The notes under the pieces are model-generated. The model saw nothing but the letters and a program-made list of their open reading frames with translations. It did no database searches and was not told the origin of the DNA. DNA of 64,000 nt. Origin: Alternaria dauci. Its lineage: Eukaryota > Ascomycota > Dothideomycetes > Pleosporales > Pleosporaceae. Below, one piece after another: positions 1 to 64,000 of this stretch (position 1 is its first letter; each line of letters starts with the position of its first letter). The position numbers and the translations under genes were made by a program. Where the stretch lies: the NCBI RefSeq assembly GCF_042100115.1, contig NC_091272.1, forward strand, positions 4,898,001-4,962,000, read 5' to 3'.

Positions 1-479
1 AGAATCGGTTGGCATACAACACGCGTACGTGTCGAGTGGCAGTAGATACGCAAGGAGAACACGAGCAGTTGGTGGTGAATGCGATGGCACCACTTGAAAC
101 GATCAGGGAAGTAACAGACGACGAGGTAGCTAGTGCGCACGCTATGTCCCCTCTTTGATAAATAACACAAGATGAAACCCAGTTCTGCAGATGATAACAC
201 GAAGCCGTCCCAATTCCAAAATACATTTGTCATGAATCAGATGTGAGCTAATGGGGGCTGGGCACTGGCGTGTGAGCCTCGGTTCCAGAACCCTGGGAGC
301 GCCAAGCCATGACGCCATCTTAGGGGAATCGCACTCAATGCGTCGCTTCTGTACCTAGGTACGCCCATTTCCTACGAACTTTAGCTCATCAGCACTGCAA
401 TCCTCTGGCGCATTGATCAGACATTATTCATTGTTGAGGTATTCATCTAGCTTATGATGTTCTTTCGTCTTTGTTCCAC
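1..479. other. Gene-free left edge
   Basis: No open frame with fungal coding character was found on either strand. The stretch lies 3' of the amino-acid oxidase gene and should contain its 3' UTR near 400-479. The only structured element seen is the 12-bp palindrome at 351-362, listed separately. Confidence 0.6.
351..362. repeat. 12-bp palindrome GTACCTAGGTAC
   Basis: A perfect palindrome with a CCTAGG core lies in the intergenic DNA 3' of the oxidase gene. Related palindromes occur at 26531-26544, 31292-31303 and 38631-38646. Function is unknown. Confidence 0.6.
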
Positions 480-2516
480 CTAAATGGATATCCACCTTCC
501 CATCCACGTATCCACAATCTCCTTCGCCTCATCGACCAGACCCATGTCCAACAGCAGTTGGGAAGTACCGCGCACGGCCGAGTCGAGCGCTGAGAAGATC
601 CAAGCGTGAGTGTAGCTTGTGTGCTCTCCGATGAAGATGGACTGGTGCTCGGTCTTGTAGTAGGCGGGCAGGAACAGATCTTGCTGGCCAACGAGTGGGG
701 ATGCCCACGCACCAGCTTGGTGCTCATCAAACTCCCAGCACTGGCGATCGTATGCACCGGTAAACTGCTCCGCAGCCACGTCGCCATGAATCTCTACCAT
801 CGCCCGCTGGACCATGGCCACATGGTCAGTCGTGCTGAGCGCACCAACTGAGCGAGCTAGGGTACCGGAAACGTACGATCCTAAGATGACACCGGGTCCG
901 GTTGAGTTGATCTTGTATGCAGGGTAGCAGACGCTTCCGATACCTGCAAGATCGACTGAGCCGCAGCCACCGATGATGGGCGGTGAAAGCTTCTCCCAGA
1001 AACGCGTTTTGTAGTGTAGAGAGACCTTGCACGACGGCGAGTAGTTCATCTCGTTGATGGCCCGCGACAAGAGGGAAGAATATTCAGGAAGATCCCAGAG
1101 TCTGACCTTTGAGAACGGCACCGAGACGACTGCATAGTCATACTCCTCGCTCTCCGGCTCCATGGCAAAAGGATCCTGGCGCCATTGCACCGCAATCTTG
1201 CCCGTGCTCTCGTCGTGCTTCAGGCCAGTCACCTTGCGACCCAACGTCAAACGGTCCTGAACATGAGGGTAGAAGGCACGAGGAAGCGACTCAAGACCCT
1301 TGTCGATCGTTCGCCAAGTTGTGGCACTGAAGTATCCCGTGTCATACTCCCACATTGGAGCATTCGAGAGGCCAGTAACATAATCGACGATGTCATCGCT
1401 TGCGTTAAGTGCGTACTTCATGTACGCTGCCTCGGACCAATCGAACAGGCCCTTCTCTACCGCGTTCTTGTGAGCTTTGTAGACATTGGAGTACATTTCG
1501 CGTATGACCTCCGGCGTGGTACCAACAAACTCCTCAAGCGCTTCTTCGGCGTGCTCCACAGCCTCCTCGTCCGGACCTTCAGCTGCAGGCAGTGTGTAGG
1601 CCGTCGCGTTGGTCCTGATTTGCGTTGCGCTAGGAATGCGTCCATTCGGCAGACGGAAACCGTTCGAGTTGCCCGGCACATTTGGGCTTGATTGGATCCA
1701 GGGAATGAAGTTGACAGCAAGGCTGCTGGTGTTGCCTCCATTCATTTGGTTGAGGACATCACCGAGCTGGAAAACCATCTTGTGGTCCTGGATCTCTAGT
1801 GTCTCGTTCGTGTCGGGGTAAGTCGTTGAGACAGGGAATCGCATAGGGCCCATCTCCTGATACTGATACTGATCAGGTGTGCTACCAGCAAGGTACTTTG
1901 TTCGGATACGTCCACCAATACGTTGTGACGATTCGATGATGTGCCAGTCATGGATGCCTACCGAATCGAGGAGAAGACTGGTCATCAAGCCAGACATACC
2001 TCCACCAACGATGGCAATCTTCTTGCTCTTCTCAACTGCGACATATGAAGCGTTATTCTGCTTTGCCTGCATGTAGGCTACACCGTCGAACCAAGGACCC
2101 ATCGCATCGGCTACGTCCGAGATCTCCTCCCGCTTGCTTGGTTGATGGTGGATTCTGACAGGCGCTGAGCGACCGATCAATGCGGACCCCGAGTAAGCAT
2201 GTAGGCATTCGCCATGAATCGCATCATCCGGTACGATCCAGACAAATCGCTCAGGTCGACCCGATCGTTTGATGTAGTGCGATGCCACATCATGATGACC
2301 ATCTGCATAGCTCTTCATGTCGCAATCGCCATACACCAGGCGGACCTCACCCTCGAAATCATCGTCTCTGTAGCCGACATGGACGTTGTGTACCGAATTT
2401 GATGTAACGGTCAGGGGCTTGAAGAAGAGGAGATCTGACCGAGAAGCGACCGGGCTGGAGATAGCACCACCAGCTAGAGAGAGGGCAGCTGATGAGGCTG
2501 TTATAAGACCCTTCAT
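480..2516 (-). CDS. Secreted L-amino-acid oxidase-like flavin amine oxidase
   Basis: This is a 678-residue intronless gene. It starts with a signal peptide (MKGLITASSAALSLAGGA..), followed by about 140 residues without an obvious family. The FAD-binding Rossmann motif IVGGGMSGL is near residue 170 and is followed by the IIESSQRIGGRIRT segment typical of the amine oxidase family. A second flavin-contacting segment near the C-terminus reads FIGEHTSYTHAWIFSALDSA. L-amino-acid oxidases of this type oxidise amino acids with O2, giving the imino acid (which hydrolyses to keto acid and ammonia) and H2O2. The signal peptide and extended N-terminus suggest export. Substrate range cannot be read from sequence; a polyamine or tyramine oxidase is possible but less likely. 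It lies divergent to the secreted RidA gene at 4218-4777, with 1.7 kb between the two starts. Confidence 0.92.
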   Translation of the reverse strand: MKGLITASSAALSLAGGAISSPVASRSDLLFFKPLTVTSNSVHNVHVGYRDDDFEGEVRLVYGDCDMKSYADGHHDVASHYIKRSGRPERFVWIVPDDAIHGECLHAYSGSALIGRSAPVRIHHQPSKREEISDVADAMGPWFDGVAYMQAKQNNASYVAVEKSKKIAIVGGGMSGLMTSLLLDSVGIHDWHIIESSQRIGGRIRTKYLAGSTPDQYQYQEMGPMRFPVSTTYPDTNETLEIQDHKMVFQLGDVLNQMNGGNTSSLAVNFIPWIQSSPNVPGNSNGFRLPNGRIPSATQIRTNATAYTLPAAEGPDEEAVEHAEEALEEFVGTTPEVIREMYSNVYKAHKNAVEKGLFDWSEAAYMKYALNASDDIVDYVTGLSNAPMWEYDTGYFSATTWRTIDKGLESLPRAFYPHVQDRLTLGRKVTGLKHDESTGKIAVQWRQDPFAMEPESEEYDYAVVSVPFSKVRLWDLPEYSSLLSRAINEMNYSPSCKVSLHYKTRFWEKLSPPIIGGCGSVDLAGIGSVCYPAYKINSTGPGVILGSYVSGTLARSVGALSTTDHVAMVQRAMVEIHGDVAAEQFTGAYDRQCWEFDEHQAGAWASPLVGQQDLFLPAYYKTEHQSIFIGEHTSYTHAWIFSALDSAVRGTSQLLLDMGLVDEAKEIVDTWMGRWISI

Positions 2517-4217
2517 CGTGGCGTGAACAAGAGGTGGATGTGATGAGGATAGAAACTTGAAGAGAAGGGAAACATCGTCTACTCAAATACCGACCTCGTT
2601 CGACATCACGGCGAGCAGTGCCTTGCAGGCTTACACTCTTTTTTCATTCTCGTTGGTCACTACACCTTATCGCCCGCGTCGTTGTAGGGCGTGGCTGTGG
2701 TCCTCGGATGATGTCGTTGCGACGGCCCGTCCACTGCTGACAGGACAGGAAATCTATGCATTCGGCCGCGATAAGAGCAGTACTGTAGGGCGTAGCTATG
2801 CGCGACTTCGACAAATGCTCTCGTAAGATGGGGTCGCTTCGCGTCCAAATCGCCATTACAGTTGACCCGCAGTCTACCCTCGAAGCGAAGTGCAGTAGCG
2901 CAACGTATGACGGATGATAGTGTGGAGAACTCAACTTGCGGAAGAGATCGGCGTTGCGGAGTGAGGTTTCTTTGCCAGCGGAAAGATAACAAAACATCGG
3001 ATTAGAAAGTGTCCCGGCTCAGCCATGACTAACACTCCGAGTTGTATCGGCAGCGACACCAGTAGTCTCGTATACGACTTCACGATGTCACTGTACCTTG
3101 GACTAGCCACTGTGGTTCTTGTTGGTGTCAGAGGTAATACTCGCTCTCACATTTCCGCAGCGCGAAGGACACATATCAGACACGCACAAAGAACACCCAA
3201 CTTGACCAAGGTTTACCTGCGCTGCCGACTATGTTTCACGAGGCTGATGCCAACAAGAAGTTATCCGGAGTATCGTATTTTACCTTGGCCACGACCCTAC
3301 AGTACGTCAAGGTACTCAAGTGGGGCTATCCAAGAAGTACGGATCGGGCATGCGGTACGACAGAACGTGGCGTGGAATCTTGTCCGGGGACAATATCGAA
3401 AACCCGAAGGGTAGGGCGTGTTCCTTTGCCGTAGAAAAGGTCGGACAGGGATTTGGATCGTCTCGGCAAATAGGGTAGCGAGCGGCAAGCCATGGATACC
3501 CCGGGTGGAGCTCTGCGATTGCGATAACGCAGGCTAGCCTAAAGTCCGACTCTTATCTCGAATCCATGCAGCCTTTATCTCACGTTACGTCAGGACGTAT
3601 GCGCGCTTCGCATTGCACGCGTTAAACGCACAGTACAAGTGCAAAGATATCTCGGCGCCCAGGCGGACTACATCTTCTACGGCCCTTCTCGCGATAGCTT
3701 AAGTCGCTCTGCTCCACAACACTTCGCATGCTATCCTCCTTCCTTTTCTAGTATATTTTGGATATCTACGGATTTTGGAACCCCACGATCACGGCCGAAA
3801 TGGTTGGGCGAGGCGCTGCCAACTTGGGTGTAGTGCAGCTGATATTATTTATGGCGGACGTTCCGTTACCTTGGAGCCGGCGGCGGTTGGAAAACGATTA
3901 CAAACGAGTCTGACTGTATCGTGGAACATTAGCCGTGGCTGGAATCCATCAATTCGGACTGCATTTGGGAATAACATTGGCGGCGAGCCTTACCTGGTGC
4001 ATGGATACTCGCAGCTCTTGGAAGTCATGGCGGTCGGTACAATACGGATAGTGAACTTGACCGGACACGAAAGAGTTGGGAACTGATGATCCGTCAGTAT
4101 TGGCGACGCTTATAAAGCCATGGGCCAACCGAAGCTGATCATGGTACTCATACCATAGTATTCAGTCCTTGACGTCTACATCTCTCCAGAATCTACGTGC
4201 TGTAGTCCGATCACATC
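2517..4217. other. Intergenic region between oxidase and RidA genes
   Basis: This 1.7-kb stretch holds the divergent promoters of the two neighbours. No intact gene was found. At 3085-3480 there is an ATG followed by a hydrophobic leader-like stretch (MSLYLGLATVVLVGV) and two short plausible coding segments in different frames. They can be joined only by assuming an intron and a frame change, so it may be a decayed secreted-protein gene. Confidence 0.5.
4111..4117 (+). promoter_or_regulatory. TATA box of the RidA gene
   Basis: TATAAAG lies 101 bp upstream of the RidA start codon, a normal distance for a fungal TATA box. No experimental start site is known. Confidence 0.55.
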
Positions 4218-4777
4218 ATGGTATCCTTCACGGCTCTCGTTACCACTTTCCTCGCAGTTGCTGGTGCTGCAATTGCCAAGCCGACACCGAAGCTCGCTGA
4301 ACAACCAGTGGTTACCTATCTTGGTACCCAAGGACCTATACTCTGTATGTCACGCAGGTTGTTTCACCTGAACAGAATCTGACTATTGTCAAGCAAGCGG
4401 TGCATGGACTTCCAAGGGCATAGTCTACACCTCGGGAACCGTCCCTTCGTTCAACGGAACGATAGTATCAGGCGGTATCGAAGCTCAAACGGTATTGAAT
4501 CAAGTCTTTGCTCGGCTATTTGTGTCATACTCACTCCAACTAGGCTCAAGTCATTAAGAACATTGCCGTTATCCTCGAGGAAGCTGGCACATCGTGGGAC
4601 TATGTTATGAAGACTACCGTCTTTCTTGCCAACATGTCAGACTACACAGCGATGAACGAGGTCTATGCTGCTATGCTGCCCAGCCCGAAGCCTGCGCGTA
4701 CCGCTGTTGAGGTTGGCAAATTGCCCGGCAATTTTTTGATCGAGGTGGAGGCTATTGCTGCCATTCCGGACTCATGA
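4218..4777 (+). CDS. Secreted RidA/YjgF family imine deaminase
   Basis: The three-exon model is 4218-4344, 4394-4491 and 4544-4777, with introns of 49 and 52 bp. It gives 152 residues. Residues 1-20 are a signal peptide ending AAIA before Lys21. The rest is a RidA domain: VYTSG, the GGIEAQT segment, VMKTTVFLANM, AMNEVYA, KPARTAVEV and LIEVEAIA. Arg127 and Glu142 align with the catalytic Arg105 and Glu120 of E. coli RidA. The usual GPY motif near the N-terminus reads GPI here, so the tyrosine is missing. RidA proteins hydrolyse reactive enamines and imines. Most are cytosolic or mitochondrial, so a signal peptide is unusual. The neighbouring secreted amino-acid oxidase would make suitable imino-acid substrates; that link is inference. 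A TATA box lies about 100 bp upstream. Confidence 0.87.
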
Positions 4778-5172
4778 GGCTGTATAATATGGAAAGAAAA
4801 GAGATGAAATCTCTCAAAACTTCCAAGGTTATATAACACAAGAATCTAAAGCTTTCGCGATTCATACAGTGAGGCCCTTAATCATCATACGGGTGGATGC
4901 CAGTGCTGACCCATGACTCTGCTGCATTGTACTTTGACAACATCCCAACCTTCCGGATAGTGATGTTCAAGGTGGAGAAAAAGCAATGATGTAGATGATT
5001 CAAGTGCGGAAATGGCTCCGCTCACGCATCGGTCAACAATGACGTCGAACATGAAAAATGAGGGGTAGCATTACCCACGATGTGCCACGATACCTGGGTA
5101 ATACCTGAAACACTTCGTCGCGTTGACAACCTGACCAACAATCAAACTGTCAGAGGGGATACACACATCACG
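4778..5172. other. Intergenic, RidA to hydrolase
   Basis: About 395 bp separates two same-strand genes and should hold the RidA 3' UTR and the hydrolase promoter. No further gene is seen. Confidence 0.6.
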
Positions 5173-6127
5173 ATGCCTGAAATGCACGATCACGATGGCA
5201 AGCCCGTGCGCCATCATATGGCACGGGTAAATGGTATCCGCTTACATTACATCACCTCCGGATCAGGCCCGCCTCTACTCCTACTACACGGCACACCTAA
5301 AACACATTACTACTGGTATCACATCACGCCTCTGTTGACGAAAAAGTTCACAGTCATCGCCCCAGACCTCCGTGGATTCGGCGCAACAGACAAGCCACCC
5401 GCAAGCGAAGGCTACGATGGCCGCACGAACGCAAAAGACATGGCCGAACTGATGCACCAACTCGGATACGAAAAGTTTGCTGTCCATGGCGAGGATCGCG
5501 GCGCAACGTATGCCTTCTGCCTCGCAGGACTGTATCCGGAGCGGGTGACGCATCTTTCCTTTTGCGAGATGCTGCTCTCCTACGCGCTTACCAAGCAATC
5601 GTTCTTCACACGCAAGAATATTGCTGCTCAGTACAACCAAAATGGCGTTTGGAACTGGCATATCCCCTTCTTTTGGTTGCCGCATGTCCCAGAGATGTTG
5701 ATTCAGGGGAAAGAGGAAGAGTTCTGGACGCATTTTATGAAGGCTGAGTGCTATAATCCTAGTGCGTTGGATCAGGTGGCCGTCAATGAGTGGGTGAGGT
5801 GTTTGAAAGCACCTGGTGGGCTAAGAGGTGTTTTGGAGAGTTATCGATCGCATTGGGTCAATGTAGATGTCGAAGAGGAGATTTTGGGTAAGGGGAAATT
5901 GAAGTGTAGCGTTATGACCGTGGGAGCCCCGGAGTAAGTTTTCAGTGGTGGGTTATCTGTTGAGATGGCTAACAATGTGTAGGTTCTTTGGGCCGCTTGT
6001 CGAAGAGCAAATGCAGTCTGCTGTGGAGAAAGTGCATATTTCGGAGGTTTTTGAGGAGTGTGGGCATAGCCTAGCACTCGAACAGCCTGAGAAACTTGCC
6101 AACCTTCTTAAGAAATTCATCCTTTGA
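5173..6127 (+). CDS. Alpha/beta hydrolase, epoxide hydrolase/haloacetate dehalogenase type
   Basis: Two exons, 5173-5933 and 5983-6127, with a 49-bp intron, give 301 residues. The in-frame ATG at 5080 would add 31 residues lacking family character, so the start MPEMHDHDG at 5173 is preferred. The oxyanion motif HGTP is at residue 39. The nucleophile elbow HGEDRGA places the nucleophilic Asp near residue 108, and the catalytic His lies in ECGHSLALEQP near residue 282. An Asp nucleophile is typical of epoxide hydrolases and haloalkane/haloacetate dehalogenases, as opposed to serine esterases. The elbow has Glu where most relatives have His (GHDRG). No signal peptide is visible, so the enzyme is probably intracellular. 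Substrate is unknown. Confidence 0.9.
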
Positions 6128-6381
6128 GCGTAGGGTTAGTATGCGCCAATAAAGCGTCACATCGCTCTACAACTGGCAGCGCTTTTCAACATGAACCGTT
6201 CATTAATATTCCAAAGTAGTCATCACTAATCATACATTACATAAACCGTACAGCGACCACAATGAGGCAGCCGCCTCTCAGTGCCCGTCAAACTTGATAT
6301 CATCAATGTCTTCCGATCGTTTCAACCTCATACCCAACCCCGAAGTTCCATAGTGGTTACAGTCTCATTGGTTGCATCCCT

Positions 6382-6690
6382 CTAGCAGTCCTTGTATCCA
6401 CAAGAATCTGATCGACAAATACCGTTCTGCTGAGGAGATGTCAAACACCTGCAGATATCATCGGTAGCTTGTGCCTAACGGACTGATTAGAACACAGATT
6501 ATCATGAGCGAGTTTGTATGCCACTTACCTGACGGCACCTGAGGTAGTAGATTAGGCACGGGAAGCACCCGAGAATCGGCAGTCCATCGCCCGGGACGGC
6601 GAGAGTCGAGTTTGAAATGGTATTGATAGGTGCAGGGGCTGCAAAGGCAGTGGTGGCGATGATAGCGGTGAGAATAGTGACAAGGTGCAT
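6382..6690 (-). CDS. Small cysteine-rich secreted protein, effector candidate
   Basis: The model has two exons, 6529-6690 and 6382-6474, with a 54-bp intron that has GTAAGT and a CTAATC branch-like site. The product is 84 residues. Residues 1-18 form a signal peptide (MHLVTILTAIIATTAFAA). The mature part has eight cysteines, at 42, 45, 52, 62, 64, 74, 79 and 84, enough for four disulphides, plus one N-glycosylation sequon (NST). Exon 2 supplies five of the eight cysteines and ends in CGYKDC. Size, signal peptide and cysteine content fit the secreted effectors or antimicrobial proteins of plant-associated fungi. I recognise no family. It is convergent with the hydrolase gene. Confidence 0.75.
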
Positions 6691-9275
6691 GGTCGAGGGC
6701 TGATTTAGAAGTTTGTTTACTGGGTAGGTATGCGTTGAGTTAAGAAGCGAGGTGTTTCAAGGTGATCTGTCGAGTAGGTTGGTTAAGTTTATGGAAGCTT
6801 AAGAGTTGTAGATAGCAAGGTTAGATATTTCCATACGAAAGGCCAGCCGAGTTTCACCATTGCTCGTAAGATGCGTGCGTGGGTTCCGGAATTTTCACAG
6901 GTGAGAGGCAGTCGCAAACGTGGATTGTCGGCATCTGCCACGGGTGACGCACCTGCGTGGGAGCAGTGAACAACATATGATTGAGCTATATTTTACGAAG
7001 TTTTTCCTAACAATGAAGTCTACCTTGGATATATAAGCCGCGTTCCGCATCAACAGTAAGAGCACGAAACAGATTGTAATTTTTTTAGAATGCAGTACAA
7101 CTAGGTGCAGCTTGGTAGAACCGACATGGTCTATCATATTGAACTCATCAGGCTTCAGCGTGGTACGTATTATCTACCGTCTTGGCCCTCCGTGCCCTTT
7201 CTCGTTTCTTGTTCCAGTGATGCCGCCCGACACAGATCCCATATTTGGAGTATGCGCATACTTTTGCAAATATGGGCATACCGAATTATTCGCGACCTTT
7301 GACGCGAAAATGGGTATGACCTCCTGACTGAGTCTGCAATATCTCCTTGGGTTTGACGAGCTGAACACCGACAACGTAGGAAGCTAACTCATCAGACCCA
7401 TGGGAAGGTTGCTGGCTGTGAGGAATAGGCGCATGTTGAGCTGTCTTTGTGAAACCTGTAAGCTAGCCACAGTTTTTCTGCCCTCCGATTCTCACCATTG
7501 GGTCGTGTCCGGATGTGACGTATCAGACGCAACGGTGTCGGATGACGATGCGCACCAAAACACGTTTGCTACCCACCTGGGCAGTCATCCGCTCGGTCGA
7601 GGCTCGAGGGAAACGGACATGAGTCACATTGAAGGTGATGTACAGAGGGCTTGGCAAGCTCATGTGAATGCGATGTGTTGAGTCATATGATGTGATTGAC
7701 GTATCGAGACCTGATGCATGGGCAGGTGCATTTCGAGACACGGGTGAGAGCGGCTAATGGACAACCTGGCAGGAAAGTCGGTCACGTGGACGCTTATCGA
7801 TTAGCTAGCGCCGAATCGACACACCTCCCTGTTCCAATAAACGTCACCCCACGACGCGTGCCATCATTGCCTTCTTTCTCCTATCTGTCCGTGGTGATCT
7901 ATCCAGTTTCCGACGTTGCCTGCTTCCTCTCTCGTTAGATGCGTGCGCACACCGCACGAATTCTGCTCTGATGACGCGCACGCGCGTCACGTTCGGTTTC
8001 TCGACACATTCACTCCAAATCCCACGCGTAAACACATGATCGACTCCTGCCTCGCTCGCCGCCGATGCACGCGAACCATACAAATGGCACTAGCACAAGT
8101 TTGGACGGAACGTCTGTTTTCGAGTAGGCGGAAGCCCGTCCCCTCTCAATATTGCAGTATGCCGAACTTAGAGGATGGCGCGACATGTATGTTGGATGTG
8201 CACCGGCTCAATAGAGGAAAGGTCGCCCACAACCTCGCCGTGCATGCATGGGATAGACACTGGAATCAAGCTGCTATGGACAGTGCGTGGAGCGCACCAT
8301 GTTGGGCGATCCATCTAGGTAGCGGACAAGAGCGAGGAAACCTCGGGACGGGGCAACTTGCATCAGAAGAGCGGCTGTGCTATGCTCCTTCTAGGTGTCC
8401 ACCATATCCTGCAGTTTGATTGGCCTGTCATGCGACGCCGAAGCGATGCAGAACTTCTGCCTGAGGCGGTGACGTTTGCTAATACAACCCAGCTTGTTTT
8501 CCACAAGTTGCAGAGAGTACTTAAAGTCCACCCGAGAGGTATATGTCATAGTATCATTTGCAGTATACTGGCACCAACTACCGCGTACAACATCGGGCGA
8601 GGTATAGCTGAGGCCTAGTTCAAACCAAACGATATGATCAAGCCTTGATAAAATCCATAGGCGTGGTTTAGGATAGGACAGGGGCACACGCATCGTATCA
8701 GGCAGCTGCAATATGAGATTGTACTCACATGAGCGGCAAAGTGGAGTCATCACCCATGGTTGGAGGGTACATATAAGGGTCAGTTCCATGGTAAAGGTGG
8801 CTTAGCGAATAGCCCTGCGCTTGAATGCTTTGTGCGGCCGCCAGACCCCAAGCCATTCACGTGTGCGCGCTAGCGTCGATCATTCTTCGGAAGCCGCATA
8901 GCACCTCGACCTGTTGCACCGTCTCCTCAAACCCCATTCTCGTCGCACCGCTACTACACATACTCAAAGCCCACTCAACTGCCACCCTGCCACATCTACT
9001 ACAGCTGCGTCCCAGGCAAGCAACAATCAACTTGCTCTTTCGTCACGACATTGTATTTCGGCAACTTTTCGCATTCGGCACAGCGTTGTACCTTGACGAC
9101 TTTAGTGTTCCCGATATTAGTGCACCCTTTCACCACTGGCCTGCGCTGATCGACCCCACCACGCGACCTGAAACAGGGAACATTGTCAAAGGACACCACC
9201 ACTCCCCATTTCAACTACGTTCATCTCCCAAAATCTTTGGTCGACCGCGACAGATCCATAAATTCTCTAGGCACC
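6691..9275. other. Gene-free 2.6-kb stretch
   Basis: The many short open frames here have no domain, no consistent codon bias and mostly non-ATG starts. The stretch holds the promoter of the cysteine-rich protein gene, a TATATAAG string near 7030, and the double hairpin at 7238-7318. No gene is supported. Confidence 0.5.
7238..7318. repeat. Double inverted repeat / two adjacent hairpins
   Basis: The first hairpin (7238-7276) has perfect 10-base arms CCCATATTTG and CAAATATGGG enclosing the palindrome GTATGCGCATAC. The second (7277-7318) has nested arms: CATACC with GGTATG, and TTCGCG with CGCGAA, around an 8-base loop. Two such structures side by side in gene-free DNA are unlikely by chance but were not tested statistically. 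A structured RNA, protein-binding site or miniature-element remnant are all possible. Confidence 0.6.
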
Positions 9276-10394
9276 ATGAAAACATTCAACGACTTGCCGG
9301 CAGAGGTACGCAACACGATCTATGGACAGTTCCTAGACAGATGCCATCCTCAGCAAACACATTCAGTGTTGGCACTCTTCGGCGTCTCGAAGCAAATCGG
9401 CCAGGAGTCGATATCACATTTTCACCAACACAACGCGTTCGCCATCACGGCTGCATCGCCCGCAACCGACGACGCCACCATCCTTCCTCCTATTGCCGAC
9501 AAGTGGATACGGTACCTCCGTCGTCTCGCCGTATATGCTACAATCTCAGGAACGAATTCAGAAAGAGAACGAAAGACAGCTGGTACCATCGCATCTCTCG
9601 CTATCATAGGTGCAAAGTTTGAGGACCTTTATATTCACGTCGGTTCCTCACTGTCAAGACTGGCCAACTCGCGTGTAGATGACTCTATCTTACACGCGCA
9701 ACACCCAATAACGATAGCCTTACGAAAATTGCTCGACGCCAACGTTTCCGAGGTGATCCGGCTCGAGCTTCACGGTGTCTGGTTTGCCCCCGGTATTGGC
9801 CAAGCCCTCCATGCTCAATACGGCGCCCAACTCCAATTTGTTGCTGGGAGAAGGCCTGTCACTGATCCATCTGTCTTGGAAAGATTTCTCACTGGATCTT
9901 TTGCAAGCTCTCATCTGGTTGACCTAGGGGTTGACGACGAGGTCATCGCCATGTCAGGCTCTTCCGGCAATGACTCTACCCCTAGTACGCCAGGATCTCT
10001 TCCGTCCTCTGTCTGTTCGGCATTTGAAGATCTGGACATGTTTTCTGTCACGTCATTTGAACTCAGTTCAGATACCACTGCCGATAACGAAGAGTCAAAA
10101 GACGACATGAACGAGAGCTCGTTCTTCGCTAGTATCGATATCGAAGAGTGGGAGGCTTCGACACAGGCGGCCGAGGAAGTATATCAGGACCAGCCTGATA
10201 TGGAACTTGATGAAGATGAAGACGAAGATGAAGATGATGAGATGGAAGAAGTATCGCAGGATGAGATGGATGCAATCATGGGGAACATGGAGGATGCTGC
10301 TCAGCACATTGCGAATGCCACCGACATATCATACATGACTAACTTTGCGCCTGACTTGCTCTTGCGTCGACACAATCTTAGTCATTTGAATTGA
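9276..10394 (+). CDS. F-box-like domain protein of unknown function
   Basis: A 372-residue intronless frame. The first ATG in frame is at 9276, giving MKTFNDLPAEVRNTIYGQFL. The segment LPAEVRNTIY.. is the short N-terminal F-box-like motif common in large Dothideomycete hypothetical families. The middle has alternating helices and strands without a recognisable domain. The C-terminal third is acidic and serine-rich, with an Asp/Glu tract near residues 308-325 encoded by repeated GATGAA triplets. A role as substrate receptor in an SCF-type ubiquitin ligase would follow if the motif binds Skp1, but this is only inferred. Confidence 0.8.
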   Translation: MKTFNDLPAEVRNTIYGQFLDRCHPQQTHSVLALFGVSKQIGQESISHFHQHNAFAITAASPATDDATILPPIADKWIRYLRRLAVYATISGTNSERERKTAGTIASLAIIGAKFEDLYIHVGSSLSRLANSRVDDSILHAQHPITIALRKLLDANVSEVIRLELHGVWFAPGIGQALHAQYGAQLQFVAGRRPVTDPSVLERFLTGSFASSHLVDLGVDDEVIAMSGSSGNDSTPSTPGSLPSSVCSAFEDLDMFSVTSFELSSDTTADNEESKDDMNESSFFASIDIEEWEASTQAAEEVYQDQPDMELDEDEDEDEDDEMEEVSQDEMDAIMGNMEDAAQHIANATDISYMTNFAPDLLLRRHNLSHLN

Positions 10395-10779
10395 GGGTGT
10401 ACATTGTCATCTTCGTTTCGTTCTGTATATCAGTTACAGTTGTATTGAGCGGAATCACCAGCCACTTGTGATTATAAACTTCGGGCCTCCTCCCTTAAGC
10501 ACCACGCCCAACATACTGAAGTTTTAGGTAGAAATTGGTTGATGTTTCAGGCAATAGATTCCTACCATTCGGTCCGCACTGGCCATATTAATGTCATCAT
10601 AACGGAGTCATAGGGAATGACTCCTACCACTTCGCAACACCAATATTGATTGTCTACTTGTAGTTCTCATTCCGCTGCTCACCCTGATACTTTTGGCGGC
10701 TGGCAATACGGCGCATGACTGACACGTAATCTGTGTATCAAGCATTCTTGAGCTCAGCGGCTTTCGCCACGACACAGCC
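10395..10779. other. Intergenic, 385 bp
   Basis: Between two same-strand genes; it should hold the upstream 3' UTR and the downstream promoter. Nothing else is seen. Confidence 0.6.
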
Positions 10780-12120
10780 ATGTCGCTACCGACGAACCCT
10801 TTCTTTCACTCCCAGACAAGGCGCAAATCCGAGTCTGCGGCTATACCTATTCGCGATCGTGACGTTAGGCGCAATGCAGTGACGAACCACGTAGCTCGCA
10901 GTCCATCGGCCCCACCTGTCCCACCGAAGGACGAACCGCCTGGGATTGCTTCCGCTGCAACGCCGGCAAAAGTACGAGCTAAGAAGTCTTTGTGCGTCTT
11001 GGAGAAAGAATGGATGCTGAATGACTGCCTCCAATTGGTTCCGACGCCGGTATCAGAGGGTGGGTTGGCGCAGGAGTACATACCGAGGAACATCAAGACA
11101 GACGAGGGAAGTAGAAGCCAAAACGTTGTGACCGATATCCCAGCGGACGCTATCCGCACTCCGTACTCCAGCGAAGGAACTTTACTAGCTATGCAGAGGG
11201 GTTCAGGTATCAGAGCTACGAAGCGCGACACTGTCGCTGTTTTGATGGACGATATAATGGGAAACGACAAAGAGATACTACGCAGACATCAAGACATACT
11301 GGAAGCAGCTGCGACGCTTGGAGACATACCAACGCCCTTGCGTGTACCCAAGAAACCGAGCATTTCTACTTGCTACAGCAGCACTCCTCCTGTCTCGAAG
11401 TTCAACAAACTATATCCCAATAAACGTCCTTCGCTGAATATTACAACGGCTTTCACCGAGCCAAGATCCGCGCCAATACCTCTCGGTTTTCGTCGTAGTG
11501 ATGTAGACGATTGTAAACATGCAGCAGCACATCCATATGCCACGGAGCGGAGGGGACGACTCTCTAAAAGCACAAAAGCTGTTCAGCTGCGGAATAGCGT
11601 TCCGTATCCAACTCGGCAAAGCAAACCAGAACGCAAGACCAGCATTCAACCCTTGAGGAACAAGATATCAACACCTCAGATAAAGCAGCGACGCGCTAAC
11701 AGCCTTCCAAAGCACAGCAGCGTTCATACGCCAGTGAATATCCAACAAACATCGCTCCAGCCACCTCAGCGCAGGAATACACAGCCCACCATCATTAACC
11801 GTATGCGCGACCCTGATGAGACCTTTCACGACCTGCTGGCTGTCCACAAACGCGCGGTCGCCAACTTTGAAGAAGTCATACCTACTGCGACGACACCAAA
11901 GTTGAAGAATGGAAGACACGGAAGCGCTGCAAGATATGAATGTACAGGCTTATGTCTGACAGCCAAAAGCCATGCCGATGATTTGATAGAGCATGTTAAA
12001 AATTTGAGACGGAAGAACAGGAAGAGAAAACAGCGTGAGCAAATGATGGCGGAGGTGAGGAGGAAGTACGAGGAAATGCTCACTGCTAATGCGAGTGCAG
12101 GAAGAGGAGACGAACTATGA
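10780..12120 (+). CDS. Disordered hypothetical protein with basic C-terminal helix
   Basis: A 446-residue intronless frame starting at a good-context ATG (gccATGTCG). I recognise no family. The protein is rich in Ser, Pro, Arg and Lys and looks largely disordered, with a polyproline-like APPVPPKDEPP segment near residue 45. The region around residues 345-375 (DPDETFHDLLAVHKRAVANF) looks helical. The last 50 residues form a strongly basic predicted helix or coiled coil (LRRKNRKRKQREQMMAEVRR), which could serve nuclear localisation or nucleic-acid binding. Length and frame integrity argue that it is a real gene. Confidence 0.75.
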   Translation: MSLPTNPFFHSQTRRKSESAAIPIRDRDVRRNAVTNHVARSPSAPPVPPKDEPPGIASAATPAKVRAKKSLCVLEKEWMLNDCLQLVPTPVSEGGLAQEYIPRNIKTDEGSRSQNVVTDIPADAIRTPYSSEGTLLAMQRGSGIRATKRDTVAVLMDDIMGNDKEILRRHQDILEAAATLGDIPTPLRVPKKPSISTCYSSTPPVSKFNKLYPNKRPSLNITTAFTEPRSAPIPLGFRRSDVDDCKHAAAHPYATERRGRLSKSTKAVQLRNSVPYPTRQSKPERKTSIQPLRNKISTPQIKQRRANSLPKHSSVHTPVNIQQTSLQPPQRRNTQPTIINRMRDPDETFHDLLAVHKRAVANFEEVIPTATTPKLKNGRHGSAARYECTGLCLTAKSHADDLIEHVKNLRRKNRKRKQREQMMAEVRRKYEEMLTANASAGRGDEL

Positions 12121-12259
12121 AGAAATCTAGATGGAAAGTCTGACTCTGTAGCTCGAGATACTCGCAGCATTTCGTTTCATAAGCAAGTCTTTACAAAACG
12201 TAGTGGGTAGTTACAGGGCATGCTGTGAGCTCTGGTTCATAATCCCACTCCTGTAACGA

Positions 12260-12691
12260 TTATACGATATTTGACTTCGCGGGTCCTAAATACATTTGAG
12301 TGTTTTCGTGATTCGGTTTCGGCTTCGGTTTCCACGCAAAGTTCAAGTTTGAGTTTTTTTCTAGTTCTTCGAGCGTAGGTGGTATCGTGGGCTGTCTCAC
12401 GGGATGTTCCTTCTTTGGGAGATTGATTGCGGAGGATGCGATAGTGGTGTTGTCTCCAACCCTGGCGCGCGATACCCAGTTTTTCTTTTTATCTGGCTGA
12501 AGATGTTCGCTACTTTGCGGCTGATAGGTTGGAGAGGGTTCAGTTAGTGCCTGAGGCGTAAAGCACGGTGCGTGGGGGTTCAAGTGATGGCAATTGCTAT
12601 TTTCTCTTGGGCTAGAACTGTTAGTTTTGTCGTCACTATGGCTGGCGCCAGGTGGCTGCTCGTATGTTCCCAAGTGTTGCGGGGTTGCCAT
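12260..12691 (-). CDS. Small Pro/Asn/Ser-rich hypothetical protein
   Basis: A 143-residue single-exon frame. Its start has an almost perfect Kozak context (gccgccATGG), which is the main reason for accepting it. The product is rich in Pro, Ser, Asn and Lys and contains TIPPTLEELEKNSNLNFAWKP near residue 110, followed by a PKPKPN stretch. No signal peptide, membrane segment or known domain is visible. It is convergent with the preceding gene; the two stops are 140 bp apart. A random open frame remains possible. Confidence 0.45.
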   Translation of the reverse strand: MATPQHLGTYEQPPGASHSDDKTNSSSPRENSNCHHLNPHAPCFTPQALTEPSPTYQPQSSEHLQPDKKKNWVSRARVGDNTTIASSAINLPKKEHPVRQPTIPPTLEELEKNSNLNFAWKPKPKPNHENTQMYLGPAKSNIV

Positions 12692-14172
12692 GGCGGCGTG
12701 ACGTATGATAAAGACGGAGTAAGCGGCCGGACTTGGCCAAACCCAGATGCTCAGTCCAATGAGTTGGGAGTGGCATGGAGCAGCAACACATGTATGTCAG
12801 CCAAAGCCATCGTTTGCTTCCAACATTTGCCATGCGGGGTTCACGCGTGACTCTGAAGAAAGAAAGACATGCTTTAGACAGAAAGAGATCATGCCAAAAT
12901 GTCTGAGAGCAACCAGTTCATACTGGAAGTCTGTCTTCATGGTCCATTGAGACATGGTGCAAAGTTTAAACAATGTCCACATCGCCGAATATTCACCCTC
13001 TTGCCATGAAGCTTGAGTATGGCCGGTGGCTTACTAGAACCAAGGAACTTCTTGTCATATCGCCGTATCTATTGTGTATGGAATCATCGCGATGTCGATT
13101 TTGAGTTGTGAACACCCGTGGAGCTAGTCGTTGGGGCCTCGGGAGCGACCGTTGTATTGCATACACAGCATACGCAGCATACTAACAACGACTTAACAAA
13201 GTATTGTTTGTCTCCGGAAGAGATGATCAGGGCCAAGAGCGGAAGACTGCGTATCGTGATTGCGACTCGTAATCACCGAGCTTACTTGCTTTGATGCTGA
13301 CGGAGGCCAAATGTTGATTCGCCCACAAGAATAGCGGAACGGTCGGAACACAGCCGCCGCAGATTGTGACAACGTGCCGAGGATGCGACGTTGGTTGAGA
13401 TGAGCATGGTTTGACCACAACCATCAACAGAGAACGGCGTCGGTTGCGGAAGTGGTTCTGTGTACAAAGAGGCGTACATGGCCTTATCAGGGGCGGCGCA
13501 GAAGTAGGGAGGTGGGATGGAGATGTCGAATGGAGCTAGCAAGTCAGGCGGGGAGATTGCTGCTTCCATGTAAGCGTCGCCGCAATTTGGACCCTTTTGC
13601 CACCATCTTCGATCGCCTGGCCGCACTGCCAGCGGCCTCGACCTTAACAAGTATCACGACAGCAAAAAACAAGAGAGATTGCGGAAAATCCCCACGGCAT
13701 CATTCTCCGGCTATGCACCACCAGCCACAGCAGAACATGAACCGCCACCTGAGCTGTGATGATGCTGTGGCAGCCGTTTGGCAGCGCGGCAGCAACCGTG
13801 CAGCAGCACTCTCCACCTTTGCAATGATTCACGGCTCAGCACCAGGCGGGCATCTGATTCGTTCTAGGACGGCTTCCAGACGCCACTTTGCACCGCCTGT
13901 GGATCCTCGTTGGGTCCGTCTGGCTGCAGGGACGCTGCAAAAGGCTGAAGGGCCTGCCAAGCGCAATCTCGCCGGCGCCCCATGCCACCTCCTGCGCGTC
14001 TTGGCTCTTTTTGACGGGCTGATGGGTCTGGTCGTCTTTTAAAATGTGCTGATCCCCCGAAGCCCGGCCACAGCACGCTGCACCCCCTATCGCCAACAAG
14101 ACATTTCCGACTGTCTTGCATCGTGTCGCTCGCTTGGACCTCGCCCACGTTCCTCGACCTACGCTGCCCAAG
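12692..14172. other. Intergenic, about 1.5 kb
   Basis: Several open frames of 60-200 codons overlap here on both strands, but the long ones begin at non-ATG codons or lack any domain. The end of the stretch should hold the promoter of the glycosyltransferase gene. No gene is supported. Confidence 0.5.
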
Positions 14173-15361
14173 ATGATGTTGCCGTCGACTGGAGGCCGGA
14201 GCCGGTTGCAAGCGCTCTTGGTGAGCGCTGGTTGTGTCCTGGTATTCTTCTTTGCCTTTATGGCTTGGCAGAGCCCCTCCCGCATGGCTTTTCCTCATAG
14301 GGTGGGAAACTCAAACTTGTACGTCCTGTCATTTCGTCGTGGTAGAGATGGAAGGGCCTAAGCTATGCTTTTCCGCCGAGCGGAGCTAACAGTTGCCCTA
14401 CAGAGCAGCAGCCAGCGCGCAAACCGACCCAACCATTGGCGAGGTCATCAAGTTGCTGTACCAGAACCTCAAGGTTGCGCCAACCGAGCCTTTTATTCGC
14501 GAGCCGAATGGCAGCCATATCACCTTGCCACCAAACCCGCGCTACAAGAAGACAATGGGCAGCGACATCTTGATTCTAGATCTAGAGACACGTCCGCTCA
14601 AGTCTTCTGAGGAATACCGAAAGGGCGACTACGACTGGCGCAACATCGACCACGTTTCTGGTGGAGTCTTCAACCACTACACGTACGCGCTCGTCCACGG
14701 ATACGATTACAAGTTTGTTCAAGCACACGAATTCGAAGACCGACATGCGACCTGGATTAAACCCTCTGCGCTTGCCAACTACATCAACGACTACAAGTTC
14801 ATCGTCTTCCTTGACGCCGACGCTGCTTTCCGCTTCCTAAACGTTCCCGTTGAGTGGATGCTCAACCATTGGGACGTCCAACCGCAACACTCCTTTGTCA
14901 TGGCTAAAGACCCTTGGAGCCCGACGGAGCCTCAATACAACTCAGACCGCTTCAACCGCACATACACCAATACTGGCTTCATGATTGTACAAAATAACGC
15001 GAACACCATGCCCATTCTGAAGGCGTGGCACGAGTGCCCTGACGACACCCGCTACGCAAACTGCTCGCAATGGAAGCAACCTCGATTCCACGAGCAATCC
15101 GCCTTTGGTGAATACATCCGCTACGACTACGAGCAGTACATCAAGGAGCTTGAGTGCGGCGAGGCCAATGGCTTCCCTGGTGTCGAAGTCAGCAACTGCC
15201 AGGGCAAGCTCATCCGCCATTACTGGTTCGAGAAGAGCAACGTCAAGATTGACTTCCGTGAGAACATCATGCAAGCAATCACGCTTCCTATACAAAAGAT
15301 CTTTGCGGAAAACACCACCGGTGTTGTATTCCAGCAAGAGCGAAATGTCATATTACAATAG
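14173..15361 (+). CDS. Type II membrane glycosyltransferase, GT34-like (Gma12/Mnn10 type)
   Basis: Two exons, 14173-14318 and 14404-15361, with an 85-bp intron containing GCTAAC, give 367 residues. Exon 1 encodes a short cytosolic tail and a signal anchor (LLVSAGCVLVFFFAFMAW) near residues 15-33. The lumenal domain has the GT-A pattern W-x-K-x3-L followed by FIVFLDADAAF, whose Asp-x-Asp would bind the metal and sugar nucleotide. A later segment, NTGFMIVQNNANTMPILKAW, fits the GT34 fold. GT34 enzymes are alpha-galactosyl- or alpha-mannosyltransferases that elaborate protein glycans in the Golgi. Donor and acceptor are not predictable. A related nucleotide-diphospho-sugar transferase family is the alternative. 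Confidence 0.78.
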
Positions 15362-17410
15362 CACCAGATTGCTTTACCAACAAAGATAATACATTTACGA
15401 TGAAAGAGGAAGGCTTATCGCATAGCATAGCGTTGCATTACCAAGGCGTTTTTTAATTGGGATAAAGGTATCATCACTATCATGTTTTGGGGTTCGGTTA
15501 GGGCTTGGTGGTTTACGCCCAGATTCAATCTTCCGTCGCTTTCGATTTCGATCTGGGACTTCCGACGCGATGATACCCCAATACGAGTGTCCAGTTCAAC
15601 AAATCAATATTATTCACAAGACCAATGTTCATTGCCACGCCAGATTCTCTTGTCTTTCTCATTCGGATCGTGAGGCCGCCTGTCAGCGCTGCAACACCCG
15701 GGCCGGTATCACATTCCGTTCAAGGTATCGCAGCACTATCGGTTATACGGCTCACCGCAATCAGTCACGAACATCACGCGCATCACCACTGGGACGCCTA
15801 AGCAACACCAAAACAGGATCTTTGCACAGCCCAGGCCAGTCCGCATGCATCCCCGCCACTTGAACTAGCCACGCGACTATATACTTGCCAAGGCGCTGGG
15901 GACTCGCTAGCGGCGACGATCGGCGGTCAGCCACGTCTTTGCTTTGAGGCGTGCTGGCAGGGCTGACTGGTCGCCGATGAAGTACCGACGAACTTGCAAC
16001 GGCGCTTTCCAGACAGGCGGAGTGAGGTGGAGATGTAGACCTTCTATCATGGTCTATCTATCTTGGGTTTTCGAGACGGTATTGTGAAAGTGCGCGACCG
16101 CTTGACGATTGGTACGCTTCGGATGTGGCCGGCTGAGACGGGACGGTTGGTTGCGTACCCGGTCCCGGTGCTAGTACAGTCTGACACGGCGCTATCTGGC
16201 CTCGAGGAATGCGTCTATGGAGACACTTAAGATTTGGGTGTGGGCTAGAGGGCTTAATGGGTATACGATAGGTTCAGTGATGAAGCAGATACTAATCTTA
16301 CTATATAAATATACTATTCCCCCCATCACTGCGATAGTCGTCGTATCGGTGTATCGCAGACTCGACGGATCCGATCCTGCATGTTCATGGTCACATGCAC
16401 TGCGGTGTGACTTAACAGCACAACATACGTACCGTCACCAATATTTTATACAGTTCATCAGAGCCTCTCGGTTACATCTTCTCCTCATACTGTCGTGCTT
16501 GCATCGACTCGCTTTATTTCGCAACAATCTGCTTGGATCAAGCTGCACGCACTCCCAGCAGCAATAATGGTAGGCATCTTGGTTCCTTCCATATTTCAAT
16601 TCTTCGAGCTACTTTCGATATTGCATGAACATCTTTCCAGACCGGATCCTACCCTTAGCCGCAGGCATGTTTACCTACACCTATGGAAGGCTATAACTGC
16701 TCCTGGGTACGTCTCGGCATGCTTCCGGCCAAGGACACACAACTAGCGGATCGAAAGCTCGACCTTCAATATCATCGAATGAATGACCGCCCAGCTGTTT
16801 GATGTCTTGGGCAATCTACGCTAGATTGCTGTCAAGATGGGGAAAACAACAACCTTATATGGTGATGGGTGTAACACTTTTGTTCAAGCCTGGAACATGA
16901 TGAGCAGATTTGGAGACGACTTGGAGTTCTCCATGCAACAACAAGGGGCCTGGAGTGGGCTGAATTTAGCGGGATACGTTCTTGGGCTGAGGGGTTGGAC
17001 ATTGTAGGCACGTGTAGGGTTCCTGATACTAGGGCTCAATACATTGAGGCGGCGCATAGGTAGGGCATGTTCATCCAGCTGTCATTTCTTCGTGACAGAT
17101 GGCGACTAAGTAGTTGAGCACGGGTCGGACGTGACAACAGGATCTACACAAGGCGATGGCAGAGTGCAAGGAGAATGAGGCGATACTGGAGTTAAAGCGC
17201 AGAAGTTGGATGTAGGCCAAGTCCATGGGACTGACACACAGTAGATTCGTTCAGCCAAGCAGCAAAAGCACTGGCAAGTAATTCATAAAAGTTTGTTAAA
17301 GACGGGGTATCTAAATGTCCATATATACACAGACCAAGTGAGGTATATGGAACAGGGTAATCCAAGACGATCATTGCACATAACACATATCAGCTGACGC
17401 TCCAGACGCG
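15362..17410. other. Intergenic, about 2 kb, convergent gene ends
   Basis: Lies between the 3' ends of the glycosyltransferase (+) and zinc-finger (-) genes. Scattered short frames have no family character. No RNA gene was recognised. Confidence 0.5.
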
Positions 17411-18726
17411 TCACTCCAAGTCCTCATCCAGCGAATTCGGCCATTCATACGACTGCTGGTAGAGCATTGGATCGACATGAGAGACATCAAGGCTTGCATC
17501 GCATCCAGATATGGTCTGAAAGTAGTCCTCTGATAGCGGCTCTTGGCTAAGCAGGGTATCGTGGGGTTCCATGTAAGGCGAGATACCGGACTGGAGTGTT
17601 CTGTCATGGTTGTAGCAAGGCGGCGTCAAGAGACTATAGATAATGGAGTCTTCCAGGTCATGTACTATAGTCGACCCAGTGGGCATTGGATTAGAGTACA
17701 ATGAAGGCGAAGCACCGAAACCTTGACTGCTTGGCTGTGTACTCATACCCGTTGAGCTATGATATCCCGTAATGGCTGTTTGCGCAGACGTTTGTCCATA
17801 TGTGTATTCGGCGCGAGGAGGTTGGAAGTATTGAAGAGAAGAACAGGTTTCCTGGTCGGTGATAGCAGCTAGTAAACCATTGTGATCAGCAAACTGGAAC
17901 GACTTAGCCTCAGCATAATCAGCTAAGGTTAATGTTCCTACTGTCTGGTTGAATTCACCACTCTGCTGGAGGTCTTGGCCCCTAGGATATATGGGCTTCG
18001 TAGCATGAGCTATGCGCGCATGTGCCCCAGCGGTTTGTGATCCCAAGCCGCGATTGATCCGAGAAGATCTGCTAAATGACCGACGACGAGGAGCTGAACC
18101 GCCGCTGACCTTGCGTGGTGAGCTTGTAGCCACAGCTTCATTGCCTTGCTTTCTCTTGACGGGCCCGGAGTGTAGGCCAGGGTGGTGCTTGCGTGCGTGT
18201 TTCAACATGGCATCTTTACGAGCGAATGTCTTGTCGCATCCAGGAACCGTGCACCTGTATATAACTTCTTCGACCAATGCATGTTTGTGCCGAAGATGCC
18301 GGCCGAGGTTGCCCTTTGCATACACGCCCGTGAAGGCAACGTGGCATTGTGCGCATCGAACAACATCAGCGCTCGAAGATGTCACCGCAGGCGACAGAGT
18401 TGGCGGCGCGTGCAGCAAAGAGGTATGAGGATCTGGCTTCGCATCGCATAGGAGCAGATAACCATCGCTGCGTTCCTTGGGTTGCAACACAACACTGTCT
18501 CCGTATGATCCGTGTGCGTATGTGTCTTGGGGCAGCTCTCGGGCTCGGTCCTCTACAGACTCATCATATTCGAGCTGAATGCACTGTAAGTATTGAACGT
18601 ATAACGAGGCTCACAATGTCTTACACGAGTGTTAACTTGCGACCAAGGCGCCGGTCGCAAGGCCACAGAGAAGCGATTCACGCTAGCAGGCCATGGATAA
18701 TAGCTGCGATGTATTGGCGTCGACAT
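17411..18726 (-). CDS. C2H2 zinc-finger transcription factor
   Basis: The model joins 18625-18726 and 17411-18583 across a short 41-bp intron, giving 424 residues starting MSTPIHRSYYPWPAS. The large exon alone has no ATG at its 5' end, and the frame runs back in phase to the acceptor at 18584. Two zinc fingers lie near residues 108-166: CAQCHVAF..GNLGRHLRHKH and YRCTVPGCDKTFARKDAMLKH. A basic, serine-rich stretch follows (RRRSFSRSSRINR). The remainder is rich in Gln, Ser, Thr and Tyr and may act in activation. The paired-finger arrangement with a long disordered C-terminus is common in Pezizomycotina regulators; targets are unknown. Confidence 0.85.
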
Positions 18727-20048
18727 GATGGATATGCCGCCTCGCGTGTAGTCGTCTAGAAGCTGGAAGGAAACTGATCGTAACAGCTCGAGAAGTTGGA
18801 TGATGTCTGTAGTGGGGAAGTGTGTCGCATCTCACTGTAGAGAGAGTCTGCTGGAGCGCACCGTCCGTAGCCCGATTGACCATGAGGGGTAAAGTTGGGG
18901 TGGTAGGATTTATGTATGGAGAGGCGTTGCGAAGCTACGAGAGCAGACACCCAATGGCGGTGGCCATGATGATACGCCTCCTGCAAATGGTGTAACAGTT
19001 CCTCTTCGTCCTCCACGCGTGTATGTTCGTCTTGGAAAGGCTAGCATATGCTCCGTGCGGGGAGCAATGGGATGAAATGGAACGTCGTAGGGCCAGGCTA
19101 GCGTAGGATTGCTAGTAGCTCTGGGAGAGCTTCGACCATAACCAGGATAACCTTGCACACTGAGGCCTACCAGACGACCAATCCGACGCCGAGTGCCCAA
19201 GGATGGTGCAAAGAGAGACGGGATGAGCGCGCAACTGTGCAAGAAAGCTTAACAGTTTGCTAATTGTAAAAATCGTAACCAGGGCGTCACACGACATTGT
19301 CGTATGAAAAGGCCGCACTAAAAGGGTAAGCCACGCAGGCTAGTACACTCCAGTGTCGAGGCGGTGCACAAGGCACCCACCGTAAGGCATCGAAGCATGC
19401 TGCGCTGCAGAGCTCATTTCGCAATGTCGGTGCGGAACAAACCAAGGCCAGAAAAAAGTGTTGAGAGGGCCCACGATGCGTTTCCCCCGTGGGCGTGAGG
19501 CACGTAGCGTCATGGCGGAGGTGTTCATCTGCGCACAGGCCGCGAAAAGGCAACTGTTGTCGAAACTGACAGCCGGGCGCGGTGGAGGACTGTGGCAAAT
19601 TATGTCAAAATCGACGCGACTGATTTTTGTTATGGTATGTTCTTTCGACCCAAGACTGGGGCTTCTTACCAATTCTTCTCTTCTGCAGTGAATCGCGCAG
19701 TCTCCATCGACCGCTGCCCTTCATTTGTCCGCTCAAGTTGGCGTTCTTGGCCATGGCATTAATAAAAAAATTCTCGAGTTTGAAACAATGCACAGAATCT
19801 GAGACGCGTCTTCTGTAAACATGGTGGCAAAGGACTGGTAATTCAATCTGCCTAGTGGATGACGTCGGCGGGGTCACCAAGCTTGAGGAGGGCGCTTACT
19901 GGTATCTCAAGACTGTTTTGCTGAGACCTTGGCCTGCAGGCTGCGGCATACGTGGCATGCACAGCGCCATGTCAAAGCGTATCGCACGCTGCAGCACGCA
20001 GTAAGCAGCAGAAACAGGTTCTGGTGATGGTTCGTATGATGCATGCAG
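18727..20048. other. Intergenic, 1.3 kb
   Basis: Holds the 5' region of the zinc-finger gene and the 3' region of the VOC-fold gene, both on the minus strand. An 86-codon minus-strand frame at 18756-19016 begins with GTG and was not accepted. No gene is supported. Confidence 0.5.
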
Positions 20049-21053
20049 CTACAACTTCCCCTGAGACGCGCCATGGCCTGTCAGGGCAAGATGCCATCTT
20101 ACACCACACATGTCGACCCCTCCGTTATTCCAGAGGCCTGCATTACGAGCTCTTTCCAAAATAGCGTCGTATTCAGATTTGCCCTTCACACCGATCGTGA
20201 TCGACACCAGGCCCTCTGATTGCCCTTTTCTCCCTGGAATGAACCCTAGTCTTGCGTTTGTGAAGGCGAGCAGGTCACGGCTCCGTGCAACGCCGAATAT
20301 TTCTTCCCACTGGCGCGCGGCCGCTTCGTGATCAAGGTCGCCGGGCTGCAGGCGAAGTACACAGCCCTGTAGCGTGAGGTGCTGAGTCTTTTTCATGCTG
20401 GCCGTATAACGCTCGACATCTGGACCGCAGGCATGCCATGGAGAGAAGCGAGACTGAACTGGCGTGGGGTTTTCCGTACCAGGTACGTGGGAATCGAGCT
20501 CAGGCATGATGCCTCTACTAGCCCGTTAGCCATAGAGCCCCACAACTAGTGTGCAGCTGGTGTCAAACTTACCCTTTGATACCCTTCGGATGGTACTGAA
20601 TATACACAGAGTCTCCATGATCATGCTCAAAGATGACTCTGGAAAGTCCCTTCGCCTCAATGTGCTCGCGCCGCTTCTTCGCGTCTTCGGTCTGCATGAT
20701 TATCATGTATCCTCCGTCACCATGCCTCTCGAGAAATCGTCCAGCGGTCGTTCCTGGTTTAATGGGCGAGACCACCTCGATAAAGTCGCCGCCGATTGGT
20801 ACTGCAGGCGTGTCAATCGCTGGAGCTGAGAAGATAGTGTGTACGCACCCAAGAAGTTCTTCAGACCCCATTGCCCGACAGCCGGATCTTCAAAGACGAC
20901 TTCGGTTCCCAGGACGTGTGTCTGATATCGACATCAGCACTCGACATATACGCTTCTGCGTCGTCGCCATACAATCAGCTGCTTCGCGCGTTCAATGTCC
21001 TTCGCGACAAGTGCAATCTGGCGTAGACGCGTCGGGGCAGGGCCAAGACTCAT
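20049..21053 (-). CDS. VOC superfamily (glyoxalase-fold) protein
   Basis: Four exons (20973-21053, 20849-20921, 20573-20801, 20049-20514) with introns of 51, 47 and 58 bp give 282 residues. The N-terminus LRQIALVAKDIERAKQLI is the opening strand and helix of a VOC module. It continues with VLGTEVVFEDP, FLVPIGGDFIEVVSP and GDGGYMIIMQTED, as in glyoxalase/bleomycin-resistance folds. A second, more divergent half follows, with LRLQPGDLDHEAAARQWEE and LVSITIGVKG. Metal ligands cannot be assigned with confidence. VOC proteins include glyoxalase I, dioxygenases and epimerases; no substrate is indicated. Confidence 0.83.
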
Positions 21054-22904
21054 GCTTGCTCAATAGTCCTTGAACTATGCATAGAGTGATGTGAGACTCC
21101 GTCGATAGGATGGAACGGTGCGTGTAGGCTACGTAGTGCTTCGTTGATGCTTACTCGAGCTCTGCGGCTCGTCATCCGGGCGGTGGCATCTTCCCCGCAT
21201 CAGCACCCGCGCGGCGCCGTCTTGCTGCATGTGACAGCATCGGTACCTGCTATCCATAAGTACCCGGTAGAATCAGACTCAAATTATAAGTTATCGTAGG
21301 CAGCAACACGCAATTGCAGAAGTCTGTCATGTCGTCGTGTCGTCGTGTTGTGATACTCCAACGCGACTACCATCGGAGCCGACGTGCCGATGGGCCAATG
21401 CTTTCGTCCGGTCTTCCATCAGCATCAGTATCCTTCCTCAACACGGCACACTTCCAGACTGGCAATATACCCTCCGAAAACACTGGATGCCATAAGCAAT
21501 ATCTCCTCCCGGACCCAGCGAGACGATGACCAGAGCCGCCCTTGTTTCTCTACCCTTTTTCGACATCCACCGCACATGCCTCAAGTGTGTTTGTTTACCC
21601 GTCGATGGACGTGTCTACTACTTGCGCTCATGGATAAGCAGTCGCCGGATCTTACGGAGGAACTTCTCTTACCTTCACTAACTCTCTTCATATATAGGGT
21701 GCGGGTATTTCGATTCCTTATTAACTTCACTCTATTTTCAGAAGACAGTGTGTCTTCTGACCGCTTATCACACCACAATCCGGCATTCGACGCTCGAATA
21801 TCACTCTATCTTATCATCGACATGTTCTTTATACAGACCCTGCAAGTTTACTATATCGAACATCGACTCGCAAAGCTGCCTTGCGCGGGGAATATTCGTG
21901 GTACCATAACTGGGTACCCATCGTCTGGTCTGCGACGCTACGGAGAACGAGCTACTCACAACCACGGCAATACAGACGATGCGATGATCGTATCTATTAA
22001 AAAGGACTTTGCAGGCCAAGCAGCGTTTTCGATCGCCTTGAGCTTGCATTGAGATCAAGAGATGCTGACTGCAGAATGTCTATCAGACGACTTGCTTTCA
22101 CTGTATGGGCATCCTCGCTTTCAACTCACAAAGGCATTGCGAAGCGATACCATGCTACACCCCATCGTACCCATGGTACGGCAATTATCTTTAGACGATA
22201 AGCGACTCACAATTACCGGATCACCATCGCCACTATCGTTAACGACCTGTATACGTGTCCACAAACCTCTTCCTCCTTCCTTTCACTGTATGAGCATGTC
22301 CAGAGAGAGTACTACAATACACTGGGAGGTTCTTGTATCGCAGAAATAGGCATCTCCTCCGTTGACTCCGGATTATGGCTGCAGCCGTCAAGTTCGCCAG
22401 GCGCCTCGAAGTCTCTTGGTTACAACAGCACTACAGTCCATCTTCAATGCAGGTACGTCATAAGCAACTGCGACTGACGCGCCAATCTCCCTTTCATTGA
22501 CACGCAAACGGATTTTGCCGTCCCTACGCGTGATTTTACGCGTTCTTTTCGTGTTCTTTGGTCCTCTGCTCGTCTTTTCGGCTTCACCACGGAAGCTCGG
22601 TTCACGTGTTTGTACCCACCTGGATATTCTGCTTCTTGGTCGCGGTCACCGTCCATTTTGTTACCCTTCTGCAACTCTCCTTCATTTTGGAATAACAATT
22701 CCAGCTTCTCGTCAATCTTTATAAAGGTCTCTGTTTCCACAGTCGTCCACTTCTTCTCCGTCCATTTCCTCGCTCGTGTTGCGGAGCTCATTCGCCTATC
22801 CGCTCTGTTCTGTGTCTTCCAGGTAGGTACATTCCGTCTTTTTACGTTTTTGCTTTGCTTTTTTGGGCATATGGGGTTTATAGCTCTGCAGTGAGCTTGT
22901 TAAG
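21054..22904. other. Intergenic, 1.85 kb, divergent promoters
   Basis: Separates the VOC gene (-) from the J-domain gene (+). A 222-codon plus-strand frame at 21384-22052 has no domain and was not accepted. A pyrimidine-rich segment at 22490-22800 and a possible 5' UTR intron (donor at 22823, acceptor ending 22891) precede the J-domain start. Confidence 0.5.
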
Positions 22905-23714
22905 ATGGCGGACCTTTTCGACAAGTTCTTCCTCGCGATCGCAGCGGCAACACCGCTTCCTTCTGTCGGAGATGGAGACATGGACGGCAACGGTAACCTC
23001 ACGAACACGACTCCTCGTGCTCGTTCTGGACTTTGTGCTGTTCCACGTTCCCTCATGATTCGGCCCACTGTTCTTCCGTCGCCTGCTGTCAAGGAGCAGA
23101 GCAAGAAGCGCAAGCCAGAATTCAGCATCTTCGTCGACCCAGATACCGCCAAGGACACCTCAAGGCCTATCTCCACGCCGAAACGGTCAAAGACTAGTGT
23201 TCCGCGCACTCCGTTGAGCGACATGACTTTCTCCACTGCTCCTACGCCAGCGCCGTCTCCCCGTCTTCCTGACACCCCGTTCCGCTTCTCGGCCGCCGAC
23301 CCCTACTGGGAGAACACCGAAAACCACGAGCCCTACATCGCGACTCCTCCTGCAACACCGCTTGGACCTCCTCCTACGCCGACAGTTCCTGCTGCTGGCC
23401 CGCCATCTCCGCCTTCCACACGCGCCCTTCGTCCTCGCCGCGCCCGTGCTTCTTCGTCAGCGAATCTCCTTCCCCCAGTCAATATGCTCGCCTACGAAAT
23501 GCTCGGTCTCAAAACTTGGAGAGTCAGTTCGGTCGGTATCCACCTCGCCTATCGCAAGGCAGCCGCCACAAGCCACCCGGACAAGGTCGCTCCCCAGGAC
23601 AAGGAGTATGCAACCCTAGATATGCAGCAGATCAACGCCGTCAAAGACATGCTGCTAGACATGGAGACTCGCACCAAGTACCACAGAGACGGAGTCATAC
23701 CCTGGGTCATTTGA
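22905..23714 (+). CDS. J-domain-like protein with long disordered N-terminus
   Basis: A 269-residue intronless coding region. The first 185 residues are proline-, serine- and threonine-rich, with many TP/SP sites and a basic PKRSKTSVPRTP stretch. The last 70 residues resemble a J domain: YEMLGLKTW, a helix-II-like segment GIHLAYRKAAATSHPDK containing the HPD motif that stimulates Hsp70 ATPase, then INAVKDMLLDMETRTKYHRDG, matching helix III and the DxxxRxxYD-like end. A C-terminal J domain on a disordered protein suggests a specialised co-chaperone. No signal peptide or membrane segment is visible. A 5' UTR intron is likely just upstream. Confidence 0.8.
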   Translation: MADLFDKFFLAIAAATPLPSVGDGDMDGNGNLTNTTPRARSGLCAVPRSLMIRPTVLPSPAVKEQSKKRKPEFSIFVDPDTAKDTSRPISTPKRSKTSVPRTPLSDMTFSTAPTPAPSPRLPDTPFRFSAADPYWENTENHEPYIATPPATPLGPPPTPTVPAAGPPSPPSTRALRPRRARASSSANLLPPVNMLAYEMLGLKTWRVSSVGIHLAYRKAAATSHPDKVAPQDKEYATLDMQQINAVKDMLLDMETRTKYHRDGVIPWVI

Positions 23715-24793
23715 GATCCTGACGTATTGTTGCCACACTGATGATACGATGATCATGGTACGACTATAATCCTGGATTTTTGTAAGAGATGCTGGAGAAC
23801 TTTTAGCAGGATTTTGTCGCCTGTGGCATCTCAAGAATTTTCTCAAACGGTTGATACGATGAACATGAGTATGATGGTTGGAGGTCAGTGGTAGTAATGC
23901 GAGGCGGTTCAGCATGACGATGGAAAGCAATGGGTGGTTGCGGCGGTATTGAGAACTGGGGAAAATTACTTGCTTTATTGCGTTCACGACATCCGCGTCT
24001 AGTCGCTACATCACAAGATTCGTTTACGATGGCTACGTTTTATGATGCACGACACGCAAATGGTAGCTACGAATCTTGTATGATTAGTGTATTACATCCT
24101 TTTAAAACCTCGGTTTTGCAATGGCATGTGGAGTGGTCTTTGCGAATCAACTCAGCTTGCCAAGAAGCTCATCGTTGCACTCATGATGAGACATTTTCAT
24201 ATGTGTCTTCGTACATCTACACCGCCATGGTCACTCTGGTCGTCCCCATGCAGTGCCGACATTTTGACAAAGTGTGGGGTTTTCGAGGACGTCGGTCTCG
24301 CAAATCGTTTTCCGATCGACCTGCCTAAGCAAGCGCATGAAACGACATGTCTGTCTGCATGACTGCGTTGTTTTTCACCCTCGTACCCACAGTTTACAAA
24401 TCAGACACTGACAATGCAATGCACAACAACCACTCTGACTGAAGAATCATTTTCGACCTGAAGAATAATGGGTATCCTCGATCCTCTACCTTTTTGTCTA
24501 CTATACTTTATAGGTTCTTGTCGGCTTTGGTGGCCCGAAATGCTCACCGCTTGTTCAACAAAATTATCGCGCCAAAGCAGAGGCAACTCCGTGCAATATG
24601 CTTCGCTAGTAATAACAACAACAATAAGATGACCTCCCACTATTCGTCCGTGGTAGCGCCAAGAAACTGCTATAGTTCCCGCCTCCGCGGAACTGGGATG
24701 GCTGCTCCGCGGAGCTGGGATAGCTACGTCGCAGTGTGCTTTGGCCACTTCTTCGGTTCGTGCATTATCGGCCGTATCGCATCGCATATTCAT
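23715..24793. other. Intergenic, 1.1 kb, convergent gene ends
   Basis: Between the stops of the J-domain gene (+) and the Zn2Cys6 gene (-). No gene is supported. It contains the short tandem duplication at 24683-24726. Confidence 0.55.
24683..24726. repeat. Two tandem 22-bp copies
   Basis: Two adjacent 22-bp copies beginning CTCCGCGGA differ at only a few positions. Each contains the self-complementary CCGCGG core. They lie about 70 bp beyond the stop of the Zn2Cys6 gene. Confidence 0.6.
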
Positions 24794-26863
24794 TCAGTAT
24801 TCCTCCGTCCTAATCCTGACGTACGAATCGGCGTTACTGACGTATCCCCTAAAACTGGGCCCCACACTCCAATTCCCCAAATCACGCGCGGCATCCCTCG
24901 CCGCGTCGCACAAATCCACATGGCCCGTCTCTTCACTTGTACAGAGCGCTTCGCCAATGGGGAAAGACCAGTCACACTGGAGATTCAGGCTCATGTCCAT
25001 CATCCACTCCATGCGCTCCTGCATAGCGGGTATCTGAACCACAAGCTCGCGGAATGCGGGCCAGACGATGAAGTCGACAATGGTGATGTGTGGCATGAAA
25101 AGCTGGTTGGGTGTAGGGCGCAACCACTCGGGGATGGCATTGTAGGTTTCGGGGGAGGGCGAGATCATCCAACGCATCAGGGACCAGAAGAGGTACATGT
25201 AGCCGAGGCATGAGAAGGTGTTACCTGCGAATCGTTAGTGAGAGAGTAAGCTAGCGCAATGCTGTGCATCATACGTACCCTTCATATATACGCCATGCGT
25301 CATGCCAACCGCCCACTTGGAAAGTATTCCCGAGTGGTTGTACACTTCCTTGTCCCAGAGCGCTGCGATGTTCGGGTGCAGTTCGATAATCTGCTCCATC
25401 GATACCCCCATGTTGACCAAATTTGTGGCTTGCTGCAGTATACTGGGGACTGCGCGTTTCAATGACCCAGGGTCTGACACTGTGTTGACGGGTAACATAG
25501 CCCACGTCGGTAGAAACAGGTTACTGATCTGCGTGTCCTGGATATCGCCTGGATAGTAGTTGCTTCGGATGCTGCTGGAGAATGGCATGTTGCCGAAAAG
25601 ATTGCGAAGGTTGAGGTTTGGGTGTATTCTGATAGTGTTTACCATGGGCTGCCGACCAGCGAGATGTGTAGGGTATATGGATCGAATCGGGTTCTGCTTG
25701 TGTGGCGAAGGTCTTTGACTTCGAGACGGTCTTTGAGATGACGGTGCTGCGTTCCAGCCGGTATCAAAGCTTGATGTATGCTGCAAAAGCTGCGGATCAA
25801 TCTGGCTATCCTGAAGAGTGTCTTCATCCTCGCTATCATCCTCAGCTTCATCCCTCGTTAGGAGATAGTCGTCGCGATCGAACAGAGGAACTAGGAAGCT
25901 TTGGTCTTTTGCTACGTTCCCGGCAGCTGGTTGCTTGCCTTTGCCCGGCGGCGCAAACGAGGATGACGAAATACTTGGAGGTGGTGACCAGCCCGCGTTC
26001 TGGCTTGTAGATGATGCCACAGATATAGAAGAACCCTGTCGAAACGTTGAGGCATTCTTACTCAAATCAAACACCGATTCGGGACTCATACCGCTTCCAG
26101 AGGTGTTCGTAGACTCCTGGCCCAGTAAACTGAAGCCGGGTTATCAATGTGCTGTACCCAGAGGATGCTGTGATCGAGTGATGCATACCTGGGGGGCTGG
26201 CCGGGTATCGCTGGGGATGCTGTCATCGGGAGAGTCTTCGCAACGTCTTCGGGTGCTTCACCGAGTCTCAAACGAGCGAGAACAGCGGCAGCTTGGTCGT
26301 CAGTGCCCGAGCGTAGTGAGATCACTATGCGCTTCAGATCGTCCAGCTCGCCAGTCATACTGTCTCTCTTCATAATCTTCATGCGCTCAGCTCTCGATAC
26401 ACCTTCGGGCACGTCGTATTGACATGATAGCTTGTTCTCCTTGCATCGATTGCATTGGGGTCTTGTACCGTCACACTACACATAAGCGATCAGTAGAAGT
26501 CCGAGTGAGTAACGAAACATGGGAACAAGCCTACCTATAGGTAGTATCACATGCTGTGAGTACCTATAGAAGAGCATCAATCAGGAATACATGAGTCTTG
26601 AATACCTGAAAGTCTTTTCCGACACTTCGCGGCGCTGGGCAGCATGGTAGCATGCTTGGTAGCTATGCGGAAGACCTTCGGATACTCCAGGGCTTGATTG
26701 TTGCGTGTAACTTGGTCTCACGTACCTTGGCCTTCCCATTTCGGCACTGCACGCACGCCACGGCAACAGCCTGTCGCTTCTTCCGTCTGTCTGATGTTGG
26801 GCGTCGCTGGCCAGGCTCGTCTGAGGCCGGTGCAATACTTTGCCATCGCTCGGAGGGGTCCAT
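24794..26863 (-). CDS. Zn2Cys6 transcription factor with DUF3425 domain
   Basis: Four exons (26726-26863, 26189-26475, 25279-26129, 24794-25224) give 568 residues; the introns are 250, 59 and 54 bp. The start MDPSERWQ precedes a basic stretch and the binuclear cluster C-x2-C-x6-C-x6-C-x2-C-x6-C at residues 37-64, split after CVQCRNGKAK by the first intron. The usual RRRKIKC is RNGKAKC here, so one contact region is less basic. A Ser/Pro-rich, acidic linker (DEAEDDSEDED) follows. The C-terminal 250 residues, with LHPNIAALWDKEVY.., WLRPTPNQLFMPH and IVWPAFRELVV, match the DUF3425 domain, more often seen behind bZIP domains. It is a nuclear regulator with unknown targets. Confidence 0.86.
26531..26544. 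repeat. 14-bp palindrome CTACCTATAGGTAG
   Basis: A perfect palindrome inside the long first intron of the Zn2Cys6 gene. It is followed by TATC, as is the related CTACCTAGGTAG at 31292-31303. Function is unknown. Confidence 0.6.
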
Positions 26864-28818
26864 GCTGTGAATGTCGATGTGGTGGGCGAGATGGCTAAGC
26901 TCACAGAGATCCTTAAGTCGTTTGTGGAGCCGGTGGAGCCTAGTCGACGGATTCGTGAGCGTGGTCTGCAGATTGTGTTGTTGTGAGTTGCGCTTCTTCT
27001 GTCTGTCACCATCTGTAGCGATTTGCCACTTTCTGTCGCAATGGGAAAACTCGTGGATGCGCCATGGGCTCCTTGCCTTGGAATGTTTGAACAGATCGCA
27101 TTTGTGACCGAGATCGAATTTGATCGAGAGCTCGGTACAAATGGCCGACAAGAAGCTTCCCTCGGGAATGCTCCCCTGACCAATAGGATTCCATGACGCA
27201 CCATCTCACGTGCGGTAGAGATCGGTCCAGAATAAAACGCAGAAAACTGTTGCTATAGGAAAGAGGCGAAGGAGAAAAGTGTAGCAACGGTGGAAACCGC
27301 CACTGCGTTCCAGACGGAAGAGGGTTGTTAGCCTCGGCGGCACATGTACGACGATCCGGGTCCAGGTTTACCGCGCGCCATCGTTCAACGGGTTTCAAGC
27401 TCGCCAAATGGCTAGAGAGCCTCTAAGGGCAGTTCGTGGTGTGGGATATGTCAGGGAATGATTGGACGGCATACAGCGACAGGCGTGATGGAGTGGAGGT
27501 GGCTGTGCGTGTCGTGCTGACTGCTAGTCCCATTGCAATCAAAAGATATTTCGCATCGAGGTATGACGTCGTGCCATCCACAGTGTCTACCACAACCTCC
27601 TCTTAACCTAGCAGGAATAACAAGCATATGTCAGCAGGTACGGCAACTGAATCGGTAAAGCATCGTTATCCTCGAGCTTGCCGGGTGGGCTCTCCCTCAT
27701 TTCTGTATGACAATCCGTACATTGAAGAAAAAAAAAGTACAAATTCGCATTGCGCCCTGGGAGAGCTGGCGGACGAGGTTCAAATAAGCCATGCGTGATT
27801 GACGTCACTGCATGCGCTCCGGGGTTATTCTGAGGGTGCCACGATGGCAAATTTAGAGCCAAGACCACCTCACTCGTCCGTTTGCCGACTGCGAACTGCT
27901 GATGTTGCACGCATTGAAAAGCTGTGCCTAATCAGCAGGTTCAATTGTGACAACATTGCACAGAGATCGCATCATCCTCGATACGAAGATGTGCACCTAC
28001 GGCTACGATGTCTGTGCGTTTTCATATCTAATTAATCTCATTGTAAGTCGGCATCTGGTCCCGAACCGCCTTATTCACCGAGCATAAAATTGGCGCGTTC
28101 GGCCATAGCAATTGAGATGCACAGGTTTACTAACGTCTGCTTCATATTGTAGACTTTCCCGTTTCGAGCCCTGTTTGCAAGAAGAGATTGTCACCAACCC
28201 TTGTCAATTCAACACGTGACTGTCCTGACGAATTCTTCTGTCCGGGCTCCGAGTTGGTTGCATCATGTGAATATGTCAGTTGAGAGAACTTTGCCAACCA
28301 CGCTAATTCGCTGATCCAGGATACACGTGGAGACACCCTGAAGATTGATTTGCAAAATGCAAGCTGGAAGTATGGTCTTGGATCCACCTCGGTAGGCCCT
28401 GCGCCGAATTCTCGGCCTCGGAACTCACACACCAAGCTAATCAGAGTGAGCGCTCCGGCTCCATATGAGATCCAGAAACCTTTCGACCCTTTGCGAGCTG
28501 GGGAGATGGCTGCTCACAGAGGCTCGGCAGAGTCTAGGTATCGTCTAGGCGTCGGGAGATAACTTCGTTACGAGCTCATGTTTGACAAAACACGGGTTTA
28601 GACAAGCCGGTACACGATAACAGGGCTTTCAAGGCAAAATGCATTTGTAATGAATCGCAGACGGGTCTAAAGAACTCCTAAACTCCTCGCTACAACACAG
28701 GAGATTCCCTTCGATGTATCTCGTATAGTACTCTTCCATCACCGATGTACCAAAACGAGTAACCCGAAGCAGTGATCTCTGAGGTACAGAGAACCCGCAA
28801 TATCGTTCCTCCAGACAC
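26864..28818. other. Intergenic, 1.95 kb
   Basis: Holds the promoter of the Zn2Cys6 gene and the 3' flank of the RTA1 gene. Open frames upstream of MDPSERWQ start at non-ATG codons. No gene or RNA was recognised. Confidence 0.5.
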
Positions 28819-29804
28819 TTAGGCGCGACCCGGTACCATCTCAACGTCCGAAATGGATGTGTCCATACTCTTACCCCGAGCAGCCCTGTTCTTTCCAATA
28901 GTGTTACCCAGCGCCGGGAAGCAATAGCCAGGATGGAATACTGTAAGTACCAACACGCTCAGCACGATCATTGCACCCTCCAGGACGATGAATTCTGTCT
29001 CTTCGCGCATGAGCTCGCTTCTCCAGCCATCGGTAAGCTCCGGGATACGGTAGACACATCGAACGTAGATGCCCAAGAAGGCAACGATTATGGCAAAGAT
29101 GAAGCAACGGAACGACGTCTTGTTGAAGAGTGTCATTGCTTCGGCGGAGAGTTGATTGCGGCGGTTGTAGGTACGGATGGTATACTCGGTAAGAAGGATG
29201 CCAAAGCAAGACAGAATGACAACCTGGAGTACGACACCTGCGATCATGAGATTCGTTCCAACGTCTAGCAAGTCGGAGCCCGCATCCGCTGTTGCAGCAA
29301 TGCCACCACCAGCGCCCTGGAGAACAAGCGACAGAATATCACCTGTGATGAAGATGCGGGTGTACCAGACTGGCGGTAGACGTGACCACGACTCTCCGAA
29401 GTTGATGACAATGTGTTTGAGTGTAAGGTATATTCCAGCGGAAATAAAGGCGGGCGAGATGATCAAGCAGCATATCTGCATCTGGAAACCCGTCTCGTCG
29501 AAGGGGTTGTTGTACATGATAAGGCGGCCGGCATAACCGACTACTTCACCCAAGCAGCCTAGACTGAGAGCAATCTACAGGATATCAGACGCGTCTTGCT
29601 GGTTAGGGGGAACTGACTCACCATATAGGTCCATGTCTTGTATCTGATACCCAGCCCAACTTGGATGATGAGGCAGAGGGCGAAGAAAGCCGTGAAGAAA
29701 GCGTTCGCGCCGAGACTGGGATAATAGCCATAAAGCGTGCCCTCGACTGGACATTCAGGGCCAACTTCGACGCACCAAGAAGGAGCAGAAGGCGGAACAG
29801 TCAT
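28819..29804 (-). CDS. RTA1-family seven-helix membrane protein
   Basis: Two exons, 29622-29804 and 28819-29574, with a 47-bp intron, give 312 residues. The N-terminus ends in LYGYYPSLGANAFFTAFFAL, the usual opening of the RTA1 family. About seven hydrophobic helices follow, with the family segments LGEVVGYAGRL, GFQMQICCLIISPAFISAGIY and DILSLVLQGAGGG. The cytosolic tail is short and ends KSMDTSISDVEMVPGRA. RTA1/RSB1 proteins reside in the plasma membrane and are linked to translocation of sphingoid bases and lipids and to tolerance of toxic lipophilic compounds. Fungi have many paralogues, so the exact role cannot be assigned. Confidence 0.92.
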
Positions 29805-32551
29805 CGCGGAAAGGGTTTTCTGCGTGGGGAGGTCGTTGCTTGGGGCTACCAAGGTTCTGAGGCGACTGGAGCAGGGAGAAGCAGGGTGATGTCTGGAAGT
29901 GGTCGGTGCGGTGCGTTGTTGTGTGATGGAGAGATGTTGATGAAAGAGGCCCGATAACTTATAACCCACAGTCTGATTCACAGATGAGATGGTGTTTCGC
30001 ACCATGCACCGAATCTGAACATGGCGTTTGTATAGCCCCAGCCTGAGGCAGTGTGGGCTACGCGTTATGCAGCGGCATCGATAGCTAGTCCTATAACAGC
30101 CAGGGATGCGAAATCTATGCAGAATGCCTCCTGGCACAAGCCGCATCACCATCGTCCATCTTTCGCGAATTGGACCTGCTTTGGTCTAGCGGCATCGCTT
30201 CGGTAGCCAAGGCGTCCGAATGTGGGTATGATTAGGTGCGTCATGGAACGTGGGCTGAGCAGTTGTTGACGACGGAAGATGCTTCACCGGATGTGCTGCT
30301 TACTTCCAGATCATCTTCTCATCTGCATTGGTTAATGGGGGTGTGTAAGCAGATTAGGTGTTGGACATGGGGATGTACGACAAAGTAGCCGCGCAAGGCG
30401 ACATTGAGTATAGCAAAAAGGCAAATGGTGCGCAAGTTGCAGTAAGCTTTACCGTCTATTCGCTGTACTCCAGGGACCTCAGAGGCATACGTTTACGCCA
30501 TGCTTACATCTTGACGTGGCCTGTGGAGGAACTTTAAGGCCATCCAAAGAGACCAGGTAAGCCCACTAAGCCACAATAAGGCCAGACAAATTTCCACTCC
30601 ACGATAGAAGGAATTCGGTGTTATCCTGATGACGGCCGGTGTTTTCGAGTGCTTGGTGCCTTGTCGTCCCGATTACTCGGTCTTCGGTCGCCGGATGTTT
30701 CCACGTAAGCCTTCTTAACGGCGCAAGCCTTGCGCCGCCATCCATATCTGCACCTCTTCTTAGCGACGACACCACGGTCTGTGGAGTTTGGATCTCTTTA
30801 CTTCTGTCCTCTTGTACTCAGTCGCATGGATATAGGTGTCCGTAGGGTACCGTCGAGGGTCCAATGAACGGGCCTTTATATTATCGTCATCACACCCGGA
30901 AGCTTCCCTGAACTGCGAACGGGCTCACAGCTGTAAGGAGATCAAAACCATGACGTCAACAACGATTCGGAAGGTTGAATGGATGAGTCACATCTCAGGA
31001 GTAGGTACCCAAGTAGCTATGGTTTGTGTTGCGGGCCCAGGGCCATAGCGACGGAAATCGCGATCCCGCTCGGCCCATCGGCCTCCGGCTCTCCGATCCT
31101 TTCCAACAAACACCTGTGCATATGCATCTCGTCTCTTTTTCGCAGCGCTCGCTGTCATGCCAAAGATCGAAGGATCGCGATTCACACTGACGGCGCATAC
31201 AGATCAGACATCCCGAGCAGCTCAGCAGAGTATGAAGGTGAACATGCTCCGGCTCGGATCGATCATGGCATCTACCGCCAGACGATGCTGCCTACCTAGG
31301 TAGTATCGTGCAGACTAGGGATTTCGCATTGCCCAACGAGCCCAGAGTCATCGCCATGTCGACGTCGTCTATCGCATCAATTTGAGAATCGACCATTCGA
31401 CCAAGCTCGACCACTCGCTTCGCGCAGATACTTTGTACGCCATGGCGATACCCTTTCCCCATGGCACGTGGCTGGCTCTCTGCACAATCGACGGTCAGGG
31501 GCTACAAGTGTTGGGGAAGATTAGACTCTCGATAAGCCTTGCCCGACTGTTTAATTGCAGGCTGGATTGCCTGGCTTTAGTGTCGGCTATAAGACGTCTC
31601 GAACCATAAAGAAAATATGCTGGACCCGAGGACGAGCCACAAAAGCACGAGGCCGCAGCATGCGCTTTCGCGAATGGCACCTGTTAAAAATTCAAGAACC
31701 AGCATCAAGCTGGCCGCAGATTACCCTCTCTCGCGGCTCATCGCCGCCAGGTTGTGTCATATTGCTCAAAAGTATAATTGTCTTGACACCAAGAGCGACC
31801 AGGTACACGCACCGCCCGCGAAGCACTGCAATTTCAATCAAGTGTGGTGTCTGCATGGGACATGCTGTACCACATCGGCTCTCCTATTGATGTCCGAATG
31901 TCGGTACAGGGTATTTCAAAGTTTCCGAGAGATCATCGTCGTTTTTGCCTTAATCGCATTACACTAACCTGTTCCTAGTCTAGGCACACCATCACAGAAG
32001 CTCCAAGATGCACGCCACTTGTGTTTTCCATTCTTTTTCAGTGCACCACGCGAGGAACAGCGTTCCAAACAAGGGTTCGACTGCTATCGGTTGCTGGTTG
32101 CATGAGTTGGTCATTTTGTTGAATCTGCGAACACCCTATGTTGACCAATGGCATGGTTGATTACCATCAAGCTTTTGCGCCTTCACGATGATTGACACGA
32201 TCAGCACCATCCCGGGTTACCGCCCGTCAGCCACGGATAGATGGTCAGATCCTTGTTGTCCCTGTGCAATAAGATTCCTTTGCGCGTGTCGGATGCTGGT
32301 GCTCAGGCACGTACTACCTCTCCTAGTAGAGTTGTCTATCCAAATTTGTTGATCTTCACCCGTCATGCAAGGGCTGGGGCTCTATAGTATTGAACACGCG
32401 TCCATATTGGGTTACATCGATGAGGAGGAAGCTGGATCGACGATGTCAGCCGTTTTTCGGGGAATTCTTCGTCAATACTTAAACTCCTCGGCACGCTGCT
32501 TCGTCAGCCTGATATCCCTCTCTGTATTACATTCGTGACTTTGTAGGTACA
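29805..32551. other. Intergenic, 2.7 kb, divergent promoters
   Basis: The largest gene-free stretch, between the divergent RTA1 (-) and multicopper oxidase (+) genes. Short frames of up to about 115 codons have no family signature and no mobile-element remains were recognised. A CCTAGG-core palindrome lies at 31292-31303. Confidence 0.5.
31292..31303. repeat. 12-bp palindrome CTACCTAGGTAG
   Basis: A perfect palindrome in the RTA1-multicopper oxidase intergenic region, followed by TATC as in the copy at 26531-26544. Confidence 0.6.
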
Positions 32552-34409
32552 ATGTTGGGTCTAACTCAGGTACTGCTACTGTCAGTGTATGCTGGAGCGG
32601 TCTACGCAAAGACTGTCAGCTACGACTTCGATGTCGGCTATGTTACTGTGAGTACTCTGTTCCTAGGTCATGACTAAGGACGATAGGCCCCAGGTCTTGT
32701 CCTCTTCCACTGGGAATCGATGCTAACTCATCACAGGCTGCGCCTGACGGCTTCTCCAGACAAGTCATAGGAATCAACGGGAAATGGCCTATTCCTACCA
32801 TCGAATGCGATGTCGGCGACACTGTATCCGTAACCGTTCACAACAGCCTTCCGGATCAAACGACAGCTCTTCATTTCCACGGTATATGGCAAAAAGGCAC
32901 ACAGGTCAATGACGGCCCCAGCGGGGTCACTCAGTGTCCCATCCGACCCGGAGGCTCTTTCACCTACACGTTCGTTGCCAACCCTGCCGGTACCCACTGG
33001 TACCATGCGCACGAGAAGGGCCAATATCCCGATGGTCTGCGAGGCAAGATGATTGTACACGATAGAGCCTGGGAGAAGAGTCTGAACATAGACGAACAGA
33101 AGTATCTTTCCATGTCAGACTGGTAAGGAAACCCAAACCTGACCATTCGCGCAAGCTCACACGCTACAGGTATCATCGCCCAATGCCAGAGATGATTGAG
33201 GAGTACATGAGCCCTGCCAATACCAACGCCGACTTCGACTCGCCCGATTCTTTCCTTTTCGACGACTCCAACAAGCCTTTTGACCTCAAGTTTGCCAAGG
33301 GCAAAAGGTACCTGCTGCGTATTGTCAACACGGCTGCCGTCGCATGTGCCCGGTTTCATATCGAAGGGTACAAGCTTAGCGTAGTTGAAATCGACGGTGT
33401 GCAAACAAAGGCCAGGGATACGGATACGATCATTATTTGCGCAGGCCAGAGCTACGGTGTGGTTGTACAAGGCAAGAAGGACCCGAAGGGACGTGCCAAT
33501 TGGATTGCGCAGATGGAAACAGGCATGATGACAAGGCCTCCCCCTTCAAAACAGTCACGGACCATCATCGGAGAACTTACCTACAGCGTCTTCGATGAGA
33601 TCGAGGATGTCATCGACGAGATCGGGGACATGATCGACGAGATTGAGGATGAGCTAGAGGAGCTTGAGAATGAGGTAGATGATCTCCTCAACGATGACTG
33701 GACCCCGCCACCTGCCACTATCCTTGACGACTTCACCATGAAGCCTCTTGACGGCCAGAAGCTCTTAGGACCAGTTGACAACAATATCGAGTTTACAACC
33801 AACCAGACATATTTCGACGGCATCGGTACACGTACACCTCTCAACGCGCAGCCATGGGTTCCACCTCAAGTTCCTTCGCTTTACACAGCTTTGACAACTC
33901 GCAGCATGGATCCAGCAACGTATGGTCCCGGTATTAACCCCTGGGTCGTCAAGTCCGGCCAAATTGTCCAGATCCACATGCAAAACCCACACATGTACCC
34001 CCACCCTATGCACCTCCACGGTCACATCTTCCAGGTCGTCGCCAAGGGTGTCGGGTTTTGGAATGGCGACGAGAACTCGCTTCCCAAAGTACCCTCGAAG
34101 CGCGACGGTGTCGTTGTTCCAGCTTTCGGATATGCGGTCATTCGTTTCAAGGCCGATAACCCGGGTGTTTGGTTCTTCCATTGCCATATCGACTTCCATC
34201 TCGTTGGTGGTATGGCTGCGACTATCATTGAGTCCCCCAACCTGCTTTCTGGCTCTGTTCCTGCTGCTGGTGTCGCGCTGTGCGATGCAGGAAAGAAGAA
34301 GTCGAGCGGCAACTGCGCCGGCGAAAAGGGAGAGATCTCTGCGAAGGATGCAAGCACCAAGTGCAACAACGTGTACAACACCAAAGTGCGGGGTGCTTTG
34401 ATTGAATAG
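32552..34409 (+). CDS. Secreted multicopper oxidase, laccase/Fet3-like
   Basis: Three exons (32552-32647, 32737-33122, 33170-34409; introns 89 and 47 bp) give 573 residues. Residues 1-19 are a signal peptide (MLGLTQVLLLSVYAGAVYA). The four copper-binding motifs are present: HFHG near 78, HWYHAH at 119, HPMHLHGH at 439 and HCHIDFH at 498, with a Met after the last as possible axial ligand. The three cupredoxin domains are in order. The domain 1-2 junction SMSDWYH recalls Fet3-type ferroxidases, but there is no C-terminal membrane anchor. Between domains 2 and 3, residues 303-338 form an acidic heptad-like insert. Substrate (phenol, iron or ascorbate) is undecided. It is convergent with the SET-domain gene. 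Confidence 0.93.
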
Positions 34410-34528
34410 TGTCGCATCACTACGCCGAACCTCCTTCCTTGTAGAACCTTCAGCGTTGTAGATGACTACTTTCATATTAATTAGACTTTATTCTTCACTA
34501 CGTGAACACTTACTCTTTGTAATATACG

Positions 34529-35893
34529 TTAGTGGCTCTTGCCACATCCACACCCTCCACTTTTGATGCTGACTCTCTTTCTCCAACTCCAGCTCATTTC
34601 TGGCTCAGCAATCATCTTCTTCATCGCCGCAACATCCTTATCGCCCCACCCTTTATCCAACATACTCATCTCCACACTCAACCTCGCATACCGCACTGCC
34701 TCCCATTTCATCCCAAAACTACTATACACTTCCGCAGCATGCTGGTATGCCGTCGCTAGGCTAGCATCTAGTCGCTCTTGTTTGTATAGACTGATGAGAA
34801 GCTCCGCTGTCGCCGGGGTAGCGGAGGAGGACTCCGTCCAGTCACTCAGAATGTCTGACTGAAGTGAGGCAATTTGTTCGAGGCGGGCATCAGATTCAGC
34901 TGCCAGTGCGGGATGCGCAGTGCATGTTGAACAGGAACATTTGAAACCCCAGTTCTTTTGCAGACCGTGGATGCGTCTTGCGCGGGATCGCTCGTTGTTG
35001 ATGTATGTTATTGTTATCTCCTCGCCGGGGTAAATGGGTCGGACGGCGTGGACGTAGTGAGTCAGTGTCTTTTCATCGAAAAAGTATGCAGCGTTGGGTC
35101 GACAGTCATGATTCAGCATTGCGATTTCCGGGAACAGCGCAGACTGCGAGATGCCATCGATGGCGACTTCGAAGTTATTGGTTGTGATGCGGTCGTCTAT
35201 TTCATCGTCATCGGGCGTGTGGCCGTGGAGCTCCCAGAATAATGACTGAGTCAACTTGGGAAGGGTGGCTATGCCGCGGTGTAATAGGGCAAGGCGTTCA
35301 GGTTCGGGAAGTTCATACAGATCGGGGTCGGTAATCAGAATGGGTGTGGAAGCGAAGATTTGGTCGCCTTTATTGAGTGTCTTGTTGGCGACTAGTCCTC
35401 TTCCTTTCCCTGGGAACTCGTGCTGTTCGAATGGCGGGTTTTCATAGCGGTTGATGTGCTCAAGTGTTTGTGGGCGTCGGAAAGCATCGTGTTCCAACAT
35501 GGCATAGGCAAAAGTTTGCGCGGTGACAATGAAGATGCCTCTCCCTGATGCGAAATTCTGATCACTGAAGACGCAGTATGGTTGGTCCGGCACTCTCTTG
35601 TGAGTGAAACATTCTGGCCAGAAAGTCCAAGGGAAGTTTTCTGTTTGAGATGCCAAGACACGGGCGTCTTCTAGGGAGTTTGTGAGGAGCGAAGGTTGGG
35701 TGGTGTTGGATTCAAATGCAAATGTTGATGCCGGCGAATCTCCATATGCTAAAGGCAGGCATTTTCCGTTGTCGAGAAGGTGGTTCGATGGGCAGGCGTC
35801 TTTTATGAGAGGCTTCTGTACGACGGATTCGATCTTCTCATTGGACAGTGCCAGAGCACCTCCTAGTAAGCTGAGGCTAATGGTGGATTTCAT
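34529..35893 (-). CDS. SET-domain protein with signal peptide
   Basis: A 454-residue intronless gene. The first 16 residues (MKSTISLSLLGGALAL) look like a signal peptide, and a cysteine-containing segment follows (KDACPSNHLLDNGKC). The SET domain spans about 155-310: GKGRGLVANKTLNKGDQIF, the motif NHDCRPNA (NHSCxPN class), and GEEITITYI. A post-SET CSCSTC cluster comes next, then a helical C-terminal region like that of SmyD/SET5-type proteins. The protein ends GGCGCGKSH. SET domains transfer methyl groups to lysine and normally act in nucleus or cytosol, so entry into the secretory pathway would be unusual. The leader could instead be a false prediction. Confidence 0.88.
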   Translation of the reverse strand: MKSTISLSLLGGALALSNEKIESVVQKPLIKDACPSNHLLDNGKCLPLAYGDSPASTFAFESNTTQPSLLTNSLEDARVLASQTENFPWTFWPECFTHKRVPDQPYCVFSDQNFASGRGIFIVTAQTFAYAMLEHDAFRRPQTLEHINRYENPPFEQHEFPGKGRGLVANKTLNKGDQIFASTPILITDPDLYELPEPERLALLHRGIATLPKLTQSLFWELHGHTPDDDEIDDRITTNNFEVAIDGISQSALFPEIAMLNHDCRPNAAYFFDEKTLTHYVHAVRPIYPGEEITITYINNERSRARRIHGLQKNWGFKCSCSTCTAHPALAAESDARLEQIASLQSDILSDWTESSSATPATAELLISLYKQERLDASLATAYQHAAEVYSSFGMKWEAVRYARLSVEMSMLDKGWGDKDVAAMKKMIAEPEMSWSWRKRVSIKSGGCGCGKSH

Positions 35894-36605
35894 GGTGAGA
35901 TAATGTCAGTTGTACGCAGATGCAATATCAGGTAGTGTGAGTATAACAATGAAAGGAACATCCAGTGTGCAGTTCGGTTCACTCATAAAGGTTTTCTGTA
36001 CTTTGGGTTATGGATATGAAACGTAACTTGATCGTGAAGCGAGTGATGAAACGATCCAGCGAAACATGCCGTCCCTGGGCGCACCGGAAGCACGTTCCCA
36101 AGTTACAATACTCTTACTGTGACGCTTTGGGTATGAGCCTCCAAGTAAGAATCCGGACTCATTACGTGGAAGCAGCGATCATCAGCTTGGCTGTCGCATC
36201 ATCGCTCACCTGAAGTAGTGTGGTGAGTATGTATAGTGACTAGCAAACGAGCTGTACCTCGATTTAGAGACTCGGTCGCCGTAAAGGAAACAGATGAGCT
36301 TTACCGTGGTGATGCAGGTGACTTTCACCGTCTTGCCGCGTTGTGATTGTGCGGGGTGGAGGGCGGAGCAAGGTGGGAGCGGGAAGAGGGGTGAGGTTGC
36401 GTTTCGACTCTGAAACTCAGATGCGGTCGCGCCTCGGCAAGACCTGCCAGTCATGAATCTATTCACAGATGTTCAGCAACACGAAGATGGTACTGTAGAA
36501 GTCAAATGTTAAGGCATGTTTGATTCCAAACGACAACCCGAATGTGCTTTCGTATTGTGAACTCCACATACCAAGCTGCGCACCTCGATGGCCACCGCTA
36601 ACAAA
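35894..36605. other. Intergenic, 0.7 kb
   Basis: Promoter of the SET gene and 3' flank of the transhydrogenase gene, both on the minus strand. Nothing else is supported. Confidence 0.55.
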
Positions 36606-38090
36606 TCAATACTCCATAGCATCCTCAAACAAACCCCGTAACTGCTCCCTCTCAGCATCGACATTCTGCATCTCTAAGCTGGGTGCTAGCATCAGCACTC
36701 TCGCTTGAGGAATTGTGCCCTCCACCAACTGGTCCAAATGCTCTTTTCCGAAACCAAGCGCCTTCAGACCGCGTGGTTGATCACCGAGTTTGATCAAAAA
36801 CTCTGCCAGCGCCTCACTCAACACCTCTCCTGCACTCTCTGCCTTGACGTTCGAGATATCCACACCGAATGCCTCGGCAGCGGCCAGATGTCGCTCCGGG
36901 TTTGATGCGCCAGTAAACTTGAATACTGCTGGTGCAGTCACCGCAACACTGACACCGTGCGGAATGATGGTGTGATCAACATTATAACCAGCGTGCTTGT
37001 ATCCGGGGTTTTGCCCTGAGATGGGGTAGGACATGCCGTGGCAGAGATGCACACCTGCATTACCGAAACCGACACCAGCGAGTGTTGCAGCTAGCAGCAT
37101 CTGAGATTGCGCCTCGTGGTCATCAGGGTCTTTGACTGCGCGAGGGAGGTACTTGACTGTGTCCTTGAGAGCCTTGAGAGAGAAGATGTCGGAAATTGGA
37201 TTCGCGCCTTGGTAAGCTGGACGATTGATGGGGTTGGTAGGTCGTGGAGTGCGCTCATAATATGGTATCGCAGTCCACGATTCAAGAGAATGACAAAGTA
37301 CGTCAAGACCTGAAGAGGCGTGAACAGCAGAGGGCATGGTACGTGTGTTCAATGGGTCAACTATGCCCAACGTAGGCTTCAAGTTGCGATGAGCGATACC
37401 AGTCTTCGCGCGCTTGGAGACCAAATCGAAAATGGCGGTGCCAGTCGTCTCAGACCCGGTTCCAGCAGTTGTTGGTACAGCAATGAGCGGGAAAAGCTTA
37501 GATGGGATAGGCATCCCCTTGCCCAACGGGGCGTTCACAAAGTCCAGGAATTCTGCCTCGGGGAACGTGGTGTACAGGTTCATCAATTTGGCAGTGTCGA
37601 TAACACTGCCACCACCAACAGCCAAGTACGCATCTGGTTTCCACGGCTTCGCAAAGTCAATCGCCTCTTTTATGCTGTGGTCCTTGGGCTCGACCCTGAC
37701 CTTGTCGAAGATCTCATATGTTACACCCTCCCTCTCCAGACCTTCAATGACCTGCTTCATGGCATCTAGTTTCCTCACATTCGGGTCTGTGACGACCATG
37801 ACGCGCTTGCTGCCCATGTTCTTGAAGTCCATACCCACTTCCTTTGTACATCCAGGCCCAAACCGTATGCTTGATGCCGCCATCTCAAAGGCATATTCTT
37901 TCTGCTGGAATTGATCGAGGGGCGTTGCGAGGTGTCGTCGTGCTTGCTGGACGGTAGCCGGCGATCGGTGGTAGTTGGGATTCGAATGGCAAGGACATGA
38001 TGGAGGGTGCGTGTATTGTACGGTGCGGAGGAGGTTGAGTGCGCGTGCTGCCCTTGAAGGCGCTATACGAATTGCTGTTGAGATCACCAT
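36606..38090 (-). CDS. Hydroxyacid-oxoacid transhydrogenase, iron-containing ADH family
   Basis: A 494-residue intronless gene with a good start context (caccATGG). The first 50 residues are Arg-rich and lack acidic residues (AIRIAPSRAARALNLLRTVQ), as in a mitochondrial presequence. The iron-containing alcohol dehydrogenase fold follows: AVGGGSVIDTAKLMNL for the dinucleotide, then the family signature PTTAGTGSETTGTAIF and the metal-ligand histidines in HASSGLDVLCHSLE, GVHLCHGMSYPISG and HTIIPHGVSVAV. The architecture matches ADHFE1-type transhydrogenase, which couples oxidation of 4-hydroxybutyrate or similar hydroxyacids to reduction of 2-oxoglutarate in mitochondria. Length agrees with that family. 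Confidence 0.93.
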   Translation of the reverse strand: MVISTAIRIAPSRAARALNLLRTVQYTHPPSCPCHSNPNYHRSPATVQQARRHLATPLDQFQQKEYAFEMAASSIRFGPGCTKEVGMDFKNMGSKRVMVVTDPNVRKLDAMKQVIEGLEREGVTYEIFDKVRVEPKDHSIKEAIDFAKPWKPDAYLAVGGGSVIDTAKLMNLYTTFPEAEFLDFVNAPLGKGMPIPSKLFPLIAVPTTAGTGSETTGTAIFDLVSKRAKTGIAHRNLKPTLGIVDPLNTRTMPSAVHASSGLDVLCHSLESWTAIPYYERTPRPTNPINRPAYQGANPISDIFSLKALKDTVKYLPRAVKDPDDHEAQSQMLLAATLAGVGFGNAGVHLCHGMSYPISGQNPGYKHAGYNVDHTIIPHGVSVAVTAPAVFKFTGASNPERHLAAAEAFGVDISNVKAESAGEVLSEALAEFLIKLGDQPRGLKALGFGKEHLDQLVEGTIPQARVLMLAPSLEMQNVDAEREQLRGLFEDAMEY

Positions 38091-40349
38091 GGTGGGTGAG
38101 AGCTATTGTTTCGCTGGTCGGTCGTGTGGAGATTCGCGGGGAAGCGCGTACCAAATGGAGCTCTAAAATGCGATCCAGTAGTACTTGGAATGCAAATGAA
38201 GTTCTTTATTCTCAAGTAGAAGTTTAGAGGTCAATGGCTATAACTATAGCTTGGTTTGACTGTTGAGCAGTGTGGAGAGGATGATGTCGTCTTCCAATGC
38301 CACACTTCCTGCATCGCAGCTCGACCTCGGATGACAGTTGATCTTGACCACATTCGGTAATCCGAGATGTGGGGTAAGCAATTGCCGCTCCAACTCAAGT
38401 CGGAGATGCATCCTATTCTCCAGTTTCGCTTCAAAGAGCCTCCACACGCGTCTACGGCGCTGATGCCGACAGCGTGTGACATAAACGAGCGGATACTTCA
38501 GGGTCGCATCGCAGGCCGATCGGCGTGGAATCAATTTCAACGTGTTCGCCCCATCTCTTCAGTTCTGCCAACTGCCACCAACATTGATTATCGCATGCGA
38601 GGCAAATCCTGAGTCTAGCGAGTAATAACGACCTACCTAGGTAGGTACTGTGCGTCCCGTACCTGACAAGACCCTTTGCAACAATGCCGGATGACGGCCT
38701 TCTACATCCATCGGCTTTGTGTGTCTACTAGAGCGACAAATAGACACCGCAAAATGCTCGTCTGTAAGCGCGCGCGTTCGCTTGTCGATAATGTGTTGTT
38801 CCAAACGTATTGTCTTGTTTCAAGTCTCGAAGATCAGTCGCCGATTGGCTCTTCCTGAGCTTCACAACTCACATTTCCACATGTTGGTGTCAGTCAATTG
38901 TCCTCAAAAGACACTAACTAACGATGCAAGTTGAAGGATGCGTAGCTGTGTCGGTCACTGGAACGGTCTATGGCAGAATCCGCCTAGTGAGGACCAGCTG
39001 CCAACAATAGCCTCTTCAACTTCCATTTCTGGAGGAGGCTCAGCAATTGTTTACAACATATCACCTTCAATTCTGGAGCATCCTAGGTCTCTCGTGCCCT
39101 CGAACTGGCCTGGTTGCCCCGGGCCGCTCGGGACATCACGCTACCCTGCCCCTCCTTCACAGTGCATACGCGCTCAACTAGTCACTAGATGGCTTCTGGC
39201 GCCCCACCAATCCGAACGCATCTTTGCAAGGCAAGAAAAGTTCTGGGTTTGATGCGTCGTTGCTTGCACGCGACATGTTCTTTACAGGCAGAGCGCAGCG
39301 CTTTGAAAGGTATGTAAGCACGTGATACGGCCACTTCAGAAAGCGCATGTGTTTTCAGTGATTTTGCGTTCTTTCGCGAATTTGTATTGAACCTCATAGG
39401 ACCACTGCCATTGGGGCTAAATTAGTCGGGTGCGGTATCACGCACATACGATTAGGGTGTCACGGTTCTTTGGACCCCCTCCACCGATAAGGCGGGCATT
39501 GGTGGCTGGGCAGCATGTGTCTTCTTGCGCCTGTATGGCCTCGGTTCGCAGATTGACTAGAGTTGATCAAGATACACGCGCCGTCTATCACGAATTCTCC
39601 ATTCATTATCCGCGATACAGTTGGCTTGTAAGTCTTCAGGACCCGGTCAGCCTTATTCAACGCCGTGTAGATGGGAACGCTTGAGTACCTGCCATGCTGC
39701 AGTACAACTGCCTCAGCGGTGGGTTGGTGGGCCTGGACCACTCACAAACTCTAGGAACAACCCCAACTATCACAAGGCTTTCAGCGGCACATACTGACTT
39801 CTCATTGGCTCAGAAACGCCTTCCATGGATCATGCCCTCGCTAGGCACGGCCCATCTCCAGATCCTCCACGGCTATTGGTATCTTGCCGCGCCTGATATT
39901 TCGTTCCCTAGGTCCTGCCGTTCGGAACATCTGCAAAGCCTGTGCGCAACAACAACGGAACCGTATGACATTCCCACAGTTCTCGTTTATGTATTTGACC
40001 AATCGCGATGGCTCTCGGCGCCGATTGAAACGACGCGGGTGAAAGCCCCTTGGGGCTTGACTTTGCTGTGACCGTGCCGCATAATGACATTAAACGAGAC
40101 GACAAGGTAGATATGGGCGCAGCCCCCAGCGGGGCACTTACCGACCAAATGGCCAACTCATGCCCACGTTTTGGTCACAGGAGAATACTATGATATTACC
40201 TGTCCCCCTGTTCCTGTGCTCTTAGAGCCTTTCGTTTCCCTTTGTTGTCGTTCATCCTTTTGTTGCTCGAACAGCCTCATCTCTCACAAGCGCCGAAACC
40301 ATACTCCCAGCAACGCGTGCGCTACCCCTCACAACGCCAACAACCAGCC
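38091..40349. other. Intergenic, 2.25 kb, divergent promoters
   Basis: Lies between the divergent transhydrogenase (-) and orphan (+) genes. Only short frames without domains are present. The longest of the CCTAGG palindromes is at 38631-38646. Confidence 0.5.
38631..38646. repeat. 16-bp palindrome ACCTACCTAGGTAGGT
   Basis: A perfect 16-bp palindrome in intergenic DNA about 540 bp upstream of the transhydrogenase start. It is the longest of the four related palindromes in the window. Confidence 0.65.
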
Positions 40350-43051
40350 ATGAGCTTGCAACTGCGCATCAGCAGCTCGCAAGAACGGCGACCTGCGTTC
40401 AGGGGAAAACCACGGCAACTGCTTCGCCTGAGCGATGTTCCCGATTCGCCTTCATCCTCTGGAGCCGTTTGCGACGCTGTCGACTCTGAAGGGCGTGCGT
40501 GTTGGGCCACGCTTCCGTCAAGCGCGGGCGACCCGTGGTGCTACAAACATCATGACGAATGGCAACAACTGTCATTACGATGGGCCAAGATTCAGAAAGA
40601 AGCGGAAAAGCTGATGGTCACCGGCCTGGATGCTGCGAAACAGAAGATAATGAAACTGCGCCAGTCGGTCGATCTCAGGCGACAAATCCAAGATCGCTTC
40701 TACCCTCGCGGCGGTGACATCCAGGACTACATAAAATGGATCCACAAAATGGAGAACGACGTCAGGGCTCTCGCTGATGCGCTACTGAGTAAGTAGCGTT
40801 ACTTTCCTGCATGCATGGAATGAGGCTGATTGGTATGCTATAGTGGCGAACCTAAATCGCGGCCCGACCCCAGAAACACCAGGAATACATACAACCTCTC
40901 CACACCCAGACAAGTTCAACCAAGGCGAGAAGATTATGATTCTCAGGTCACCTTTAGATCCTCGAATACCCATAGACTCTTTAGGTGGTCTGCCTGACGA
41001 CGGCACTATCCTGGTACTGAAGCATTTCTACCTAGATCTCTGCGCCGACAGTATTCGTCGATTATACGCCATAGTACCTGATCTTGACGATTCGCTCAAC
41101 CGTCCCGTTTCGCCGGGTACAAAGGAGCAGACTGGCCCAGATACTGGTACCGACATCATTCGCGCCTGGTTTCGCATCATGGTTCTGAACGATAGTGAAG
41201 CTGCAACTTTGGAGCATGCTACAAGATCCAAAAGTATAAACGAATTCCTGATGGGCTGCCAAGCCAGTCAACTGGAGATGTACTGCGACTATTTTGAGAA
41301 AGCCTGGCGTCCGAACGCTGTGCAGTATCTTCGTGTAGCGATTTGCGCTCAGGCTCTGGCCGGTGGAGACATCAAGACCATACAGCTGCTCGGCGGTACT
41401 ATTCCAAGTACAACCGAAGGACTGAGAATGACCAAGCCATGCTGGGACATACTGTGAGCTTACATTGTGTTTTGAGAAGGCTCTGCTGACTTCTTATCAA
41501 GCTACCGTTGGTTCCCCACGCTGCTCACACCATGATCACTTGCCAGTATCTGCTCCAACTTCGAAGACTATACGACAATCTGCAAACTGTTAATGCTGAG
41601 GCTGTACAACGACCACTGGTACGATCCGAAAAGCATACTAGGCGAATGTTCAACTGGTGTATACATGGGTTTTATACCTACCAATAAGGGCGACTTCACA
41701 TCGCATACTGGCCTGAAGCAAGAGGACGGAAAGTGGGTTCAGCGTCAATCGCGAAACTATCTATGCGGACAGATGGCGATAGGTCATCCTCTAACCCAGG
41801 CCTTCTTGGATGAACTGCGAAAGCGAACCGCATCGTTGTATCTTGTCGTCTACGAAGGCACACATGCTGATGCTACGGTGCACCCAACTGAACCTGACCT
41901 GTTCATTAGTCGCCATCGATCTGCCATAACACTGGACGAACTGGACAGTGTCGATTTCACAACGACACTCACCCTTGAGGAGATCAAAAATCACCTGCGA
42001 ATGAGGAAGACGACAATGTATGACCCGATAGTAGTCGACTCCTGGCAATTCATCATCATTGATCGCGAGGTTGGACTGCCTTTCCGACTGATCGACATTG
42101 TGCAGGATACACTTATGATGCTTATTGGCGACCCCTCACCCAGACAAATGGCAAAACGTGTCATTCGCGAGATCATACCGTCATCGGTGCAAGAGATCTA
42201 CCTCGAGGAGATTCAGATCGAATGCACGGCTGAGTTGCGCTACCCTCCACCAGGCGAGATACAACACGAAGGGAATAGGTGGAGGTGTTTCGATCCCGAC
42301 CCCATTGCCCTATCTAAAAAGCAGGCGAGGACGACCTTACAGAATGTAAACAGGGATGACAACCGCTTCATCCGCCGCGTTATAGAGGACATGGAGCGTT
42401 ACGGTATCGTCAGTCTTGCGCACGAGTATGAGGAGCCACAAACTCGTCCTCTCATTGTTCAAGGCTCAGACGGTGCACCCGACCTTTACTTTCCATACGA
42501 AGACAACGCGACAAGAGCAGAAGGGGAGCGTGCTCCATCACTACCCTTGCCGTCCGAGACTTGTCTTGTAGAGTTTGCACAAGCATACAAGCAGAAGCAT
42601 CCGAATTCTATCATGGCAAAAGGCTCAATACAGACCCATTACTGTGCATGGCCAATGCCAGCGATCAAGAGTCTGGGAAAAACTGGTCTGAACTTTGCGA
42701 CTTGGGAAGGTCACGTCTACCGTTGGAATGCGATGCGTATGCTCTCTCAATCCTTCCTATTCGCAATCACTAACGTGTTTTATAGCGTTCGATCGCCCCT
42801 CCTCCGCAAACGCATGGCAATATTACATCCAGCACTTCCTCAACTCCAAATACCCATTCGTCATGTTTTACCTCACCACATTCGTCATTTGCGCCACAGA
42901 CCAAGAAGAAGGCGAACGCAAAGCTGCGACCATACTCGAAGAGATGGAAGATAGAGGCTGGAGAGTTACACTGCCGAGGTTGCATGAGTGGACTAGCGAC
43001 ATTGATGAACTGAAGCTGGAGAAGCTGTACAATGGCATCAGTCCGGAATAG
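40350..43051 (+). CDS. Large orphan protein with N-terminal Cys/His cluster
   Basis: Four exons (40350-40788, 40844-41453, 41547-42736, 42786-43051; introns 55, 93 and 49 bp) give 834 residues. The start MSLQLRISSSQERR is the first ATG in frame. Near residues 40-66 is a C-x9-C-x12-C-x2-H-H pattern (ending WCYKHHDEW) that could bind zinc, reminiscent of the short zf-C3Hc3H-type motif. A helical region rich in Lys and Arg follows. The remaining 650 residues are well ordered in composition, with LQLLGG-, FIIIDREVGLPFRLIDIV- and YPFVMFYLTTFVICA-like segments, but match no family I know. No signal peptide; the hydrophobic FVMFYLTTFVICA near the end is probably buried core, not a membrane span. Confidence 0.8.
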
Positions 43052-44186
43052 AGGTAGATGAACTTACATGATACATCGGTCTTCTTCTGGATGAATTAGG
43101 AGGGATTGACGGGGACATACGGTGCATGGCTGGTGAGATGGTGTGTTTATGGATCATGAAACGATATGCGGGCATTTGGAATTCGGTCTTTAGCGTTCAG
43201 CGATGTTGCATACCCTTTTCAATACCATTGCATGTTTGGCGACCACAGTTCTTTGCGAGATTCCACCATCTGGTCAGTGCATAAAATCTGTCCCTGAAGC
43301 TTCACCAGTGTCCCAACGTTGGAAGAAGAGCTTTCTTTCACTCTCATCACCCAAATCCTGACCAACCTAATACTGCAATGACTCAGCACAGTGGCAGGCT
43401 TCAGTATCAGCGTCTGTTAATTTTTGCCGTTGCTAAATGCTACAGAACAGGCTAAATTTCATCAGGGTTGACAGTATGACAAATAACTGTCCCTCGCGAC
43501 GACCACACCAGGTATCCAAGTTCCACTGTCCCATCTAATGGGGGTAACTCACAGGTTTCCTGGTCGACTTGAATCTCGACCTAGCGCAGTGATTGCTGAT
43601 TTGACAATCTTTGAGGGTCCTCGGTGCTACTGTGGGGTTACCCATGTGCTGTGGAACCCATGACAATCTTCTCGCTCTGGCGCAACGCGACGAAGCCACG
43701 ATACGTCAACGAGATTGAATGTAACCATGTGAAGAGGACACCTCCCGCGATCTCCCCTAAGATCGTGGCGCAGCCCGTCAAATGTTACTTCCTAGTGCAG
43801 ATCCCGCTCGCAACTGGATGAGGCGCTCCGAACGTTGACGTCATGGGTCCAGCCAAACCTCGACGATGCCCTGCTCCTCTAGATTGGGCGCATGTCGATC
43901 TAGATTCATCCCCGGAGCTTAAATGAAACTTGAATCCCTCGCTGGACCCTGATTTTTCCCTGCAAAATAGTTACTACCTACTACCAGCGTAGTTATCTTT
44001 CTCTCCCCCCCTGTATCACGACTGGACGGGCTCATTTCCGAAATAACGTGAACCCCGCCCTCAACCAACCAAATATCGCTAGCCGCGTCGGTCGAGCTTC
44101 ACAGCAACCACGTTTCTATATACACGTGCATAGACACGTTCCACAACCGCACCTTGGAGCACTGAGTACCACCAAACACCTGCGAC
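43052..44186. other. Intergenic, 1.1 kb
   Basis: 3' flank of the orphan gene and promoter of the BAR/PH gene, both plus strand. A cytosine-rich run is present near 44005. No gene is supported. Confidence 0.55.
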
Positions 44187-45790
44187 ATGTCTGTGCCGAC
44201 CTCCGCTACGAGTGAGATGCCCACGCGCAGTCTCACAAACCGATCTGCCGACGAAGATGCCATTCCAGGAGAGGATACATCGGAGGTGAGTAGTCCAGAG
44301 ACCATTGAAAGGGATTGTATTTGACGTGCTCCAGGTCACAAAGCTCTTTGCAGAGCGATTGCAAGCTTGGAAACACGCCGTTGCGTACCTCGAGGACTAT
44401 ATTACCGCGACCGAGAAGACAAACCACGCACACGGCAAGGAGTATGAGCGAGTCTTGAAGGTTGGTGCAGTTCACGCGATGCCGATTCGATTGCTGACGT
44501 TCGACAGACTGTCAAGGATCCCCTGAAGGAGGGCCACCACTTTGACCAGTCGCTCGGCGGTGTCGCGGGCATGTTCGAGAACATCAGGTCCAACACCCAG
44601 GTATGCCATCCCTCCACACATATCACCATTGGCGCTTCTAACCATGTCAGGGAATCTCCAACCAACACTACGAGACAGCCAAGCAGCTGAAGGGCACCAT
44701 CCTCCCCATCTTCGACCGCCTACACACCGAGATCAAGAACAAGAGCAAGGAGCTCACAAAGGGAGCCGGCAAGGGCAGCAAGGCTGTCGACAAAGCTCGC
44801 CAGCACACGCAGAAGCACATTGAGCTTCTCGGCCAGCACACGGCAGTCTTTGACTCGCACAGTGGCAGCATGAAGGCTACCGACGACCCCTACATTCTCC
44901 AGCGCGGCATCAACCACCGTCTACACAAGCAAGTGCAGGAGGAGAACAACAACCGCCAGGACTTGATCAGCGTGCAGAACTCGTTCGCGCAGTTTGAAGC
45001 CCACATCATCCAGACAATCCAGCACGGCATGGGCCAATTCCTGCAGGTCGTCAACACGCAGGCCGAGCACACCAAGGCTGCATACTCCGACATGGTCGGC
45101 ACATCCCAGCGCATTCCTCCCGACTTTGAATGGAACGGCTTCATCCAGCGCAACAACACCGTCCTGATTGACCCCTCAGCCCCGGCACGCACGCTCGCCG
45201 ACATCAGCTTCCCCAACCAGAACCACCGCTCCACCCAGCCACTCATTTCCGGATCTCTCGAGAAGAAGGGCAAGATTATGCGCTCCTACGACACAAACTA
45301 CTATGTCGTCACCCCCTCGAAGTTCCTCCACGAGTTCAAGACAGACGACGACTTCGCTAAGGACCCGGTCCCCGAACTGTCTCTCTACATCCCCGACTGC
45401 ATCATCGGTGCCGTCAACGGTCAGAAGTTCAACATCAAGGGCAAGGACGTGTCTAAAGGCAAGATTGGCGGTGCCTTCTCCATGACACACGAGTTCGCAT
45501 TCAAGGCACACACTCCACAAGCTGCGGAGCAATGGTGGGACGTTATCCGCCAGGTGGCCGGCAAGGTGACCAACGAGGCACCGTCCAGCGTGCCTACCAG
45601 CCCTGTATCCGGAGATAGCAGCCCCCAGAATATGTTCCCGGAAGAGAAGACGCAGCCTGCTCCTCTCCAGACCCAGGGTTTGGCTGGCACCAGTGTGACC
45701 GATCATGCTAGTGCGCCGGGCTCTGCTGTTCCGGGAAGTGCGACTACGGCGCCCTCGAGTGCCATTCCAGGCGAGCCGGGAAAGTACTAG
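44187..45790 (+). CDS. SLM1-like BAR/PH domain protein
   Basis: Four exons (44187-44285, 44335-44460, 44508-44600, 44651-45790) give 485 residues; the introns are 46-50 bp. Residues 35-290 form the helical F-BAR/BAR-like region (KLFAERLQAWKHAVAYLEDY.., QHYETAKQLKGTILPIFDRL). Residues 303-411 form a PH domain (ISGSLEKKGKIMRSYDTNYYVV to EQWWDVIRQVAGK). The tail is Ser/Pro/Thr-rich. In yeast, Slm1/Slm2 bind PI(4,5)P2 at plasma-membrane eisosomes and act as TORC2 effectors in stress, actin and endocytosis control. The domain order and length fit that family. Confidence 0.92.
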
Positions 45791-45965
45791 TGGAAGAGTC
45801 TGATAATTACTACTTGTACGTCTGAGGAAGAGAAAGTTGACATGGAGGAAGGCGTGAAGGAAGTTGCATATTGGATATCGTGGCTTGTTGGATATATACA
45901 CATACCCCTTTGCCGTTGAATAGTACTAATACACTCTAATGCTTTCAAACTCTTTCCGTCTTGTC

Positions 45966-46023
45966 GTAACCTTCTGCCTGGTGTTGTAACCTTCTACCTG
46001 TTGGAACTTTCTACTTGTTGTTG
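45966..46023. repeat. Three imperfect tandem copies of about 19 bp
   Basis: Copies begin at 45966, 45986 and 46004 and share the core AACYTTCTNCYTGTTG. They lie between the convergent ends of the SLM1-like and AlkB genes and reach close to the AlkB stop. No function is evident. Confidence 0.5.
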
Positions 46024-46050
46024 TGGTTCTCTTGTGGTCTTGCTAGACGA

Positions 46051-47186
46051 TCAATCCCACATCTGCCGTACATTCAGATTGACCCGTTTATTCCGCATCC
46101 ACCCTCTCCACGCCTCATACAGCGAGTCCCCTCCATCTGCCCTTGCCGGCCAGTCTGTCAGATACTGAGGACACGTGCCCCCTACTATCTGCGGAACACC
46201 ATGCCACGCAAACCTCGACTCCCCACTCATATACACTGCGCTTCCTGACCTCAGCCTCAATGTAACAATCTTTTCTTCATTGCCATGTTCACTTCCCTCT
46301 TTCGGTACTGAAGTACCAAGGACGAAGATGGCGTCACACCCCAAGCTCACGCTAACCAAGCCCGTCCCACTGCTTTCAGCAACATCTCTATGCACGCTCA
46401 ACGTATCGCCTGGTGAATAGAGATTTACAATTGCGGCTTCGGCTTTCGTCGAGGTAAACAGAGACTCTAAGAGTTTCTTTGTATCGGAAGGGAAAGCTGG
46501 AGGTTCAGTGGCGGGGTAGCGTTTGGCAGTCCAATCGTACTGGCCGCCTAGGGTGGTCCATCGTAGTTTCTTGTTGAGGAGTTGTGAGATGGACAAGGGC
46601 TTGTGGATGGTAGGGTCAAGGGGATGGGCGATGGGGGTGGGGGATGTAGGAGGGATAGAGAAGAAGGATGACTGGGAGGTTGGGTACGACAACTTGTAGT
46701 GCGTGTGGATGTTTGTGAGGTGAGATGGGTTAGAGAGGTCGCGGTGGAGAAGGTGGGATAGTAGTGTGGACTGGATGGATGGGGGGAGGAGGGAGGGGAT
46801 GATGTGGAGGCCTACTTACCTGTTACTACAAAACATGGATTGATGACCAAAGCACAACAACACAAAAGTAGCGTCCACGGAGATGAATTGCAAGGTATCC
46901 TACCTGGCATGTCCTCGTGCTCGTATACTGGTATCGCTCTTGGCATATCCGTGTCTTGAAGTTCTACCCCATCTTCACCGGTGAAGGACAGGAAAATGGC
47001 GGTCAAGTCTTCTGCGGTGTATTCTCTGACGACACGCACCCGGCTGCTCGATGACGCGGAGGCGTCGTTTGACAGATCGATGATGTCTTGATCCAGATTC
47101 AAGTCGTTCAATTTCATCTTCTGGTACTTTTTGTATACATTGCGTATGCTGTCTGGAGGGCGTTCATGAGGGTCCAGGTGATGCAT
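46051..47186 (-). CDS. AlkB-family 2-oxoglutarate/Fe(II) dioxygenase, ABH1 type
   Basis: Two exons, 46904-47186 and 46051-46811, with a 92-bp intron, give 347 residues starting MHHLDPHERPPDSIR. The N-terminal 95 residues are helical and acidic. The double-stranded beta-helix then carries the Fe ligands H-x-D in LSVHRDVAE and a distal His in RFAWHGVPQI. The 2-oxoglutarate-binding arginines are in NKRVNLNVRQMWD at the C-terminus. ABH1 relatives remove methyl or related adducts from nucleic acids and act in nucleus or mitochondria. The start at 47186 is the first ATG; the open frame extends further upstream only from a TTG codon. It shares a 414-bp divergent promoter with CDK1. Confidence 0.9.
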
Positions 47187-47600
47187 TTTGGGTAAAGTCT
47201 CCCCAGTAGCAAGTCTTGAGGAAGCGATTGCATATGCCAAGATGATTTCCGGGCAGGGCAGATGTTCGGTAGCAGAGGTGTAGGGATGTGGGAATTGCGG
47301 TCTTGACTAAGCTCGCGTTTGTGGCTGACGGGTGCGCGTTGCCCGATGCGTCAAAGGGTGTTTACATGTCGAATTTCCTAACATCGAGACCCTCGTTCCC
47401 TGATCCCCGCCGCACCTTCCTCCTTACCCGCACTTTACTAACCACAGGTACACTGGAGCTTGCTAGAGAGGCCTTCAACCACCTTCGCGTCCACCCGCTG
47501 CCATTTGATCTCGCTGCGAAACAGCGCCTCTGCGACGTGCCAAAACACGCTTGACCGCCTGTCTCCTGCCTGAGGCATTCGCAGTCCGTAGCCGCCTGCA
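47187..47600. promoter_or_regulatory. Divergent promoter, AlkB homologue / CDK1
   Basis: Only 414 bp separates the start codons of two divergent genes, a DNA/RNA-repair-type dioxygenase and the mitotic CDK, so both promoters must lie here. No clear TATA box was seen. Confidence 0.6.
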
Positions 47601-48734
47601 ATGGAGAACTACCAGAAGCTGGAGAAGGTCGGAGAGGGTACGACATCCCTCGACAAGTCTTCTCGCATCACGCCCCCTTGCTCACGTCAAACTAGGAACG
47701 TACGGAGTGGTCTACAAGGCGCGCGACCTCACGACCAAAGACCAACGCATCGTCGCCCTCAAGAAGATCCGCCTCGAAGCCGAAGACGAAGGCGTCCCGT
47801 CCACCGCCATTCGCGAGATTTCCCTCCTCAAGGAGATGAACGACCCCAACATTGTCCGCCTCCTCAACATCGTGCACGCCGACGGACACAAGCTATACCT
47901 CGTCTTTGAGTTTCTTGATCTGGATCTCAAGAAGTACATGGAGGCGCTACCAGTGAGCCAGGGTGGACGTGGCAAGGCGCTGCCAGAGGGCTCGGGTCTG
48001 GCGGGTCAGGCTCTGAGCATGGACGACAAGATGGTCAAGAAGTTCATGATGCAGCTTTGTCAGGGTGTGCGATATTGCCATGCTCACCGTGTGCTACATC
48101 GCGATCTCAAGCCCCAGAACTTGCTCATTGACAAGGACTGCAATCTCAAATTGGCTGATTTCGGTCTGGCTCGCGCGTTCGGTGTCCCGCTGCGAACATA
48201 CACCCACGAGGTATGGAGTGGAACTTTTGAACGCTTCATGTACGCTTCCTAACACAAAACAGGTCGTCACGCTGTGGTACCGCGCTCCGGAGATTCTGCT
48301 TGGTGGCCGCCAATACTCCACTGGTGTCGACATGTGGTCTGTTGGCTGCATCTTTGCTGAAATGTGCACGCGCAAGCCTCTGTTCCCTGGTGATTCGGAA
48401 ATCGACGAGATCTTCAAGATCTTCCGGTATGCAAACTCAACCCGCACATTCTTCTCAGACACTAACCGATGCTAGTATTCTCGGCACACCCAACGAACAA
48501 GATTGGCCCGGCGTCACCTCCTTCCCCGATTTCAAGCCCTCGTTCCCCAAATGGGGTCGGACGGACATTGCGAACATTGTCACCAACCTCGACGAAGTTG
48601 GTCTTGACCTCCTCGATGCACTGCTCGTATACGATCCCGCTGGCCGCATTTCAGCAAAGCAGACAGTCATCCATCCGTACTTTGGCGGGATGAATGGCGA
48701 TACACGACACGAATACAGCAACGGCTACCACTAG
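47601..48734 (+). CDS. cdc2: Cyclin-dependent kinase 1 (Cdc2/NimX/Cdc28 homologue)
   Basis: Four exons (47601-47637, 47696-48210, 48263-48426, 48476-48734) give 324 residues. The introns are 58, 52 and 49 bp. The kinase core is complete: Gly-rich [17 protein letters not shown] with the ATP-binding Lys, the cyclin-binding PSTAIRE helix, catalytic [11 protein letters not shown] in [11 protein letters not shown], and the activation segment [15 protein letters not shown] with the activating Thr. A 23-residue insertion ([16 protein letters not shown]..) lies before the [10 protein letters not shown] helix, as in other filamentous ascomycete Cdc2 proteins. It drives G1/S and G2/M transitions with cyclins. 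Confidence is high because every CDK1 hallmark is present. Confidence 0.97.
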
Positions 48735-49142
48735 CCTGTCCCACGGGGACGCTACGACTGTTACGCATTTGGTGGCCACATGATTGGTGAGCAATACAAG
48801 ACATTAGTGTCTACATGATATTTCCCGCTTTGTTCTGGATACAAGGATTAGGGCTGTACCCCATCGGACAGCAAGCGGCGTTCCGGTCAGGAATATGTTA
48901 CAGAGTGCATACATGCAATACTACATACAACCACACCAAGCTGCTTCAAATTTTGCATAGTGCTGTGCTGAACACCTGACTCGCGATCGTGTTGTTGGTG
49001 TTGGGAAATGACGTAGCGCGACATGCCCCACCTCAGCCCTACGGGACCCGTGTTGAATGCAGGAACGCGTCCACGTACCACCTGAGCAGGTCCCCAACTC
49101 TGCGGGCTCCTCACCACACCTGCCTTCTACTTACTCGGCATA
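48735..49142. other. Intergenic, 408 bp
   Basis: 3' flank of cdc2 and promoter of the GH18-UBA gene, same strand. Nothing else is seen. Confidence 0.6.
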
Positions 49143-50441
49143 ATGACTTCTTCGACGCCGAAACTGCTTCCACCGTCCACCGGCCCGCGCCTAATCGTTT
49201 ACCACCAGACTTACCACGACTCGAACGGCAATTACCACTCGCTGCTCCCCCTGCTCACCAACAACACGGGCATTACGCACGTAATTATTGCCGCCATCCA
49301 CCTCAACGACGGCCCGGGCAACATAACGCTGAACGACCACCCGCCTGACGACAAGAGGTACGACCAGCTATGGGGCGAGGTGAATTGGTTGCAAGGTAGT
49401 GGGGTCAAGGTGCTGGGTATGCTGGGAGGAGCAGCAAAGGGCAGTTTCGAGAAGCTTAGCGGAGACGACGAGAGTGTATGAAACGACACCCACGAACTCG
49501 AACAAGCTGCAGTATATGGATGCTAACGAACGTGTTAGTTCGAAGCATACTATTCGCCTCTCCGCGACGTAATAACTCGTTACTCCCTCTCAGGCCTCGA
49601 CCTCGACGTCGAAGAAGAAACCACCTTATCCACCGTCACACGCCTCATCTCGCGCCTACGCAGCGACTTCGGCCCCGAATTTCTCATAACGCTCGCCCCC
49701 GTCGCCACAGCCCTAATCCCCGACCCCAACATCCCTGCCCACCTTCGCCCTCCCCGCCCTATGCTCGCATCGGGACCGAGTCCTAATCCTCTACACCCCA
49801 CCTTACCCCATCTCAGCGGGTTCAGTTATCCAGAGCTGGAATGCGGCGTTTTTGGGAAAGAAGTTAGTTGGTATAACACGCAGTTTTACTGTGGCTGGGG
49901 CGACGCAGGGAGAACAGAGTGGTACGATGCGATTATAGCGGCAGGCTGGAAGCCAGAAAAGGTAGTCCTGGGTGTAGTCACAAACCCGGGCAATGGGGCG
50001 GGACACGTGAGTATACAGAAACTAGTAGATAACTGTAGGAGGTTACGGCACAAGTATGCGAATACTGGCAAGGGCTTTGGCGGCGTGATGGGCTGGGAGT
50101 ACTTTAATGCGGGAGATTGTGAGGAAGATCTTGTTCACGTTTCGAGTCTGGAAATGGATAACGATACCGTGCAGGCTGGGTGGGTTAAAGCGCTAGGCAG
50201 GGTGTTGCGCACAGAAGAAGAGAGCAACACAGGGCAAAGACCATTGCAAGGGATCACAGCCGATCAGATACGCAGCATGGTGAGTAATCTTCCTGCCGCG
50301 AGAGCAGCGTGGCCAGACGAGGAAGTGGACAAGTTGGTTGTGTTGGGGTTTTCGCGGCAAGAGGCTATTGCGGCGTTGAATGCTACGGATGGGAATACGG
50401 AGATGGCAGCGGGGTTTTTGTTTGAACATTACCCGAGTTAG
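49143..50441 (+). CDS. GH18 glycosidase fused to a C-terminal UBA domain
   Basis: Two exons, 49143-49475 and 49539-50441, with a 63-bp intron containing GCTAAC, give 411 residues. Residues 15-320 are a glycoside hydrolase 18 barrel: RLIVYHQTYHDSNG, THVIIAAIHLND, VKVLGMLGGAAKG, and the catalytic strand LSGLDLDVEEE, in which the last acidic residue of the DxxDxDxE motif is kept and the first Asp is Ser. KVVLGVVTNPGNG and GFGGVMGWEYFNAG follow. Residues 370-408 are a UBA domain (DEEVDKLVVLGFSRQEAIAAL..AAGFLFEHY). No signal peptide is present, so the enzyme should be cytosolic. A cytosolic endo-N-acetylglucosaminidase- or chitinase-like activity tied to ubiquitin recognition is inferred. Confidence 0.85.
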
Positions 50442-51437
50442 ATGGTGTAGGGGGATATATAGGATTGGTGCGTGGATATATGGAGATGTTGTAATGGATC
50501 ATGGTGTTGGTGGTGTGACTTGTGATGACAGTCCATGTTGTTGTGATGCTAGGTATACTTGGTGATATCCAAGGTCACCCCCACACCATGTCCAAGTTAC
50601 CATATCAATCCGCAGAAGCTTACACCTATTTCAAAGTGGCAGTCTATTCCATCCTTCACAGGGGGAGACTATGTGATCAATTAGACCGCATTATGGTACA
50701 CACAAAGACCCCCCTGCATAAACCATGCATGATCGATACATCTGGTACCCTAACACGAGATACGATAGTACGAACCGAAGGACCTGTACCAAGCCCCTCC
50801 GACTCAGGCCAAACTACGCGTTCTAGAAGCTTTTTACTAGCAGTGGGGGTCACTGGATGACGACTACGCGGATGCTTTACCGAATCAAGATTAGTCCCCC
50901 AAAAAGACCCTTTGGAACTCTTTCGCGGCCTTCTGCCCGATGATTCCGGAGTTTTACCGATATGCGCCCGTTAGCGGAGGCTTGGAGCGCTGGAGCTGAG
51001 AGGTGGAGAAACTAACCGTGGTGTATGCGTGATCATCATGTTATCTACATAGTATGTCAACTGAGATGCACCGAAGGAACGACGATGGGTGTGTCACACG
51101 GAGAGTTTTCCCTGCATGCAAGGCATGAGTCAGGTTCAGTCACAAAGCAAATTCTACATGACACATGCAGACGCAGCAAAGGGCAATGGCATGTGCAATG
51201 ACGATAGTTGGGCATTAAGCTACCGGTAATGATCTCTATGCGCGTGGGGTATTCCCTCCTCTATCCTGATATCCGCCTAACCCACATCGACCAGGAGTGG
51301 TGAAGCCAAAGAAAAGTCCATGTCTATATCTATACAATGTCGAAAGAAAGAAACTGTGCAAATGCTATCGTAATAACCATGATCGTGGCCCATGAAACTA
51401 GGAAACAAAAAGAGTAGAGTAAAAAACGACAATCCTC
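50442..51437. other. Intergenic, 1 kb, convergent ends
   Basis: Between the GH18-UBA (+) and arrestin (-) gene ends. No gene is supported. Confidence 0.55.
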
Positions 51438-53800
51438 TCAATGCGCTTCAGACATGTCCGTCGCTGATACTGTCTCCGTCCTGAGTGGAGACCGCTCCCG
51501 TATCTTTACCGACTTTGGAACTTGCAAGAACCTGTTCTTGCTTTTCCCTCTGTTGCGACTTCGTGATGCTGAAGTTGGAGACAGGAAGTTCGACGAGCCT
51601 GTCCCCGATGATGAGGTACGCGGTACATGTAGCGAGGCGTTTGACGACGACGACGATGACGAAGCGGAGGTTGTTGGTGTGAGCGGGGTAGTGGATCGAC
51701 TGCTACACAGCGAACCGGGTATTAAATCATGTTCCTCAAACCGAACCATGAAGACAAGACAGAAATGGTGAAGAAGTCTGCAACAAGATGGAAGAGTATG
51801 TTACCTTCCATCATCGCTAGTCCTTGGGCTCCCATCCCGTGGACTTTGCCTCCTGCTGTTCATCTGTGTGTTGCGATATGTCTCCTCGTTCAACGTATCA
51901 AGGCTTCTTGCCGGACTAGGGGTCGTGCCTCTGCTACCACGACTCCTGGAAGGAGAGCTAGGTCTTGAGGTAGCAATCTCATAACTCGGCAAAACCATAT
52001 CTATGCCACCAGGTGTCCTGGAACCAGCAGGTGTGCGCACGGCGGTATTGTAGCTGGGCGTGCGGACCAGAGCGTCCATGTCGTAGTCCGATGGTGGGAG
52101 GTCGAAGTAAGCTTGCTCGCCGTCATGTGCCGGTGTACTATCACCAGACGAGTGTTGGCGAGCGGGCTGGAAGCGATTGGGGCGGTCGCTGTGATCCATG
52201 CTAAGGTTTGCGAGGCGGTGTTGCAGGGCTGCTGCTGAGGCGCCGCCGCCAGGCTGGTGGATGGCTGCGTCCAGGGACGTAAGATTCTCGGATGAGCCGC
52301 GGCGACTTTGCGCATAAAAAGGTGTATTGGCGCCACTGTTCATCATGCTGTGCATTCCGCCTGGGGTCATGAAGCCAGATGGATCGATGTCGTTGTAGAG
52401 GGAGTCCAGTTGATGCAGGCCATATGTAGGGGGCGCATTCTGGTTGACCTCGTCCTGTATCGCTTGTTGGTTCAGGAGGGCCTGGTCAACTACTACACTT
52501 TGGTCCTCGTTCGGAGGCAGATTCGGGGAGATGAAGAGATGCACATGGTTCTTCACCAGCAGTTGACTGGTGTGACCTTCTGGGTTCTTGAGGTTCACGT
52601 ATAACCGCAGTTTGTGCGTCAGCCGTATGTTCTCAGTATCCACTGATTGCCGGCAGTTCTTGAGCGATTTTGGTAGTTCGAGAGTCATGGAGAAGCGATG
52701 CGATTCGTCGAACAACGCATCTGTGTCTTCTGTTCCGTCGGGGACCCTGCGCGCCGAGTTCTCTGGCATATCGCCTTCGGTCACCGCGACCTGCACGTCG
52801 CTTTGGTGACTTATCCGACGACCAGCGTAATCGGCAAATAGTTGCCGCGACTCAATCAGCTCCATCTTGATAGTTGAAATCTCCACACCCTTACGCAGGG
52901 GGATCAACACAAAATCGGCCGTTATGGACGTTCCGACAATGTAGTTCTTTTGTGGGACAGTAATCTTGTATGCCAGTTTGTTGGCCCAGATATCCTCGTT
53001 GATTTGCTCCATGGGCATGGATTCGAGCATGTCGCGTCCGAGCGTCCGTATGACGCGGATGTGCGCTGTAGCACTGAGCTGCTTGCTCATGTATCCTCTA
53101 TCCACGTGGGCCTTCAGACTATAAACCACCCAGTTTGTCGGAAGCCCCTCGACGCTCTGGTCGAGGTTGGGAGGCATCTTGAACTTGAAATCCCACTCAT
53201 GGTATCCAGCATTGAGCTTGTGCGCTTTGGTCTTGCTGCCGACGTCGACGGGAAATAGGTGGAGTTCTTCGACGAGGAAGTTGGTCTTTTGCGTAATGGG
53301 CTGCGGGCTCACGGTGTTGGTCAGATGCCATCTGTTTACGGAGAATTAGCAATAGGTCTTGCAAAGGGCGTTCGTCTCTGGAAGTTGCACACAAAACCGA
53401 AACCCGCCCGAGATACGCTGTCATCAGTCTTAAGCCCATGCAAGCCAAAGACCTGGCGAATCTCTTTCGGGCAGTTTTCGGTGTTTGGTGGTACAATCCA
53501 TAGAAGCCAGCTTGTTCGTAGAAAGGGGTGTTACCGTACGAGACTTTCCGGGTGCCCGTGAGTGTGATTCGCAAGCTCCTCACTGACATGGACTCTGGGT
53601 TGTTCAGAACCAGCTTTCCCTTGAGCTCCGTCTCATGCGATTCGGACGATTCTCCATAAAAGACAACAAACGGCGACTCGGGCCTGGGAAGTTGTTAGAT
53701 TTCTCCATGGTGAGGGGTTGGACAGTAGGTGAAGAGCGCACTTGATCTCCAGGGTAGGCGCGGCATTTCTGCCGAAGACCCCGACACTTGGGCGAGGCAT
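51438..53800 (-). CDS. Arrestin-related ubiquitin-ligase adaptor (creD/ApyA class)
   Basis: Exons 53742-53800, 53540-53683 and 51805-53331, plus an inferred last exon 51438-51702, give 664 residues. Without the last exon the frame stops at 51801 (577 residues). The introns are 58, 208 and 102 bp. The N-terminal arrestin domain opens IKPESPFVVFYGESSES and has the conserved LKGKLVLNN, SVRSLRITLTGTRKVSWHL. The C-terminal arrestin domain contains IEISTIKMELI-like strands and ISPNLPPNEDQSV. PY motifs for Nedd4/HulA ligases include APPTYG after the fold. The Ser/Pro-rich tail holds TPSY and LPSY. These adaptors recruit HECT ligases to transporters for endocytosis; CreD acts in carbon catabolite control. 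The assignment to CreD or ApyA is open. Confidence 0.88.
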
Positions 53801-55770
53801 GATGTAACGAGGGACAAGTAGAAAATTAGAAGAGTGACACAACCACCATAACACTCTTCGAGTCCAAACGGCGGAGGTCCAGCAAATAAGTTTCAGCTGG
53901 GTCTATTCGCAGGCTGACGTAAGGATGGGTAACAATCGGTAGGACCAGCTCGTATAGTATGCAGATGTGAGCAAGCTGGATTGGGGCTGAGAAGAGGCGT
54001 GGGCGGGAAGTAAGGTTTAAAGCAGAGGCAGCACTTGTGTCATTCGACAGGACGGAAGCTGCGTCAAGGATATGTCGAGCAAGGTAAGGGCTTTGCTCAA
54101 CGCAGCCGCGTGTTGGAACCCACGTTAGATATACCAGAGCGTGGGATATGCGGGCAAGGGCGGCCGGCCTGCCCAAGCAACTTGCTGCACCCTGATGAGC
54201 TCATGGGCGCAAGTGGAGACGGCCTGGTGGCTGCTCGCATCATTGTCTCTAGTCTAGCGCGCTTCTCTCACTCGTCTTAGAATTTTCTGGCGGCGATTAG
54301 GCGTCGCATTGGCAGAGCAGGGGGCGCCAGGAGAAGGTGTTCCGATAAGCCTCGCGCGAACGGCGGCGATAGCAGCAGGCAGCGCAAGCCTCTTTTTTTC
54401 GATCGATGCAAGTAGCCTTTAGAGGGGGTTGCGCGCGCTCTGGGCATCATTCGGGAGAGATCTCGGACATGTTGTGTACAGCCGGGCTCAGCAACCCAAC
54501 GCCTACTGCATGTGCCGCAAGAGAGGAGTCATGCAGACGTCTTCAGGGTTTTGCTTGCGGCTCTCCCGAGGATCTGTGGTACCGCCCAGGGCTTCTAGGG
54601 TTTCTATGCTAGCGATTGCGCCACACATGCAATGGCTGCATCGGCCAAACCTGCAAGGGAAATTTCGAAACCCATGATGAGCTACGATGCACCTCGCCGG
54701 TTGCACGTCGAAAACGTCCATCATCAAGCAGTCCAAACTTCTCGAACGAAGGTGGCCTGACACGGAGGCACATGTGAGAGGTGTTGCGTGTCGTTGATGA
54801 GGGGCTTCACTATCAAAGTTTGCTGTGCTATCAATGTTAGGACCGTCTTTCTGCAGCCTTCACATGTCACGCTGACTTCATCTCAACACAATGCCCGTCC
54901 GGTCACGCCGTCGCCGTGTTACCGCCATGATGAAACCGGCACCAGCCTCTCCAACGACTTGTAACAAGCCCGCGATATATGCACGCAGTCTTTACCTTAG
55001 TCTCGGTCCGAGCGGGCACGGCCAGGAAAATCTGCGGCTAGACGTGCATTGCCGCAACTGTGGGTATCAACAGAGCCTCATCAGAGCTATGTTGTACACT
55101 GTACCGACCCACAGCTAAGAGAAGCGATGCGACTACTTTCTACAAATTCCCGCACGCCTGCCGTGGATATCCACCGACCTAGCAAGTCGTCGTCGTAAGA
55201 AACATGTCAGTTACCGGCCGGAAACACGGTTGCTGGTTGCACTGTCGTGATTTTCACACCATGTTGCATGGTGGAGATAAGGAAACTTGATTTCGCGACC
55301 TTGTATCAATAGAGTACCGCTGTTCCAGCGGTTCTAGAACTGAGGCTCCTTCGCGCGCAAACGTGCATATGCCATAGGGCTGAATGTCTTGCACCTGTCA
55401 GACATCGGGATATATCGGAGGTCAATCGCTCTCCTCTACCAAGAGCACCTACCAAGACCTCCGATCCAACCATGACCACCACTGTCCAACTCAATCGTGC
55501 GATAACGTCTTACGATGACCCGAATACCTCGTCCTACGCATGGTGTCCGTTTGCACTCGCAGACATACTGCTGTCGTCATTCCCAGCACCCTCTTTCGGT
55601 CGGTCCCAAGTCCTGATGTGGCCTGCAATCCAAACTGTCAGCGGTCCACTTCCTTATCTCTCAGTTTTTGCCCATCGCGAACTCAACAAATGCGTGGGCG
55701 GATCCCCGTGTGGCACTAGACACGACGGGTGTTCCTGCGCACGGCCACAGCGGCGCAGTAAAAGCCGCCC
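53801..55770. other. Intergenic, 2 kb
   Basis: Between two minus-strand genes, the arrestin and creC. It should hold the arrestin promoter and creC 3' UTR. The short frames present have no family character. No RNA gene was recognised. Confidence 0.5.
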
Positions 55771-57898
55771 TTATCGCAGATCACGACGTGCTAAGGTACA
55801 ACGTGCGCGTAACGGGTGGGTATGAGGTGATTTAGACGAAAACTTTGCTGATGCCACTCACCGTTTTTACATGATGTTAGGATGCAGTCCTCTTCGAAGC
55901 CTAGCCAGCACAGTGGGTGCTCATGGACCGCTTTTGCCTACGGGTAATGGCCATTAGAATTTTGATGTTGAGGTTTCAGACCAGAGCTACTTACCAGCAC
56001 TGGAGGTAGCATGGCCGTGCGTGCCCGAGGCTCCACGGGATGCACTACTTCTTCTTCATCCACCATGCTGCCCGATGTAAGGTTAGAATTCGATCTCAGT
56101 CTATTGACCGAGCTTCCCGTCTGGGTGCGCTGCATCTTGAGGTTCGACGAGGCGATACTACCGCGCTGTCGCACAGATGCCTAGGTCAACGTCAGTTATT
56201 GTATTGTGCGCATTCAAGAAGCCGAACTCACTGCGCGCGGCCTGTGCAGCATGCCGACACTAAAGTCCCACAACAGCAAGCGACAGTCCTCTCCTACACT
56301 GCCAATTCGGTAGTTGCGTTCGTCGCATCGCCATGGATCAAACTGCACTGCCGTCACCCACGAGTTGTGACCTTGGCAGCGTGCTACCAACATACTGTCC
56401 TCTAGAGACCATATGGAGACGAGATCATCCTGCCCTCCTGTGACGACATAGCGGCCGTCGGGCGACCAGCAGACGCACATCATACCACCGTAATAGCTCA
56501 TGTAGTGGTGGAGCAGCTTCTCGCGAAGAAAATCCATAATTCTGAAGGACCCATCCTCGGACACAACAGCTAGATGACGTCGGTCGGGTGAGAACTCGAA
56601 AGCATTGACCTTTGACCTCGAGACTTGCCAGTAGGACACGGGGTTTGTTCTTTGGTTCTTGGAGTTGACAGACTTCTTAATGGTCAAAAGAGCTTTCAGT
56701 TTCTTCTCCCCGTCCGTCAGTGCGTTCTCACTAGGCGATGTAATCTCCTCGGGCACAAAGACAGCATCCTCTTTTTCCTTGTCGTACACGACCAGACTTC
56801 CATCCATGTGTGCTGCCAGGAACAGGTTCTCGCTATTGGGTAACCACCGTATGTCCGAAACAGCGGTCGCGTTGATGACGCCGTTCTTGTTGATGCGCGC
56901 GTATTTCTGCGACATTGGCTCGTACCATATTATGTCGCCCGTTGAGAAGCCCATGATGATATCGATATGATTTGGCCCTTTTGTGATCTGGTTTATGTCG
57001 TGGCACAGTGCGTGTGCTTTGGTGAAGAGGATTTTGGTCATGTGCTCTTCCTTGGTGGGCGATGTCAGGTCCAGCCACTGGAATGCGCGGTTGATGTTTG
57101 CGAAAGCGTAAAGACCATTGGGGTTGTGCTCTTGTAACCGCTTTGTCAGGGCTTCGTGCGGTATAACTCTGGAGACGAAGGATGAATTGCTCTTAACAAT
57201 GTTGCTCTTTGGTTTGCGCCTCTTAGACGGATCCTTGGAGTCCTTGCCATTAACCGCCGTCAGCGCGGCGTTGCCCTCTCCGAACACTGGCGTCCTCAGA
57301 CCATCCAGCGGGGATGATGCGATGCCATTAGCGCCATATGAACCAACATCGCTTGCTTGGCTGTTCGTTTCGTGCGGCGACTCCTGTATGCTCGGGGGGA
57401 CTTGCGATCGGGTGCTCGTGCGCGTGCCGAATCTATGGAGCTGGGACTGCGAAGGTTGACGGGGCGCGAGGGCAACCAGCGAAAGTTTGGTGCCACATGT
57501 CGGCGGGGATAGCGTGGTCGCGAGAGGGTTTGGGTTGTGAACGGGGGCCTCTGAGGGATGCGGCGGGGGCGTGGCTAGGTGGAGGTCATCGCGCAGCACA
57601 TAGGTGCCTTTCATGGCGTCAGTGACGATTGCGAGTACGGGGCTAGGGGGCTCATTAATTACCCTCTCCCACAACCAACTGGTACTCAGGCCCGGTGGGA
57701 TGGGTGATGCTGTTGTTGGTCTCGATAAGCTGGCCCGGCTGTGCGCCCGGGTAGCCCCCGACAGGATAGCGCGGTGGAGGAGGGAGGACGCTGTAGACTG
57801 ATCAGTCAAGCTTCAGATGCGGGTGGTGGAGCATGATAGGGCTGCGATTGGTGGGCGACTGGCGGTCAGCACGTCGATAGGACAGGTACTCACAACAT
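55771..57898 (-). CDS. creC: CreC, WD-repeat partner of the CreB deubiquitinase
   Basis: Six exons are proposed: 57894-57898, 57663-57790, 56232-57607, 55995-56180, 55862-55937 and 55771-55790, giving 596 residues. The start [10 protein letters not shown] requires a 5-base first exon (ATGTT) and a 103-bp intron. A 55-bp intron then restores [22 protein letters not shown] repeats run from about residue 200 ([85 protein letters not shown]). The segment [17 protein letters not shown] and [18 protein letters not shown] close the propeller. CreC binds and stabilises CreB in carbon catabolite repression. The last exon is weak: it gives only ARRDLR where relatives have a longer GHxRTW-type end. Confidence 0.9.
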
Positions 57899-58559
57899 AG
57901 CAGCTGCAATGTAATCGGTCGCCAACTAACGGCTCTCAATCGGTGAATCGGATTGATCCGCGCTGGTGGAGTCGCTCGAGTGGTGCCTGGCTAGAGACGA
58001 CAGGGTAGATTAAGACATTAGTCCGGGCTGGGAGAGGCAGGATACGTTAATTTGAGCGCGCGGAGAAGGAAGCTTGTGGCCGCGGCAGCAACTTAGCTGG
58101 CTGGGTGCTGGCATGGGAGCGCGGGCCATGGAACCAGCGGGAGGGAACTGGGGAAGTGGAAAGCGGAGACGGACGCCTTACAGCTCCGTGCACACGTCGA
58201 CATTGTGCAAAAGGGCAGCTTCCATCCCCATGTTCGTTGGTGGAGAGGCCTCGACATGGGTTTCGGCCTATCTGCAGGGCCGCCTCGCAACGGTCGAGCA
58301 GGCATCGCACCTTCCCAGCGACCAATCTTGCGGGGCCCGCTGGCGGGGAAGCTGCGATCGTCTCCCACGTGTGCCAAGCCTTTTGACAGCACTGGAAGCC
58401 ACTTGGTGCATTGCTCTGGCCACCACATCAATGGGCATGCACGCCGTTCCACAATTCTAGACGACAGCCAGAGCCGAGTCGGGAGACTTGTCCCCTGCAC
58501 CACCTCCCTCACAACCGCCAGCTCCCCTCCCCCACGATGCAATAACACGCGGCACGGAC
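57899..58559. promoter_or_regulatory. Divergent promoter, creC / gem1
   Basis: About 660 bp separates the two start codons. Frames here that read into the Gem1 frame are upstream in-frame readthrough without family similarity. No TATA box was recognised. Confidence 0.55.
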
Positions 58560-60544
58560 ATGGCGACCGGTATGTGGAGTTCCTTCCCGATCACACGTCT
58601 GCCCTACGCCCACTAACACGCACAGTACGCATATGTCTTTGCGGCGACGATGGAGTCGGCAAGAGCTCCATCATCACGTCTCTCGTCAAAGACGTCTTCG
58701 TCACAGCCAAGATCCAGCCCGTCCTGCCACAGGTGACCCTACCGCCCACACTCGGGACGCCCGACAATGTCACCACCACCATCGTCGATACTTCTGCCCT
58801 TCCCCACGAACGACACACTCTCCGCACAGAGCTGCGAAAATCAAACGTCATCCTCCTCGTATACTCGGACCATTACAGCTATGAGAGAGTGGCACTGTTT
58901 TGGATGCCTTACTTCCGCTCGCTGGGCGTCAACGTGCCGGTGGTGCTATGTGCAAACAAGTCCGATCTGGCGTCCAATGGCACAACGTCGCAAGTAGTGT
59001 CGGAGGAGATGCTGCCGGTCATGAACGAGTTCAAGGAAATCGACTCGTGCATACGGACGAGCGCCAAGGACCACCACAACATCAACGAGGTCTTCTTCCT
59101 CTGCCAAAAGGCCGTCACCCACCCGATAGCACCCCTGTATGACTCCAAAGAGAACGCACTGAAGCCGGCGGCTGTCTCTGCACTACAACGCGTCTTCCAT
59201 CTGTGCGACACAGACAAGGACGGATATTGGAACGACCAGGAGATACACGATTTTCAGATCAAATGCTTCGAGAAGCCGTTGGGCGACGACGACCTGGCCA
59301 ACATCAAGAGGTCAATGGAGCGATTTGCTCCTGGCCTGACCGGCGAACATGGCATGGACGAGAAGGGGTTTCTGCTGCTGAACAAAATCTTCGCAGAGAA
59401 GGGTCGGCACGAGACCATCTGGATTATACTGAGGAAGTTTCACTATACTGATAGTCTCAGTCTCCAGGACACGTTCCTCCATCCCAAGTTCGACGTCCCC
59501 CAATTCTCATCGGCCGAGCTGAGCCCCGCTGGCTACCGCTTCTTCGTCGATCTCTTTTTGAAGTTCGACATGGACAATGACGGAGGACTCAATGACAGAG
59601 AGCTTGCCAATCTGTTCGCACCCACACCGGGCATGCCAACATCATGGATCGACTCGGCATTCCCGTCGTGCACAGTGCGCAACGAAGCAGGGTACATCAC
59701 GCTACAAGGTTGGCTCGCGCAATGGAGTATGACTACTTTTGAAGAACCGAAGACGACTCTGGCGTACCTAGCATACCTCGGGTTTGAAAGCGGCGAACGT
59801 GGGGGAACAACGAGCGCGCTCAAAGTGACCAAGGCGAGGAAGCGGAGGAAGAAGCCTGGACGAGTCGAACGTAACGTCTTCTTGTGTTATGTGCTGGGAT
59901 CGAGCGGGAGCGGGAAGAGCTCACTGCTGTCTGCCTTCCTGCAACGACCATTCAGCCACACGTACCATCCGACCATAAAGCCGCGCTCAGCTGTCAACAG
60001 CGTTGAGCTGAAAGGTGGTAAACAATGCTACTTGATTCTAGAGGAGCTCGGCGAACTGGAACCCGCGATTCTAGAAAACCAGGCCAAGCTAGATGCGTGT
60101 GATTTGTTGTGTTACACATACGACTCGAGCGATCCCACTAGTTTTGCGCACATTGTCGAGCTGCGGAAGAAGTATCCTCACCTCGACCAACTGCCATCGG
60201 TATACACGGCCCTGAAGGCAGATCGGGACAAGACGATGCAGCGGTGTGAGCAACAGCCCGACGAATACACCAGCGCTCTGAGAATGGCACCACCTTTACA
60301 CGTCAGCACAACGTGGAACAGTATCTCGGAGCTGTTCGTCCATGTAAGTAGTATGCCCGTAGACGCATCCCGCTGAGCTAACGTCACATAGCTGGCCGAA
60401 AGCGCAACCTATCCATCGACAGCCTTTCCAAAGGCGGAAGAAGACGAATACGATTACCTCAACCTTTACTTGGCGCTCGGGGCCGTCACCTGTGCAGTGG
60501 GTTGCGCCATGTTCGTCTGGAGACGCAGCAGCGCGTCCTCTTGA
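58560..60544 (+). CDS. gem1: Mitochondrial Rho GTPase Gem1/Miro
   Basis: Three exons (58560-58569, 58626-60343, 60392-60544; introns 56 and 48 bp) give 626 residues. The first exon has only 10 coding bases (ATGGCGACCG). GTPase domain 1 begins [16 protein letters not shown] with NKSD later. Two EF-hands follow, [17 protein letters not shown] near 195 and [16 protein letters not shown] near 315. GTPase domain 2 carries [15 protein letters not shown] near 423. A single C-terminal membrane anchor ([17 protein letters not shown]) sits at about 600-617, before a basic tail. Gem1 is a tail-anchored outer-mitochondrial-membrane protein controlling mitochondrial shape, inheritance and ER contact sites. 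Domain order and length match the family exactly. Confidence 0.97.
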
Positions 60545-61580
60545 GGCTAGGGGTGCTGGGCATGAATTTGGATTGTTTGCTTCTTGTATATACCATGGCA
60601 GCACACCCTTCGACCCCCTAACTAGACTTTTGGCAATTCAGAAACTCACTCACCCTTCTCGGAGATGATGGCAATGCGACATTCACGATAATGGCGGGGG
60701 AGCAGCGCTTAAGCATGACATGACCTTGGCGTGCAGGTGCGTTGTACAACATACAAGTGTGGGTGGCACGAGCGAATAAGTAGACGCAGGGACATTTACC
60801 CCTGGCGCTACGGCCTGACGGGTAAGACGACAATATGTGGATAGATGATATCGGTGAATTAGCATAGGATCATGACGGTGGGCAGGTGGCGTCGGAGACG
60901 AAGTGTATAGTGACAGCTCGCTTGACGATGGTGTGGGCTTAGGAGCTCTCTGTTACAAGTGACATAGGGCGGTCGCCTGCCCATACCCCGGGGATCTGCG
61001 AGTAGTCTGAGACGGCTATTCTTGTCTTTCGCCACGCATGGTAGTGCAGGTAAGTGCAACCTTGGGCATTTGCCTGCTTGACGCAAGAAGCCTGAGGAAG
61101 CCGGCGTAGGGATTGTTCTGGTGCTCCCCGACGTTGAAACGGCCCATTCTTCTTTTTTGGACAAGACCCTGAAAAGTGGCATGTACGGGTTTCCCAAGTT
61201 CGACGCGGAGGGCTCAAGCGGCACGGTGGTTGAAGCAGTTTGAGGGCGGCTGCTGGGGAGAGAGAGAAAGACATGTTCCAATGGCGATGCTCCCTTTTTG
61301 TGGCGGAGTGCTGGTCGCGCCCGACTCGTGCGTCTTCTCGGGCTGACTTGAGGCTAGTGAGGTTCCGCGTTAGTCGCTAGACACGGTGCTTGCAGGTGTC
61401 CAGCAGCACCTCTACGCATTCTCTCCTCCTGTTGTAATGGTTGCTTTCATTGTTAATCCTACGCTGCATGTCCAAAGCCCTCTCTCCCGCCAGTCGCCTG
61501 CCCTTGGATGATTCACGAGCCTCGGCGCCCTAAGCAAGCCGTGGCAATTGTGCCCACCCGCACCTCCGCATTCCTCGCAA
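60545..61580. other. Intergenic, 1 kb
   Basis: 3' flank of gem1 and promoter region of the next plus-strand gene. Overlapping minus-strand frames at 60859-61281 have no domain and were not accepted. Confidence 0.55.
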
Positions 61581-64000
61581 ATGGTGAGTTTGCCTCGCGC
61601 ATGTCCCAGAGCCTGTGTGTAGGCGCATACTGGGTGGCATCAGCAAGACTGCCAGGAATCACCATTGCCCGGCTTCCCTAGGCCATTCCCCCGGCAAACG
61701 CCCGCGGCGCCAACCCAACCCAACCCCCCAGGAGAGCCCCCCAAAGCTGACCAAGTCTCGTACCCCCACAGGCCACCGACAGAGCACGAGAGCTAGACCG
61801 GCTATATCAAATGCGAAATCCACCCCGTCGGGGGCATGCGCCGCAGATATCCATCAGCGATGACAGCCACCACGTCACAGAGGCCATCGGCGACATGTAC
61901 GGCGGAGATAGCGACACCGAGTCGAACCGCCGCAGCCTGCGACCCCTAAGCTTCATTCCCAGCCCCAACGGCGACTCGATCCAGTCATTTGGTGCCTTCG
62001 AAGCCTTTGACCCCTTCCCCAACGCCCCGCCCGCGAGATCCCCGCTGCGTCCCCAGCTGTCCTTCGAGAAGCCAGCCACGCCGACGAGCCCCAATGGCAG
62101 CACCACCATGCCCCAGAAGAGGGCCTCGACCGGCCGACGCCCCTCAAACGGCGGCGAGATATCCCCTCCGCTGTCTCGCTCAAACTCAAACACGGCATCG
62201 CACCAGTTTCCCCTCAACAACCTCGACTATGAAAACAGTCCGGCCGGTCTCGCCCAGGAATTGAGCAACCTGCAGGCCATTCGGAGGATGTCAATGGGCG
62301 TTAACAATGCCGATCCCGATCTACCTTCGTTCCAATCCGCCGCCAACTCACCGCCCTCTCCTCCCGCCGTGTCTGAAGAAGACGAATCAAAACTCTTCTG
62401 GGTGCCTGCACGCCTGCACCCCGAACTGGCCCCTATGGAATTCAAGACGTTCATCGAGGACAAGATTGACAGGACAAGGCGGCGTTCTGGGGATTCCGAC
62501 TCCCTGTCGCCGGACGGTGCCATGGGACGTCAGGGCTCAAGTGGAAGTTTACGGCGCAAGAAGTCTATGCTTTCCAGGCAAATCGATACCGGCAGCGGCT
62601 ACAAAGATGGTGCTGAGAGACTGGAAAGGAAACGCTCCGGTGCGCAGCCCAACGGCGGCCTGTCCAATCTGCAAGAGCTCGAGCACATACAGGAGGACCC
62701 GGTGGCTTTGATAAGACGCATGAGCATTGACCACAAGGGCATTGTTGGAGAAGGGGAGGAGGGCGTAGATGGAATGCCGATCGTACCAGGCAGTAAAATG
62801 CGTGGTTTGGGGACGCTGAAGAGGTCAACACATACTACTTACAGGCGAGGCAGTCTACGGAAAGGTGGCCCAGCCCTCTCGCGTCGACTCGTCTCTGGCC
62901 GACAGGCAGAAACCGACACAGAAGACTCGCCGTCTACCTCCCCCGTACATTCTACCGAAAGCATACCCGAAGTCCCGCCTCTCCCAGGGCTTGGGCGCGT
63001 TCAGTCTGAACCCGTCAATGGCGCATTCGAGGCGTCGTCCAACAACTTCTCGCGACCACAACCAAGCCGGGCGTCTCCCAACTATGGTGGAGAACGACCC
63101 GGTTCAGCGGAGGAGCACCCCAGGTCAGCTTCTACTGAGCCTGTGACACAGGACCGAACTTCGCCTCAGCCTCGACAGTTCCATTCAAGAATCGCTTCGA
63201 ACGGCCGAACGACAGCACCTTTGCCAGGCTACACCCCTCCGCCACAGCAAGTACCCCAGATCATCGAGACACCACCGCCACAGGAACAGAACAGAGCACC
63301 TCAATATCCGCTACCAGAACGTCACTCTTCCCGCCAACCACCGCCTCAACCCCAGCAACAACCTGCTGGTCCCCGTCAGTATCCCCAGTCTCAGCAGCAG
63401 CCTTCACAACAACGTCCGCCGCAGCCTCAGCCGCAGCCTCAGCCTCAGCCTCAGCCTCAAGCAGGCCGCCCGAACCGCCATGCGCAAGCCGCACAGAACT
63501 CACCGATCAAGCCCTCGCAATCTTTCGATGATCTAGTAGCACAGCCTTCCGCGATGCCTGGCCAGAACAACAGAGTAGACTCATTGTCTATTATACCAAG
63601 TGCGCCAGATGACAGAAAGTCCGATGGGAAGTCCAAAGACAAAAAGGACAACCCAGAGGGCGGCCAAAGGAAGACTAGTTGGGGCTGGTTTAGCGGTGAT
63701 AAAGAAAAGGAAAAAGACAAAAAGGGCGGGAAAGACGCAGAGAAGGAAAAAGACAAGAAGGTCAAGAACAAGCTCAGCAAGCCTCAGGAAAAGGGTCACG
63801 ATGACACAAGACTGGACCTTCTGCAAACGTCGATACAAGGTGGCGGTCGTGGCCGTGAGAGCGTTGTGTTGGATCGTGAAAGTATCAAGCTTGAAGAGGA
63901 GCGGAAGAAAGAGAGTGCCAGAAAGACATCCAGCGAAGGCAAGAAAGAGAAGGAACCCGGACTACTATCCTCCATCTTCGGAGGAGGAAAGAAAAAGGGC
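61581..64000 (+). CDS. Large disordered protein, 5' part only (possible Mhp1-like)
   Basis: The model has a 3-base first exon, the ATG at 61581-61583, a 188-bp intron, then an open exon from 61772 that runs past the window edge. At least 744 residues are present, beginning MATDRARELDRLYQMRNPP. The frame has no stop over 743 codons, which supports it. The product is mostly Ser/Pro/Gln-rich. One compact segment, LFWVPARLHPELAPMEFKTF near residue 210, is the best family marker. It recalls, from memory, the yeast microtubule-associated Mhp1 family; this needs a search. A PQ repeat lies near residue 555 and a Lys/Glu-rich, highly charged region from about 610. Function and full length cannot be stated. 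Confidence 0.8.
63422..63460 (+). repeat. CAGCCT hexanucleotide repeat coding for Pro-Gln
   Basis: A run of CAGCCT-type units, one with a G variant, encodes alternating Gln and Pro inside the large disordered protein. Such tracts vary in length between strains. Confidence 0.75.

Follow-up and report, generated by a model that had tools for sequence, protein, structure and literature searches.

The locus raises the question of why a filamentous fungus should encode, next to each other and each with a signal-peptide-like start, an L-amino-acid oxidase (LAAO) and a RidA protein. LAAOs in general produce H2O2. RidA proteins are mostly treated as enzymes of repair inside the cell. Because imines also hydrolyse spontaneously, it is not obvious that RidA is needed. 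The preliminary description had read the two genes as a divergent pair with N-terminal signal peptides, one LAAO-type and the other RidA, and the frames, Pfam and the alignments bear this out, with export predicted from the sequences. The features below are numbered in the window, i.e., the whole stretch of 64,000 nucleotides that was analysed.

480 to 2516, minus strand: LAAO-type flavoenzyme preproprotein, 678 aa in one exon (frame, Pfam, structure relatives, alignment)
2457 to 2516, minus strand: N-terminal segment of the LAAO resembling a signal peptide, roughly residues 1-20 with an approximate end (sequence and alignment)
2130 to 2135, minus strand: Lys128-Arg129, a possible Kex2-type cleavage site where the pro-region meets the catalytic part, kept in all 21 aligned oxidases
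1839 to 1841, minus strand: Arg226 of EMGPMRFP, aligned with the Arg of a like motif in a solved LAAO
600 to 602, minus strand: Trp639 of GEHTSYTHAW, aligned with the Trp of a like motif in a solved LAAO
2517 to 4217, no strand: spacer of 1,701 bp between the divergent genes, present once in the genome, without clear enrichment of GATA-type motifs
4218 to 4344, plus strand: RidA exon 1, holding the signal-peptide-like segment (4218-4277)
4394 to 4491, plus strand: RidA exon 2, in which the Asn63 glycosylation sequon starts at 4453-4455
4544 to 4777, plus strand: RidA exon 3, with Arg127 at 4697-4699 and Glu142 at 4742-4744

The oxidase gene is a single unbroken frame and its product begins with MKGLITASSAALSLAGGAISS. 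It was assigned to the LAAO type by a PF01593 match above the Pfam cut-off (E = 2.4e-39, 136.3 bits against 19.8) and by its alignment with a solved LAAO around the substrate-binding Arg and GEHT...W; the solved structures nearest to it in sequence are those of LAAOs and L-lysine oxidases. Arg226 and Trp639 are kept in all 21 aligned oxidases (the window's included), and their roles are presumably those of the like motifs in solved LAAOs. The dibasic site after the pro-region is also present in 21 of 21 (again with the window's), and among the matches listed KR occurs at residues 119-150 in 109 of the 120 oxidase rows of 655-700 aa. The structure model of the LAAO has a mean pLDDT of 50, and its confident parts are limited to the beta-rich pro-region at the N-terminus and some stretches elsewhere; LAAOs rank first in its fold comparison, and nothing further was drawn from the model.

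The RidA gene (4218-4777, plus strand) is not one frame, as it contains two introns (4345-4393 and 4492-4543). Splicing leads to three exons and a 152 aa protein that begins with MVSFTALVTTFLAVAGAAIAK and ends with PDS and the stop, and annotated relatives align with this model over its full length (93% to Alternaria incomplexa). Membership of the Rid superfamily is indicated by the PF01042 match (E = 1.2e-31, 109.7 bits against a gathering score of 27.3). Arg127 and Glu142, which had been numbered correctly in the preliminary description, are invariant in 27 of 27 aligned RidA sequences (the window's and 26 relatives), all of which also carry the N63 N-glycosylation sequon. The Glu has a catalytic role in the Rid superfamily. 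The role of the catalytic Arg (Arg105 in RidA) is described in PMC5619798, and RidA proteins of other organisms hydrolyse imines made by LAAOs in vitro (PMC4433059). The window RidA reads GPI where the canonical motif reads GPY; therefore its substrate range may differ. The structure model of one relative (P0001) presents the Rid fold with a pLDDT of 81. Three relatives (P0001, P0045 and P0063) were scanned with NCBIfam, whose models are built for bacterial and archaeal genomes, and the RidA subfamily TIGR00004 was the best-scoring family for each, with 97.4, 98.5 and 93.3 bits, respectively, under the cut-off of 106.25. Such scores just below the NCBI cut-off, along with the description of some family members as ribonucleases (PMC6435465, in the part available), would suit a secreted RidA that is an L-PSP-type ribonuclease or another moonlighting protein instead of an imine deaminase, its linkage being historical. 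This is highly improbable, considering that the Arg and Glu are invariant in the 27 aligned sequences and that the gene is linked to an imine-producing enzyme type in three classes.

Conserved linkage in related genomes, proposed as a check in the preliminary description, was found. Among the matches listed, both genes share a contig in 18 of the 20 species with determinable contigs, against a random expectation of 0.84 of 20 species assuming a 35 Mb genome; several of the shared contigs are megabases long, and such sharing alone says little. Positional gene numbers for both genes were present in five species among the matches listed, being consecutive in four (Rhinocladiella mackenziei, Cyphellophora europaea, Plenodomus lindquistii and Sarocladium strictum) and two apart in P. 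biglobosus. The six linked species whose taxonomy was looked up belong to three fungal classes, and the two genes lie on different contigs in Stachybotrys elegans and Ampelomyces quisqualis. In S. strictum, P0256, a relative of the oxidase P0267, has a gene number adjoining that of a predicted secreted RidA. Paramyrothecium foliicola bears a further PF01042 protein (P0105) on the contig, with no obvious signal peptide. The canonical RidA of the genome under study has no signal peptide and is 39% identical to the window RidA over a shorter stretch, and its second LAAO is located on contig C7, where none of the eight PF01042 places is found.

Conserved pairing suits a complex as well as a pathway, and a periplasmic complex of a catalytic LAAO and a RidA protein called non-catalytic is described for Chlamydomonas in the available part of PMC5053998; the Chlamydomonas enzyme has been reported with M-alpha and M-beta subunits. 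Nevertheless, a mainly structural or stabilising part for the fungal RidA, which would bind the LAAO in an extracellular complex and protect or hold it instead of acting as a catalyst of its own, is unlikely, since all 27 aligned sequences retain Arg127 and Glu142, residues for which a purely structural subunit would have no use. The genera listed include many that are plant-associated, and the analogous Chlamydomonas and Gluconacetobacter pairs are tied to indole-3-acetic acid (IAA) production from tryptophan in the accessible text of PMC10805672 and PMC5053998. An extracellular tryptophan-to-indole-3-pyruvate step feeding auxin (IAA) in plant contact is, however, a rather improbable function for the pair: its carriers include R. 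mackenziei and C. europaea, in which there is no obvious role on plants, and the only relative that bears a specific enzyme name (P0267) is called a pentosidine oxidase.

The 1,701 bp between the two genes were also searched. A gene inside this spacer was rejected, as the stretch matches only itself in the genome and the four tested ORFs have no Pfam family; the genome self-search and the Pfam test of these four ORFs gave no sign of a transposon either. HGATAR occurs four times in the 601 bp before the LAAO gene, compared with an average of 1.24 per window (four or more in 6% of the comparison windows), three times in the middle 500 bp (11% of comparison windows) and once in the 600 bp before the RidA gene, so that enrichment of nitrogen-control (GATA) sites is not convincing. 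PacC-type and CGG-N6-CCG motifs are not enriched in the spacer. The two nearest neighbours tested are a TauD-type dioxygenase and an alpha/beta hydrolase, which point to neither attack nor H2O2 handling. They argue against an oxidase that acts through H2O2 on competitors or hosts as an antagonist, with RidA only sparing the enzyme or its producer imine damage; although LAAOs in general produce H2O2 and both proteins look exported, we consider this very unlikely.

The pair is real and probably exported, and we think it rather probable that it represents a conserved module of two exported enzymes in filamentous ascomycetes, in which the LAAO would make imines and the secreted RidA would hydrolyse them. 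The LAAO would enter the secretory route via its signal peptide and probably lose its pro-region by a cut after Lys128-Arg129, and would then oxidise L-amino acids outside the cell, with 2-imino acids and H2O2 as products. RidA, likewise secreted and probably glycosylated, would immediately hydrolyse these imines, giving 2-keto acids and ammonia and leaving no reactive imine to linger. The net result would be a fast and complete release of ammonium and keto acids outside the cell or at the wall, with H2O2 as co-product, and nitrogen scavenging appears the likeliest role. The two genes, their pairing across species and the conservation of the catalytic residues and secretory marks were observed directly, whereas secretion itself, glycosylation, cleavage, substrates, imine hydrolysis by the window RidA and biological role are inferred. 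The exported two-step system of the preliminary description has thus gained linkage and marks of the secretory route (signal-like starts, sequon and dibasic site), its export still being a prediction.

Several leads were set aside. A scan of genome contigs for a close bacterial origin of the LAAO led, among 62 pattern stretches, to one distant locus (26% identity), where phmmer searches with two exported RidAs of bacteria detected no RidA-type ORF of at least 100 aa. A scan of viral contigs with the RidA alignment gave no match. In Leptosphaeria, L-PSP genes and a PF01593 gene are among the genes strongly up-regulated in planta (PMC4113356), but neither the Pfam E-values given there (near 1e-10 for L-PSP) nor the numbers identify them as the window pair. 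Two PF01042 proteins of Aspergillus niger culture medium are listed among proteins without signal peptide (PMC10371888), and the pathway of the marine-bacterial RidA OngD is described as intracytoplasmic (PMC9537276); on the accessible text of both papers, neither belongs to the secreted RidA branch. The term "pentosidine oxidase" (Sarocladium) does not occur among the literature matches listed.

A secreted RidA branch genetically tied to an amino-acid oxidase in three fungal classes would make imine clearance a regular extracellular step. The pair gives a simple hypothesis for complete ammonium release by LAAO-secreting fungi, and offers a possible shared chemistry behind extracellular indole-3-pyruvate/auxin production in algae, bacteria and fungi.

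The preliminary description regarded an exported RidA linked with the enzyme that makes its substrate as new, which does not hold, given the published pairs of Chlamydomonas and Gluconacetobacter (PMC10805672 and PMC5053998, as far as available) and the bacterial loci found here. Exported LAAO/RidA pairing was thus already known in an alga and in bacteria; of the fungal form, no description was found in the literature searched. Among the secreted LAAO-type oxidases of fungi, the "sarocladium pentosidine oxidase" (P0267, a record without contig) is a PF01593 enzyme with an N-terminal pro-region and 58% identity to the window LAAO, while the L-lysine alpha-oxidase precursor (7d4c), also PF01593, is a distant relative. 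Archetypal RidA, YabJ and Mmf1 (PF01042) have the fold (P0001 model) and the catalytic Arg and Glu in common with the window RidA, which, unlike them, bears a signal, a sequon and GPI for GPY, and whose relatives, unlike archetypal RidA, score under the TIGR00004 cut-off. Concerning bacteria, Gluconacetobacter diazotrophicus harbors the lao-cccA-ridA operon GDI2456-2454 (available text of PMC10805672 and PMC5053998), and LAAO, cytochrome c and signal-bearing RidA were found on plasmids of Sulfitobacter, Microvirga and Paracoccus, with a signal-peptide-like start of its own in all three RidA copies whose N-terminus was read. An LAAO-type oxidase adjoins RidA in these loci as in the fungus, but they differ as operons with cytochrome c. 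The bacterial exported RidAs are only 29-32% identical to the window RidA, therefore suggesting that RidA was recruited separately in the fungal and bacterial pairs. It is conceivable, at somewhat less than an even chance, that bacteria, green algae and filamentous fungi each evolved the module on their own, and that the fungal version is an ancient and widely retained extracellular machine, perhaps a physical complex, with the secreted RidA as a distinct sub-branch tuned to its partner's imines. In that case RidA chemistry would also serve as a public function outside the cell, beyond intracellular repair. In Chlamydomonas reinhardtii, the periplasmic LAO1 and LAO2/RIDA pair (M-LAAO complex) is encoded in a gene cluster and deaminates extracellular amino acids under nitrogen limitation (PMC10805672 and PMC5053998, in part). 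Like the predicted fungal pair it consists of an exported LAAO and an exported RidA; it differs in belonging to a green alga and in being described as a complex, and the likeness is drawn from published descriptions. The adjoining LAAO and RidA genes of the window share their side-by-side arrangement with the exported pairs of Chlamydomonas and Gluconacetobacter.

Within the window (C1:4898001-4962000), the Alternaria dauci genome (34.9 Mb, 10 contigs) carries two divergent genes.

480-2516, minus strand: L-amino-acid-oxidase-type gene (LAAO), single frame, PF01593
4218-4777, plus strand: RidA gene, PF01042, two short GT-AG introns, 152 aa once spliced

Among the matches listed, the closest named relative of the RidA is from Alternaria incomplexa (93%) and that of the LAAO from Alternaria infectoria (88%), with a metagenome protein at 92%. 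The spliced RidA translation bears out Arg127 and Glu142 as numbered in the preliminary description. An alpha/beta hydrolase gene (PF00561, 5080-5937) adjoins RidA, and the LAAO is flanked on its far side by a TauD/TfdA-type dioxygenase frame lying some 0.3 to 1.0 kb ahead of the first base of the window (L023:7972-8727); neither has a known link to the pair. Further along stand ordinary-looking genes for a multicopper oxidase (33183-34409) and an iron-containing alcohol dehydrogenase (36606-38090).

Both proteins are probably exported, judging by their N-termini and conserved motifs. In the RidA and in 26 aligned relatives alike the N-terminus is strongly hydrophobic, and the peak 10-residue mean hydropathy ranges from 2.0 to 2.9 across these 27 N-termini, read without a formal negative control. 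The relatives were picked from 120 listed rows, 61 of which are 140-160 aa long with a Met start; many of the remaining rows are fragments or seemingly intron-blind metagenome models beginning inside the gene, and some rows in the list (P0105 among them) have no signal-like start. An N-glycosylation sequon at Asn63 is present in all 27 aligned sequences, and the canonical RidA of A. dauci has none at the aligned position. The LAAO has a signal-like start followed by a pro-region ending in Lys-Arg, invariant in 21/21 aligned sequences, the window's included. Dibasic sites are cleaved by Kex2. KR falls inside residues 119-150 in 109 of 120 LAAO rows of 655-700 aa; six of the other 11 have RR or RRR and five a shifted or altered sequence. 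The predicted LAAO model is poor overall, with the pro-region among its best-predicted parts.

Eight PF01042 places were detected in the genome, the window's RidA included. The best-scoring one, on contig C2, encodes a 131-aa protein starting MSDIKKIHT, with no signal peptide by eye. None of the other six resembles the secreted RidA in the surrounding translations, which were read without gene models and with N-termini not fixed. Two LAAO-type genes were found, the second (C7:259625-261710) being 51% identical over the main exon, with a signal-like start and an apparent intron. Contig C7 holds none of the eight PF01042 places, and therefore only the window's oxidase is paired with a RidA.

Linkage was studied in three homologue lists (best 120 of 626, 591 and 502). 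All named species represented there by a RidA row as well as a LAAO row were picked out by eye (n = 21), and contigs of identical size were counted as the same. Parastagonospora nodorum was left out, its rows being spread over many contigs and strains. Among the matches listed, both genes share a contig in 18 of the remaining 20 species, against 0.84 expected were the genes placed at random in a genome assumed to be 35 Mb; since the species are related, these cases cannot be counted as independent. Conserved linkage in related species, a check named in the preliminary description, was supported; the genes lie on different contigs in Stachybotrys elegans and Ampelomyces quisqualis. Four of the 18 shared contigs are below 150 kb (Delitschia confertaspora, 21.6 kb; Setomelanomma holmii, 32 kb; Polyplosphaeria fusca, 87 kb; Lojkania enalia, 148 kb), and several others span megabases, weak evidence taken singly. 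In five of the 18 species both genes have seemingly positional numbers, which follow directly on each other in four species and differ by two in the fifth. The remaining linked species carry either no number or other kinds of protein number, such as DRAFT ids, which are not known to be positional. Four further contigs (8,448, 25,029, 68,248 and 73,845 bases) are common to the RidA and LAAO matches listed. The six linked species checked for taxonomy belong to Dothideomycetes, Eurotiomycetes and Sordariomycetes, and a signal-bearing RidA also occurs in the Leotiomycete Phlyctema vagabunda (P0066). A protein named 'sarocladium pentosidine oxidase' (P0267) falls within the LAAO clade, and the gene number of its relative in Sarocladium strictum (P0256) adjoins that of a secreted RidA (P0071).

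LAAO-type enzymes yield 2-imino acids and H2O2. The fungal RidA retains the Arg equivalent to Arg105, and the predicted model of its relative P0001 has the Rid fold (pLDDT 81), with YabJ and RidA as nearest solved structures. It has GPI where canonical RidA has GPY, so its substrate range may differ. Three relatives (P0001, P0045 and P0063) score just below the NCBI cut-off for the Rid hydrolase subfamily; these scores and the GPI motif led us to name the protein RidA-like, and the LAAO with which it is paired is its likely imine source. Published studies describe hydrolysis of LAAO-made imines by Salmonella RidA and Rid2, not by Rid7, in a semicarbazide assay (PMC4433059), hold deaminase activity to depend on the Arg105 equivalent (PMC5619798) and report a keto acid bound by the conserved Arg in plant RidA (PMC4960622).

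The preliminary description took an exported RidA beside its substrate producer to be new. The concept had, however, already been described for Chlamydomonas (periplasmic LAO1 with LAO2/RIDA) and Gluconacetobacter (lao-cccA-ridA operon), both tied to tryptophan-derived auxin (PMC10805672, PMC5053998). For the fungal pair, no account was found in search listings of the open-licence literature, weak evidence of absence as subscription papers lie mostly outside it. The genes described as strongly plant-induced in Leptosphaeria include L-PSP genes and a PF01593 gene, whose family assignments do not identify them with this pair (PMC4113356).

Plasmid records matching LAAO numbered 63, and nine loci, chosen non-randomly among the 15 records listed, were examined. 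One RidA type follows the oxidase in four (Sulfitobacter indolifex, Microvirga ossetica, M. lotononidis and Paracoccus marcusii), in LAAO - cytochrome c - RidA operons (L014, L016, L018, L019). All three N-termini read (L014, L016, L019) are signal-like; L018 is unannotated and known by its match alone. The other five loci gave no match to this RidA type, and in two of them cytochrome c adjoins the oxidase. RidA export is not stressed in the accessible portions of published accounts of this operon. In pairwise comparisons rather than a tree, three bacterial plasmid RidAs share 29-32% identity with the window's RidA, whereas the canonical A. dauci RidA shares 39% with it over 94 residues; this closer likeness to the canonical protein suggests that exported RidA was recruited separately in fungi and bacteria. 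The LAAO-RidA pair is real and conserved and probably constitutes an exported enzyme pair, the function of which we infer; as far as could be seen it is new for fungi, with counterparts of its kind known from algae and bacteria.
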